Assembly: GCA_029964075.1 (NCBI GenBank)
Contig: CM057144.1
Location: forward strand, 5,293,281-5,357,280
DNA length: 64,000 bases
Reading direction: 5' to 3'
Origin: Patiria pectinifera
Taxonomy: Eukaryota; Echinodermata; Asteroidea; Valvatida; Asterinidae
The notes under the pieces were generated by a model. The model saw only the letters and a list, made by a program, of their open reading frames with translations, ran no database searches and was not told the origin of the DNA. The translations under genes were made by a program, and so were the position numbers. Positions 1-64,000 of this stretch are shown one piece after another (position 1 is the first letter of the stretch; each line of letters starts with the position of its first letter).

Positions 1-85
1 AACGCGTAGGTAATTTATATTCAACGCAGTGTATATGAGGTACATATATGTTACAAGCAACGCAGTGTAAACACTAAACAATTGT

Positions 86-634
86 TGACTGCTGTGATGT
101 GGGATATGACGTTTTGAACACCCGAGAGGCGCATAGCACCCGAGGCGAAGCCGAGGGTAATACCTCTGTCTTGGATTCTTTGGATTTTGATGTGAAAATA
201 ACGAAAACAAACAGCAGTAAACACAACAATCATGACAATCGAACGTCAACTCACATACAGCACATGTCGTGTGCTCAAAACAGCTGATCGTCTGCTACTT
301 CGCTGCTCCCACTGATCTGTGAAAACGTGGTGAAAATAGCATGGGTACCAATGATACAAGCGTTTCACACCGTACGCACCGTACGTACAAAGTCATAGCA
401 CACTCCCTGTAGGGATCAGTGTGCCATGACTTGACACGTGATCGTTCTAGGCCAATGAAAATGCAGTATTCAAGACAGAGGTATAACAATAACTCTTGTA
501 GACAGGACACGTGGTCGATCTAGACCACTGCTATTGCAGTACCGAAGACATGTAACACACACGTTTGTAACACCGGACGCATAACACCAAAGGTGAAGTG
601 TGTTTTTTGGGGGATAAAAACATCACAGCAGTCA
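86..634. mobile_element. MITE with TGACTGCTGTGATG ends (copy A)
   Basis: The left end reads TGACTGCTGTGATGTGGG and the right end is the reverse complement, CATCACAGCAGTCA. The interior carries a GC-rich phrase, CCCGAGGCGAAGCCGAGGG. The same element is at 29984-30551 and a short version is at 29607-29715. No coding potential was seen. Confidence 0.7.
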
Positions 635-1700
635 GCTGTTGCCGTAGATACAATCGCTACGGTAAAACAAGAGAACCATATGTTTCGATATAAATTCTTT
701 GGGGAATAAATATGGAGTTGGTCGGTTTTAAACAACAGGGGCCTGGACGCGGATAATGTTATCTGCAGTTTTACTCATGCCTACTGGAAGATACTTTATT
801 CACGAGTCAGCCATATTAAAATAATTGAAAGCCAGGTAAACGTTTCATTTTTTGATCTTGCGAGTGGAAATGAAAGCAATGAAATACAATTAAAAGATCA
901 TCACGAAATAACACCAGTCTGCACTGATGAATAATTAAAAAATATTGATTAAACGCGTCTAATGTTTTGAACCACATTTAAAAAATAAAAATAAAATAAA
1001 GTAAGGCTTGGCACGCACTCCAATCATAAAATAGTCTGGCACCATTCTATTAAGCATTGTTCACAATAAAATAGATTCTGGGAACACGGTCGAAAATGGC
1101 TTCCTCGTGAATCAGGTCTATTTGGAGAGTCACGTGTGAGGGTTCAACCAATGAAAGGGGAAAAAGACCACATTTCATAGGAAACCAAATATCACGTGAC
1201 ACAGAAAAAGTGCTTAAAACCAGTCGGTATTTTGTCAACCGTTTAAAACCTACGTGACAGGCTCTTGACCAATAGGAATGGGTAAACTGTTTTACGTATT
1301 TATGAAAAAGCCTTCACATTAATTCGTCCTATTGTGTTTTTGAGTTATAAGCTTAGATCTTATCAAGTCTTGTATTCAGTCAGCAGTATATATGAGCTTC
1401 ACCATTTGGAACTAACATTAATTAAAATCGAGTGATTTGCATTTTGCAGTGTGTTTATAACATTTACAGTTCGAAAATTGGTGATTTTATTCTATCTTGG
1501 CTGACGACAATTGATTCGCTTTCTGTCAATAGCTGCATTTTATCTTTGTAGAAGATAGAAACAAGACAAGTCGCATTGTTTCTGCATGAATGAATAAAGT
1601 GTTAATAATAAGAATCACTGTGTTCATTTTCCCTGTATTTTACATTTGGCTTTCTTGGGTAGTTCCCTTTTGATGTTTTGCAGATTTGTAAATTATTTGC

Positions 1701-2052
1701 GGAGTGCCATGGCGTCGTGGTAAATGGCATTGGATTCGTGGTCTGTGGGTAATTCTGCGGGTTGTGGGTTCGAGTCCTGCCTGGGGTTACGGTGCGTGTG
1801 CCCTTGGGCAAGGCAATTGTCACTCATTGCTTCTCCCCACCCATGAGTAAATGGGTAATTGTGGGACAGAGATGGTTATTGTGATTAAATTAGCTTCCTT
1901 GCGCCTAACAGGCATCGAGCTGTATACTCCCCATGGACGGTATTTGGAATTTATAATTGGCCCAATGATTAGGGGGTAATAATAATACTGTAAGCGCTGT
2001 GATATAGATTACTCTTAAGAGCCTTCCTAAATGCTTATTATTATCATTATAT
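1701..2052 (+). mobile_element. tRNA-derived SINE (copy A)
   Basis: The head is tRNA-like, with an A-box-like TGGCGTCGTGGTAAATGGC and a B-box-like GGTTCGAGTCC. A central body follows (CCTTGGGCAAGGCA, then CACCCATGAGTAAATGGG), then an AT-rich end with TTATTATTATC. The same family is at 31616-31967 and on the minus strand at 59279-59460. The interior matches the widespread marine-invertebrate SINE body by recall only. Confidence 0.75.
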
Positions 2053-2539
2053 TCTTGAATATATAAAGAGCAGCCGAAAACTCACACCAACAAAATCATC
2101 AGTTCAAAAGAGCCTATTTCTGCATTCAAATCAATTATCTTCTGAACAGAAAAGATTTCAAAAAAAAAAAAAATATTTCATGCAGCGAAGGCAATACCAT
2201 ACATTGGAAGGGGTGTCGACACCAAGAAAGATAACGGGAGACAGTGTGACTTCGAAATTGGCCATTTTGTAGTTTTCTTCCAAAAGTATGCCTTATGTTT
2301 AACGCAAAACCGACGCGAATGAAATAAGGGGAAATCACCTTATCAGTTGAACACATGGCTATCAAAAACTGATTTTTAACTGATCAGTAGGCGAAATCGC
2401 CTAGTTTCTGATCTGCATGGAGGCATTTTTTGTCTAGCATTTTAACTGCATAGGTTTCAAATACTGCAAAGCAGTGCCCCACTCTTTATTGGTAGTTGCA
2501 AGAGATACTCACCTTATCTGCCCATTGGTGGGTGCACCC

Positions 2540-2760
2540 CAGTATAATTCCCATAGACACCAGTGATAAATGGCCGTATACTTCGAAATTCTTTTAAAAT
2601 GCTCAGAACTCTCACAGGTATTCAGGCTGCACAGGAAAATGGTGATCAACCTGTCATGTTTGATTTTCTTTTCAATTTTTGGTGGGTTGACCATTGCTTT
2701 TTTTGAGAAATTCTCACCCAAAGAAGACTACCCCTAGCCCAATTCCATGGCTCTCAGAAC
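2540..2760 (-). mobile_element. Diverged relative of the TTCT MITE (copy A)
   Basis: Read on the minus strand it shares the phrase AATTGAAAAGAAAA, followed by a CTCAAA/ACCTG..GAG..TGAGTATTTT pattern and an ATTTA..A..GG.GTCTATGG end. This is the pattern in the elements at 40958-41426 and 41870-42335. Termini are not clear. Confidence 0.5.
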
Positions 2761-2943
2761 TCTCTAATTATAAAATCATGATAGCGTATAACTTAAATTC
2801 GCGAGCTCGGAGGAAGGATTTTTGTGGCCTGTTTAGGTGTACCCTGGTGGTAGCCTTGTTGTCATTTTGCAATAGGCTCGTTCCGCGCTTACATTATCGT
2901 GGCGATTTTGTATTCAGGGGCAGGGAATCAGACAACCCTCCGG

Positions 2944-3012
2944 CCCCCGTTCAATGTTGTCTCTCGTTGCGCGGTGTGTTTCATCAGCTGGAGAGAACAA
3001 CATTGAATGGGG
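2944..3012. repeat. Long hairpin (copy A)
   Basis: Left arm GTTCAATGTTGTCTCTC pairs with right arm GAGAGAACAACATTGAAT, extended by C and G runs, around a loop of about 25 nt. It is conserved in copy B at 32856-32924. It could be a foldback remnant or a small-RNA precursor-like hairpin; there is no transcription evidence. Confidence 0.7.
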
Positions 3013-3910
3013 AGCGGGGGAGTGGGTGACCGTGGCAGGCTCAGGAAGTGTCCCAACCATTTTGGCCGGGGATTGTAGTTACATTATAGATATATCTTCC
3101 AAGTCCTGCATAATACTTTGCATATACATAAGGAGGAAATCTTCCTGTTTTTTTTCCCTTATCTATATCAAGGGAACCAGTCTATCATTTCGTTACCAAC
3201 TCAGTGACGCATGCGTATAGTGTCACTGATTATACTTGATGGCAGCAAAAACGTGAATAGGGACAACACTCGTCTCATCCTTTAAGAACTCCTCCAAAGC
3301 GGAATTGAGCATTGCTCTCTGGCGTACAAGGTCCCGTGGATTTCGTTTTAGTGGGAGTCGGACTGTATTCCCTCATCCATCCTCTTAACTAGAGCGGTGT
3401 GTCGATCCTGCTTGAGTCTCGTCTGCTTAGATCGAGTCATTGGTGAGTTTTCTTTGCATATTTTAGTATGTATAGAGTTTTGTAAAATTCTGGACCATGT
3501 GCTTTGTGCTCCTTCCTCCATGGTATTACAAGAGTTGTTCTTGTTCTAGCTCGCATGACCTGTGCACATAGTTTAGTACAGAGGCATGTTTAGTGCCAGG
3601 TTTTATACGATGTGTATCCCCTGGAGTAGTCTCATCCACTTCCTATATGTTGTTTATTGCATTCATTATGCATTTAGTTTGCATATTAGTCTATCATATC
3701 TTTGGTCCAGTCCCTGTTTTTTTTTTTGTATTTTTGCTTAATAGCAACTTCATGTAGATTTGTTAAGTCTTAATTGACGTTTCTGTAAATAGATTGTCTT
3801 TGTTAATTTTTCTTTTTTTGGGAAATCTAGAATCTTGTTTATTATCTCAATTATTTCAGTTCTTCGTGACTTTTCCCAATAAATATCCCGAGTTTATTTT
3901 AGGTAGGTTT

Positions 3911-4085
3911 TACAGTCGATCACCTTTATAACAAGGTCCTTGGACTTCACGAATTACCTTGTTATAACAGGAGTAACGGAAATCAAAGGAAAACAAAGAA
4001 AAACAAAGACTTGGGACCTAAAACTGTGCTTGTTATAAGCAGTACCTTGTATTAACAGTGCTCTTTTTATCAAGGTTCGACTTTA
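3911..4085. mobile_element. pogo-like MITE (copy A)
   Basis: The left end TACAGTCGATCACCTTTATA and the inverted right end ATCAAGGTTCGACTTTA form the CAGTCGAACC..TTATA terminal pattern typical of pogo/Tigger-type mariner relatives. About 175 bp, AT-rich, no open frame. Family members are at 33812-33986 and 21838-21978. Confidence 0.6.
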
Positions 4086-5256
4086 ATCACATGAGTGTTT
4101 AGTTAGTGCGAGTTTCCCCCAATATTGTGCCCAGGTTACACACATCACAATGCTTTCAGTCATTCATGATATAGAAGTGTTCGTTCCCGGATTGTCTAGT
4201 TTATCATATCTTATCAACGTTAACTATTTATTGTATAATGAGTGTGTTTACATAATCGATAATCTTTTCCGCAACGAGTTGCCGACAAGCATGGGTATCA
4301 TAATGCATACATGTTTTACCATACAATAGTACCGGTATTTTTTCTAGAGTAAAGGTATAGAGTCATTTGTCATTTTGTGCATTTGTTTCGTTTGAAGCAA
4401 CGAAAGTGCGCAAAATCTAACAAGGGTGCTCAACAACTAACCTGAAGACGTTTTAGCTCAGTGAATGCTAAACATTCGAAGAAAACAAGATTTTAGGATG
4501 TCGATTCCAATTCAAAGTTGCCGAGTCATGTTTGAATTGCGCCCGAAATCAGTGTCCGGGACACGTTCTCATTCAGCCGATTGCAGCTATACACGATGTC
4601 ACACATTGAACCGACGAATTATAGCAACCGCGCGCGCGTCAACACTTGCGCTTACCCGTTCACGGCTTCGCCCATTTAAAAACGAACTGGTACTAAATTA
4701 AATTTCCAACAAAAATGGGTCTTTAGACGCATCTTTGGAAACGACATTCTTTTACTGTTTTCTTAAAAATGACAGCATGTCAGAACGAACAGTTTCACAA
4801 CGAGTTTAATGTTGTTACTATCTGTAAACCAAGTGTGCTTTTCTACAATATTTTCGTCAGTTACTGTTTGGATAGCTGCAAATGCTACTCTCTACCTTTA
4901 ACAGGAGCAGAGTATAGCCGATTGGGTTCAGATAAGCATTGTGTTTCGGAAGAGTCAACAGTAATTATGTGCATGATTGTGTATTCGGCTATGACACATG
5001 ATATAAACAGGGTGACCCCAAAAAATGCAACCCTTAAACATTTGTCTTTTAAAAAATAAAGGGATATGTTAAATTTTATTTTTTGGGTATCAGATTAAAG
5101 TTGAGAGCTTTTTCTTTCAAATACTGAAAACTTATGAAAATAGCACTTTGTTTGGGTTGCTGAGCAAATGCCAATTATGTGAAGGTAGTAATTTTTTTAT
5201 CCTGTTAAAAAAAATGCCACAGTAATGGATTTTCACTGTACCTATTTGTGCATGTC

Positions 5257-5714
5257 AGTAGTGTGTATAGTCTTTAGCGACCAGATTCATGCATAATCTT
5301 TAGTGACCAAATGTATGCATGAGGCCTAAAAACAAAGGGCCTCATTTACATATCAATTGGGTGGCCGGACTGTAGGATATAGAGACCAAAATAATTTTGG
5401 TCTGTAGGGGTCGAAATCACCGCGCGGATTGCTTGTGTCGTATTAATCCGGACCGTTAGAGGGCGTACGGACCAACTAGTCAACGGTGTAGGGGCCTATA
5501 ACAATAGGTGTGATCAATGGAAGCCTTTAGACCAACACGCTACTACCCATATTGACTGAACGATGTAATGGGACAATACTAGCCGAAGGAGAGTTAAGCC
5601 TTCTCGCGGGGTAATCTTCTTAAGGAGAGTGACATGGCAAAATAAGTGAGGGTAATCGACCGTGGGAAGAGTTCGTGATGGAACGCTGTCTTTTAAAAGT
5701 CAATATGTAGAGGT
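5257..5714 (+). repeat. Left terminal inverted repeat of the Polinton-like element
   Basis: Pairs with 9191-9620 along its full length. It is about 30 bp longer because a subterminal motif is doubled: TCTTTAGCGACC followed by TCTTTAGTGACC. Confidence 0.9.
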
Positions 5715-6407
5715 GTTATACTTTCGTTTTTGCTGCGTATAAGACTTTCGAGACAGACATGCAGGATTACATCAAATGTTTGGCTTCGGGAGGGCCTTCA
5801 AAATAATGCCTACCAATTGGACACGGGCAAGACACGTTGCAATATTTGTGATTTTAAACTCATGGCTGGGAATGCGCAACATATTAACTTCGATTCAGTG
5901 ATACCCACGATGAAAACGCTTTGACAACATGTGGATTTTTGTTTTGATAGATTACAAAAGTCGTGTAAAACAAAATGGTAATTTTGGAAGATTTTAATAC
6001 GGTACTGTATGGGAATTACTGTTCATAAAGAAAGGTCGGCTAATACTGTTTCCATTTGAACTCAAAGAAATAGAAAGAGAGATGGTCTTATTGCAAAATA
6101 TGCGGGTTTTCAGACTGTAAATATGGACAGGGATTATCAACATAGCCAGTCAAACACATGCACTGCCCGACATTATAGACATTCGCGATTGTTAAACTTT
6201 AAGAAACACACAAGACTAGAAAAAAAATACAAATAGGCAAATGTCTACTGTAAAGTTCCTTGAAAAGTATTAAATGGAAAATGGACTTCAAATGCTATAG
6301 TCACACATATAACGGACTGTGTGGAAGCGATCACAAACTGGGCTTTTATATTGACGATCGATAGACTGTACGTGGCGGCGCGAGCTAACGGTCTACATAA
6401 TTATTGT

Positions 6408-6600
6408 TAGGAAGTTAATCCGTTATCTTCAGGTAACATAATAATATAAAATAGCCGGGTGTTGGGGTGTAGGAGTGTATGTTTATTTTAGGGTAACCCC
6501 GACAGTTGGACTGGGAATAGAGGGCGTATGGTCTAGTCGGCCAGTGCACTATTAGGAGGTTAATCCATTATCCTGAAGTATCGTAATAATAACAATAAAA
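6408..6600 (+). repeat. Direct repeat pair inside the Polinton-like element
   Basis: TAGGAAGTTAATCCGTTATC (from 6409) recurs as TAGGAGGTTAATCCATTATC (from 6553). Each is followed by a similar AATAATA tract. The pair lies downstream of the zinc-finger frame and may be a regulatory or 3' end repeat. Confidence 0.6.
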
Positions 6601-6750
6601 ACTAACCACAGTATATTACTGTACGAGTGACTCAAAGAGGTGATTGTTTATATTTTATTTTCGTTTTATCAAAGACACTTTTAGTTTATATATAACAAAA
6701 CAAAACAATAGTCTTTCTAAAACTATTCCTTTTGAATTATCATTGGCTTT

Positions 6751-7409
6751 CTAATTATCTTCTTCGTCGACGTATTGAAACAGTCCGTCAAATTTGGCGT
6801 TGTGTTTAGTCAAAACTCTATTTACCGCCTTGTTTACTCCATTGCCTTTACCTATTTTCTCTTCCAAATCCTCTAAAATATCTTGGTGAGCATCGTTATC
6901 TTTTAGATGTAGGTAACTTGACAAAAAATCCTTGTATTTGTTGAAAAAGATTTTTTTGATTGCCCAGAGGGTCTTTCTGCTGGCTTTCTCCTTGGCCAGT
7001 TGTTCACTAATATCATCATCGCTGATGTATTTGTCATATTTTTCACGCCATAAGCTATCAGTTTCATCTTTCGCTTCATCCAGCCAATCTTGAAAGGCGG
7101 CGTTAAGTTGTCCTCTAAATCAGAACTAGACTCCTCTTCATCCGATGATTCGTCTTCGTCTACTTCCGTTTTGGATTCGGAATCTTCAATTCTACGCTTT
7201 TTAAAATCTGGTTCGGACTCTACGTCAGAATTTTCAGATTGAATAACTTCATTATCACGATCATCGTCAGATTCCTCTTCAATGTGTGTATGTTCTACAT
7301 GTCTCTGTAGGTTATATCTCCGTCCGAAGCTTTCGTCACACTGGCGACAAGCATGGGCTTTGACTGCTGCAAAGGCGTTCATGTTGAATCTTTGAAGGTA
7401 AGTCTCCAA
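6751..7409 (-). pseudogene. Broken C2H2 zinc-finger/acidic protein of the Polinton-like element
   Basis: The ATG is at 7409. The first part encodes one C2H2 finger at about residues 20-42 (CxxC, then HVEHTH). A strongly acidic Ser/Glu/Asp stretch with a basic KKRR patch follows. Near 7100-7110 the frame shifts by one base: the original frame runs on to a stop at 6903, while a different frame then stays open and charged down to a stop at 6751-6753, ending in an acidic tail. The continuity implies a single ancestral gene of about 220 codons with one indel. C2H2-acidic proteins are common accessory genes of Polintons by recall; the function is unknown. The 9-10 bp tandem array lies directly upstream. 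Confidence 0.6.
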
Positions 7410-7463
7410 ATGACAAGAAACGGATGAATTCGTTTTTTATATAACTACTCATTCGTGACCCAT

Positions 7464-7850
7464 TCGACTCAAAACGTCTCAAAACGACTCAAAACGACTC
7501 AAACGACTCACAAAACGACTCAAAACCACTCAAACGACTCACAAAACATTTCAAAACGACTCAAAAAACGACTCACAAAACGACTCAAAACGACTCAAAC
7601 GACTCACAAAACAACTCAAAACGACTCACACGACTCAAAACGACTCAAACGACTCAAAACGTCTCAAACGACTCAAACGACTCAAAACGTCTCAAACGAC
7701 TCAAACGACTCAAAACGACTCAAACGACTCACAAAACGACTCAAAACGACTCAAAAAACGACTCAAAACGACTCAAAATGACTCAAACGACTCAAAACGA
7801 CTCTAAACGACTCACAAAACGACTCAAAACGATCCAAAAGGACTCATTCG
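7464..7850 (+). repeat. Tandem array of AAAACGACTC-type units
   Basis: About 390 bp of 9-10-bp units, alternating CAAACGACT, CAAAACGACT and CACAAAACGACT. The open frame across it (rich in Thr, Gln, Asn, Ser, Lys) is a by-product of the repeat. The array abuts the 5' side of the zinc-finger frame. Confidence 0.9.
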
Positions 7851-9190
7851 ATGAATTTTACACAATTTTTGATTAATGAGGCGTAGGCAGGGGAAGGGGG
7901 GGGGTATAGGGGTGGTGTTCTAGGGAGGGGATCTTTTTGGACATTTAAACGGCACCAGATTGCAGGATATGATGTCCTTTTCTAAAAAAAAAAAAACTCC
8001 TTGGGGTGCATGACCCCAGATCCCTCAGTCTGGGGATCCCCCTTGGGGGTCACAAGCCATTGAATTCCGAACCCCCTTCGGAAAATCCTGGCTACGCTCC
8101 TGTATTATGGAGCATGGATTAGTACGCAAAGGTATTGATCTTCCCAGGTACAATGGATTGGACTCAAACAAGGTCCACCGTAGAGAGTGCATGCACATGA
8201 TTGTAAACAAAGTATGTCGTCATCAGCACATATGCCTATGGGGTTCTATTCAATCAAGAATGCCAGAAGCCGTAACAATGTCTTCGGTACGGGTACAGAG
8301 TGAATTGGATGTTCAGAGGCAAGTGGAGTTTATTCATCCAAGAGCGCCTAAGCCGTAACAATGGTCAGGGGTCAAGATCTTCGTTGTATTGGCTCTTGGA
8401 TTCTTCAACAGTATACCCATAAACACTAGTGGGGATGAAGTTTTCATTCATCGTCTGTAGTACACCAAGGAGTATTCAAGATCTGCAAATGAAATCCTGA
8501 CTGCTCTTGACTACCATCAAGATGTACCATTTGTGTTTGTATGGTGGAAGATCTCTTGCATTTGGCTGTATGGAGATTTACTGAAGGACTGATTCCTGTT
8601 CGTGCTTAAGGAAAAATTTAGGTGTCTTAACGATCATGTTATCCAGAAACTGATGACCGAAAACATCGCCCTTGCTGACATGCACGCGACATGAAGACGA
8701 AATACAAGAACCCACGCACTGATCGATCTATGGACGTTCAAGTTGTTGGATATGAAGCTCAACGAGATAAGGAAACGGATGATTTGAAGGTGTGATGTTT
8801 AATTCCCCCCTTACGTCACTGACACAAACGGTTCTTTTAATGTACCAGCAAATTTTCAAAGAAGAGATTGGAATTATATGGTTAATGAATTTTTCTTTCA
8901 GCTATCTGCATCTTCCTATTTTCATTGTTTTTATCTTGTTTCCTGTATAGTAACAAGTCATAAGCGCGATGCGTAATGCCACAGAAATTGACATGCAATA
9001 ATAAGCCACTCAGTTGTAGCATTTATATATTCACGTCGCTGCCCATGTACGAGCGTGTTAAAACACTGGCCCAATGCGCTGTATTTATTTTCCTTTAAAC
9101 GCCTGTTATCGGTTTTTGAAAGACAGAGTTCCATCATTAAACCTAACCCGTATTTTTTGGTCTCTAAAACCATCTAAGGTGTACTAATTC
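7851..9190. other. Interior of the Polinton-like element without a supported gene
   Basis: Contains G runs at 7895-7930 and a repeat-like segment at 7990-8105 (CTGGCTACGCTCCTG end). At 8105-8800 there are short, stop-interrupted frames that look like a degraded coding fragment I could not assign. Confidence 0.5.
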
Positions 9191-9620
9191 CCTCTACATA
9201 TTGACTTTTAAAAGACAGCGTTCCATCACGAACTCTTCCCACGGTCGTTTACCCTCCTTCTTTTGCCATGTCACTCTCCTTAAGAAGATTACCCCGCAAG
9301 AAGGCTTAACTCTCCTTCGGCTAGTATTGTCCCATTACATCGTTCAGTCAATATGGGTAGTAGCGTGTTGGTCTAAAGGCTTCATTGATCACACCTATTG
9401 TTATAGCCCCCCTACACCGACGACTAGATGGTCCGTACGCCCTCTAACGGTCCGGATTAATACGACACAAGCAATCCGCGCGGTGATTTCGACCCCTACA
9501 GACCAAAATTATTTTGGTCTCTATATCCTACAGTCCGGCCACCCAATTGATATGTAAATGAGGCCCTTTGTTTTTAGGCCTCATGCATAAATTAGGTCGC
9601 TAAAGACTACACACACTACC
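9191..9620 (-). repeat. Right terminal inverted repeat of the Polinton-like element
   Basis: Reverse complement of 5257-5714, with scattered mismatches and a single copy of the subterminal TCTTTAGCGACC motif. The outermost base is C where the left arm predicts T. Confidence 0.9.
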
Positions 9621-9889
9621 CATGTCGTATCAACCAACAAGGCACATAATATGACAAGAGTATACATTAATTTGATGGAAATGCCTTTAATTTACACCTG
9701 AACATGTATCTCATCCTTTGTAGTCCTATTTCAAACCCTTTCTGCATCAATGCAAATGTGTCAGAATACTTAAGAAATTGTTCAAATGAAGAGTACGTGC
9801 ACAGTAGGCGTACAGTCAATCGTTTTACTGTTTGACGTTCTTGTACTTGTGTACAGAATGCAAAATGACTAGTTTTACATAGTCATTTG

Positions 9890-10190
9890 GTCACTGGCAA
9901 AGTACAACCGCTCCTTCGTTCCTGCAATGGTCCCAGTGTGGAACAGCCTGCCGGACGCAAGTTGTTGGTCATCCTACGATAACAGGAACTAAGGCCTTCT
10001 GCTGAAGGACACATAAATGTGTTTAAATAATTTGTACTTCTTACAATGTATATAGGCCTATTATTATACTGCACTTTGTTATCCTTCTTTTGGCTCCTTT
10101 TGATACAAATGGGCACAGTGTTTTTCAGTGCTTATCTGGAACCAAAAAATGGCAATAAACTGTTTTTGTTAACAGACATGACCGAATCGT
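9890..10190 (+). mobile_element. LINE 3' fragment (copy A)
   Basis: The translated phrase KYNRSFVPAMVPVWNSLPDA is the typical C-terminal tail of a CR1/Jockey-type reverse-transcriptase ORF. It is followed by a stop and an untranslated tail ending near AATAAACTG. The fragment is truncated and lies just upstream of the transporter gene. Confidence 0.7.
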
Positions 10191-11268
10191 GTTTAATCCT
10201 TTTGGACCCTTGGGTCAATATGGGAATTTGTGGGTAATGAGATTCAATAGCGTGATGCAATATCTTATAAAATGTAACCTATGTGGTGATGGCTATCTTG
10301 TAATCTATTTGCTTTCACAACAATACCTGATATCAGTTTCAATAACCATTGTGTTGCTTTTACATGATGATGCATTGATGGGGGACAGAAACATCTCGAC
10401 AGAAGCTATCTGCTTTGAAATGTTTTAGCAAGAATAATGATGAGTACATCGCCTGTAGAGTTGTTCTAAAGTCACATTACATGTTCGGTCAGTCTACGAA
10501 ACAATAGGTGAAATCATGGCGATGGCATCTACATTGCAAGCTAGGCGTCAGGTTACGAGAGTGTCCAAGCAAAGCGAATGCGGATGGGGAATTGTGGTGG
10601 TCATTGCTGCCCACGTCGCCATGGCATCGTCTGGTATCCTGCGGTGCAGTGGGATCCTGTATCTTCCCTGGATGAATGAGTTCGACGCCAGTGCCAAGGA
10701 GACGGCCGCCATTCAAAGTTTCATGTCATCCCCAGCAGGGTTCGCAGGTAATCATCATTGAGCCGGTCTGAACGCAGACATAAAAATCCCCCACATTTTA
10801 TGTCTTGGATGGTTTATTTACCCTATTTCAAAGGTCTGGTTGAAAGGAAACCGTTCCCGAAAACAGACGGAAAAACAGGTTGTTAAATTTACCATCGGAC
10901 GCACGGACATTTTGTGGCATACGCATACGTATTTCCAACCGCGTCCATTCAATGTTCAAGGCCCTACGCTACACTTTGTGTGTCACATTATAACACAGCA
11001 CAAATACACTAGTATAGGTCCGCATAATGCGATGCACTGTGCGGCAGAATTCACAACTATCACTCAACAGCTCGATTTTCAAGGAGTCAACATTTTGACC
11101 CCCGAAATTCCTTCTCGCATGTTTCTTAAAGTACCATTTTTGTAAAGGATGGTTGTATGGACGTTTATACTCTACTTTTAAATGTTCTTTCCAATAAACA
11201 GCATTTCGTTTAAAACGCATTCTGTAGCCTAATGGGCGCATTCTAGTACGTAATGTCCATTTATTTCA

Positions 11269-11774
11269 GGTGCGTTTGAGTAGCTCACTCGGATCGACTC
11301 CGGGAAAGGCAGACGGGTTAGCCACGAGAGCCGGGCTAATCGAACGCTAAAACCTACCGTGGGCCATCATGATCCTCACGTGATGTCCTGTAGCCGGAGC
11401 CATAGCCAAAACGCATGTTTCGTGCTGGGTCTTCGTTTGCGATTTACTGCTTTTCAGTCAGTTGCATAACTTAAAATAATTGGACTGGAATTAGAGCCTC
11501 CGTTAAATGTCGCAATAAACTTAACAATTAATCACCTTTAGACTTCAAATAACGTTGATTTTGGGTCCAATTGACATTTCCGCTGCCCGACCGCCATATT
11601 TGTCCATTTCTAGGGATGAACAACGCATGCGTGTGACGTATTTCCACCAGTGACTCTGCTCACGAGCAGGGCCTGTGGTGGCTGACCCGGGTAAGCCTTG
11701 AGAATGACGTCACAGCTAAACGAACGGCACGGGGCTGACCCGTGTCGACCCAGGTGAGCTAAACGAACGCACCC
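11269..11774. mobile_element. GTGCGTT..TAGCTCAC MITE in transporter intron 1 (copy A)
   Basis: The left end GTGCGTTTGAGTAGCTCAC and the reverse complement of the right end, GTGCGTTCGTTTAGCTCAC, form imperfect inverted repeats that continue as (T/C)CGGATCGAC / CTGGGTCGAC. The interior is GC-rich near the right end and contains a perfect TGACGTCA (11705-11712), conserved in copy B. Confidence 0.65.
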
Positions 11775-11918
11775 AAAGTCTGATACCGGCTAGCGCTAGC
11801 GCGTGGATTGTCATCAGATTGACCAAATTGAGTGCTACGTTAATTACCTTACAGGAGAATTAGGCCAATCAAAGTAAAGGGAGGCAGTACAGCCAATTCA
11901 AGCAGGACACACGAACTG

Positions 11919-12194
11919 TTTTGAGGAATTCTCCACCTATTGTTGAGAAACAGAGACTGCCCAGCAACATGGGACTGTTCCAACTATAGTGAGGACCACT
12001 GCCACAGGTTGGGCGTAACATGACTGCATCAGCCTGGTTGCGTTAACCAGTCAGTAAAATGATCAGTATAATGTGCCAGGTATAGGATACACGCCACATT
12101 TAGCAAGTTCTCGTATCAAGCGTCTCGTATAGTTTATATCAAGGGTCAGGTCACATGAAAACTACAAAACGTCTTACATTTACGGACAAAACGT
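11919..12194. other. Copy A-specific intron segment
   Basis: 276 bp with no match in copy B, where 38379-40777 occupies the same place. No gene or clear element was seen. Confidence 0.6.
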
Positions 12195-13125
12195 CAAAAA
12201 AACCCCATGAATTTACAGTTTTCTTGTCCTTGTTTACAATGTGTACGTTTTTCGTATCGAAGTATCGAATTAATCAAAGTATGGAATTATTCCAAGTATC
12301 GAATTATTCGAAGTATCGAATTTTGAGCCGTGTAAGGCAATAAAAGGAGAGACTTTTGGGACGCTTGGTGGCAGCAAAAACAACGGTCATTTTCTATTCT
12401 TTGCGCCATTTTGGACATGCGCGCGCACATGCATGATGAACTTAAACATGGCGCAAATGCAAGAGACTGTGTGCTTGCCGCCATAAAGCATCACAAGAGT
12501 CTCCTATTGGTACACGCTATCTCATTCTCTCATTTTAGTTCTCATTGGAGGAGTTCTAAGCAACCGCTTCGGTTGTAGATTTACGGGCATACTAGGAGGG
12601 TTCTTGATGTGGCTTGGTCTCTTCTGTACCTATTGGGTCAACGACATAGTTCAGCTCTACGCAACTGCTGCCATAATAGGTAATAATTATCAATTCACTC
12701 ACGGCTCGGTTTAATACTGTGTCCCTTATTGAATGCATACTAGAATCATTTGCATCTATCCCAAAAGTATAACCTTACCGAATATTATCAATAAGATTAC
12801 TTGGAACAAAGATCCCACTGGTACTAAACACCACGTGGGATTATTGATCTGGAAATCGAGAATTAATGTCGGAAATTTCCATAAATCAGTTGCCTGACTA
12901 TATTAAAGCGTGCTACATTGCACAAAAATCGAGTTTCAAGATCTAAAGGTTGTGGATGTTTTTTTCTTCTTCAATGTTTTACTCGAAAAGTGGAATATCC
13001 ACTGAGCTGAAACTTGATCAGGTTATGTTTTAAACATTCCTCTTTTGGACTTTGAGTGGTGTTTTATTGGTAACGAACAAAATGCATCAAAGCAAAATGA
13101 TCCTCTTTTATGCCTTTAACTTTAT

Positions 13126-14030
13126 TTTGTCGGTATCAATGGTTCTGCTCTGTTCTTTGTACAAGCATTACATTCACTGTGTGGACTTCCGAACAAATTA
13201 AAGATGTCCACATAAACCAGTTTTCAGACACGTTGTGCGGACTTGGCCACGTCCACACAAGGTCCCCCCCCCTCTCTGGAAAACAGAATTAGAGGCATTT
13301 TGGGGTTAGGTTTATTTCTCGCAAAATGAAGAGAAACACTCAAATGAATTAATTGGGTTGAAAGAGTTTTCACAGTGTGAGTAAAATGATTTTTTTTTCA
13401 CAGGTTTCTCTTAAAAACTAGACGAAAACAAAGGAATGTCCACACTAAATTATAACGTAAACATGACTTGTTTGTGTCCGTTTGTTTCTGCATTCAATAG
13501 GGGAACGTTGAACAATAGAGGACAATAGGGTCCCCATTTCTCGAGAGATCCCCTATTTGGATTTGTGTACAGAACATATGGGAGGTCTTGAACTTGATTT
13601 TTTCGGTATCAATGGTTGTGCTCTGTTCTCCGTACAAGCATTACATTCACTGTGTGGACTTCCGAACAAATTAAAGATGTCCACATAAACCAGTTTTCAG
13701 ATACGTTGTGCGGACTTGCCCATGTCCAAACAAGGTTTCCACCTCGCTGGAAAACATGTTTAGAGGCATTGTGGGGTTAGGTTTATCTGTCGCAAAATGA
13801 AGAGAAACACTCAAGTAAATCAATTGGGTTGAAAGAGTTTTCACAGTGTGAGTAAAATGATTTTTTTTCACAGGATTTTCTTACAAACTACCCCAAAACA
13901 AAGGAATGTCCACACTAAGTATAAACGTAAACATGACTTGTGTGTGTCAGTTTGTTTCTGTATTCAACAGGAGACGTAGAACAATAAAGGACAATAATGT
14001 ATGTATGTGCTTCGATTTGTAATAAGACGG
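13126..14030 (+). repeat. Local tandem duplication of about 460 bp (copy A only)
   Basis: Units at about 13126-13577 and 13594-14030 share the block from CGGTATCAATGGTT through GGAATGTCCACACTAA. Copy B has a single unit (43472-43940). The same repeat occurs on the minus strand in two pieces at about 49060-49110 and 49790-50030. Confidence 0.85.
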
Positions 14031-14171
14031 CGTTTTGGGCTTGGAAAAAAAGTACCGGTAGTAGATGTAATGGAATTCCAACCTATGAGAAAAAAAAGTG
14101 AAAGCCGAAATAATTATGTATCATTCATAGAATCCACACCGAATTCCTTTAATTCTTGGTTCTTCTTATAG
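14031..14171. other. End of intron 2 of the copy A transporter pseudogene
   Basis: AT-rich intron end with an acceptor at 14170-14171. No element was recognised. Confidence 0.5.
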
Positions 14172-15529
14172 GTATTGGAATGGGCATTCTCGTCAATGCT
14201 GCAAGCGTAATTATCACCTTTTATTTCATAAAGAGATTCAATGTGGCCAACGCAGTTACCTACGCGGGACGCGGGACGGGGATGATAGCTATCCCTCCGA
14301 TTTTCCAACTTTTGCTGGACAGGTACGGGTGGAGGGGTGCTTTTTTAGTCACATCCGCAATCATGGCAAACGTCATACTCTGTGGCGTGCTTTTCCGACC
14401 TCGTCAATTCGGCCTGGCAGTGAACACAACCGAGTCTACAACAAGTTCACAAGAGGAACTGAGACAGCAGCCCTCAGGTGAAAAAGGCGACGATACTGAT
14501 TATGACGATTATACCGATGGAAGAGCTGGTGAAGTTACAGATGAATCCGATACTTCGACCGCGGTACCGGTACGATATGTCGAAACGAGTACTGGCGATA
14601 AAACTGAGTATATTTCACTACAATATTCTAACCGATCCGGACGAGTGGTGAAACTTCTTAAAGGATTGTCGGACGAAATCGGCCTATATCATGAGGAAAA
14701 GCTTCCGTTTTTCCCTGAGCTGTGCCATAAAGTATCACTTGCTTTACATGCATTTTATTTGTTTCCAATGATAACACGACTCGAAATCCAAAGACGAATA
14801 GTAAAAACATAACCTGTTGACGTTTCAACTCGATGGATGCAACACCTTTTGAGAAAACAATGGAAAACCACGCACAACCTTTTGATCACAAAACACTGGA
14901 CCGATCAGTGGAAATCCCCAACATATATCTTACTTTCTTCTAAATGACAGCAAGCAAGATGGAATAATTTCACGATGTATTTAGTACCAGTACGATCTTT
15001 AACCCAAGAAAGATTTTTAAAATATTGATTCGGTAGGTTTTTTTGGGATAAATGCAAATGATTGATAGAGTAAATGCTGCTTGTCTTCACAGGATGGATC
15101 TTTGATGCTACACGGAGCTATGTTGCTGTGTTCTACATGTTGACTGGAGTACACTTCACTTGCGCATTAAAGTGTCTACTCTTACCTCTACTGAAATGCA
15201 TCGAACCTGGATTAGACCCCAAAGTATCAGATGAATAAAGTATGCATATGAATAGGGCAAGCTTAATTGACCCTACGATTGTATACGGACACGACATTTT
15301 GAAATGGTTTAATTTGGTCTACTATATTCATATTTGTTTTCCAATTCTCGGTTTTGATTGGTGATCTGAATTTAACGCATATTCATAAAATGTCACAGTT
15401 GACTCTTGCGTTCCTTTGACGAGAAAATGCTTTGAAATTATAGCGCGTTTATGTTTTATTAAGCAAAGTACTTTTGATAAAACTACGGCATCGTCTAAAT
15501 CTGCAAACCGAATGGAGGCCGAAATTACT

Positions 15530-16000
15530 AGTCGTACCTGATGTGTTCAACAATAAACCAGAATTGAAGATGAACCTGTGTTCGTGTCTTTCCCGGCCTA
15601 TCTTGACAAACAAACCTCTGTGCTTGGGCAACTTCTCAGTATCCTGCTTTAACTGAGGCTCTGTATGTGTTTGCTCATACTCTAGACACCTGATATTGTG
15701 TCAACTCCGGCAAAGGTGCCATTAGGCTTGGGTCTTTGGCCAATAAGGTTGAACTTTTGGCGGAGCTCACTTTTTTTCTAACATGTTTTCTGAACGGAAG
15801 CGTCTGGTTTGCTATTTCGCACACAGTTACTTTACACATCACTTTTACTTTCCACATTTCACATTAACATGCTGAAATTAACTTTAAATAATAAGATTGG
15901 GAGTTTTCTACCATACCTAACTAACAAAAAAAAAAGACACGAACACAGGTTCATCTTTAATTCTGGTTAATTGTTAAACACATCTGGGGTGACTGTTAAC
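15530..16000. mobile_element. Inverted-repeat element after the copy A boundary
   Basis: Left arm at about 15540-15590 (GATGTGTTCAACAATAAACC, then GAACCTGTGTTCGTGTC) pairs with the right arm at about 15937-15995. A further partial relative is at 51090-51135. It begins just where homology to copy B stops, so it may mark the duplication breakpoint. Confidence 0.65.
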
Positions 16001-19000
16001 CAAGGGAAGGTGAGAAAAACCTTCTGACTCCCAGCTCTTACCTAACAGTACACAATAGTTCCTTGAATTTGAAAAGCCACACTGGTATTAACAAAAGACC
16101 TGTTTGGTGAAACTCCCACTAAGGACATGTACAGTGGAAATTCAGTGAAGTAGATTCATGGCCTGATCAACTAATCTGTAGGGGATGAATACACAATCTT
16201 TTTAATGTGAGTGATAGCATCATTACATTCAAGGGAATGTACAACTTTTGTCAGAAATAAGTGGATTTGGAGGATTAGAATATAGCAAATATTATCAAAA
16301 CTGACTTGTGTAACGTTTTGGGCTTGTAGATGCTGGAAAAACCAAGAATACCAATCATGTCCTTGTAGTCTGGTTCCCTGACCCCAATTAAGATGAAACG
16401 GAGCAACTTGTTGACTTCGGGAAATTGTAAGGTCAGAGAATCAGTCTAGCAGGCTTGTACCCCTTCACAGGCGTGTATGCGGAATAACTAAACATGAAAA
16501 CTAAGGAGCAGTTTTTGAAAATAAGCCAGTTTTCTCCAACGCTGGTCGGCCGACCAGCGTTGGAAAAATACAATTTTTCTTGAAAATGTCAGCACACCAG
16601 GAGTTACAATTTTACAGGATGCTTTAGACTATCATTCTCTAACAAACTAGTAAGGTATTTTGCGATAATTTTATCATTTCGTTTTTTGATGTTGGCAAAT
16701 GTTGTATCTTGGGGGGGGTGTCACATTTAAAAAAAATCTGCTCACAGTTTCCAAGTGTTTTTTTTTTTTTTTTGCAAAACGTAAGTTTTCGTTCATTCAT
16801 GGAGGTGGGAAAACGTCCATATGTTTCATTTTTATGATGGGTATTCATCAGGTCATAGAACGGTAAAAATGATAAGTGGTGGACACCAGTTTTTTATGAT
16901 CGTTTTATGAAAATAGATATAATTACTAGGGAAAAGAGTAGCAAATTACGAGAAATGTTCACAGTTACTCTTAAATAACATGTACTGCATCCCCATGTTA
17001 TTTTTTATGGAGCGAGCCACATATTCTTTTTAAAAATATTTGTTTCCAATTCGTCACTTTCTTTTTGACTCGCCCTGTAGATAAGCTGGTTCAATATTGT
17101 TGTTTCTGAGGGATTAGTTTTATAACCCACCATGACTACTAAATTGCAGCACAGTACGCATCTCACTTTCAATCCATATTCATGGAAAAGCATTTCTGAA
17201 ATCAATTTCATAAAAAAAGCACTTGGATTTGTTTACAAGGTTATTGATGACCTCCGCATTATACGTCTCTTACAGAAAAATGAACTATGACCAAGGTTCA
17301 CGATGCATATACAATTGCCGTAGTCATAAAGCATAATAAACGGGCGCCATTCCCCATAGCGTACACGCATTACACTGAGTGTATCATGCACAATGCAATG
17401 CACTTCAATTCAGGCCGTTCGTCCCGGAAGCTACACGCTAGTGCAGAACAAGAACTGAAAGAAATGAAGTCGGTGACAGAAAGGTATGTGCATTTCCTAA
17501 TTTTGTCCGTTTTCACGGGAAGTGGATGGATGAATGAATTTTGGAACATCATTAATGTTGAGCTGATGTAAATTGACAGGAAATGGCATGCAAGCTAATG
17601 TTGCCATGCGCTATGCATGAAGAAAATACATAAGCCTACATTACATGTTTAAGGTTCGGCTCGGTCCATTAACAGCGGCCATTCCCCAACCCGGTCATTA
17701 ACACGCAGTGAAGACCGGAGCCTCACACTGTTATTCCCATAAAAAAACCTTTTTAACGGAAATAAACACTGAAAATACTGACTTAACTTTACTTAAAATT
17801 GTGACTTATTTCCAGGCGATATTTCAGGACGTTTTGTGTTTATGTTCAGGGGCCATATTTTAGCTAATTACGTTGTTTTTATCACCCATACTTTGGGACC
17901 ACGCTGTACAAAATGGTCTGTTGAGTTTCCGTAGGCTAGGGTAGGTATGATGTGAGTGAGGCAGGGCCAACTTTTACTTGTGAATTTTCATTGTGCATTG
18001 AATAGCAGTAGGCCCCCCTCCTTAGAAAAGAAAATCATTTTAGTTGAAGTTTAGATATCCCCCCTATCCTGCATGGTAGTGTGTCCCCCTGTTTGTTTAT
18101 TTTAGCCCACAAGTCCCCATATAAGCTGCCACATGGTCAAGCCACACATGAGTTCAGCAGACCAGCAGAGAGACAAGCTAACATTTTAGCCTTTTATCAT
18201 GTTCCTCCTACCTGGAGAGTGTTTCCCTACTTGGGTTTGTCTGCTAGTCCAGTCATTGGTTTTTAGTTCATTTCTGTGCTTTTAAAGTCATTTCCACCAT
18301 TGCTGTGTGAGTGTTCCCCTTTTTTCTTTTGGTTATTATTCTTTCTTTTTTGTAATCATCCCAAAATTTCATCCAACTGCTCAGTGTTTTATTCATTGTT
18401 GATACAGATTGAGATTTTTTGCCTTGACGTATTTCTGAAAAGTAGGGTTTTTTTGCGCTTAAGGGTAGAAATTGTTTTTTTTTTTTATGAAGATATTTTT
18501 TGCGAGACTAAATTCAAGTTTCGAGAAGTCTATTTTTGTTTTCTATATTCTTTTCTGGGGTCCAAGTTTAAAGAAACTAAATCGCGACTTTATCATTTGA
18601 ACCAGGATTTTCTGTAGTGAACCATTTTTTTACGCTACATGTGTATTTGTAAACAAAATGATAAAGTACGTATACATTGCACAACTTTCTGAAAACACTT
18701 TATGATGATGTCACACACAACATGCAACCCAACTAATTTTAATTTTGTAGGTTATTTACCACGCAACACAAATATCACATTTTAATACACCCCACGTGAC
18801 TGAGTTTCCACCAATCAGAATATATCAACGCTCCAATGTATTATGCGTTCATGTAACGACGGTTCGATAAATATAGAATCCCCAATTAATGTTTAAAAAA
18901 ACCGTTACAGCAGGCTTTTAACAAAGCATTACATTTAAATGAAATTGTCAACAGATACATTGTGCATTTCAGACAGGTTTTCGCAATGCATGTAGGCCTG

Positions 19001-19660
19001 TATGTGTTTAAAATAAACATTTATGCATTTTCGGTCATTTACAGACTTCTGCATTCACACTGATCGCAATCCATTGGTGTACGCTCTCAACCCCAAACCA
19101 GACCGGCAATTCATCCAGAGAAGTGCGCCCTCTTGACTATGTGTCTCAGTTTACATCCGACATACATATCAAGGGCACAACGGATGTCGTATAGCGGATG
19201 CTCTTTCCCAATCTCAAATCAATGCCTTGAAAACATCGACGCAGATGGATTCGAGCTGATGGCCACAGATAATCACCCACTCTCTAGACCTCAAGCAAGT
19301 TCCGCTCCTTACCTCAAGTACATCCATCTGGTGCAACTTGTCGACTGGTCATGAACGCCCTTTGGTGCCAGAGAAACACCGATGATGCGGAGTGTTTCCG
19401 AATTCCTGCGAGCTACACAATCGATCTCATCCAAGTATTCGAGCAACACTGACACTGGTTAGTAAGTACTGCTACCCTCGCCAAAGACTTTGTGAACGAA
19501 TGGGTCTCAAACGCGACATCATCGTACAGCACTAGGTTATAGCAGAATTTACTCATAGCTTTCGGATACTTTTGATTTGGATCTTTGGCCATCTTCCCTA
19601 GAATCCCCGCATGTACAACCCATAAAGGCATACCAAGCTCACTGGGGTTTCACGAGACAG
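16001..19660. other. Intergenic region, no gene recognised
   Basis: Contains a perfect palindrome (16535-16564), a G run at 16713 and T runs at 16757 and 18475. I see no exon with convincing coding character. The promoter of the DED-NB-ARC gene presumably lies near 18.8-19.66 kb, but I cannot place it. Confidence 0.5.
16535..16564. repeat. Perfect 30-bp palindrome
   Basis: TCCAACGCTGGTCGG is followed immediately by its exact reverse complement, with no loop. The flanks are A/T-rich and also partly symmetrical. Confidence 0.95.
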
Positions 19661-19667
19661 CATTGTG

Positions 19668-22600
19668 ATGGACGGCTCATCATCAGATGCAACCACGGTC
19701 CAGATGACAGGTGCTGCGGCCGTGGGCGAGCAGCCACTGGACATCACGGACCAGCGGACCATCAATCCGTTCTCCGAGCTACTCAGCAAGCTAGCCAAGG
19801 AGCTGATGGAGCACGAACGCCAGCATATCCGTCTCTTGTGTAACCATCAAGGGGTACCCGCCGAGGAACTTGAGACCGATGACGCAGTGGAACTGTTGAG
19901 GTGGGTTTCAGTTGAATCCATTATATTGCCTGAAGACGCAGAGCATGCTGCCAGATACGTTGAGTCATCAAACCGGTGCTATTCAGAACCACGTGCACAA
20001 ACTCACAGCTGATATTTGACTACATGGTTCTACCGCAGACCTAACATCTGTTGGGTTTTAAAACTGAATGGAATTTGGGAAACTGTGGAACATTGTTGGT
20101 GATAGAGAGAGGCATGCTAGTCCTTCAAAATGAATTCCACATCATTCTTGTCTGTGAAAAAAAGGTCTTGCCAGTATCGTGGAATTTTGCGGCGGGGACT
20201 TCGGGAAATTATTGTATTTTGTCCTAAGACGTCTCAAATGTGTTGCCTGTCAGTTAAATGTATCCTGAGCAAGCTTGCTCATTCGATTTTTTTTGTTTGC
20301 AGCATTGATAGCCCTGACTTTACTGTGCTTATAAAATTATGCCAATGGAGGGCAAAACCTAAAATTTACATTTCCTTCAATGCGATTGTGCTAATTTGTT
20401 TGATGTACTCCATCGTTTTGATTTCTGTTTCAGGGTCCTTGAAAAGCACGATTTAATTGGAGAGTATAAGACGAAGTTTTTGAAGGAACTGTTGGAAAAA
20501 TCGGATTGCTCCGCCGGGAAAGATTTGGTAAGAATGTTGAGAAACCCATTTCCAGTTTGCGTTGCAGATAATTTAACCCATTTAAAAACTTTAACATAAT
20601 ATATTTCATAAGGAGAATCGATTTTACGTTGAAATCGAAAACCTGAAATGATATCCTTCAAAGCGGATTCTGTAAAGACTAAGCGAGCTGCACGTACGTA
20701 TGTATTTTCCCCCGATCATAAAAAAAATGTCCTGATTTCCCAAAGCTAGTAACTTTCCATTTAATTCTAGACTTATTGAACGCGCCGCTTATTTCTCAAA
20801 ATTCGTTCGAGGAAAAGAGATAGTATTTGGTTTACTACATTTTTTGATTGCCCTAGGTTAAAGAGTACGAGGAAAAGAGGCGAAAACGCATGCAGAATGT
20901 GGAGATTTTACTTCGGAAGCAGGATCCTCTCTTTGTGGGACGGACCACCTACGTCAGCAGGATCCTAAAGGTCTTCGGCGACCAAGGTCACAACAAATGT
21001 CGCTGCGTGCTTGTGTACGGGCTGGAAGGCTCTGGCAAGACTAAACTGGCAATACTAAGCTGCGCGATCTACGAGCAGGCACGGTGCGGCACCAGGTCAG
21101 TCTATGGGTAGCTCGGGGTGCATGAGACGGGGCGGATAAAACTGCAGCCAGCCCCAAAGGCAAAGACCGCCCAATGCGCTAAACCCTCCCTGGCACTTTG
21201 CACTCAGAATCCGCGTATGCATCAATGGTGTGATCGTAGTATGTAAAGCTGAGATGGGGGAGGGAGGGCAATTAACAGTGAATGTACTTCTGAGCCATAT
21301 TTTGATATAATATGTTTTTATCTGATAACTTACGACACGGCAAACTCGCCAATATTGCTCCCATAGTTTGATGTTTAAAGCTCTTGTTGCAAGCACATGC
21401 TGTATCATTTCCCTTCACCACCAAACTCGCTTCAAGTTTGTTGACAAAGTCTCGCAAAATTTTCGAAACAAAACCTATAGAAGCCGCTTCCTGACGCAAA
21501 GATGGACGGCAACTTACCCGTCAACATGAAACTGAAACATCTCAGTTGATTTCATGTCCGTGTGTTTAATTCATAGAACTTACCACGTCGATCTGCGTAA
21601 GGCGATCAAAATGAAAGAAGTTGGGCTTGGGATTCTAAAAACCGTGACTGGCAAGCAGATCAACCAGAAACTGTTCAAGATGACAATGGTCAAGAAGTGG
21701 ATCATGGACTGCTCAAAAAGTAGGCTTACTTAGACACTGAAGCAAGCACAGCAAGAATAGCAAGCCTGTTTTTTAATTGAACAGTTCAATAGATATGCCT
21801 ATATACAGTACATAAGGCCCTTGCACTTTACATAATACATGTTATAACAGGTATACCTTGTATTTCCAGTAATGGAACAACAAAGGAAAAAAAAAAAAAA
21901 AGACTTTTGCCTAATATTTTCCCTGTTGTAAGCAAGATGTTGTATTAACAGTGCTCTTCTTATCAGGGTTCGACTGTAAACCTTTTACTGAGCTTTCTCT
22001 ATTTTTGTTCAATGTTTCATGTTTTTGTTGTCTCGCTCTAGATACAGTACTACTGTTGGACAATGCTGATGACATCCTTGATCCGACATGTAGTAAAAAT
22101 TGCTTTGTTGAGACCTTTACCGACCTCTTATCGATATCCAACCAGTGTGTGAAGTTCCTCTTAACTTCTCGTTATCCTGTTGGTTGCATGGGTCTTAGGA
22201 AACTTCCAAATTTTATGGAGGTCAAACTCGAGCCTCTGCAGGTCCTCGAATCCTTGGAGCTTCTTAAGAAGCTGTTTAATCATGCTAAGGGGCTTTCTGG
22301 GACGGTCTTGGTCGGAGGAGAGGCGTTACAGGACAAAGAATCTCTGGTTGAAATCGCCAACCTGTGTGGCAATAACCCCCAGGCTCTGCGCGCCGTGGCG
22401 AGCCGCCTGAGCTGCGGCTTCAGCCCCAGAAGTCAAGTTGAGTTCTTGAAGTGTCCAGGGGCTCAATGGGTGTTGGATCCTAGATCCTTGGGAGCTAGTC
22501 AAGCCGTACAAGACGAGAGGAAAGATTTCGAAGATCAAACACTGGTGCTTAACTCGCTAAACGCCATGTACGAGCAGCTCCCTCTACCTCTGAAGGAATC

Positions 22601-25600
22601 TTTGCTGAAACTGTCAGTCTTCCCAAGTTCCTTCAGTCTGAGTAAAGGGGCTAAGATCTTAGGAAAGGAACGACCAGACGCAGTTAGGTTCGACCTGGAA
22701 GCCTTGAAAAGATGGAGTCTCCTAGATGATTATTCCATCCTCGACACTGGACTAAGCGATAACGAGCCTTACTACTTCATGCACCCGCTGGTGCGGTCAG
22801 TTTGCCTTAGCAAAAAAGGATCCAGTGAGATATACAAGGCGGCATATGAAGACGCGATCCGTAGATTCTCAGCCTACATAGTAGACCTTCTTAAAGATCT
22901 GACACAGTTGGGTCACAAGGATTTCGCCAGCGCCCTGGCCAGCTTTGAATCCGACAAGACCAACATCTTGCACTATTTGGAGTTCGGGATGGGTAACAAG
23001 TTTGGTTGCCAGGTTACTGCCGAACAGGAGAACACAGCCTCTATCGTTCCACTTCCGGAGACGAGGGAAGGATTGTTCAGCATTTTCGTGACTTTTCTTG
23101 GTCCCTCTAAGAGGTTAGAATATTACAAAAATATGAGTATCAGAATGAAGAGCAGCGGGGAGCAAGAAGCCTGGGCTTACTTGCAAGGATGGATGGCCGA
23201 TGAGCTCTACGTAAGAGCAAAATACGATGAAGCCTGGAATGCGGTCGAAGAACCGCTGAAAGTGTTGAAAGCCAGAGCCAGCGATCCCGCCATCGGCCGA
23301 ACAAATGACCTGGAGAGAGCTGAAGCTCAGCTGCTATACGTAAAGGGCCGCATCCTGGTGGCTCGGCGCGAGCACAAAGACGGTATTGCTATCCTTGAGC
23401 AAGCCTTGAAAATTCAAGAGCGTCTCCTTGGGAATCACTCGCTCACGGCTCGCTGCCTGAACGGGCTGGGTCATGCTTACTTCAACAAGGCAGATGATGA
23501 CCGCCTCTGTGGCGGCGTGACAAAAGCCCGCGAGTACCATCTGAAAGCCTGGGAGATGCTAGTTAAAATCACCAACGGCAAACCAGAGAGGCACTTCGAT
23601 GCACCCATGTACTTGCTTAACATCGGCGCCACTTTTCATCAGATGGGAAAGAGATTCAAAAGTAGTAACAAGAAGAAGGCTCACGAGTGCTTTAACCTTG
23701 CCATCAAGACCTACCACGAGGCATACGATCTGGAGAGAGCCTCGAAACTCCCCAAATCCCTAAACACTGCGTTCGTCCTCAAGAACATGGCCATGAGCTA
23801 TTGTGAAATGGAGGTGGGTGTTCTATTACAAGACAATAGGCCTACTTCACAAATTTATTTATCAATTTAATTAGAATGTGTACTTAAACGTTTGATGTTA
23901 TAGGCACTAACAGTATCAGAAAACGGTTCAGAGTGTTTTTGTCGCTATCAAATATAATGGTAACGTACAAATCTAAATATGCATGAAGTGGTGTTCCAAG
24001 TTCAAGCGCATGCTTTTAACGCTGCATTTCGGTAATTCACGTCGGCAAGACTTCCAAACACAAGGTTTTTTAAGCAGCCGAGATCTACCCTTCTTTTTAT
24101 CATTTGCATGTAGTTTAAAACAAATCTAAACGAATACTCAAATTGACTCAATTATTAAAGTGTTTTTTTTCACCACCATTTTAAAAAGGAATACGAGGAA
24201 GCTCTACCGTGGGCAACAGATGCCGTCAAAATCAGAGAGGAGACCATAGGCGTGCATCCTACCACGGCTCGCAACCTTTTCTTCATTGGATCTTTGTACG
24301 AAAGTTTAGGGGACGAATGCAAGAAATCAAAGAAACCTGAAGGTAATTTTTAATCGGAGCAATGAAAACGATCTTGGTTTGAAATCCCGTCTGAAAGGGC
24401 ACCTTCTTTACCGTTAGAGGTGGAAGGTCCATCACGAGGACGAAGGTTTACCTCAACGTCGAAAATCTTTTGCGACGCTAAACAAAACCATGTGAAATAT
24501 TAGGTTGTTTTTTCGCTTCCATGTCAATCAAACTATAACATGTAAATTGAGTGGACGTGTACAAACTTCAAGTCATCGGACGATTTGCTTCATTCAGGCA
24601 AAGGTGAAAAAGGTAATTCCAGGTAAAATCAACAAATCGACTGATCTGCATATCATAATAGTTTTTCGGTAAACCATCAAACTGGGGGAATCAAAGCATC
24701 CTCCTTTTTATGAACGCCTCTTTGTTTGAGCGTTTGTTCTGCTACAAATTTCGCGGGCTGAACCTTCAAATCTTATTTGAACTGTTGTACGAACGAATAC
24801 ATACGAGCACACTGTTTTCAACCTAATTCCATCTTCGTCTCACACAACCTAGATAGAACCAAACCGCCAGAGAACTACAAACTAGCCCTGGAATACTACA
24901 ACAGGGCCTTCGAGATGGAGGTCAAACTCGGACCGTCGAACCACAGCATCGAGTACGACGACTTGAAGGAAGATCTGCAGGGCGTGCTAAGGAAACTGCA
25001 CATGAACAAAGAGTTGGATAAGTACCGGAGGATGTTCAAGGTATGTGCATTTGTGGCATGGACATGCGACGTTTACCGTCTGATGATGGTGGTTGTAAGC
25101 GAAACGATTTCAAGAAACAAAAAGCTCCGCTTGGCAATGGCAATAAGTGGCATCAACCCTAGCCATTTACACTGGCAAGGACAGCTGGCCATTGTATCTG
25201 CATTGGCGGAGGCAGATTTTGAGACCTATTGAAAACTTGAAAATGCTCAGAAAATGTTTAACAACCTTGGATCGTATTGTTGCCCGTACTTCTTTTGGTT
25301 GAAGTAACGTACTAAATAAGCCACTTGCAATTATGTCGGTGGCTATTAATGAAAGGGCTCCCCTCAAAGCAGTGACTATAATAATGGAGGAGGGCCTGCT
25401 CCAGAAATGTATGGCTGCTCCAGAAATGTATGGCGAGGAAAAAACGAAAACAAAACAAAACACGCAGCATCCAATTTATGTGGCCCTTTGCGAATTTTGA
25501 ATCGACTATATATTGTAAAACGCTCACTGGTTTACGAAGTATATTGCGTTGTTATTTTGCAAATTGTATATATATTAAATCTCCTGCTATTTAGCAGTCA

Positions 25601-28600
25601 CAGACAGTCAAAATTCACTTCTGGATTCCCCTGCTATTTTAACAAAGGCTTGTCACTAACAGTCAGATCGTTATGTTAAGCAAGCACTATGACTAGTCAA
25701 ACTGGGTCAGCAGACAAAGCATGCAAGTTGTGTTCACAGCTGTTTTTACAATCAACCCCAGTCAAAGCATAGCTGTATCAAGGTACTTTGCTTTACTGTA
25801 TCAATCCTGCTTCATGTGGGCTGGGAATTCTAAACTGATGAAAAAGTCACTTAATCGATTGGAACTGCAAAGACTACTTGGCACAGAATGTATGTTTGCA
25901 TAGGAGTGTTAAAGGAATTAAATGACGTATCAATTTACCTTCTTATTAGGCGGCGGACAAGGAAACTCCGGACTTAGGAGATTTGAGCATGGACTTCAGG
26001 TCCGGGTCGGGACAGGCCTCTCCGTCAAGAAAACGGTCTCCAGACAGAATGGACGCCGAGGACGGGCACACGGGGACCAGCGATGATGACGAGATGGCGG
26101 GACCAAGCAGACAACGGGCACCAGGTAAGAAGGCAGGTCCAAATCTACAACAAAAACAAAGACAAGTCAATTTTATATTATTTGAAGTTGAAAGCTTGCA
26201 ATGATCCCTGCTTATTTATTAGAACGTTTGTTTTCGTTTATGTGTCGAAAATACATGCCTATCCGTGTATCTTGTGCAGCCCTTTAAAACAAATTTATTA
26301 ACATATTTCCCAAAGGTTGATTTTGGTTGATTTGTTTTGGAGATAGTTGGCGTCCCAATAAACACTCTGCCATCAAAATGTGCTTCTTAATTGAAATGTC
26401 AGAGTCCTCATCGGTTCTTAACGTTCTAAACAGAGAATGCTCAACATCATGGAAAAAAGATTCGGTAATTTGTCGGGTGATCATTCAGAATGCAAGAAGA
26501 TTATAGATTGACTGCTGTGTGTCCGAAGTCTAGTCAAGAATTTGACGCGGACATTTCTTTGGAATGAAACCCTTCTTCTTAATTGCAAGCCCAACGTAGT
26601 TATCTTTAACTTATTTTAGTATGTCTGTCAATTCTGGGTAGGATATGTGCCCTACTCAGTTTCAAAATGTATCGTTAACGGAAATTTCGGTTTTAGAAGT
26701 TTTAAAATGCATTTCGCAAATCAGTGTAGAACGACTCAAGCCCCATTCACAAACACCTGGGAACCTGGCAGTGGCAGGAATCAAAAAAGTAAAATGCACC
26801 CAAAATCCTACGTGTGTTTTTTTTAAATATATATCTGGCCGGTGCTTAACTCATTCCTAAAACGTCATTATCACCAGTGTTGTAGTCGAGGCCACAACCT
26901 CCGAGGCCGAGGCCAAGGCCGAGGCCACAACCTCCGAGGCCAAGGCCGAGGCCGAGGCCGAGGCCACAACCGTAAGGCCAAGGCCGAGGCCACCACCTCC
27001 GAGGCCAAGGCCGAGGCCGAGGCCGGCTGTCAAAACATGTAATAAAATATAAATCACTAAAACAAAGCTAAGATTATGTTGGAGTTTTAACATCTTTTTA
27101 TTTGAATTCACTGAGTTTTGGAGTGCCTGGCTTACAAATTTACAGCTTGCAATGGGGTTCCTCTTGTAGGGAGTCCAGCGACTTTTATTTTTTTAGGTAA
27201 GAAATCTCAAGTTTTGTATCACTGAAAGCAAATTACACAACAAAATCAATGGCGTTTGAATCAGGCTCATAGGTGTTTGCCCTTTGGAGATACAACAATT
27301 TAAATGGCCAAATTTTGAGTTTTTATTCTGTGAGATTTACATTATTTACTTTTAGCATGTTTTATAAATCTTATTTTCAAAACCTATCAAAATGCTTAAC
27401 ATCATAGGAATCCCCATTAAATAAACAACAACTTGATTTTTGAATCAGGTTTTTACCACTCATAACCAAAAAGTTTCGACCCCCCTCCCCCGACCTTCGC
27501 ACTGTCCTGGCGCGCGCCGAGCAAACACCGCGATGCGACCAGACAATGCCAGACGGCCCGCCGTTACGCACGGGCAAAGCATAGTTCCAATCCCGCTCCA
27601 CACAACGGGATAAGTGTCCACGCATTATCACTGTTAATACCGCGGTACCAGACAAAGTCTGGCAATGGCCAATCCCGCTCCAAACAACACGGCAACACGG
27701 AACATGCGTGCATGATATCGCTCAGTTCATCAAAATGACCATGAATTCTCGGATCATCCGATTTGAATCCAATGGCTTCGAAGAATTTTAAGATCATGGC
27801 AAGAGGTAGGGAGTCCAGAGGTTTTGGCCGTATATCTGTAACCACGCAAAATTAGTCAATTTCAAACCGTGCTTATACATGTAATAAGTATCAACATGGC
27901 TCTAAAAATACAAAAAAGTATCCTGGTACCACGAGGAATACTGATTCCTATTATTAAAACATTCATTCAGAACTTCGCATTCATTTGGATGGAAAAACGA
28001 ATTCTGAAATCGCGCTTTCCATATCGACCATTTGCGCCAAACATTACCGTGTGAGCCGGAACTTTCATTTAAATCACCGTGTAAAAATAAAATCTACTTG
28101 ATAAATCGTAACTGTTTTTATCATATCTTTATGAGAAAAAAAATGGTACGGACTAGTACACTCGATCGTACCCATAAAGTTCAGACTTTTACTGAAACAG
28201 TGGCCTATAAAAAAAATTAATTAAACTTGCCGCAAATCATTTTTAAAGGTCGGGGTACAGAGGTGAAACGAGAAAATGTTGTACAATACTGCAAACCAGA
28301 CTAGTCTACTACCACATGTTATTGTACGCAGATGGGATTGGTGCCAGACTTATGTAGTCTGGCACGCGGTATAAACAGTTATAACGTTTTCACGCACGTG
28401 GAAAGCTGAAGCGCAGGCTAGGCGAAGATGCTACGTACGTGAGTACGTTCAATGCAACCATTTCCAGTTCATTCGTGCGTACATTGTATATGCGTTCGTT
28501 TCACGGAACCCACTGCGGCAGAATCTCGAGGGTTTGATACGGTAAAAAATTAAATTTTATTAGAATAGAAAACACATCAAAATGGGCGGCCTCGAGCCGG

Positions 28601-28999
28601 CCTCGACCGATTCGCCGAGGCCGGAAGGCTCCGAGGCCAAGGCCAAGGCCGAGGCCTTGCACCTCCGAGGCCAAGGCCGAGGCCAAGGCCATGAAAATCG
28701 GCCTCGAGGCCGGCCTCGAGACCTCCAACACTGATTATCACGAATGCTTTTTTTTCTAATTCGTTCATAAAAAATGCAGAATAAGATCATAGGCCTATTG
28801 GCCGCGCCAGCTCAAGTTCTTTTAGTAACATGTAGTTTGCCGGAGGTCTTTTTAGTTCTGAGAAATGTTCCACCTAAGCTCCTTTACGTTAATTGCAGGT
28901 TCATTTTGGTAATTTTGTCCTTTTTTCCCTTCTCGAATTCTAGGTCCCGTGTTCCCAGACGAAAATCCTAGCAAGCGCTCCAAGTGTAGCATGTCATAA
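19668..28999 (+). CDS. DED-NB-ARC-TPR protein (Apaf-1/NLR-like STAND ATPase)
   Basis: Nine exons with intact GT-AG sites and matching phases: 19668-19900, 20434-20527, 20857-21095, 21577-21719, 22042-23813, 24189-24342, 24853-25040, 25950-26124, 28944-28999, giving 1017 aa. Residues about 33-109 form a death-effector-domain-like helical domain (FSELLSKLAKEL, then LEKHDLIGEYKTKFLKELL, ending KDL). A basic linker precedes an NB-ARC ATPase: Walker A GLEGSGKT (164-171), Walker B LLLDNADD (240-247), sensor LLTSR (276-280), GNNPQAL, and an MHD-like FMHPLVRS. The second half has TPR-like helical pairs (ILVARREHKDGIAILEQALK; LALEYYNRAFEMEVKLG). The tail is rich in Ser, Pro, Asp with basic SRKR and SKRSK clusters. 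The likely role is a cytosolic nucleotide-switched sensor in innate immunity or cell death that recruits partners by DED-DED contact; this is inference. It lies between the two copies of the duplication. Confidence 0.87.
21838..21978. mobile_element. pogo-like MITE fragment in intron 4 of the DED-NB-ARC gene
   Basis: Shares GTTATAACAGG, GTATTAACAGTGCTCTT and the right end ATCAGGGTTCGACTGTA with 3911-4085. The left terminus is degraded. Confidence 0.55.
26888..27026 (+). repeat. GGCCGAGGCCAA minisatellite in the last intron
   Basis: About 140 bp of GAGGCCAAGGCC and GAGGCCACAACCTCC units. The left flank reads ATTATCACCAGTGTTGTAG. Intron 8 of the DED-NB-ARC gene. Confidence 0.9.
28586..28724 (-). 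repeat. Second GGCC minisatellite in the last intron, inverted
   Basis: Same unit type. Its right flank (CCAACACTGATTATCAC) is the reverse complement of the left flank of the array at 26888, so the two arrays are inverted members of one repeat family, about 1.6 kb apart. Confidence 0.85.
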
Positions 29000-29606
29000 A
29001 GACGGAATCAACACAAGGTCTGCAGCTATTAAACGGGATTTCATAATATACAGTTTCTCTCAGTGTGTCACAATGTGTGTCACCCTGGCAGCCATCTTGA
29101 AAATATATCAATTCTCACTGAAACGCATACTGTAATATTCAAGAATAGTTTGTGAGAATTCCAATACCAGTTTACTCGGACCGATTTATCATTTGATAAA
29201 GGGGATGTTAATGGTGAAGCGTTATGCCTAAATTTTGACTTCTTTTCTGCAAAAGAATTAATCCCCCACCAACAAATGAATTCCATGCAAGTTCCGAGTA
29301 GAAAATAGCTTCAAAATGATAGTAATGAAATCAAGTAAATATTTCCAAATTTAAATCATCTTAAAACTATAATCAAGATTTAGTGTGTTTTATAGATTAG
29401 TGCTTGAAAGTTGTATTTTAACAATTTAAGTTTTGTTTTCTCCTGAATGTACATTTCCTGTCCAAAATTTGCTTTTTATTTTGCCACTTTGTCTTTCGTT
29501 TAGATAGTATATTTTTTAAAACTGATAATGTAAAACACTGGTATACGCATGAGCAAAACATTAATATCATCAATTAAATAATAATGAGTTCGTAATATAT
29601 AACAAG
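29000..29606. other. Gap between the DED-NB-ARC gene and copy B
   Basis: AT-rich. Presumably contains the 3' UTR of the upstream gene, but I cannot point to a clear poly(A) signal. No exon was seen. Confidence 0.5.
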
Positions 29607-29715
29607 TGACTGCTGTGATATGGGACTGCTGTGATGTGGGATATGGCATTCACCCGAGGGGCGCAAAGCATCCGAGGCGAAGCTGAGGGTGCTACACGCC
29701 ACATCACAGCAGTCA
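29607..29715. mobile_element. Short internally deleted version of the same MITE
   Basis: The left end occurs twice in tandem (29607 and 29624). A GC-rich core follows (CCGAGGCGAAGCTGAGGG), then the inverted right end ACATCACAGCAGTCA. It sits 270 bp upstream of the copy B boundary. Confidence 0.65.
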
Positions 29716-29983
29716 ATAATTGTTTTTGTTACATCGTGACAATAAGTCAAAAGACTTGTTTCTTACTATGCAGGATATATGAAATCAATGTGGTGCATCA
29801 TTTTGACCTTTTGAAATCCGTGAGCTTTCCTTCCAGAGACAGAGCGGTTGCAGTTCTCAGTCGCTAGATAGACGCGTGGGTCAGTCACACGCGCGCGCAA
29901 CGCGTAGGTAATTTATATTCAACGCAGTGTATATGAGGTACATGTATGTTACAAGCAACGCAGTGTAAACAGTAAACAATTGT

Positions 29984-30551
29984 TGACTGCTGTGATGTGG
30001 GATATGACGTTTTGAACACCCGAGGGGCGCATAGCACCCGAGGCGAAGCCGAGGGTTATACCTCTGTCTTGGATTCTTTGGATTTTGATGTGAAAATAAC
30101 GAAAACACACAGCAATAAACACAGCAATCATGACAATCGAACGTCAACTCACATACAGCACATGTCGTGTGCTCGAAACAGCTGATCGTCTGCTACTTCG
30201 CTGCTCCCAATGATCTGTGAAAACGTGGTGAAAATAGCATGGGTACCAATGATACAAGCGTTTCACACCGTACGCACGATACGTACAAAGTCATAGCACA
30301 CTCCCTGTTGGGATCAGTGTGCCATGACTTGACACGTGATTGTTCTAGGCCAATGAAAATGCAGTATTCAAGACAGAGGTATAACAATAATTCTTGTAGA
30401 CATGACACGTGGTCGATCTAGACCACTGTTATTGCAGTACCGAATACATGTAACACACACGTTTGTAACACCGGACGCATAACACCCAAGGCGAAGTGGG
30501 TTTTTTTGCCTGGAGGGGATAAAAACGATATATCCCACATCACAGCAGTCA
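29984..30551. mobile_element. MITE with TGACTGCTGTGATG ends (copy B)
   Basis: Duplicate of the element at 86-634, here with a longer right terminal repeat (ATATCCCACATCACAGCAGTCA pattern, 22 nt). Present at the same place in both copies, so it predates the duplication. Confidence 0.7.
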
Positions 30552-31615
30552 GCTGTTGCCGTAGATGCAATCGCTACGGTAAAACAAGAGAACCATATCT
30601 TTTGATATAAATTCTTTAGGGAATAAATATGGACTTGGTCGGTTTTAAACAACAGGAGCCTGGACGCGGGTAATTTTATCTGCAGTTTTACGCATGCCTA
30701 CCGGAAAATACTTCATTCACGAGTGAGCCTTATTAAAATAATTGAAAGCCAGGTAAACGTTTCATTTTTGGATCTTGCGAGTGGAAATGAAAGCAATGAA
30801 ATAAAATTAAAAGATCATTACAAATTAACACAAGTCTGCACTGATGAATAATTAAACATATTGATTAAACGCGACTAATGTTTTGAGCCACATTTAAACA
30901 CAAAAACAATTAAAGTAAGGCTTGGCACGCACTCCAATCATAAAATAGTCTGGCACCATTCTATTAAGCATTGTTCACAATAAAATAGATTCTGGGAACA
31001 CGGTCGAAAATGGCTTCCTCGTGAATCAGGTCTATTTGGAGAGTCACGTGTGAGGGTTCAACCAATGAAAGGGGAAAAAGACCACATTTCATAGGAAACC
31101 AAATATCACGTGACACAGAAAAAGTGCTTAAAACCAGTCGGTATTTTGTCAACCGTTTAAAACCTACGTGACAGGCTCTTGACCAATAGGAATGGGTAAA
31201 CTGTTTTACGTATTTATGAAAAAGCCTTCACATTAATTCGTCCTATTGTGTTTTTGAGTTATAAGCTTAGATCTTATCAAGTCTTGTATTCAGTCAGCAG
31301 TATATATGAGCTTCACCATTTGGAACTAACATTAATTAAAATCGAGCGATTCGCATTTTGCAGTGTGTTTATAACATTTACAGTTCGAAAATTGGTGATT
31401 TTATTCTATCTTGGCTGACGACAATTGATGCGCTTTCTGTCAATAGCTGCATGAATATCTTTGTAGAAGATAGAAACAAGACAAGTCGCATTGTTTCTGC
31501 ATGAATGAATAAAGTGTTAATAATAAGAATCACTGTGTTCATTTTCCCTGTATTTTACATTTGGCTTTCTTGGGTAGTTCCCTTTTGATGTTTTGCAGAT
31601 TTGTAAATTATTTGC

Positions 31616-31967
31616 GGAGTGCCATGGCGTCGTGGTAAATGGCATTGGATTCGTGGTCTGTGGGTAATTCTGCGGGTTGTGGGTTCGAGTCCTGCCTGGG
31701 GTTACGGTGCGTGTGCCCTTGGGCAAGGCAATTGTCACTCATTGCTTCTCGCCACCCAGGAGTAAATGGGTAATTGTGGGACAGAGATGGTTATTGTGAT
31801 TAAATTAGCTTCCTTGCGCCTAACAGGCATCGAGCTGTATACTCCCCATGGACGGTATTTGGAATTTATAATTGGCCCAATGATTAGGGGGTAATAATAA
31901 TACTGTAAGCGCTGTGATATAGATTACTCTTAAGAGCCTTCCTAAATGCTTATTATTATCATTATAT
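31616..31967 (+). mobile_element. tRNA-derived SINE (copy B)
   Basis: Near-identical duplicate of 1701-2052 at the same relative position, so it was inserted before the segmental duplication. Confidence 0.75.
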
Positions 31968-32449
31968 TCTTGAATATATAAAGAGCAGCCGAAAACTCAC
32001 ACCAACAAAATCATCAGTTCAAAAGAGCCTATTTCTGCATTCAAATCAATTATCTTCTGAACAGAAAAGATTTCAAAAAAAAAAATTATTTCATGCAGCG
32101 AAGGCAATACCATACATTGGAAGGGGTGTCGACACCAAGAAAGATAACGGGAGACAGTGTGACTTCGAAATTGGCCATTTTGTAGTTTTCTTCCAAAAGC
32201 ATGCCTTATGTTTACGCAAAACCGACGCGAATGATATAAGGGGAAATCACCTTATCAGTTGAACACATGGCTATCAAAAACCGATTTTTAACTGATCAGT
32301 AGGCGAAATCGCCTAGTGTCTGATCTGCATGGAGGCATTTTTTGTCTAGCATTTTAACTGCATAGGTTTCAAATACTGCAAAGCAGTGCCCCACTCTTTA
32401 TTGGTAGTTGCAAGAGACACTCACCTTATCTGCCCATTGGTGGGTGCAC

Positions 32450-32672
32450 CCCAGTATAATTCCCATAGACACCAGTGATAAATGGCCGTATACTTCGAAA
32501 TTCTTTTAAAATGCTCAGAACTCTCACAGGTATTCAGGCTGCACAGGAAAATGGTGATCAACCTGTCATGTTTGATTTTCTTTTCAATTTTTGGTGGGTT
32601 GACCATTGCTTTTTTTTGAGAAATTCTCACCCAAAGAAGACTACCCTAGCCCAATTCCATGGCTCTCAGAAC
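32450..32672 (-). mobile_element. Diverged relative of the TTCT MITE (copy B)
   Basis: Duplicate of 2540-2760 carried along in the segmental duplication. Confidence 0.5.
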
Positions 32673-32855
32673 TCTCTAATTATAAAATCATGATAGCGTA
32701 TAACTTAAATTCGCGAGCTCGGAGGAAGGATTTTTGTGGCCTGTTTAGGTGTACCCTGGTGGTAGCCTTGTTGTCATTTTGCAATAGGCTCGTTCCGCGC
32801 TTACATTATCGTGGCGATTTTGTATTCAGGGGCAGGGAATCAGACAACCCTCCGG

Positions 32856-32924
32856 CCCCCGTTCAATGTTGTCTCTCGTTGCGCGGTGTGTTTCATCACC
32901 TGGAGAGAACAACATTGAATGGGG
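32856..32924. repeat. Long hairpin (copy B)
   Basis: Same arms as 2944-3012; the loop differs by a single visible base (CACCTG for CAGCTG). Confidence 0.7.
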
Positions 32925-33811
32925 AGCGGGGGAGTGGGTGACCGTGGCAGGCTCAGGAAGTGTCCCAACCATTTTGGCCGGGATTGCAGTTACATTATGG
33001 GTATATCTTCCAAGTCCTGCATAATACTTTGCATACATAAGGAGGGAATCTTCCTGTTTTTTCCTTATCTATTGCGAGGGAACCAGTCTATCATTTCGTT
33101 ACCAACTCAGTGACGCATGCGTATTGTGTCACTGATTATACTTGATGGCAGCAAAAACGTGAATAGGGACACTCGTCTCATCCTTAAAGAACTCCTCCAA
33201 AGCGGAATTGAGCATTGCTCTCTGGCGTACAAGGTCCCGTGGATTTCGTTTTAGTGGGAGTCGGACTGTATTCCCTCATCCATCCTCTTAACTAGAGCGG
33301 TGTGTCGATCCCGCTTGAGTCTCGTCTGTTTAGATCGAGTCATTGGTGAGTTTTCTTTGCATATTTTAGTATGTATAGAGTTTTGTAAAATTCTGGACCA
33401 TGTGCTTTGTGCTCCTTCCTCCATGGTTTTACAAAAGTTGTTCTTGTTCTATAGCTCGCATGACCTGTGCACATAGTTTAGTGCAGAGACATGTTTAGTG
33501 CCAGGTTTTATACGATGTGTATCCCCTGGACTGGTCTCATCCACTTTCTATATGTTGTTTATTGCATTCATTATGCATTTAGTTTGCATATTAGTCTATC
33601 ATATCTTTGGTCCAGTCCCTGTTTTTTTTATTTTTGCTTAATAGCAACTTCGTGTAGATTTGTTAAGTCTTAATTGACGTTTCTGTAAATAGATTGTCTT
33701 TGTTAATTTTCTTTTTTTTTTTGAAATCTAGAATCTTGTTTATTGTCTCAATTATTTCAGTTCTTCGTGACTTTTCCCATTAAATATCCCGAGTTTATTA
33801 TAGGTAGGTTT

Positions 33812-33986
33812 TACAGTCGAACATCTTTATAACAAGGTCCTTGGACTTCACGAATTACCTTGTTATAACAGGAGTAACGGAAATCAAAGGAAAACAAAGA
33901 AAAACAAAGACTTGGGACCTAAAATTGTGCTTGTTATAAGCAGTACCTTGTATTAACAGTGCTCTTTTTATCAAGGTTCGACTTTA
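33812..33986. mobile_element. pogo-like MITE (copy B)
   Basis: Duplicate of 3911-4085. Here the left end reads ACAGTCGAACATC, closer to the inverted right end. Confidence 0.6.
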
Positions 33987-34726
33987 ATCACATGAGTGTT
34001 TAGTTAGTACGAGTTTCCCCAATATTGTGCCCAGGTTACACACATCACAATGCTTTCAGACATTCTTGATATAGAAGTGTTCGTTCCCGGATTGTCTAGT
34101 TTATCATATCTTATCAACGTTGACTATTTATTGTATAATGAGTGTGTTTACATAATCGATAATCTTTTCCGCAATGAGTTGCCGACAAGCATGGGTATCA
34201 TAATGCATACTTGTTTTACCATACAACAGTACCGGTATTTTTTCTATAGAGTAAAGGTATAGAGTCATTTGTCATTTTGTGCATTTGTTTCGTTTGAAGC
34301 AACGAAAGTGCGCAAAATCTAAGAAGGGTGCTCAACAACTAACCTGAAGACGTTTTAGCTCAGTGAATGCTAAGTATTCGAAGAAAACAAGATTTTAGGA
34401 TGTCGATTCCAATTCAAAAGTTGCCGAGTCATGTTTGAATTGCGCCCGAAATCAGTGTCCGGGACACGTTCTCATTCAGCCGATAGCAGCTACACGATGT
34501 TACACACTGAACCGACGAATTATATGCGTCGTGTCAACACTAGCGCTTACCCGTTTACGGCTTCGCCCATGTAAAAAAACGAACTGGTACTAATTAAATT
34601 AAATTTCCAACAAAAATGGGTCTTTAGACGCATCTTTGGAAACGACATTCTTTTACTGTTTTCTTCAAAATGACAGCATGTCAGATCGAACAGTTTCACA
34701 ATGAGTTTAATGCTGTTACTATCTAC

Positions 34727-35196
34727 CCCTAAAAGGACCGGGGGCGGAACCGCCCCCCCCCCCTTCAACTTTTCCGCGATATCCTTGAATTTTCTTTTCG
34801 CGACCCGAGCTGTTCTGACTTTTGATCCTCGAGCCTTGCGCATCTTTTGATACCAAAACAACATAACATTCTCCAAAAACATAAAATTCTCCAAATTCGA
34901 AAAAAAAAAATCGGCGCTACGCCCCGTGAAAACTGAATTTCCCCACATACGTAGTGTACACAGAGCAGAATTACCATTCGTTTATATGAATAATTAATAA
35001 GGTATAATGCCCAAACCCTTTGACCTATAGTCATGAAATTTCTTGGGTATGTTCATGAATAGTAGTTCTATGCATTACCGAGTTTCATCATTTTTCGTCA
35101 CTCGATGGAATCCGACCCCTCCCGCCACCGGCTGAAAGATAGTCAAAACATAGAGAAAACTTTCTCTATGGTCAAAATAACCCGGCCCTTTTAGGG
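34727..35196. mobile_element. piggyBac-like MITE, first insertion (copy B only)
   Basis: A 470-bp insertion absent from copy A at 4820-4830. Ends are CCCTAAAAGGACCGGG and the inverse of CCCGGCCCTTTTAGGG. The right flank is TTAA; the left flank has decayed to CTAC. Terminal CCCT next to TTAA is the piggyBac pattern. The element is non-coding and has a C run at 34748-34760. Confidence 0.75.
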
Positions 35197-35884
35197 TTAA
35201 ACCAAGTGTGCTTTTCTACAATATTTTCGTCAGTTACTGTTTGGATAGCTGCAAATGCTACTCTCTACCTTTAACAGGAGCAGAGTACAGCCGATTGGGT
35301 TCAGATAAGCATTGTGTTTCGGAAGAGTCAACAGTAATTATGTGCACGATTGTGTATTCGACTGACACATGATATAATCAGGGTGACCCCAAAAAATGCA
35401 ACCCTAAAAAATTTGTCTTTTAAAAAAATAAAGGGATAAGTTGAATTTTATTGTTTGGGTATCAGATTAAAGCTGAGAACTTTTTCTTTCAAATACTGAA
35501 AACTTATGAAAATAGCACTTTGTTTGGGTTGCTGAGCAAATACCAATTATGTGAAAGTAGTAATTTTTATCCTGTTCAAATAAAAATGCCATAGTAATGG
35601 ATTTTCATTGTACCTGTTTGTGCATGTCGTAACCATCAACAAGGCACATAATATGACAAGAGTACAAATGAATTTGATGGAAATGCCTTTAATTTACACC
35701 TGGACAGGCATCTCATCCTTTTTAGTCCTATTTTAAACCCTTTCTGCATCAAACAAATGTGTCAGAATACTTAAGAAATTGTTCAAATGAAGAGTACTTG
35801 CACAGTAGGCTTACAGTCAAATGTTTTACTGTTTGACGTTCTTGTACTTGTGTGCAGAATGCAAAATGACTAGTTTTACATAGT

Positions 35885-36150
35885 CATTTGGTCACTGGCA
35901 AAGTACAACCGCTCCTTTGTTCCTGCAATGGTCCCAGTGTGGAACAGCCTGCCGGACGCCATTGTTGGTCATCCTACTACAACAGGAACCAAGGCCTTCT
36001 GCTGAAGGACACATAAATGTGTTAATAATTATACTGCACTTTGTTATCCTTCTTTTTTTGGTTCCTTTTGGTACACGTGGGCACTGTGTTTTTTTCAGTG
36101 CTTATCTGGAACGAAAAAAAAAGGCAATAAAGTGTCTTTGTTAACAGACA
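35885..36150 (+). mobile_element. LINE 3' fragment (copy B)
   Basis: Same fragment as in copy A. Here the frame reads through VWNSLPDAIVGHPTTTGTKA before a stop, then an A-rich AATAAAG end. Confidence 0.7.
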
Positions 36151-36495
36151 TGACCTAATCGTGTTTAACTCTTTTGGCCCCTTGGGTGAATATGGGACTT
36201 TGTGCGAAATGAGATTCAATAGCGTGATGCAATAGCTTATAAAAAGTAATCTTTGAGGTGATGGCTATCTTGTATTGTATTTGCTTTTGACAACAATACG
36301 TGATATCAGTTTCAATAACCATTGTGTTGCTTTTACACGATGATGCATTGATGGGGGACAGAAAAATCTCGACAGAAGCTATCTGCTTTGAAATGTTTTA
36401 GCAAGAATCATGATAAGTTCATCGCCTGTGAAGTTGTTCTAAAGTCACATTACATGTACCATGTTCGGTCAGTCTACGAAACAATAGGTGAAATC

Positions 36496-39400
36496 ATGGC
36501 GAAGGCATCTACATTGCAAGCTAGGCGTCAGGTTACGAGAGTGTCCAAGCAAAGCGAATGTGGATGGGGAATTGTGGTGGTTATTGCTGCCCACGTCGGC
36601 ATGGCATCGACTGGTATCCTGCGATGCAGTGGGATCCTGTATCTTCCCTGGATGAATGAGTTCGACGCCAGTGCCAAGGAGACGGCCGCCATTCAAAGTT
36701 TCATGTCATCCCCATCAGGATTCGCAGGTAATCATACATTGAGCCAGTCTGAACGCAGACATGTGGGGGCATCTAAAGGGGGTATTGCGATATAAAACCC
36801 CCACATTTTATGTCTTGGATTGTTTATTTATCCTATTTCAAAGGTCTGGCTGAAAGGAAACCGTTCCCGAAAAAAGAAGGAAAACAGGTTATTAAATTTA
36901 CTATCGGACGCGCGGACATTTTTGTGGCATAGGCCTACGCATACGTATTTCAAACCGTGTCCATTCAATGTAAGGCCCTTCGCTACTCACGTTGTGTGTG
37001 TCACATTATAAACATAGCACAAATACACACTCGCAGGTCCGTAGAATGCGATGCACTGTGCGACAGGATTCACAACTAGCATTTTCAACAGCTCGATTTT
37101 CAAAGAGTCCAAATTTTGACCCCGAAATTTGTTCTAACACGTTTCTCGCAAGAATAACACAAAACGCCCATTTTTTTTTAAAGGATGGTTGTGTGGACGT
37201 TTATATCCTACTTTTAAACGTTCTTTCCAATAGACATTATTTCGTTTAAAACGCATTTTGTAGTCCAATTGGGTGCATTCCAGTACGTAGTGTCCCTTTA
37301 TATAAGATGCGTTGGAGTAGCTCACCCAGATCGACTCTGGGAAAGGCAGACGGGTTAGCCACGACAGCCGGGCTAATCGAACGCTAAAACCGACCATGTG
37401 CCATCACGATATTCACGTGATGTCCCGTAGCCGTAGCCATACCCAAAACGCCTGTTTCGTGCTGGGTCTTCGTTTACGATTTACTGCTTTTCAGTCAGTT
37501 GCATAACTCAAAAAAGTTGGGCTGGAATTATAGCATCTATTACTATACCTCATACATATTCATGATCGAGAGCCGAACTCTCACTGGTCGATTCACCATC
37601 ACGTGCCAGATGTTATTCTTGCTGTTTACCAAACGTGCGCGCGAGAATTCACGCACAGGGTATATACGCATGCGTAGTAGTCTGTCGCATGGTTTACCCG
37701 TGCGTCAGTCTACTACGCATGCGCTTTACAGAGCAATCAAGGAACTGTCGCATGGCTGCAGTACGCACGCGCGAACATCGCCCAGGAGAGATGCATGGTT
37801 GAACGGTTCGCTTTGATGTTAATTTCTAGAGCTCAAAATGATGCCGTAGGCCTACTGGAGAACATTTATGGACCGTGTAAAGATGTCTTCTGTACAAAAG
37901 AAAGTTGTACACAGGAACTAGTTTGTCAACTTCCAATACCCCTGGGAGCGAATATCAACTGTCCACCCTCAAACTATGTTAAATCTGTATAATATCGCAA
38001 TTAACTTAATAATTAATTACATTTAGACATTAAATAACGTTGATTTTTGGGTCCACTTGACATTTCCGCTGTCCGACCGCCATATTTTTCCATTTCTAGG
38101 GATGAACAACGCGTGCATGTGACGTAATTCTACCAATGCTCACAAGCAGGGTCTGTGGTGGCTGACCCGGGTGAGCCTTGAGAATGACGTCACAGCTAAA
38201 CGAACGGCACAGGGCTGACCCGTGTCGACCCGGGTGAGCTAAACGAACGCACTCAAAGTCTGATATTGGCTAGCGCGTGGATTGTCAGATTGACCAAATT
38301 GGGTGCTGCAGGAGAATTAGGCCAATCGAAGTAAAGGCAGGCGGTATACAGCCAATTCAAGCAGGACATACGTACTGCTCTAGTTAAGATATGATGGAAT
38401 ACAGATCGACTCCCGTGCGTGGGCGCAAATATGCGCTGATAGCTTGCAAAGGGTTAAAGCACAGCAACCATCCAAAGCACGAGGCCGTTGCTTGTTCTCA
38501 TGTTATGAGGTCATCAGGTGTCCGGTCAGGTGTTTACGTCCATCATCCCACCATCATCCCAATGATAGTTCGGACAGTCCCAACTGTTGCTGTGGTTGCG
38601 GTGCAACAATAACTATTATAATAACACCTCACCCACAGATTCTTTGTCTTGATTGGCCGAGAGCGAGTCACATGATGCTTTCTATTTTGGCTATCTTTCT
38701 GTGCACAGCCCAAAGATATAGAATAAAAAGACCAGATCGGCAGTGCGTACAGACGCGCGTTCTGCCATTGGCGGCGCCAATTTGCTTAAAAAAACACCTT
38801 GCATCCAGTTGTTTCAGTGCTATTTTCTTCATCAACAAACAGAATATTCCTGCACTTGTTGCGCTGTCCTTTAATTTAAATTCACGGCAGCTGTTAAGGG
38901 ACAATACCCAGAATATTTTTGTTCACTATTGTCCCTCCTCAGGGTATGACATATGCTGTATATCAGATGCATGTTTGTACTGTTGGATACTGGGGTGCTG
39001 GGATGCACGCCCCTCCGGCTCCCCCAGCCCTTCAATAACATTAAAAAAATAAATAAATGTGTGTTATTTTGCTCTGGACTTCTTGTGACGTATCTAACAT
39101 CTGAAAATTTTCAAGAAGGTGCAAGAATCTCTCAATGTTGAACAAAATGGGTGCTAAAAGTAGAGCACAATGTAAATAAACTTCAAGAGTTAATTTGGTT
39201 ATTCGGGAAGTCCGGAAAATTACGGGGGTGTAATTTCATTCCTAAACCGATTTTCAGGGGCAATATTATTGTCATTAAAAGTCACTCACATAAAATACAA
39301 TCCGAGTAAATTGTTCTCATCTCAAATAGAATAATAATTGTAACACAAATCTCTGAAATCATCCGTTGCAACATTTCACAATTTTGTTAACTAATTCAAC

Positions 39401-42400
39401 GGTAATTTAAAGCAGTTTTTACATTCTACTTTTTCCTTTTTCATTGTTTAAAACAATGTTTTTATACATCAGATAAGCTGATTTTATTTAGAGATTTTTA
39501 GCAAGGCGCACCACCATTTTGAAACGAACAGTAATTACGAGGGGAAAATGAAGCAAACTTCGAGGTGACTACCCAGCTTGAAAATGCATATTGAATTTTG
39601 TTGGATATATAATAACTTCTGGTAAAAAATGTTACTTTTACGGGCATAAAATACAAGTTTGTGCACAAACCTACGGGAATGTAGGTGCGAGTAACCCACG
39701 TTTTGCCCCACATACTACTGCGCGTAGAGCGTCCGTGCGGGAACGGAAAAAAATTGTGCACAGTCTATGGCGCGTATGCACGCGCTGCCGATCTAGGCTT
39801 TTTATTCTATATTTATACAACACCTGAATAAATCCCCGTCATCTGATTGGTGGATCGTTGATCACATGTCATTGAATTATTCGTACCAACGCACGGCGCA
39901 AGCGTGGCGCGCAGCGCACAGTGCAATGGAAGTAATATTGCACTGAGATTAGAAGTACCATTGCGCTGACACTGCACATGTTGCCGAAGGTGGCGCTGTG
40001 GTGTTTAAATTGGCAATAAAAGTTCTGAACTTATAGAACTCTTTACGTTCTAAACTTATGGAAAAGTTTTAAATTGAGATAAATTGAATATGATAGATCT
40101 CAACCTGTTGAACAGTTTGCATAAATTAAATATGATAACTCTGAACTTGTCAAACTTGTAAACAATTTTTAACTTGAATAAATTGGCTATTAAAAGTCAT
40201 CCAATCAGATGACGAGGATTTATTCAATTGTTATATAATGAATCTTTCACGTTCGTCCAATAGAAAAAATAATTTCATTCGCCTCGCCTCGTGGAATGGA
40301 ACATTTCATCCGTCACCTCATGAAATTATTCTTAACATTGCAATCACAAACAATCACAAACATTCATTATTTGCATACTATGGCACAGCCAAAAGTACTA
40401 TACCCGTAGCAACCAAAGTACTATACCATTAGCAACCAAAATACTATTTCCACGGCGCGGTATTTGTGTGCAAACGCATGCTGGTGTGCGCGTTGCGTGA
40501 AGCGCGTTTTGTTCCAAAGAGAGCGCGCCACAGAGTTGGGTTCAAACATTTTGCGAAGGGGTAGGTTGGAAGAGATAAATACATTTTCCACCAATTTTTT
40601 TGTATTGAAATTGAAGTTTATTTCAACTGTGTTCCGATTTAGTTCTAAAATATAAAAACCAAGCAGAATCTGGGAGTGAAGTGTTATGAAACAAATATTG
40701 AATGTTTTATCTCGTGGTGAGGTAAAATTACTAGCCTCCCTCGGTGATCCATGGAGCATTCTATTTTCCAGAGGCGAAAAAAACCATAAATTTACAGTTT
40801 TCTTGTCCTTGTTTTACAATGTGTACGTTTTTCTCATCGAAGTATCGAATTAATCGAAGTATCGAATTATTCCAAGTATCGAATTTTGAGTCGTGTTGTC
40901 AATAAAAGGAGAGACTTTTGGGACGCTTGGTGGCAGCAAACACAACAGTCATTTTCTGGTTGCAAACCAGTAAATCGGTCCAAAATTGCCTACGCCGGCC
41001 AAATCACGATTTGCGTGCCCTCAAAATCTTCACTATTTGAGCATGCTGTGGGCCATGAACTTGAGGGTTTGTAAAATATATGGGTGGAAGCCGTGGACAG
41101 GACTGTGAACTTGTAGTTCCGTTCAATTTGGATGAAATTGGGGCCCTTAAAGCGCTCTATTTCGCACTGGAGTGTAGTCATCGTTTTTCAAAATTGCGAT
41201 GGGCTTCAGGACTATTTTCAGGGGTGATCATCTTCGGATGGAAATTTCTCCTAAAAGTCATCATTTGTCCCCCAAAAATTGAAAAGAAAATGAAAAATGA
41301 TGAAATAAGCTTCAAGTTGATGTGTGTCTCAAACACCTTGGAGAGTTGTGAGTATTTTTCCCGAATTTCTGAAGTGGGAGCATTTACCATTGGGGTCTAT
41401 GGAATTTTATTTACTGGTCTGCTACCTATAATTTCAAAATGGCGCCTTCCATCGTTTGTTGTCAAACGTGTGCGCCTGCGCTGTACATTCCACGACAGTG
41501 GTTTTTTTTTTTGGGGGGGGGCAGGACCTGGGGGGGGGCAGCGTTTCAAAAGGGGTCACCAATGGCGGTTCCGCAACAATTGCGCCCAAAATCTGAATGG
41601 GGCTGACGGACCGTCGTCCGATCACAGCAATTTCGAGTGGACAAGGGGGGGGGGGGTAATTTGGAGTTGGAAGGAGCAAAAACTCAATTAGCTCCCGTTG
41701 GGGGCGCCCTACAGCAAGGTAGCCGCAAACAGAGGGCTTGTTTTCAGGCCAGAAATCGCAGTCAGAGATTTTTTTCTCGCAATTTTTTTGATGAAATAAT
41801 GAGTCATCCATCCTTCGTCGTGCCGTAGAAGTGGTTTGGGGGAATTTTCCAAAACATTGCTGCTTTATAGGTTGCAGACCGGTAAATCGGTCCGAAATTG
41901 CCTACGCCGGCCAAATCACGATTTGCATGCCCTCAAAATCTTCACTATTTGAGCATGCTGTGGGCCATGAACTTGAGGGTTTGTAAAATATATGGGTGGA
42001 AGCCGTGGACAGGACTGTGAACTTGTAGTTCCGTTCAATTTGGATGAAATTGGGGCCCTTAAAGCGCTCTATTTCGCAATGGAGTGTAGGCATCGTTTTC
42101 AAAATGGCGATGGGCTTCAGGACTATTTTCAGGGGTGATCATCTTCGGATGGAAATTTCTCCTAAAAGTCATCAGTTGACCCCCCGAAAATTGAAAAGAA
42201 AATGAAAGATGAAATAAGCTTCAATTTGATGTGTGTCTCAAACACCTTGGAGAGTTGTGAGTATTTTTCCCGAATTTCTGAAGTGGGAGCATTTACCATT
42301 GGAGTCTATGGAAGTTCATTTACTGGTCTGCTACCTTCTATTCTTTGCGCCATTTTAAACATGCCCGCTTACATGCATAATGAACTTAACCCTAAAGGGG

Positions 42401-45400
42401 CCGGGTTATTTTGACCATCTCTCAGCCATCGAGTGACGACAAATTTGAAACTCGGTACATTCATAGAGCAACTTTTCATGAACATACCCAAGAAATTTCA
42501 TGACCACAGGTCAAAGGGTTTTGGAATTATGGCTAATCAATTTTTCATATGTATGAATGGCAATTCTGGTCTGTGTACCCGACGTATGTGGGAAATTCAG
42601 TTTTCACGGCGCGTAGTGCCGGAAAAATTTTCGCTGCGCGGCAACCCCTAGTCCGATTTTCATGTTTTTGGTGTCAAAAGATGTGCAAGGCTTGAGGCTA
42701 AAAAGTCATAAAATTTAATAATTTTTTTTAAAAGGTTATCGCGGAAAAAGTCGAGGGGGGGGGGGCAGATTCCGCCCCAGCCCTTTGAGGGTTAAACATT
42801 TCGCAAATGCAAGAGAGTGAAGAGACTGTGTGTTTGCCGCCATAAAGCATCTCAAGAGTCTCCTATTGTTACACACTTACAATCTCATTCTCTCATTTTA
42901 GTTCTCATTGGAGGAGTTCTAAGCAACCGCTTCGGTTGTAGATTTACAGGAATACTAGGAGGGTTCTTGATGTGGCTTGGTCTCTTCTGTAGCTATTGGG
43001 CCAACGACATAGTTCAGCTCTACGCAACTGCTGCCATAATAGGTAATAATTATCAATTTACTCATGGCTCGGTTTAATACTGTGGCTCTTATTAAATGCA
43101 TACTAGGATCATTTGCATCTATCCCAAAAGTACCGAATATTATCAATAAGATTACTGGGAACAAAGATCCTACTGGTACTAAACACCACGTGGGATTATT
43201 GATCTGGAAATCGAGAATTGATGTCGGAGATTTCCATAAATCAGTTGCCTGACTATATTAAAGAGTGCCACATGGCGCAAAAATCGAGTTTCAAGATCTA
43301 AAGGTTGTGGATGTTTTTTTTTCTTCAATATTTTACTCGAAAAGTGTAATATCCACTGAGCTAAAAGTTTGTCAGGTTATGTTTTAAACATTCCTCTTTT
43401 GGACTTTGAGTGGTGTTAATGGTAACGAACAAAATGCATCAAAGCAAAATGATCCTCTTTTATGCCTTTAACTTGATTTTGTCGGTATCAATGGTTCTGC
43501 TCTGTTCTTTGTACAAGCATTACATTCACTGTGTGGACTTCCTAACAAATTAAAGATGTCCACATAAACCAGTTTTCAGATACGTTGTGCGGACTTGCCC
43601 ACGTCCACACAAGGTCCCCCCCCCCCTCTCTGGAAAACAGAATTAGAGGCATTTTGGGGTTAGGTTTATTTGTCGCAAAATGAAGAGAAACACTCAAGTG
43701 AATCAATTGGGTTGAAAGTGTTTTCACAGTGTGAGTAAAATGATTTTTTTCACAGGTTTCTCTTAAAAACTACACGAAAACAAAGGAATGTCCACACTAA
43801 ATTATAACGTAAACATGACTTGTTTGTGTCCGTTTGTTTCTGCATTCAATAGGGGAACGTTGAACAATAGAGGAAAATAGGGCCCCCATTTCCCGAGAGG
43901 TCCCCTATTTGGATTTGTGTACAGAACATATGGGAGGTCTTCGTAAAATAATAATAATAATAATAATAGTTTTATTTACAGATGGTAGCCATGTCACCTG
44001 ACAGGTGATTTTCAATGGGCCATCTATCAATTAAAACATAATTAAAATTACATGACTTAACTAAGACTATACATACAAACAAAACACAGATCAATTCACA
44101 ATGATAGTGCCACTAGAAAAATCACAACTATAAAAATCTTTGTCAGATAATGTATCATTCATAGAATCAACACCGACTTCCTTTAATTCTTGGTTCTTTT
44201 TATAGGTAGTGGAATGGGCATTTTCATCAACGCTGCCAGCGTAATTATCACCTTTAATTTTATAAAGACATTCAATGTGGCCAACGCAGTTACCTTTGCG
44301 GGACGCGGGACGGGGATGATGGCTATCCCTCCGCTTTTCCAACTTTTGCTGGACAGGTACGGGTGGAGGGGTGCTTGTTTAGTCACATCCGCAATCATGG
44401 CAAACGTCATACTCTGTGGCGTGCTTTTCCGACCTCGTGAATTCGGCCGGGAACTGAACACAACCGAGTCTACAACAAGTTCACAAGAGGAACTGAGACA
44501 GCAGCCCTCGGTAGAAAAAGGCGACGATACTGATGGTGACGATTATACCGATGGAAGAACTGGTGATGTTACAGATGAACCCGATACTTTGACTGCAGTA
44601 CCTGTACGATATGTCAAAACGAGTACTTGCAATAAAACTGAGTATATTTCACTTCAATATACTAGCCGATCCGGACGAGTGGTGAAACTTCTTAAAAGAT
44701 TGTCGGACGAAATCGGGCTGAATATCATGAGGAAAAGCTTCCGTTTTTTCCTGGTCTGTGTCATCACGTTGTTGTATTGCTGTGGCTATGTGGCATTTCC
44801 AATGTTCCTCATCCCACGTGCACAGACCATTGGTGTGGCGCCCGCTAGTGCCGCATCCTTGATGAGCATCCTGGGCATAGGGAGCCTGATTGGTTCCCTA
44901 GGAAACGCACCGATGATCGGCTGGAGAATCTCAGCTGAGCACGTGACGGCCATTTGTGCGGGCCTAACAGGAATTGCGTGCCTTCTGGTTACTGCAGACG
45001 GCTATGCCTATCTGGCAGTGGCTTCATTCATTTACGGCTTCGCCTCCGGAGCTTTCTTCGCCATTTCCATCGTCCTCTGCCGCAGCTTTGTTGGTGTGCA
45101 ACACTTCGCCCTAGGGGTCGGGCTGAACTACGTTTTCGGTGGCACCGGCTACCTCATAGGGCCGGTAATAGCAGGTAATGACAAAAAGGCTTTATTGTGG
45201 TGTGTGCTTTATTTATGTTTGAATGGGAAATCCAGTGATTTTTTTCCGAGTTTCCGAGGGCAAACAAATCACTCCTATGAAATCGGGTCTTTGTTACCTG
45301 AACTCTAACCCTCACACGTGATGACCTGTCACTGTCCAAATAATCTTCACTTAGGCATGCGCAATACAAAGGCTGGTTCGAATCTAATACAGGTATACCG

Positions 45401-45943
45401 CAACCAAACCATTTACTAAAGGCAAAAAGTATCACTTGCTTTACATGCATTTTATTTGTTTCCAATAATAACACGACTCGAAATCCAAAGACGAATGGTA
45501 AAAACATAACCTGTTGACGTTTCAACTCGATGGATGAAACACCTTTTGAGAAAACAATGGAAAACCATGCACAACCTTTTGATCACAAAACACTTGACCG
45601 ATCAGTGGAAATCACCAACATATATCTTGCTTTCTTCTAAATGACAGCAAGCAAGATGGAATAATTTCACGGTGTGTTTAGTACCAGTATACGATCTTTA
45701 ATCCAATAAAGATTTCTGATAATAATTCGGTAGGCTACTTTTGGGATAACTATAAAATGCAAATGATTGATACAGTAAATGCTGCTTGTCTTCACAGGAT
45801 GGATCTTTGATGCTACACGGAGCTATGTTGCTGTGTTCTACATGTTGACTGGATTTCACTTCACTTGCGCATTAAAGTGTCTACTCTTACCTCTACTGAA
45901 ACGCATCGAGCCTGGATTAGAACCCAAAGTATCGGATGAATAA
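36496..45943 (+). CDS. SLC16/monocarboxylate-transporter-like protein, intact (copy B)
   Basis: Four exons (36496-36727, 42902-43042, 44206-45174, 45798-45943), all phase 1, give 495 aa. The protein has the MFS/SLC16 layout: a 20-residue N-terminus, then an ECGWG start of TM1 (residues 21-25; the family consensus is DGGWGW). Exon 2 encodes the TM2-TM4 region with SNRFGCRF. TM5-6 follow, then a long acidic Ser/Thr/Asp cytoplasmic loop (about 200-300), six C-terminal helices, and a GPVIAGWIFDATRSY motif near the end. It is predicted to be a 12-TM plasma-membrane carrier, substrate unknown. By eye, the TM1 Lys and the TM8 Asp/Arg pair that couple proton and lactate in MCT1 are not obvious (the TM8 region reads GNAPMIGW), so it may be an orphan-type SLC16. 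Introns 1 and 2 carry several transposons. The upstream in-frame extension to 36388 is not conserved in copy A, so I chose the ATG at 36496. AATAAA overlaps the stop codon. Confidence 0.9.
37306..38253. mobile_element. GTGCGTT..TAGCTCAC MITE in transporter intron 1 (copy B)
   Basis: Same element as 11269-11774, enlarged by about 450 bp of extra sequence (about 37537-37990). That sequence contains a strong hairpin at 37667-37723. Confidence 0.6.
37667..37723. repeat. 14-bp-arm hairpin within the copy B-specific insert
   Basis: CGCATGCGTAGTAG at 37667-37680 and its exact reverse complement CTACTACGCATGCG at 37710-37723 enclose a 29-nt loop. Confidence 0.85.
38379..40777. other. Copy B-specific 2.4-kb intron segment made of nested repeats
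   Basis: Replaces 11919-12194 of copy A. It contains an inverted pair (38714-38760 versus 39762-39812, sharing TATAGAATAAAAAG and GATCGGCAG) and a MITE at 39822-40230. No coding exon fits the transporter frame. Confidence 0.6.
39822..40230. mobile_element. MITE with TGAATAAATCCCCGTCATC ends
   Basis: The left end TGAATAAATCCCCGTCATCT pairs with the right end AGATGACGAGGATTTATTCA. A related left end recurs at 52242-52300, so this is a dispersed family. Confidence 0.7.
40958..42335. mobile_element. Composite element: two MITEs bracketing 443 bp (copy B only)
   Basis: The whole 1378-bp block is flanked by TTCT (40954-40957, 42336-42339), which occurs once in copy A near 12392. Outer ends are GGTTGCAAACCAGTAAAT and the inverse ATTTACTGGTCTGCTACC. 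It consists of one MITE (40958-41426), a unique middle (41427-41869) and a second MITE in the same orientation (41870-42335). The middle begins and ends with TATA. No transposase was seen. Confidence 0.8.
42390..42791. mobile_element. piggyBac-like MITE, second insertion (copy B only)
   Basis: A 402-bp insertion with perfect TTAA duplications (42386-42389, 42792-42795). Ends are CCCTAAAGGGGCCGGG and the inverse of CCCTTTGAGGG. Internally it is the reverse complement of 34727-35196 (shared CATACCCAAGAAATTTCATG). Copy A has GAACTTAAACATGG at the empty site. Confidence 0.85.
43942..44150 (-). mobile_element. Possible LINE 3' tail, truncated (copy B only)
   Basis: Begins with an ATAATAATA array followed by GTTTTATTTACAGATGG. 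On the minus strand this reads as a LINE 3' UTR ending in a TTA-repeat tail. It replaces the second tandem unit seen in copy A, just before the acceptor of transporter exon 3. Family not determined. Confidence 0.45.
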
Positions 45944-46230
45944 AGTATGCATTTGAATAGGGACAGCTCAATAGACCTTATGATTGTATACGGACACGAC
46001 ATTTTGAAATGGTTTAGTTTGATGTACTATATTCATGATTGTTTTCCAATTCTCGATTTTGATTGGTGATCTGAATTTAATGAATATTCATATAATGTCA
46101 CAATGGACTCTTGCGTTCCTTCGACGAGAAAGTGCTTTGGATTTATAGCGCGTGTATGTTTTATTAAGTACTTTTTGATAAAACTACTGCATCCTCTAAA
46201 TCTGCAAACCAAATGGAGGCCGAAATTACT

Positions 46231-46402
46231 GAATAAATCTTTCTTATACTCCATTTGTACAGTGAGTTGGGCGACTTGAAGTAAATAACCGAACAAAAAT
46301 CGAATCAATAACCCCTGAATAGTGGGCGGAGCTTTAACCTATACTATAGGGGGGCTGCTACTTCGAAGTTGCCACCAGTCAGTTTTGAGGTACATGTGAA
46401 GA
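46231..46402. other. Short gap after the copy B boundary
   Basis: No feature recognised. Confidence 0.5.
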
Positions 46403-47598
46403 TCAATTCAAGCACGGATCCTAGACACCAGGATAAACTACGGTTCTGAGCTCTAGTACAAAATGCACTGAGCGGACTTGCCTTAATTGGTTAGACGCGT
46501 GATAACGGGCATTAATACCCGTTGGCGCGTAATCGCGAATATTTCAGGTGTGCCATTGTGTTTGGTTTTTGCACGACATCTAAAACGGAAATATTCATAA
46601 AACTGTAAGCAAAACTACTCCTTACTTAAGATTTATTTGTTCCAAAATTGTTTAAAATAAATACTTCAGGATATAACAGATGGTATTGTGCAGTTTTTGT
46701 CGTCATAGATGAAGTAATTACCCGGGAAATAAACGTCAAATTTCGAGGAGAACACCGTTTACCCAAATTTCGAAGAACCGATGAAACAAAAGCGACATTT
46801 CATTGTTCATCTTAAAGCTAAAGATATTGTGCTTGGCATTACCATGGTTATGTAGTTATCACTTTATCAGAATTCAATAATAAAGACCAAAAACGGAGAC
46901 TCATGAATATTCAAAAATATAATTCGCTGGCTTGACAGACTTCGAGGCCAGATCTAGCCTTTAGTGAAGTCCCACGCGCCTATACCCGGACCATCCGGAC
47001 ACGTAACGCACCCTGGATGCTCGCACGTAAAAAGACCAGCACGAGCGGCAAAGCCGCGAGGGCCTTTACTATCTCGTTGAACTAACAACTTATTCATTTA
47101 TTCACGTAATATAAATCAAGCAATATAAAACCAATCATCTAACGGTGGTTTGCGGTTACCAGCAACAGCACGCGCGCCATGGCTGTCTGGCGCCAGACGA
47201 CGGCTGCATGATTTACGTTAGTAATTCTGCATTGTCATTGGTCAATTCACAAAGGGTAATGCATTATGCATGTCTACCAAATCGGTAGACAAATGTAAAG
47301 AAAAACATAAGCGTTCTCCACGAGATGGTAAAGGCCCTCGCGGCTACGCCGCTCGTCCTAGTCTTTTTACGTGTCAGCATCCGGGGTGCGTCACGTTTCC
47401 GGGTAAGCGCGTGGGACTTGACTAAAGGCTAGGCCAGATCGGGCGCAGAGCCTTGCAAATCTGAAAGCCACCGCGCGCAGGGGACTTTGTTGAAAAGTAT
47501 TCATGGTATTTGCCACCAGTACGGGCCGTTATCACGCGTCTAACCAGGAGTTGGGCCGAGTCGTTAATCCTGGTGTGTAGGATCCGTGATTCAAGACT
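46403..47598. mobile_element. Nested foldback element
   Basis: The outer arms pair 46403-46515 with about 47521-47598 (shared CACGGATCCTA and GGTTAGACGCGTGATAACGG). The inner arms pair 46947-47078 with 47320-47450 (shared AAGTCCCACGCGC and CACGTAAAAAGAC). The inner loop, about 240 bp, contains the short palindrome GTCTGGCGCCAGAC. No open frame was seen. It may be one foldback transposon inserted in another. Confidence 0.75.
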
Positions 47599-48595
47599 TG
47601 GAAGACAAAATATTGAATCTTTTCAATCACTTTTACTTGTCGAAAAAAAGTGATAACTAACAATGAAATTAGAATTGGCGACAGTATGTATTACACTGGG
47701 TGCTCGACATCAAGTTAAAAGTGGTGACAAAAAATGAATGTTCAAATTAAGTAAGCAATTATAAAATATACATTTTAGTGATCGAATATAATTCCAGCGA
47801 TGCAACACGTTTGGGGTAAATAATCTAACACAACCATTGGATTTATTAGTGAATTATTTATGCATGTACAAAGCTCGTAGAACGGTATATTTCTTTAATA
47901 TTAGAAATAATTTAACGAAGATTTTGTTTTTATTATCACTTCATAGCAGCTGGTATGTACAAAACTTATGTCAATTGTATCGATGAACTTTATAAAAACG
48001 CATTTTTAACAGAGGGCACAGTAATTGTGCAAACTAGATAATTTTTAATATCTTCGGAATGCGTCGAACGAAATGTCGTCATTTTTTTTATCAGTGGCTT
48101 ATATAACAAATAAGAATTGTTTTTGTGAGATGTCTATGATTTTTGTGTTTAAGTACTTAAATCAGGAGAGTAAAGAAGACTGTCTTTTAATTGAATATGT
48201 ACAGTAATATGGTTGCTAACCGCAAAGCGTCGGCGTTGTTTGGCAAAACTAATCTGAGTATGTACATAGACGCTATAACGGAGCAGTGAAATTCATGCAC
48301 CCCCCCAAACATGGCATTTTGAACGTTGTGTTTCTCAGGAAATATGCTCGGTATGATTAAAATGTTAGATTCTAGCTGACGAAGAATTTCTAAACTTCAT
48401 GTCAGTGAAAACAAGTCAGGTGTGTTTACAAACACCGTGACCGTTCCCATGACATAACACCACTCTTTTAACATCAACTTACATGTACCTTGGTCACATG
48501 GAACGTTCATTGACAGCATTAGTGTCTTCTGTAGGTTTTATATGAATTAATCCCTAATCCCTATGATCTCAGGATAAATACTAGATTTTTATTGC
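47599..48595. other. AT-rich intergenic stretch
   Basis: No gene, repeat or element recognised. Confidence 0.5.
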
Positions 48596-48599
48596 TTTT

Positions 48600-49035
48600 G
48601 CCACTGTGACCTTGACCCTTGACCTTTCGACCCCCAATGCGATAGGCCTATTTGGATTACCAAGAACGATCCACAAACCAAATTTGAAGTCCACATGTAA
48701 AGTATTTCTCAAGTTATTGCGCTGACAAAATTTCTTTTGTTTTAGCCACTGTGACCTAGACCCTTGACCTTTTGGCCCCAAATACAATAGGCTGATTAGG
48801 ATTGCCAAGAACAATCCACAAACCAAATTTGAAGTTCATATGTAAAGTATTTCTCAAGTTATCGAGCTGACAAAATTTCTTTTGTTTTAGTCACTGTGAC
48901 CTTGACCCTTGACCTTTCGGCCCCAAATGCCATAGGTTTCTTAGGCTTACTTAGAACAATACACAAACCAAATTTGAAGTTCATATGTTAAGTATTTCCC
49001 AAGTTATCGCGCTGACAAGATTTGTCCGGACACAC
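48600..49035 (+). repeat. Three tandem units of about 145 bp
   Basis: Units start at 48600, 48745 and 48890 with (G)CCACTGTGACC(T)TGACCC and share CAAATTTGAAGT and GTATTTCTCAAGTTAT. Each unit contains spaced TGACC half-sites on this strand. A short CA tract (about 49028-49043) follows. Confidence 0.9.
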
Positions 49036-49039
49036 ACAC

Positions 49040-50040
49040 ACACGCATGTTTGTTTTACATACGCTATGTGGACATTCCTTTGTTTTCGTGTAGTTAAGAA
49101 AACTCTTGTTTTTACCAAACAGGTTTTAGGGTGTTTCAATGGTGATATTCTTTAAACGGAATGATCAATTTCAGTATTTTTTTATCATCTCAAAGTGGCG
49201 TTCGTCCCGGTCATTAGTTTGGTGGTGGTACATTTTGTTTATATATGAATATATGTTGTTGTTTTTTTGTTTTTTTTTTTTCACCTTTCTCTATTTGACT
49301 CGCTTAATGTTCATTATTCAGTTTAAAAAAAAATGCTTAAATGTGCTTTCTCTCTGTTTGAGTAGTTATTTGCTTGCGTTGTTTAGTTCGTCAGTCACCG
49401 TTGTAAAAAGTCTGTATTATTTGCAAGTGTAAAATGATTGAATGAAACATTGGTAATTATGAAATTATGAATGAAACATTGGTAATTATTACCTGAAAGG
49501 TGGAATTTTGGTTGGTCAATGAATGAATGATAATGTTTGGCGTGTTTTTTTTAATTTTTCTTTCTAGTACATATTTTATCCAACCAACACTTTTTTTTTT
49601 TTTTTTTTTTTTTTACATTCAATCAACACAACACATTATATTATTTTAAAGATTCGAGATTTGTTATTTAAAGGTAAAATATGTTAGCACGCGGTCGATG
49701 AATTCGATGTGATTAGTTCAAAGCATGTTGTATATAATGCAAATGTCAGATTACAAAGTCAGGTACAAAAAAATACTTTACTTAAACTGTGAAAACTCTT
49801 TCAACCCAATTTTTTTTATATGATTCTCTATAGTGTTTCTCTTCATTCTGCTACGGATAAACCTAACCCCAAAATGCCTCTTAACCTGTTTTCCAGAAAG
49901 TGCAAAACGTTATGTGGACACGGCTTAGTCCACATAACGTCAACACAACCTGCATTATGTGGACATCTTTTGTTCACAAGTCCACATAGTGAATGTAAGA
50001 CACACTCACCCACACACCCACACCCACCCACGGAAGGACA
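49040..50040 (-). repeat. Inverted, interrupted copy of the 13126-14030 repeat
   Basis: 49060-49110 and 49790-50030 are the reverse complements of the ends of the repeat unit of copies A and B (GGACATTCCTTTGTTTTCGT; AAACCTAACCCCAAAATGCC). The intervening 680 bp is AT-rich, with a T24 run near 49590. Confidence 0.75.
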
Positions 50041-50052
50041 AGGCGAAAACAG

Positions 50053-50082
50053 TATGCCCCTTCGGCTTCGCCGCGGGGCATA
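50053..50082. repeat. Near-perfect 30-bp palindrome
   Basis: TATGCCCC..GGGGCATA with the inner CGGCTTCGCCG. GC-rich palindromes of this form recur in the window (CGAGGCGAAGCCGAGG near 145 and 30040). Confidence 0.8.
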
Positions 50083-50083
50083 A

Positions 50084-51140
50084 ATATCGCCATCATCGAT
50101 GCCGAAACCTCAATTCTGGTTACTGTCAAAGCTGACCTTTAAGTCTGGAAGAAATCGTTCGAAAACTTCCCCAAATGTATGTATTTATCCAAACTTCTAG
50201 GAATTTATCCCAGTTGTTATTTCACGAGTAGTTGAACACTAATATCATCTAAGTATATTCCGAATTTCAGCTTTATCTATTGTTGCTAGTGTTACAATGT
50301 GAACCATCTCCATGGAAAATTTCGAAGACAATCAAACAAAATATTTGCTGACCAATCCCATGTGCATTGTTCAGCAAAGCGCTGTAGGCGCTACGGCTGA
50401 CCGATTCGGCCCAGCACAAAATGATGACGGGCATATTTGCATATTCATTAGCGTCACTCGGTGTGACCTGGCGTGGGTCTCGGTATCGACCAATGGAAGC
50501 CGGCAAAAAGGGTGATATTTGTTAATTAACAACTCTTGGAGGAGGCTTTTATCCAATTGTTTACTGCAGACCGTAATGGATAGGAACGTTATTAATGTTC
50601 GTCAGGCTTGAAACGATTGACCGATATTCCAACGTCAGTGTTACAACTTTCAAAATTGCACTTAGTGGGTCCTATTTTTCCGATTTCAACGAAAAGTAAT
50701 GAGCATATCACAACGACTTTTAGCACATACTTGGATCATTATAGGGGAAATAAATCCTGAAAGTTGCATGAAGATGCGGTCTTCCAAACTGGAGAAATTA
50801 ATTTTCAAAGATTTCACCCGCCAACGTGACCATGTCTGTGTACATGTAGTTTCATTCAAAACAAAGTGTTACGTAACCTTTAGAAATCGCCCTTTCGCAA
50901 CCATATGGTTGTGTAGTCCCATTCACCTCCACGGATTTAAAAAAAAAAAAGACTAAAGGAAAGAGCGCCCCCCTAGCGTCAAATAAGGTACACCCCACCC
51001 TCCTATTTTTGGATGCTCCGCTATTAATGCTAGGACTGTCAGTGAATGCTGCCTCTGCACAGATAAACGTATCCAGAGACACTGCGCTAGTCCTACCAGA
51101 TGTGTTTAACAATAAACCAGAATTGTTGATGAACATGTAT
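50084..51140. other. Intergenic, no gene recognised
   Basis: Holds only short frames. 51060-51130 shares ATAAACGTATCCAGAGACAC and AACAATAAACCAGAATT with 55020-55050 and 15540-15570, so it is a dispersed repeat. Confidence 0.5.
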
Positions 51141-51660
51141 TATAGGCGTAGCCGGGGAGGGGGGGGGTACCCCCCAATATTTTGTAAAGACTGCCTTTTT
51201 CCATTCAAATGCCCATTTTTCAACGGGATTAACCCCCCCCCCAATAATTTGTAAAGAGTGCCCTTTTTTACGAAGTGCCCTTTTTTTCTGAGCAGGTGCC
51301 CTTTTCAAAAAAGAACTGGTGCCTTTGTTTGTGGCATCTGCCGTTTTGGGTGCCCTTTTCAGCATTTCGCACATGTATTGCCCTGAAAAGCACCATATGT
51401 TGGCCCTTTGTGTGCATAATTGTCGGTTTTGAACAGCGGCCCCATCGACAGATGGTACCAGCCAGTCACAAAATGGCCATTTTCCAACACAGGCAGGCCT
51501 AAATGTTAACTGTTGGAAAGTATGTATGCACATGAAAGCGTGCATGAGAGTGCCGACTAACAGATCGAACCGAAACTGTGCAAAGTTACTACAAAATTTA
51601 AAATGGGAAAATGAAACCACTTTTATTGATGCCTTGGCACTTGTGAAACATTAAAGTTTT
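51141..51660. repeat. Low-complexity segment with repeated GTGCCCTTTT
   Basis: G/C homopolymers at 51158-51175 and 51232-51242 are followed by several spaced copies of (A/G)(A/G)GTGCCCTTTT. The open frames here are an effect of the repeat. Confidence 0.6.
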
Positions 51661-52578
51661 ACCTAAGAGTATTTTTATGTCCGACTAAGAGCGGTGCGAA
51701 GAGCGCGGAGGGGGCGGGGCAACCCCCCTCCATGTACATTTTGGCTCCAATCGTCGCAATGCACTTATAACAGTGGTTATTGACTTGCTATACAGCTCTC
51801 AGTCTATAAGAGATATCAAAATTATTTAAGATTGATAGCGTGAATACAGGGAGGTATGTTGTAGTTGAGTCCATCACAAGTCTTCACAAGTCCACCGCAG
51901 GTCCTCCAGTCTCAGTGCATTCCTCTGTTATTGTTGAGCATCTGTTACTTGTGACTGGACTTATTGCACTTCTGATTTACTCATGAGAGGACCTGTGTTG
52001 GACTTTTGGTGGACTCGATCGAGTGCAACATTGCAAGGGGATAAACTAAATATCTTTGAATGTCACCCCAAAATAATGTAACTTCAGAAGTTGTCTTCCG
52101 AACCATTCAACAAGATGTTATAAAATATTTTAATACATAAATTATGATACATGTTCAGATATAGTCTGCATTTTCCCGTCAGCGCATTGATACTGCTGGG
52201 TCAGATATATGGAGTGGTATTAAATTTGGATACATAAACCTGAATAAATCCCCGTCATCTGATTGTTGGGTCATTGGCAATGTGTCACTGAATTAGTCGT
52301 CCCAAGTTCACCCACGGCTTACTGGTTTAATTGGGCAGGAAGCTTTGGGCCCAGGTCCCGTTGAAGGGAAAGAAACAGAAGTGGTCACTGGGTGGGTTTG
52401 GTGGATGGATTTTTAAGCACATTTTGTCATTGTTCCCATAATAATTTAATCAGCCTAGAGATTGCTGGAATATATAGGCCTATTGACTGGGTGCAAACAT
52501 ACTCTCAGCCTGCCGCTCGGGCTGTTGGGAAATAATGAAATACATTCATGTCTCTCAAGTCTGAATTAGTAATTCATT

Positions 52579-52643
52579 ATAGACATTTATAAATCTCCTG
52601 GAGACGAACAAAGTATACTGTTCGAAACGTCGAGACCTTATGG
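52579..52643 (+). ncRNA. Hammerhead-like motif (Penelope-type relic)
   Basis: CTGGAGAC, then stem GAACA/TGTTC around loop AAGTATAC, then GAAAC and GTC. The upstream ATAAATCTC can pair with the downstream GAGACCTTAT as stem I. The order is that of a type I hammerhead, but the first box departs from CUGANGA. Compare 62401-62465. Confidence 0.4.
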
Positions 52644-52649
52644 AAAGAA

Positions 52650-55070
52650 TTCCGTACTCGGACGTCACTTTTTCCCCCAGTAAATTCTAGTCCCAAAAGT
52701 TGCTTTCTGTACGATTGTTTCCTCCACTTGTCCTCCTCCTTTCCTTTCTCCCCTTAACCAGATCCTTACTTCACGAAGATCCGTGGTGATTTGATCCGCG
52801 GACCCTCTTCTTTAAAACATACTAACCTTATACAAGGGCGGATCCAGCACACAATTTTTTTTGGGGATTCTAGATGCTACGGTGGTGCGATCTGAGGCCA
52901 TTTCTGACCACTTTGACCGTTTTTTTTAAGTGAAAGATGGTGGTATACGCAGTGCCTGCCTTTATTGTGACGTCACTTAAAAAATAAATTGGATTCGGTT
53001 TTGTTTTGGGGTGGGGGGGGGGGAATGGCGTTGCCTCCCATCCGCCCTTGACCCTATACCGCTACACTGCAGGAAAGCGCTTGTTGAAGTAATGTGTTTT
53101 TGACGTATTTAACGTATTGATTGAAATCAGACTAATGAATATTTAAGAAACTAAATATTAATGACAAATGAAATAGTCATGATGACGTATTGCATTGGGT
53201 AGTGCATTGTCCATGTCATGGGCACTGCAGAATTCAATTATCATTGTCAAAAATGGCCGCCTAGACCGTCTGCTGGCGAGCTGATGTCACATCCAAAATG
53301 TGCGCTAAAAACACATTTTTCATGACATTTATTTGCATTTCGAGCTTCCTGGATTTGTCTACAATGAAATCACAAGACACATAAGGTGAACATTTATGCA
53401 TTTGGCAGCAGATAAGTGGTACTCGAGTACGGAATTCATTCCATTACATTTCTTTGAAAGCCGAGTTTAAGTTTCCTGTGTTTGGATTTGAGTTGTCCAA
53501 TGTTTGTCCTCGCGCTTCCATACATTCCTAGTTTCCACATTAGCAACCCCATAAGATTAACCAAAGGTCAACCCGTGTATAATGACTAACTAAATAAATC
53601 AAATTGACCGCCAGAAACTTACCAATCAATACTTTTCCAAAACGAAATGATTTCCAATACTATTCCGATGCGTACTCCGTGAGCTGCTTGCAGAGTTCCT
53701 TGTCCTTGGTGTATTGAACTCCGCATGACCACATCAATAGCATTTTCGTAGTTTTCGTAATCCAGTATATTTCCGTAGCTGTAACATACATGTATAACTC
53801 CATGTATAACGAAGAGTGTTTGACACACCCGGTGATTGGGACTCAGCGTGACTTTCCGTGTATTTCTAGAACACATGTACATTTGTGCACCGTGATGAAT
53901 GGAACAAAAATTGTGCATCCATCCGAAGGGTCAACAATAAGATTCGGTAAAGCGCAAGTACACAATGAAGAGGCCAGGAGTATTAAGCTTTTACACAGCT
54001 AACCAACACTGAACAAAGGATCGAATTCATCTCATAGCTCAAGCATTAATACGAATCGACACTCTTTGTTCATTGTACAGACTGATCTGGTCACATTATC
54101 AGTTCTATGGCGGAGGCCCCCTTCGATGGTGAAAGCAATGTGCTAGCTATTGTTTAGACAGTACAATCCGTCACTGGGTATGGGCAGTTGTTTTGTACAA
54201 TAGCGTGCTAAATGGTGTCTCCATTGAAGGGGGCCTTGTGCCCGGATTCGTCTATATTGGACAATAGTTGCGGGAGGGACGTAGTTTAAGGCGGAGAAAT
54301 TAACGACTCAATAGGTGAAGAGACTTTGATTCAAATGGCATTCGAACATATGTGGCACGATAGGAGACAGACCGGACCCCCTCCTGTCTTTTGTGTTAGT
54401 CATTGTGTTACCAGAATCTAAGGAATTCTTTGGAGATATCTAGGTGGGGATTGGGGGTATCTATAGGGTGATGGGGGTATCCCTCTGTCACATATCGTGC
54501 TGGGTATACATTCAAATCAAAGAATATCCACAGTTTCGTCGATTCTCCTTATAGTTGGCTTATGGTCAAAAATCATCTATCATTTGCAATAGTGGGTACA
54601 TTCTTTGAAAATTTCAGGGATTAATAATGAAACACTATAAAATCCAAATCCACTTGATGCATTTTTGCTCTACCCACTGTAGATTGTTTTCAGGGTATTT
54701 TTTTTTGAGCCAAAATGAAGAATGTAAAATACTGAAAACCTATTTTACTCTGGCCTTTTCGTTGGCGGGGCATCCAATGCAAAACAAATATGGCGAAATA
54801 CGCCCAGAAGGTGAGTCATTTCTCAAGACTTTTTGCTGTAGATGGTCTTGTGTTGATAATTACCTGTTGTAACACATTTTTTGACAAACTTCCTCTTTAA
54901 GGGGCGGGGACAACTTCGCATTACGAATTATTACCAAGTAGGCTTTTCAACAATAATATTGTCAGTTACTTTTTGGATAGCTGCAAATGATGTACTTTAC
55001 CTTTAAAATCATGACTGTCCACTGCATAAACGTATCCAGAGACACGCAGCTACTCGTCCCACAAACGGCC
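52650..55070. other. Intergenic, no gene recognised
   Basis: 54930-55010 is a diverged copy of sequence found in the duplicated block near 4830-4910 (TCAGTTACT(G/T)TTTGGATAGC). G runs are at 53012-53025. Confidence 0.5.
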
Positions 55071-55093
55071 CGGTTGATTCGCTAATAATTTCC

Positions 55094-55258
55094 CCACTAG
55101 TGGAGAAAATGACTACTGGTGGACAAATGTCCAATGGTGGATGAAATGACCACTGGTGCATAAAATTACCACAGGTGGATAAAAATGACCAGTGGTGGAT
55201 AAAATGACTATGGTGGATAAAATGACTATCCTAGTGGCTAAATGACTACTAGTGGAAT
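55094..55258 (+). repeat. Minisatellite of about 18-20 bp units
   Basis: Degenerate units of the type ACTGGTGGATAAAATGACC, about eight in a row. There are no unique spacers, so this is not a CRISPR array. Confidence 0.85.
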
Positions 55259-57178
55259 GGCTATATTAAAACTTGAACTTCTAGCAAAAAAGGGGGAAAA
55301 AAGGACTGAGAAATTTCGACATCCTCTCATCGCAGTGTACACAATATTGCTTATCAATTCTTCGACGCAATTTGGGCGGGATAAATAACTCAACATACTT
55401 CACAAATAATATGCATGCTCAAGAAAGGAAAGTTTATTATCTACGGTACAGTAAAGCTAATCCAATGTGGTCAACAATTCAACATTAATTTTTGTATTCA
55501 CTTCACATGCAGAGAGCTGTAATGATGTCATCACAAGTCATCCAATTTTAAGTAAGCTATTCAACTGAAATGTGACTAATGCATTGCTTCGGCATTGTTT
55601 GTGCCCCGTTATGTATATGACTTGAAGGTAATGGATCTTGATTGCAAGTAATTAAGATTATGCATCCTGTGAAATCATCGCTTCTAAATGCCGTCATCTT
55701 TGGGGGAAAAGAGGAATTTACCATCATTTCTGCGCGATGGCTAGGACCAAACCATCATGATTTTAACAGAAACCTATGCTTTGCATCGAGAGAAAAACAT
55801 GAAGAGGATTTTCAGAGTTTTCCAAAAACAGTGTAACTGATGAGTTGAAATTTGGACAGGTTAGTTTAATTTTTAATAATCTGCTTAAGATTTATTGTAT
55901 TGTGGTTCCTTGAATCGGCAAAAAAACCCACATTTTTAATTCTGTCCATTACTTCTGACTTGTGAATCACTCTATTAAAACTTCTACTTACACATCTGAG
56001 ATTCATAAGACATAAGTTGGGCATAGTGCAATAGGTTTCTAAAAATAAAAATCTGAAAAAGGTAATGTCTCATGATTACAAATCACGGATGATTTGTGCA
56101 ATGCATTAACTACACAACTAATCGAGATTGTAGCGATTAGTTAACAACCATTCGATTTTTTTGTGTGTATTTATGGTTTAAAAATCCTTATAATTTTCAG
56201 TATGCAATTTGTTAAGAGATAATTTGAGGCCAAATTCCGCAGAAATCTAAGCATTATTGCTGCCCAGGTGCTTCATTGTCTGGTAATCTGAATCACTGTG
56301 ATTTTTGTATTTACTTTTGTTAATTGGCTATTCTATTTATTCATTTTACCATGTTTACAATAGTGCATCGGACTTTGTTTCCAGTCTTATCACTAGCGCA
56401 GGACTATGGTTGCCTTGTGTACTCGCCTAGCTTTGATATGTGATTTTTAAAAAAATTGTTAGCGAAAAGAGTAATATTAACATGTATTTTAGCTTTTTAA
56501 TCAAATTCAAATGTTTTTAAAATCACTGATAATGCATATCCGAGAAATTACTTATATCCATCAGAAAATGCTAATATTATAAAGCCAAATTTACTTCTAA
56601 TCTATTTAATAAACAACTAATGACTAGATTCTGGGTAAAATAGGAAACAAAGATAAAAAGCAGATAAAAGCAGAAAAAAACATTCCATTCCATGATTCTT
56701 TGTCTGATGTCTCTGTCGCAAGGCAAACCTTGATTTTGTAGGACTTTCTTCACATGCTCTTCTTACACTTGGCAAACTGACATGTCAAACTTCTGACTGG
56801 ATAGACAATTTAAAGTCATGTGGGTTTTGGATTTGTTTTTATATCATCAAGTACATTACTTCGACACACAAAATACTCTCACTATAAGTGTGGTATTTAT
56901 GCGAAGTATTATAGCATAGTCTCATTGAGTTTCCTGTTACATACTCCATGATGAACAGAAGTCAACATGTTTTATTGTCCACAAGATCACAGTATAAAAA
57001 ATATGCTACCACACCTGCTGTCATCAACATTTGGGATTTCAGATGAGTAATCAGAAGTTTAGTGGAGGGATTAATTCAATTCATACTGTAATAAAAGTTG
57101 TTATTTTTTTAGGTTTGCAAATGGACAAGATTTACCAAGGGAGTGTAGGCATACAGGTAGTGTTTTTTTCTGACTCAA
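55259..57178. other. AT-rich intergenic stretch downstream of the EGF gene
   Basis: No convincing exon on either strand. Probably includes the 3' UTR of the minus-strand EGF gene near 57.0-57.18 kb. Confidence 0.5.
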
Positions 57179-59173
57179 TTACACCACCGAGTCGTCGATT
57201 TCCCTAAGTAGGTCAGTGTAGCTGACGTGTGTGGAGCTCATACCGGATTGCACGGAAGGCTGTGGAGAAAACACAGTTGCAACATTTACTTCCAGTTAAA
57301 ATAAGTTTAACAACAGTTCTAATGTTCACCATTTGAAGCAGAAAAATGCTGGGCACCATTCCTCGAAATGCAGCAAAATTAATTCCTATCCCTGTCAGGA
57401 TTAAGCCTCTACTCAAGGTAAAACAAGCCACGGAATTTTGTTAACTTGGAAAGTGTGTTTTCACTTGCAAAGTAAAGGTACGTACCCGTTTCTTTTGTCC
57501 GACATCATCCTCGTTGCAGGAGAATGGAGACTTCGGCAAATCCAGCATCTCCTCCTCTTCAGGAACCTCAACATCCTTCTGACTCGGCTCGTCCCATCTG
57601 GCTGCTTCTGGGAATGCTTCACTCTGGTGAGCATAATCAGCATCATCCTGGAGACTTCCCCAGCTCTGAGAAGACAAGGTTGGGTCTGCCCACTTATCAG
57701 CAAAGGCATGGCTCTCAGAGGGACCAGGGACCTCAGGTGTGGAGGTCCCAGCAGGACTTGCGCCATCAAAAGTGGAAGCTACTCCAGCTACAAGAGAAGC
57801 ATCTTCAACAGCGTTGGAACGCCTAAGGCCAGACCAAGGCCTTTTGGCTGCCCTCTTGCTGGACTTCTTGGAAGAAGTACCATCAGAACTTGCAGACTTG
57901 GGCCTCTCTTGGGGTGATGAGCTTGCTGCACTGCTGGTACTAGGCTGGTCCTCGTCATCACTCCCGGCATCTTTGAACTCACCAGGGCCGACAACAAATA
58001 TGGAAGCATCAACAGTAAGGTTGGAGATGCTGCCATCATCAGGTTCAGCCATTAAATTCCATCTGTATGTGAAATAGTTTGACTCTTTGAGGAACTCAAC
58101 TTCTCAATCTGGGTTTATCATTTTGTGTAATCAGCCTATGAAGTTATGTTAGAGTAGAATTGCCTAATGTATTTCATTTTAAGCCTACAGTGGCGGATCT
58201 ATGGGGAGGGGGTTTAAGGGGGTCTAAGCACCCTCTCGGAAGAAGCGGTTCTAGAACCAATATTTGGGGGGGCACGGTGGATCAGAAATTTTTTTTGGAG
58301 GCGTGCTGAAATGTAGACCGGTTATTTTTTTTTCCAGACAGGGTCCCGAAAATCAATAGGTGGTGGTGGGGGGGGGGGGATCATTTTTCATGGGGGAGCG
58401 CCAATGAAATCTAAAAATCATTCACACTATACTAATAATGCACCCTTGTCACCACTATTTCTTTAGGGTGACTGTTCATATGTACATCAAAAATCCTTTT
58501 TTGCTTTTGCTTTTTTTTTTTTTTTTTTTTTTTTTTTTTGGGGCTAGACAAAATTTTTTTTTAGGGGGGCTACCCCTAGCCCCCGCGCCTGCCTCTCGGG
58601 CCACAAAAACGTGAGTCATGAAGCTAACTGTTTAGGAGTCACAACATATACTTCTCCATTTAATCCCTCTGACAAACATAATCACTTAGCATCAAGTATT
58701 TTACTTTTTTTTTGCGTTTTTTGCGTATTGCTTACTTTTTGGTGTGATGCCTCTTGTACAATGAAGACCACAGCAGCAATGAAGACCACAGCAGCAATGA
58801 TGAACAGGATAAGAAGACTGCACACCACACCAAGGGCTACCTTAGCTCTACAGAAGTATAAAAGAAAGACAGTGACGAATACGAGTCTCAATGACTTATG
58901 TGTTATCGGACTAAATAACGCAGGAATATCAAACGGTATTGAATACTGACGCCCAATGCAGGTCGTCGCACACCGGATCAGTCAACGGACACGCACACGC
59001 AAATCCATCGAGGTGATCATAGCAGACGTATGGGTATTCACATGGTGTGGACTGACACTCATCGTAATCAGTCTGGCAGATGTCGCCCACCAAGCCGGGC
59101 TGACAGGCACAGAAGTAGGACTCAAAACTGCTGCTTCTTGCTGGGGAGGTACAATTAGGGTCTTCAGTAGGAC
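57179..59173 (-). CDS. EGF-domain type I membrane protein, C-terminal exons (partial)
   Basis: Four exons join in frame on the minus strand: 58951-59173, 58686-58847, 57486-58062 and 57179-57259, about 346 aa in total. The first encodes the end of one EGF repeat (FCACQPGLVGDIC) and a calcium-binding-type EGF (DYDECQSTPCEYPYVCYD, then ACACPL..VC). The second gives a transmembrane helix (VALGVVCSLLILFIIAAVVF) with a basic stop-transfer KTQKKSK. The third is a 190-residue Ser/Asp/Glu/Pro-rich cytoplasmic tail with a basic KKSSKRAAKR patch. The last ends in DDSVV, a class I PDZ-ligand-like terminus. The donor of the second exon (AA|GTGATT) was chosen because it preserves the frame; the stronger GTAAGC at 58735 would break it. 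The first exon is entered in phase 1, so more exons lie upstream, beyond the window or across a long intron. I do not recognise the exact family. Confidence 0.68.
58190..58610. repeat. Low-complexity G/T-rich repeat in an intron of the EGF gene
   Basis: G runs (58205, 58266, 58365-58379), a T27 run at 58511-58539 and a GGGGGCTACCCCTAGCCCC end. It looks like a degraded mobile element, not coding. Confidence 0.6.
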
Positions 59174-59278
59174 CTGTAATAAAAAAAATAATAACGATGA
59201 ATCTATAAACATGTGTATACTGGGGAGTATACAGCTGGATGCTGCCATTTTTGTGCAAAGCAGCTGAAATCAACCACA

Positions 59279-59460
59279 ATAACCATCTCTGCCCTCACAG
59301 GTACCCATTTATTACTGGGTGGAGAGAAGCAATGAGCGACAAAGTGCCTTTGCCAAGGACACACACATCATAATACCCCAAGCTGGACTCGAACCCACAT
59401 CCTGCCGAATTTCCCCCAGACTATGAGTTCAATGCTCCTGACCAGATGGAAGGGGGACAA
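59279..59460 (-). mobile_element. tRNA-derived SINE
   Basis: The minus strand reads a B-box-like GGGTTCGAGTCC, then CCTTGGCAAAGGCA, then CACCCAGTAATAAATGGG, matching the family at 1701-2052 and 31616-31967. It lies about 100 bp upstream of the first EGF exon. Confidence 0.75.
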
Positions 59461-60389
59461 ACATGTTCATTATTTTGTGCAAAATCTAATCATCTTCACA
59501 ATAACAAAAGTTCAAAATAGAACATTTGTCCAATGAAAAGAAGGAAATGTGATTGTGCGAAAGTGTCTGAGCGTTAAACTGGTATAGCGCCCTCTCGTGA
59601 TTATCTAGAAAATTCCAACGTGATTCCAAGTTTAGTCCCATTTGTCCTGAAATCATTCCGATAAATCTCTCAATTATTCCTTCAATCAAACGTAAAATCC
59701 CAGGTTAAACCCAATTTTCCTAATCATCTGTATGCCGTCCATCAGCGGCCGTGTGTAGATACTAAAAGTGAGTAGATTTATAGTTGATTTTAAGGGATAT
59801 TTTGTGGGGGGGGGGTTGTAATGGATAAATAACATGGGTTTCATCACATGTTGTTATATGGGTACATGTACGTACATTTTATTGATTTTTTAACTAAGGA
59901 TTATGCCCTCGTATTTAATCATTATTGCTGGTTAATTTAGTGTAATTTGGGGCTTATTATAGCTTATCTAATCTCTGAGTTTGTTTGATAATTTAGTTGA
60001 TACTGGGGAAAATTATTACATGTATCTCAGTCCATTTTCATGTGTTTTTCATGTCACCTCATAATTGTAGGTTCCAATATTTATTATTGTATTAATTTGG
60101 TTTTCTTGTAGAACCACAGCTTACACGGCCTCCATAACAGTACACGGCTCCCATTCCACGGCTTTAAGTTACACAACTCGATCAGTCTTCATCAGAAATC
60201 AACCTAACCAGCTCAGCTACTATCTTCATCATTGTAATTTTGAGAACAATCAGTAATTATAGGAAAGCAAATCGACCCAATCATAGACTCGTCACCAGTC
60301 TCCTGTCCTGCCCTTTCTTTCAGTGATAGTGTTTCCTCACCTTTAAACTCAGTGATAGTCTACTGCTACAGGTAAGGGTGTTTAAATGA
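59461..60389. other. Intronic or intergenic, no feature recognised
   Basis: AT-rich with a G run at 59804. No EGF-like exon was seen on the minus strand. Confidence 0.5.
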
Positions 60390-60399
60390 CCCATGGGTA

Positions 60400-61505
60400 A
60401 GGTCTGTTTCAGACGTCGTGTCTATGCCGTGTCAAATAGAAATAAACTTGAATTGCCTTTATTCGACACGGCACAAGCACGACGCTTGAAACAAATTAAT
60501 GATTTCGGCTCGGCAGAAGATTTAGCTCGACAAAGTCTGCCGTGATTACCAATTTAGCACGGCAGTAGCACAGCGCGGTTTTAAACGTCGTACTTCTGCC
60601 GTGTCGAATGTTATTTCGATGCGCAGTTGGCTGGCGAACTTCGAATTGAAATTGTATTCGACACGGCAGTAGCACGACGTCTGAAACCACGCGTCGTGCT
60701 CTTGCCGTGAACATCGTTTATAATTAGGAATGCGCATGCGCGCAACGTGTGTACGAGTAAAGAAATAATTAACTAACAAACACATCAACAAATATGGCGA
60801 CTGACAAGGAACATTTTCATGAGTCATAGGGCTGCACTTCTGTAAATAGGCCTAAACCCATCCGCCGAGCTCAAGAAGAAAAGTTATTCCCTCAAAATAT
60901 TCTATATTAACTGAGTGCCATACAATTATTGGGAATCGAAGAGATATGGCTATGAACCTCTGGCCCGGACTTGGGGCTTCCAATTCTGAGCATTTTAGAT
61001 GTAATTGGACTTAAAACTGGCGCTATTTTGAAATGTTGTTGAGGGATCGTGTTTTTAAGATTGCGACTTTTCCGCTTTGGGAAAATCGGGAACGTCTTCA
61101 TTGGATCGGAATTTCTCAAAAAGTCAATGGTCAACCCACCAAAACTTGAAAAGAAAATGAACAGATGACATGTTGATCATCATTTTTCTATGCAACTCAA
61201 ATACCTGTGAGATTTCTGAGTATTTTGAAAGAATTTTGAAGGAGGGCATTTAGCATTGGCGCCTACGGGACTTTTAATACAGGGATGCATCCATCGGCAG
61301 ATGAGGAATTAACGTATTGATTCAGAGCACAAAATCATTTTTTTTTTGTGACTGTTGGTCCGCCATGTTGGATTTATTTAAATTCGACCAGGCGTTTATA
61401 ATTAAGTTCGACGTTTGAAACCACTGCCGTGCTTACACCATACTAACGTCGCGCTTAATTCAATTTTATTCGACGCGGCAAAAAGCACGAAGTCTGAAAC
61501 AGCCC
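60400..61505. mobile_element. Foldback element with GTCTGTTTCAGACGTCGTG ends
   Basis: The left end GTCTGTTTCAGACGTCGTG and the right end CACGAAGTCTGAAACAGCCC are inverted repeats. The left half (60400-60720) contains repeated inverted modules of the type CGACACGGCA(G/C)(T/A)AGCACGACG in alternating orientation. A diverged TTCT-type MITE (60930-61285) lies inside. Confidence 0.7.
60930..61285 (+). mobile_element. Diverged TTCT-family MITE nested in the foldback element
   Basis: Shares GAAATTTCTC/GGAATTTCTCAAAAAGTCA, ACTTGAAAAGAAAATGAA and the TGAGTATTTT..GAGGGCATTTA order with 41100-41400. Confidence 0.6.
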
Positions 61506-62400
61506 CTATATAACCACATTGCACTACTACCGAACTCGGTAGTATTGGGAATTTTGGTTAATTTTAATTGAATCTCGGTAAATTTTAATTGAATTTGCAA
61601 TCGATGAGGGGTGTTCAAATTACTCATTGGTAATATTCCTACATTGGGGAATGATGCTTTTGTTACTTTGTAGCTTTCTTGCTGGATCTGATCAAGAGAT
61701 AATATTTATAGTAATACTTTAAACACCCCCGTTAAAAGCTAAAATGTTGGCCCTAAAAATACCGTAAATCATGCAAAGTCCTATTTTTTTTTTCAGGTTT
61801 AATGAGTGCGAAAATGTTGCTATTTAATGTTGGCACCTCGCTGTCCTCTGCTGTAAAGCTATAGACTTGCATTGTTATTCAATGTATATTATTTTGCTTA
61901 CTCTTTCCATTAAATTGTTTGTAGCCTTGTAAATATTGTCAGGCACAGACTGATAATTTGCCCTACTTTGCGCCATGTAGAAATGCAGCTAAGTAGCTAT
62001 GAGTAGTCTATAATTGCCACTTGCCGTGTTAAGAAGAAGCACAGTGTGGGCATATTGACATTCTGATAATATCAACGTCCCTTATCTATAGCCAATTGCA
62101 ATAAAATTGACCTAAATTCCCACTATACCTCAGGCTCAATAGTAGGGCAATGTGGGAATAATACCTATGGGTACTTTGACCTGCCCTTATCTATAGCAAA
62201 TTACAACTGCCAGGGCCTAGAGTAGGAAATTTTGGAAATGTTATCAATGGGTACTTTGAAAAGCCCTTATCTAAAGCAAAACACGTCAAAATGTCTAGTA
62301 TTTCTCACTTCGCTCAGGTTCTGTAGTAGGGCAATGTGGGAATATTACCAATGGGCACTTTAAACAGCCGTCTATACTATAGCAAATTACATTAAAGTTT

Positions 62401-62465
62401 AGAGTATAAGCACTCCCCTGAAGACGGTCAAGGCATACTGACCGGAACGTCGAGTTTATACCTCT
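62401..62465 (+). ncRNA. Hammerhead-ribozyme-like fold
   Basis: CTGAAGA (62418-62424) matches the CUGANGA box. Stem II CGGTCA/TGACCG encloses AGGCATAC. GAAC (consensus GAAA) and GTC follow. Stem I forms between AGAGTATAAGCACTC (62401-62415) and GAGTTTATACCTCT (62452-62465). The order equals a type I hammerhead with almost no stem III, the form known from Penelope-like elements. The A-to-C change in the second box probably weakens it. Confidence 0.5.
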
Positions 62466-62481
62466 GGTTCTTTTCAGAACC
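62466..62481 (+). ncRNA. Histone-mRNA-type 3' stem-loop
   Basis: GGTTCT-TTTC-AGAACC: six base pairs and a four-base pyrimidine-rich loop, fitting the metazoan histone 3' stem-loop consensus (GGYYCU UHUH AGRRCC). It starts one base after stem I of the hammerhead-like fold. No histone gene is nearby. Confidence 0.6.
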
Positions 62482-62640
62482 ATTCTCTTAGTTCAGAAAT
62501 TATTCGCACATGGTGTTTCCGCAAACCTTTCATTATTTAAATTACATTAAAATTGATCGAAATTCTCACGTTGCACTGGTTCGGTTGTAGCACAATGTTA
62601 AAATTTAGGTACATTCAGATTTAGTGCAAGGGGGAATGTT

Positions 62641-63516
62641 GTCCGTTGCTCGTGACGTGATCTTCCTCCCGAGTTTAAAATGTAGTAATTTACGGCTGAT
62701 TCCCAAAATAATTTTGTGGGTTAGGTGGTAACAAAATAAAGAACTAAAGCCAATGAATATTTAAATACCTCCCTCCAGCAGCGAATGTTTCGCAGGTGAT
62801 TTTATGAAGAGTTATTGACAACATTTCCACTTCGCCGCACAGTGTTGGAATTCCCACTTTGCCCTGGGCAAATTCCGAGTTAACCCAGATTTGGAGATTC
62901 CCTGTCTACATTGCGCGTGACAGCTTTAAAGGGGTTCTCTTTGTATCTCTGTTTTTTAAACTTTCAACTAGTTATTACCTCCCGGGCACGTAGCGGTGGA
63001 TATTAAATGCAGTTCCCTCCCGACAGATTTCAGCTGTGCGATGGCTCAGTATTTAACTTTAATTTTTGAAGTTGATACAAAAAAACTGCTGTTGCCACAA
63101 GGCCAGGTTTATTTAAATTTGACTCATGTTTACACGCTGTATTACTAAACAACATTGATTGGTTTATTTTTTGTGTACTCATGATGAGATAAGCCGGGTA
63201 GGAACTCGAACCCATATCTCTTCAAGTTTGAAAAGCTCTGCAAACATCTTTGCGAATGGGTAGAAGGAAACAAAGGATACAAACATTGACTTGGGAGCCT
63301 GGCACGTACGTGATTGTGGCGGAGGTTATTTGAGCACCTTTCACATCAACTATAAAGACTATTATCAAGATTGAGTTTCGGTTTTGAGCTGAGCAATTGC
63401 ATTGGAACTAGAGAGAGAAATGCATCATCCGTGCTGATCATCAAGTGATCACTTTTAAGGTAGGTATGTGATGTGCATGTTTTTTTTAGTCTGCCATTTT
63501 ACACAAATTTGTTTTT
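62641..63516. other. No gene recognised
   Basis: AT-rich, with only short frames. Confidence 0.5.
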
Positions 63517-63720
63517 GTCTCGCCTGAACGAAGTTCAGGGAAGAGACCATGCAATCATTTATGTCTGTACGGTTGTCCGTCCGTACTATGTAGGCCTATG
63601 TATGTGGTATTTTAGTTTTGAAAATTGGTCTCTTTTGATAAGGTGAAGTCCAGTTGAAACCAAACTTGGGTCATAGATATAACATGGTAACCTTCATATG
63701 ATAATGAATTCGTGTAAATA
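63517..63720 (+). repeat. Dispersed repeat beginning CTCGCCTGAACGAAG
   Basis: Begins with the near-palindrome CCTGAACGAAGTTCAGG, followed by GTCTGTACGGTTGTCCGTCCG and a moderately conserved body. This form is common in marine invertebrate genomes by recall. Only one copy is in the window. Confidence 0.45.
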
Positions 63721-64000
63721 CTTCGTTAAGTGTCCACGCTCAAAAAATCGATTTTTTTTTTTACTTTGTGGGATGAAAGGACTTTGAGAGCAAGTAACCA
63801 AAATGGACTTTTTAACCCGATATGGTTACGGGCCATTATGTGTTTTGGCCATTTTTGGGCAATTTTGAGGCTGCAAAAAATTCATTTTTTGCGTTATTTT
63901 CAAAGGTCATCAAGCCAAACTGCAAAGTAATGTCACAAAAGTAACTATATCACGACAAAGTATCATCCTTACCCTTGCTAGAAAAAAATAGAAACAATTC

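Follow-up and report, generated by a model that had tools for sequence, protein, structure and literature searches.

Why should one unit of a tandem array carry a short insert in which a hammerhead-like ribozyme motif is followed by a stem-loop (SL) of the kind that ends histone mRNAs, and what do the two signals say about how the parent element makes its RNA ends? The insert lies in the window, by which we mean the whole 64-kb stretch of DNA analysed here, and a preliminary description had suggested a tiny non-autonomous retroelement whose ends could be set by self-cleavage and by SLBP/U7-type processing. The insert proves to be a truncated piece of a GIY-YIG-type Penelope-like retrotransposon (PLE), and the sequences of its relatives suggest that a PLE lineage uses, or used, histone-type (SLBP/U7) 3′-end formation.

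The insert and its parent element

Occupying positions 62397–62538 on the forward strand, the 142-bp insert is real and sits between two copies of the 13-bp target site duplication AAATTACATTAAA, the left at 62384–62396 (found again by script) and the right at 62539–62551, neither assigned a strand. The uninterrupted site had been reported for the other array units; one neighbouring unit resembles it (62094–62123 against 62540–62569, 83% over 30 nt), and the remaining units have drifted there.

A search of the 614-Mb genome with a 168-bp query for the unit, as proposed with the preliminary description, returned 40 further matches at 93–96% identity among those scored. Longer copies share sequence far upstream and then enter reverse transcriptase (RT) and GIY-YIG frames located upstream of the module, so that the supposed tiny element is instead a fragment of a coding PLE. 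The upstream frames contain a YVDDTFVVW-type motif, which we take to be the RT motif, and a GIY-YIG domain is recognized in locus L031 (PF01541, E 1.2e-5). At locus C87, the one tandem examined, the module is found on both sides of an 853-aa open frame (RVT_1, E 3.1e-9), with the ribozyme cores 2903 bp apart and the SL starting 85 nt upstream of the ATG. The end of this frame matches the L031 endonuclease query at 87% across residues 32–195 (C87:83505–83990), where Pfam reported no GIY-YIG domain. Pfam gave no match on the RT-side fragments of L006 and L034, and a PDB search with the 853-aa frame gave none at E ≤ 0.01.

The ends of the copies are also PLE-like. Of the 37 copies in a census, 13 break off 11 nt ahead of the ATG, as the window insert does at its tail-less 3′ end, and 10 extend 21–25 nt into the open reading frame; these two end points straddle the start codon and differ by about 35 bp. 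The 5′ ends are variable: 17 of the 37 begin 0–5 nt before the ribozyme core, and some extend 704 bp or more upstream, which is as far as the reference goes. In this census duplicated loci (L010, L011 and L013; L003 and L004) are each counted, and the hairpin was not located by script in two copies. Directly upstream of at least 11 of 38 loci read is an inverted second piece (L008, L010–L012, L018, L024, L026, L029, L030, L032 and L036). The sequence across the ATG, corresponding to the tail, occurs at 1359 genomic places with up to three mismatches (reversed control, 0). An optional tail of 30–40 bp and an internal start of reverse transcription are described for PLEs in parts of PMC11167929 and PMC3846280, and inverted second pieces in part of the latter. 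Owing to the coding frames, the optional tail and the inverted upstream pieces, all as in PLEs, we regard the insert as a 5′-truncated PLE copy.

The hammerhead-like motif

Stem I opens with a 5′ strand at 62401–62417 (AGAG-TATAA-…, read by eye) and closes with a 3′ strand, GAGTTTATACCTCT, at 62452–62465; between them, at 62418–62451, is the core CTGAAGA–stem II–GGAACGTC, all on the forward strand, with cleavage predicted after 62451. The core is there, as described, but it is atypical and has no real stem III. On reading the sequences, one unpaired base separates CUGANGA from stem II, the window's family has GGAAC where sister families have GAAAC, and the window copy has C where its family has T in innermost stem I (CTC to CCC). 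Rfam hammerhead models matched neither the window stretch, even at E ≤ 10, nor the 20 PLE relatives introduced below, and at gathering scores no Rfam model of any kind matched the 64-kb window. The core is found at 963 genomic places with up to three mismatches (reversed control, 0).

Twenty relatives were picked by endonuclease similarity alone (53–69% identity), with their flanks unseen beforehand; the flanks were then retrieved for these 20, out of 152 protein matches. They make up about five families and cannot count as 20 separate cases. By their ribozymes, L077 and L088 belong to the window's family and L082–L085 to one other family. Stem II covaries between families, as the covariation check proposed earlier had called for, and pairs in 94% of cells; its covariation score is 0.384 against 0.162 in shuffles, none of 500 reaching it (11 sequences, 9 distinct), a figure that the tool warns is inflated by relatedness of the sequences. 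Alignment A2 sets ten of the relatives beside the window, without L081 and L087 (no motif), L084 and L085 (near-copies of L083), and L086, L088, L089, L090, L092 and L093 (insertions, deletions or decay). Alignment A1 omits eight relatives (L081–L085, L087, L090 and L092) and A3 omits seven (L081, L082, L084, L085, L087, L090 and L092).

In a genome-wide search with the Rfam hammerhead models (73 of 76780 candidates scored), the window's family was absent from the ten loci read, the families listed being other hammerheads. Two such families match Rfam type I (L047, L048 and L051–L055; L049, L050 and L056), with one of the ten loci above the cut-off and no histone SL nearby.

The histone-type signal

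Adjoining stem I is the histone-type hairpin GGTTCTTTTCAGAACC (62466–62481, forward strand), whose start is 14 nt 3′ of the predicted ribozyme cut (62451/62452). Its earlier identification holds: searched on both strands, the 64 kb gives no other strict histone-SL match, and 60 roughly dinucleotide-preserving shuffles of the window averaged 0.08 such matches, with a maximum of two. The Rfam Histone3 model, a further check that had been proposed, scores it at 27.0 bits (E 1.1e-5), below the cut-off of 34. The pseudo-LTR of these elements carries a hammerhead-like ribozyme followed 10–14 nt on by a histone-type SL.

The preliminary reading of a retroelement with the two motifs side by side is supported, and both are conserved in relatives. 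The SL is present with 0–2 mismatches in 17 of the 20 relatives, the best of 50 shuffles per locus having 3–5, and L082 has it with four mismatches, its outer pair being altered; the module is missing from L081 and L087, which counts against the pattern. Following the SL in 12 of the 20 is the histone downstream element (HDE) CACAAAAGAGATTT with 0–3 mismatches, spaced by 9 nt in 11 of these carriers and by 1 nt in L090. The identical 14-nt HDE stands 10 nt after the SL of a host H1-like gene (L043); sister families therefore carry the SL and then the host's HDE at nearly the host spacing. Histone3 scores are above the cut-off in seven of the 20 relatives (34.6–40.5 bits, compared with 39.5 bits for the host tandem histone cluster), with a match below it in five more. 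The conserved SL and the HDE rule out a chance hairpin. The combination of SL and HDE occurs at 864 genomic places with up to three mismatches (reversed control, 0).

Histone3 matches in the genome are both tandem and dispersed, and flanks were fetched for eight of 77. None was found in 20 other GIY-YIG loci (flanks of 20 of 144 GIY-YIG matches) or in ten other hammerhead loci, so these controls yielded no carrier outside this PLE clade.

Pairing is kept in 98% of SL cells, with two-sided changes at three pairs (18 sequences, of which 14 are distinct and three are histone-type signals); taken alone, the window and sister families show almost no change in the SL and lend it no covariation support. 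Between diverged pseudo-LTRs, the peaks of identity include the ribozyme, the SL, the CACATGGTG box and the end of the coding region; L078 and L092 have a further peak at the start-codon region. In the window, the box CACATGGTG.TTCCGCAAAC, kept between PLE families, is at 62507–62526 on the forward strand.

Several features count against histone-type processing. At 62491–62504 (forward strand), the site of the HDE in sister families, the window copy has nothing recognizable: the HDE is lost or decayed in the window's family, which is the most abundant family read. The first loop position is C in 9 of the 37 copies of that family. A third family (L082–L085) lacks the HDE and departs from the histone consensus in its outer pairs, which are A–U or U–A; the 5′ flank of the PLE SL is CCUCC or CCUCU, unlike the A-rich flank of histone SLs. 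With its HDE decayed, the window's family has probably seen the histone-type step weaken, disappear or give way to another mechanism.

A U7 search gave two candidates, both below threshold; the better, L097, scores 27.5 bits (cut-off 34, E 0.17), and control genomes also yield sub-threshold matches. In L097, CUCUUUU faces AAAAGAG of the HDE. In modelled duplexes the HDE of sister families pairs with this candidate, sub-threshold U7: duplex energies for four such HDEs are −7.0 to −7.7 (equalled by 1–8 of 500 shuffles), and the H1 gene HDE reaches −9.5 (equalled by 1 of 500). The window copy gives −3.8 (equalled by 60 of 500), L003 from the same family also −3.8 (129 of 500), and L083 −2.6 (168 of 500).

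Other arrangements of such signals were seen. In L083–L085, two related hairpins (TGTTCTTATCAGAACA and AGTTCTTTTCAGAACT) stand in series after a canonical GAAACGTT ribozyme end, with no HDE. Close series of SL plus HDE, possibly small tandem arrays of the signal, are found on C8 (three at 55-bp spacing, C8:7965025-7965173) and C7 (three within 0.5 kb, C7:38819282-38819753). A dispersed repeat (L039–L042; C1:1007029, C1:5305427, C1:6604896 and C9:11593864) combines a Lys-rich H1-like stretch with a canonical histone SL and HDE, its copies being 92–99% alike in pieces of about 0.8–2 kb; its score is common to 28 Histone3 matches, of which these four were read. Canonical SLs with HDE-like signals also follow stretches that are not obviously histone at L045 (C5:4689522), L046 (C7:11693697) and L044 (C2:7236420), with a DDE-transposase-like frame upstream of L046 (PF07592, E 6.8e-6, just below the cut-off). 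Other transposons, too, may use histone-type 3′ ends.

A proposed histone-type route to PLE RNA ends

The explanation that we favour, and hold to be rather probable on the sequences compared, is a 5′-truncated copy of a PLE whose pseudo-LTR combines ribozyme and SL, followed in sister families by the HDE, and whose transcripts would be processed by SLBP and U7. By analogy with published PLEs, reverse transcription would begin at an internal site near the start codon and halt shortly upstream, yielding the insert, which would integrate with its 13-bp target duplication. Transcripts reaching the downstream pseudo-LTR would bind SLBP and pair with U7 at the HDE; a cut just after the SL would leave an mRNA with a histone-like end and no poly(A), expressed mainly in S phase. 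The proposal that such signals set the ends of the insert does not hold, the predicted ribozyme cut being 55 nt inside it and the SL ending 57 nt short of its 3′ end. The 37 copies include none that stops within 2 nt of where the histone cut is expected, which counts against that proposal and against histone-type processing; a single copy comes to 3 nt, at an inverted junction. Because new copies run straight through the module and none ends at the cut, their templates are likely to be RNAs that escape it, whether by read-through of tandem copies or as ribozyme-made circles. Insertion of an anole PLE in vitro did not need the ribozyme, according to part of PMC11167929. Histone-type 3′-end formation as first suggested is strengthened for the sister families with SL and HDE but weakened for the window's family, with its unrecognizable HDE.

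A tentative extension, which we consider less likely than not, has the pseudo-LTR acting in an LTR-like manner: with a start before the ribozyme, the hammerhead and the histone site, it would give a terminally redundant, non-polyadenylated mRNA tied to S phase through SLBP/U7, the ribozyme and histone cuts competing to make mRNA or read-through and circular templates. A TCAKTC-like motif just before the ribozyme in sister families, seen by eye only, is a candidate mark of the transcription start, as are the 17 of 37 copies that begin 0–5 nt ahead of the core.

The hairpin could alternatively be an RNA element of the PLE itself, a protein-binding site or a fold aiding the ribozyme, independent of SLBP or U7. 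Two points fit this: it is kept in three families, among them one whose outer pair has changed and which lacks the HDE, and it stands next to the ribozyme in a part of the element that the copies examined reproduce. Left unexplained are the HDE resembling the host's, at a similar spacing, in 12 of 20 relatives and the Histone3 scores of 34.6–40.5 bits in seven, and we consider this reading unlikely. Still less probable is a relic, in which an ancestor captured a histone-gene 3′ end in its pseudo-LTR and the signal now hitchhikes or fades. The window's family, abundant at 963 core places, and L082–L085 lack the HDE, as a relic might, but the SL holds to 0–2 mismatches in 17 of 20 relatives where adjoining 20-nt stretches drop to 10–60% identity between families, and it differs from host genes by paired changes.

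That short copies are common, 17 of 37 starting 0–5 nt before the ribozyme core, and that animal retrozymes with type I hammerheads exist (part of PMC7229834) would suit a tiny independent retroelement or an animal retrozyme. We give this very little credence: other copies pass unbroken into the PLE coding frame, for which reason a tiny SINE or retrozyme was rejected as a candidate, and the two 3′ end points fall where PLE tails do, about the start of the open reading frame.

If histone-type processing of these PLEs is real, borrowing histone 3′-end formation couples retrotransposon expression to DNA replication, and such transcripts escape poly(A)-selected RNA sequencing. According to part of PMC7761336, what the hammerhead does in PLEs is unknown; a second RNA-end signal 10–14 nt away gives that question a concrete setting. 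We found no PLE with a histone 3′ signal among titles and abstracts of the literature matches listed, and in one set of 17 listed papers none combined 'penelope' with 'U7 snRNA'; mention in key PLE–hammerhead papers is possible. The parts of PMC11167929 and PMC3846280 considered here, both accounts of PLEs, do not mention a histone-type SL or HDE.

Metazoan retrozymes, as presented in part of PMC7229834, share with the insert short repeats, a type I hammerhead, here a predicted one, and target duplications, but the insert belongs to a protein-coding element, and the copies read continue into its coding frame with no small tandem or non-coding unit of their own. With the 3′ ends of replication-dependent histone mRNAs (Rfam RF00032) the PLE signal shares a 6-bp stem and a 4-nt loop and, in sister families, an HDE at 9 nt and scores of up to 40.5 bits; it differs in lying in a retrotransposon pseudo-LTR after a ribozyme, in its A-poor 5′ flank, in the below-cut-off score of the window copy, and in a third pair that is U–A rather than the C–G of the five host-type signals read. 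Closest to home are Penelope/Poseidon-type PLEs, which in the portions of PMC11167929 and PMC3846280 consulted have RT and GIY-YIG endonuclease, tandem pseudo-LTRs, 5′ truncation, inverted copies, short target duplications, an optional tail of about 30–40 bp and a minimal hammerhead in the pseudo-LTR, the last being predicted here, with no Rfam match. What sets the present elements apart from those accounts is a histone-type SL directly after the hammerhead, accompanied in sister families by the HDE.
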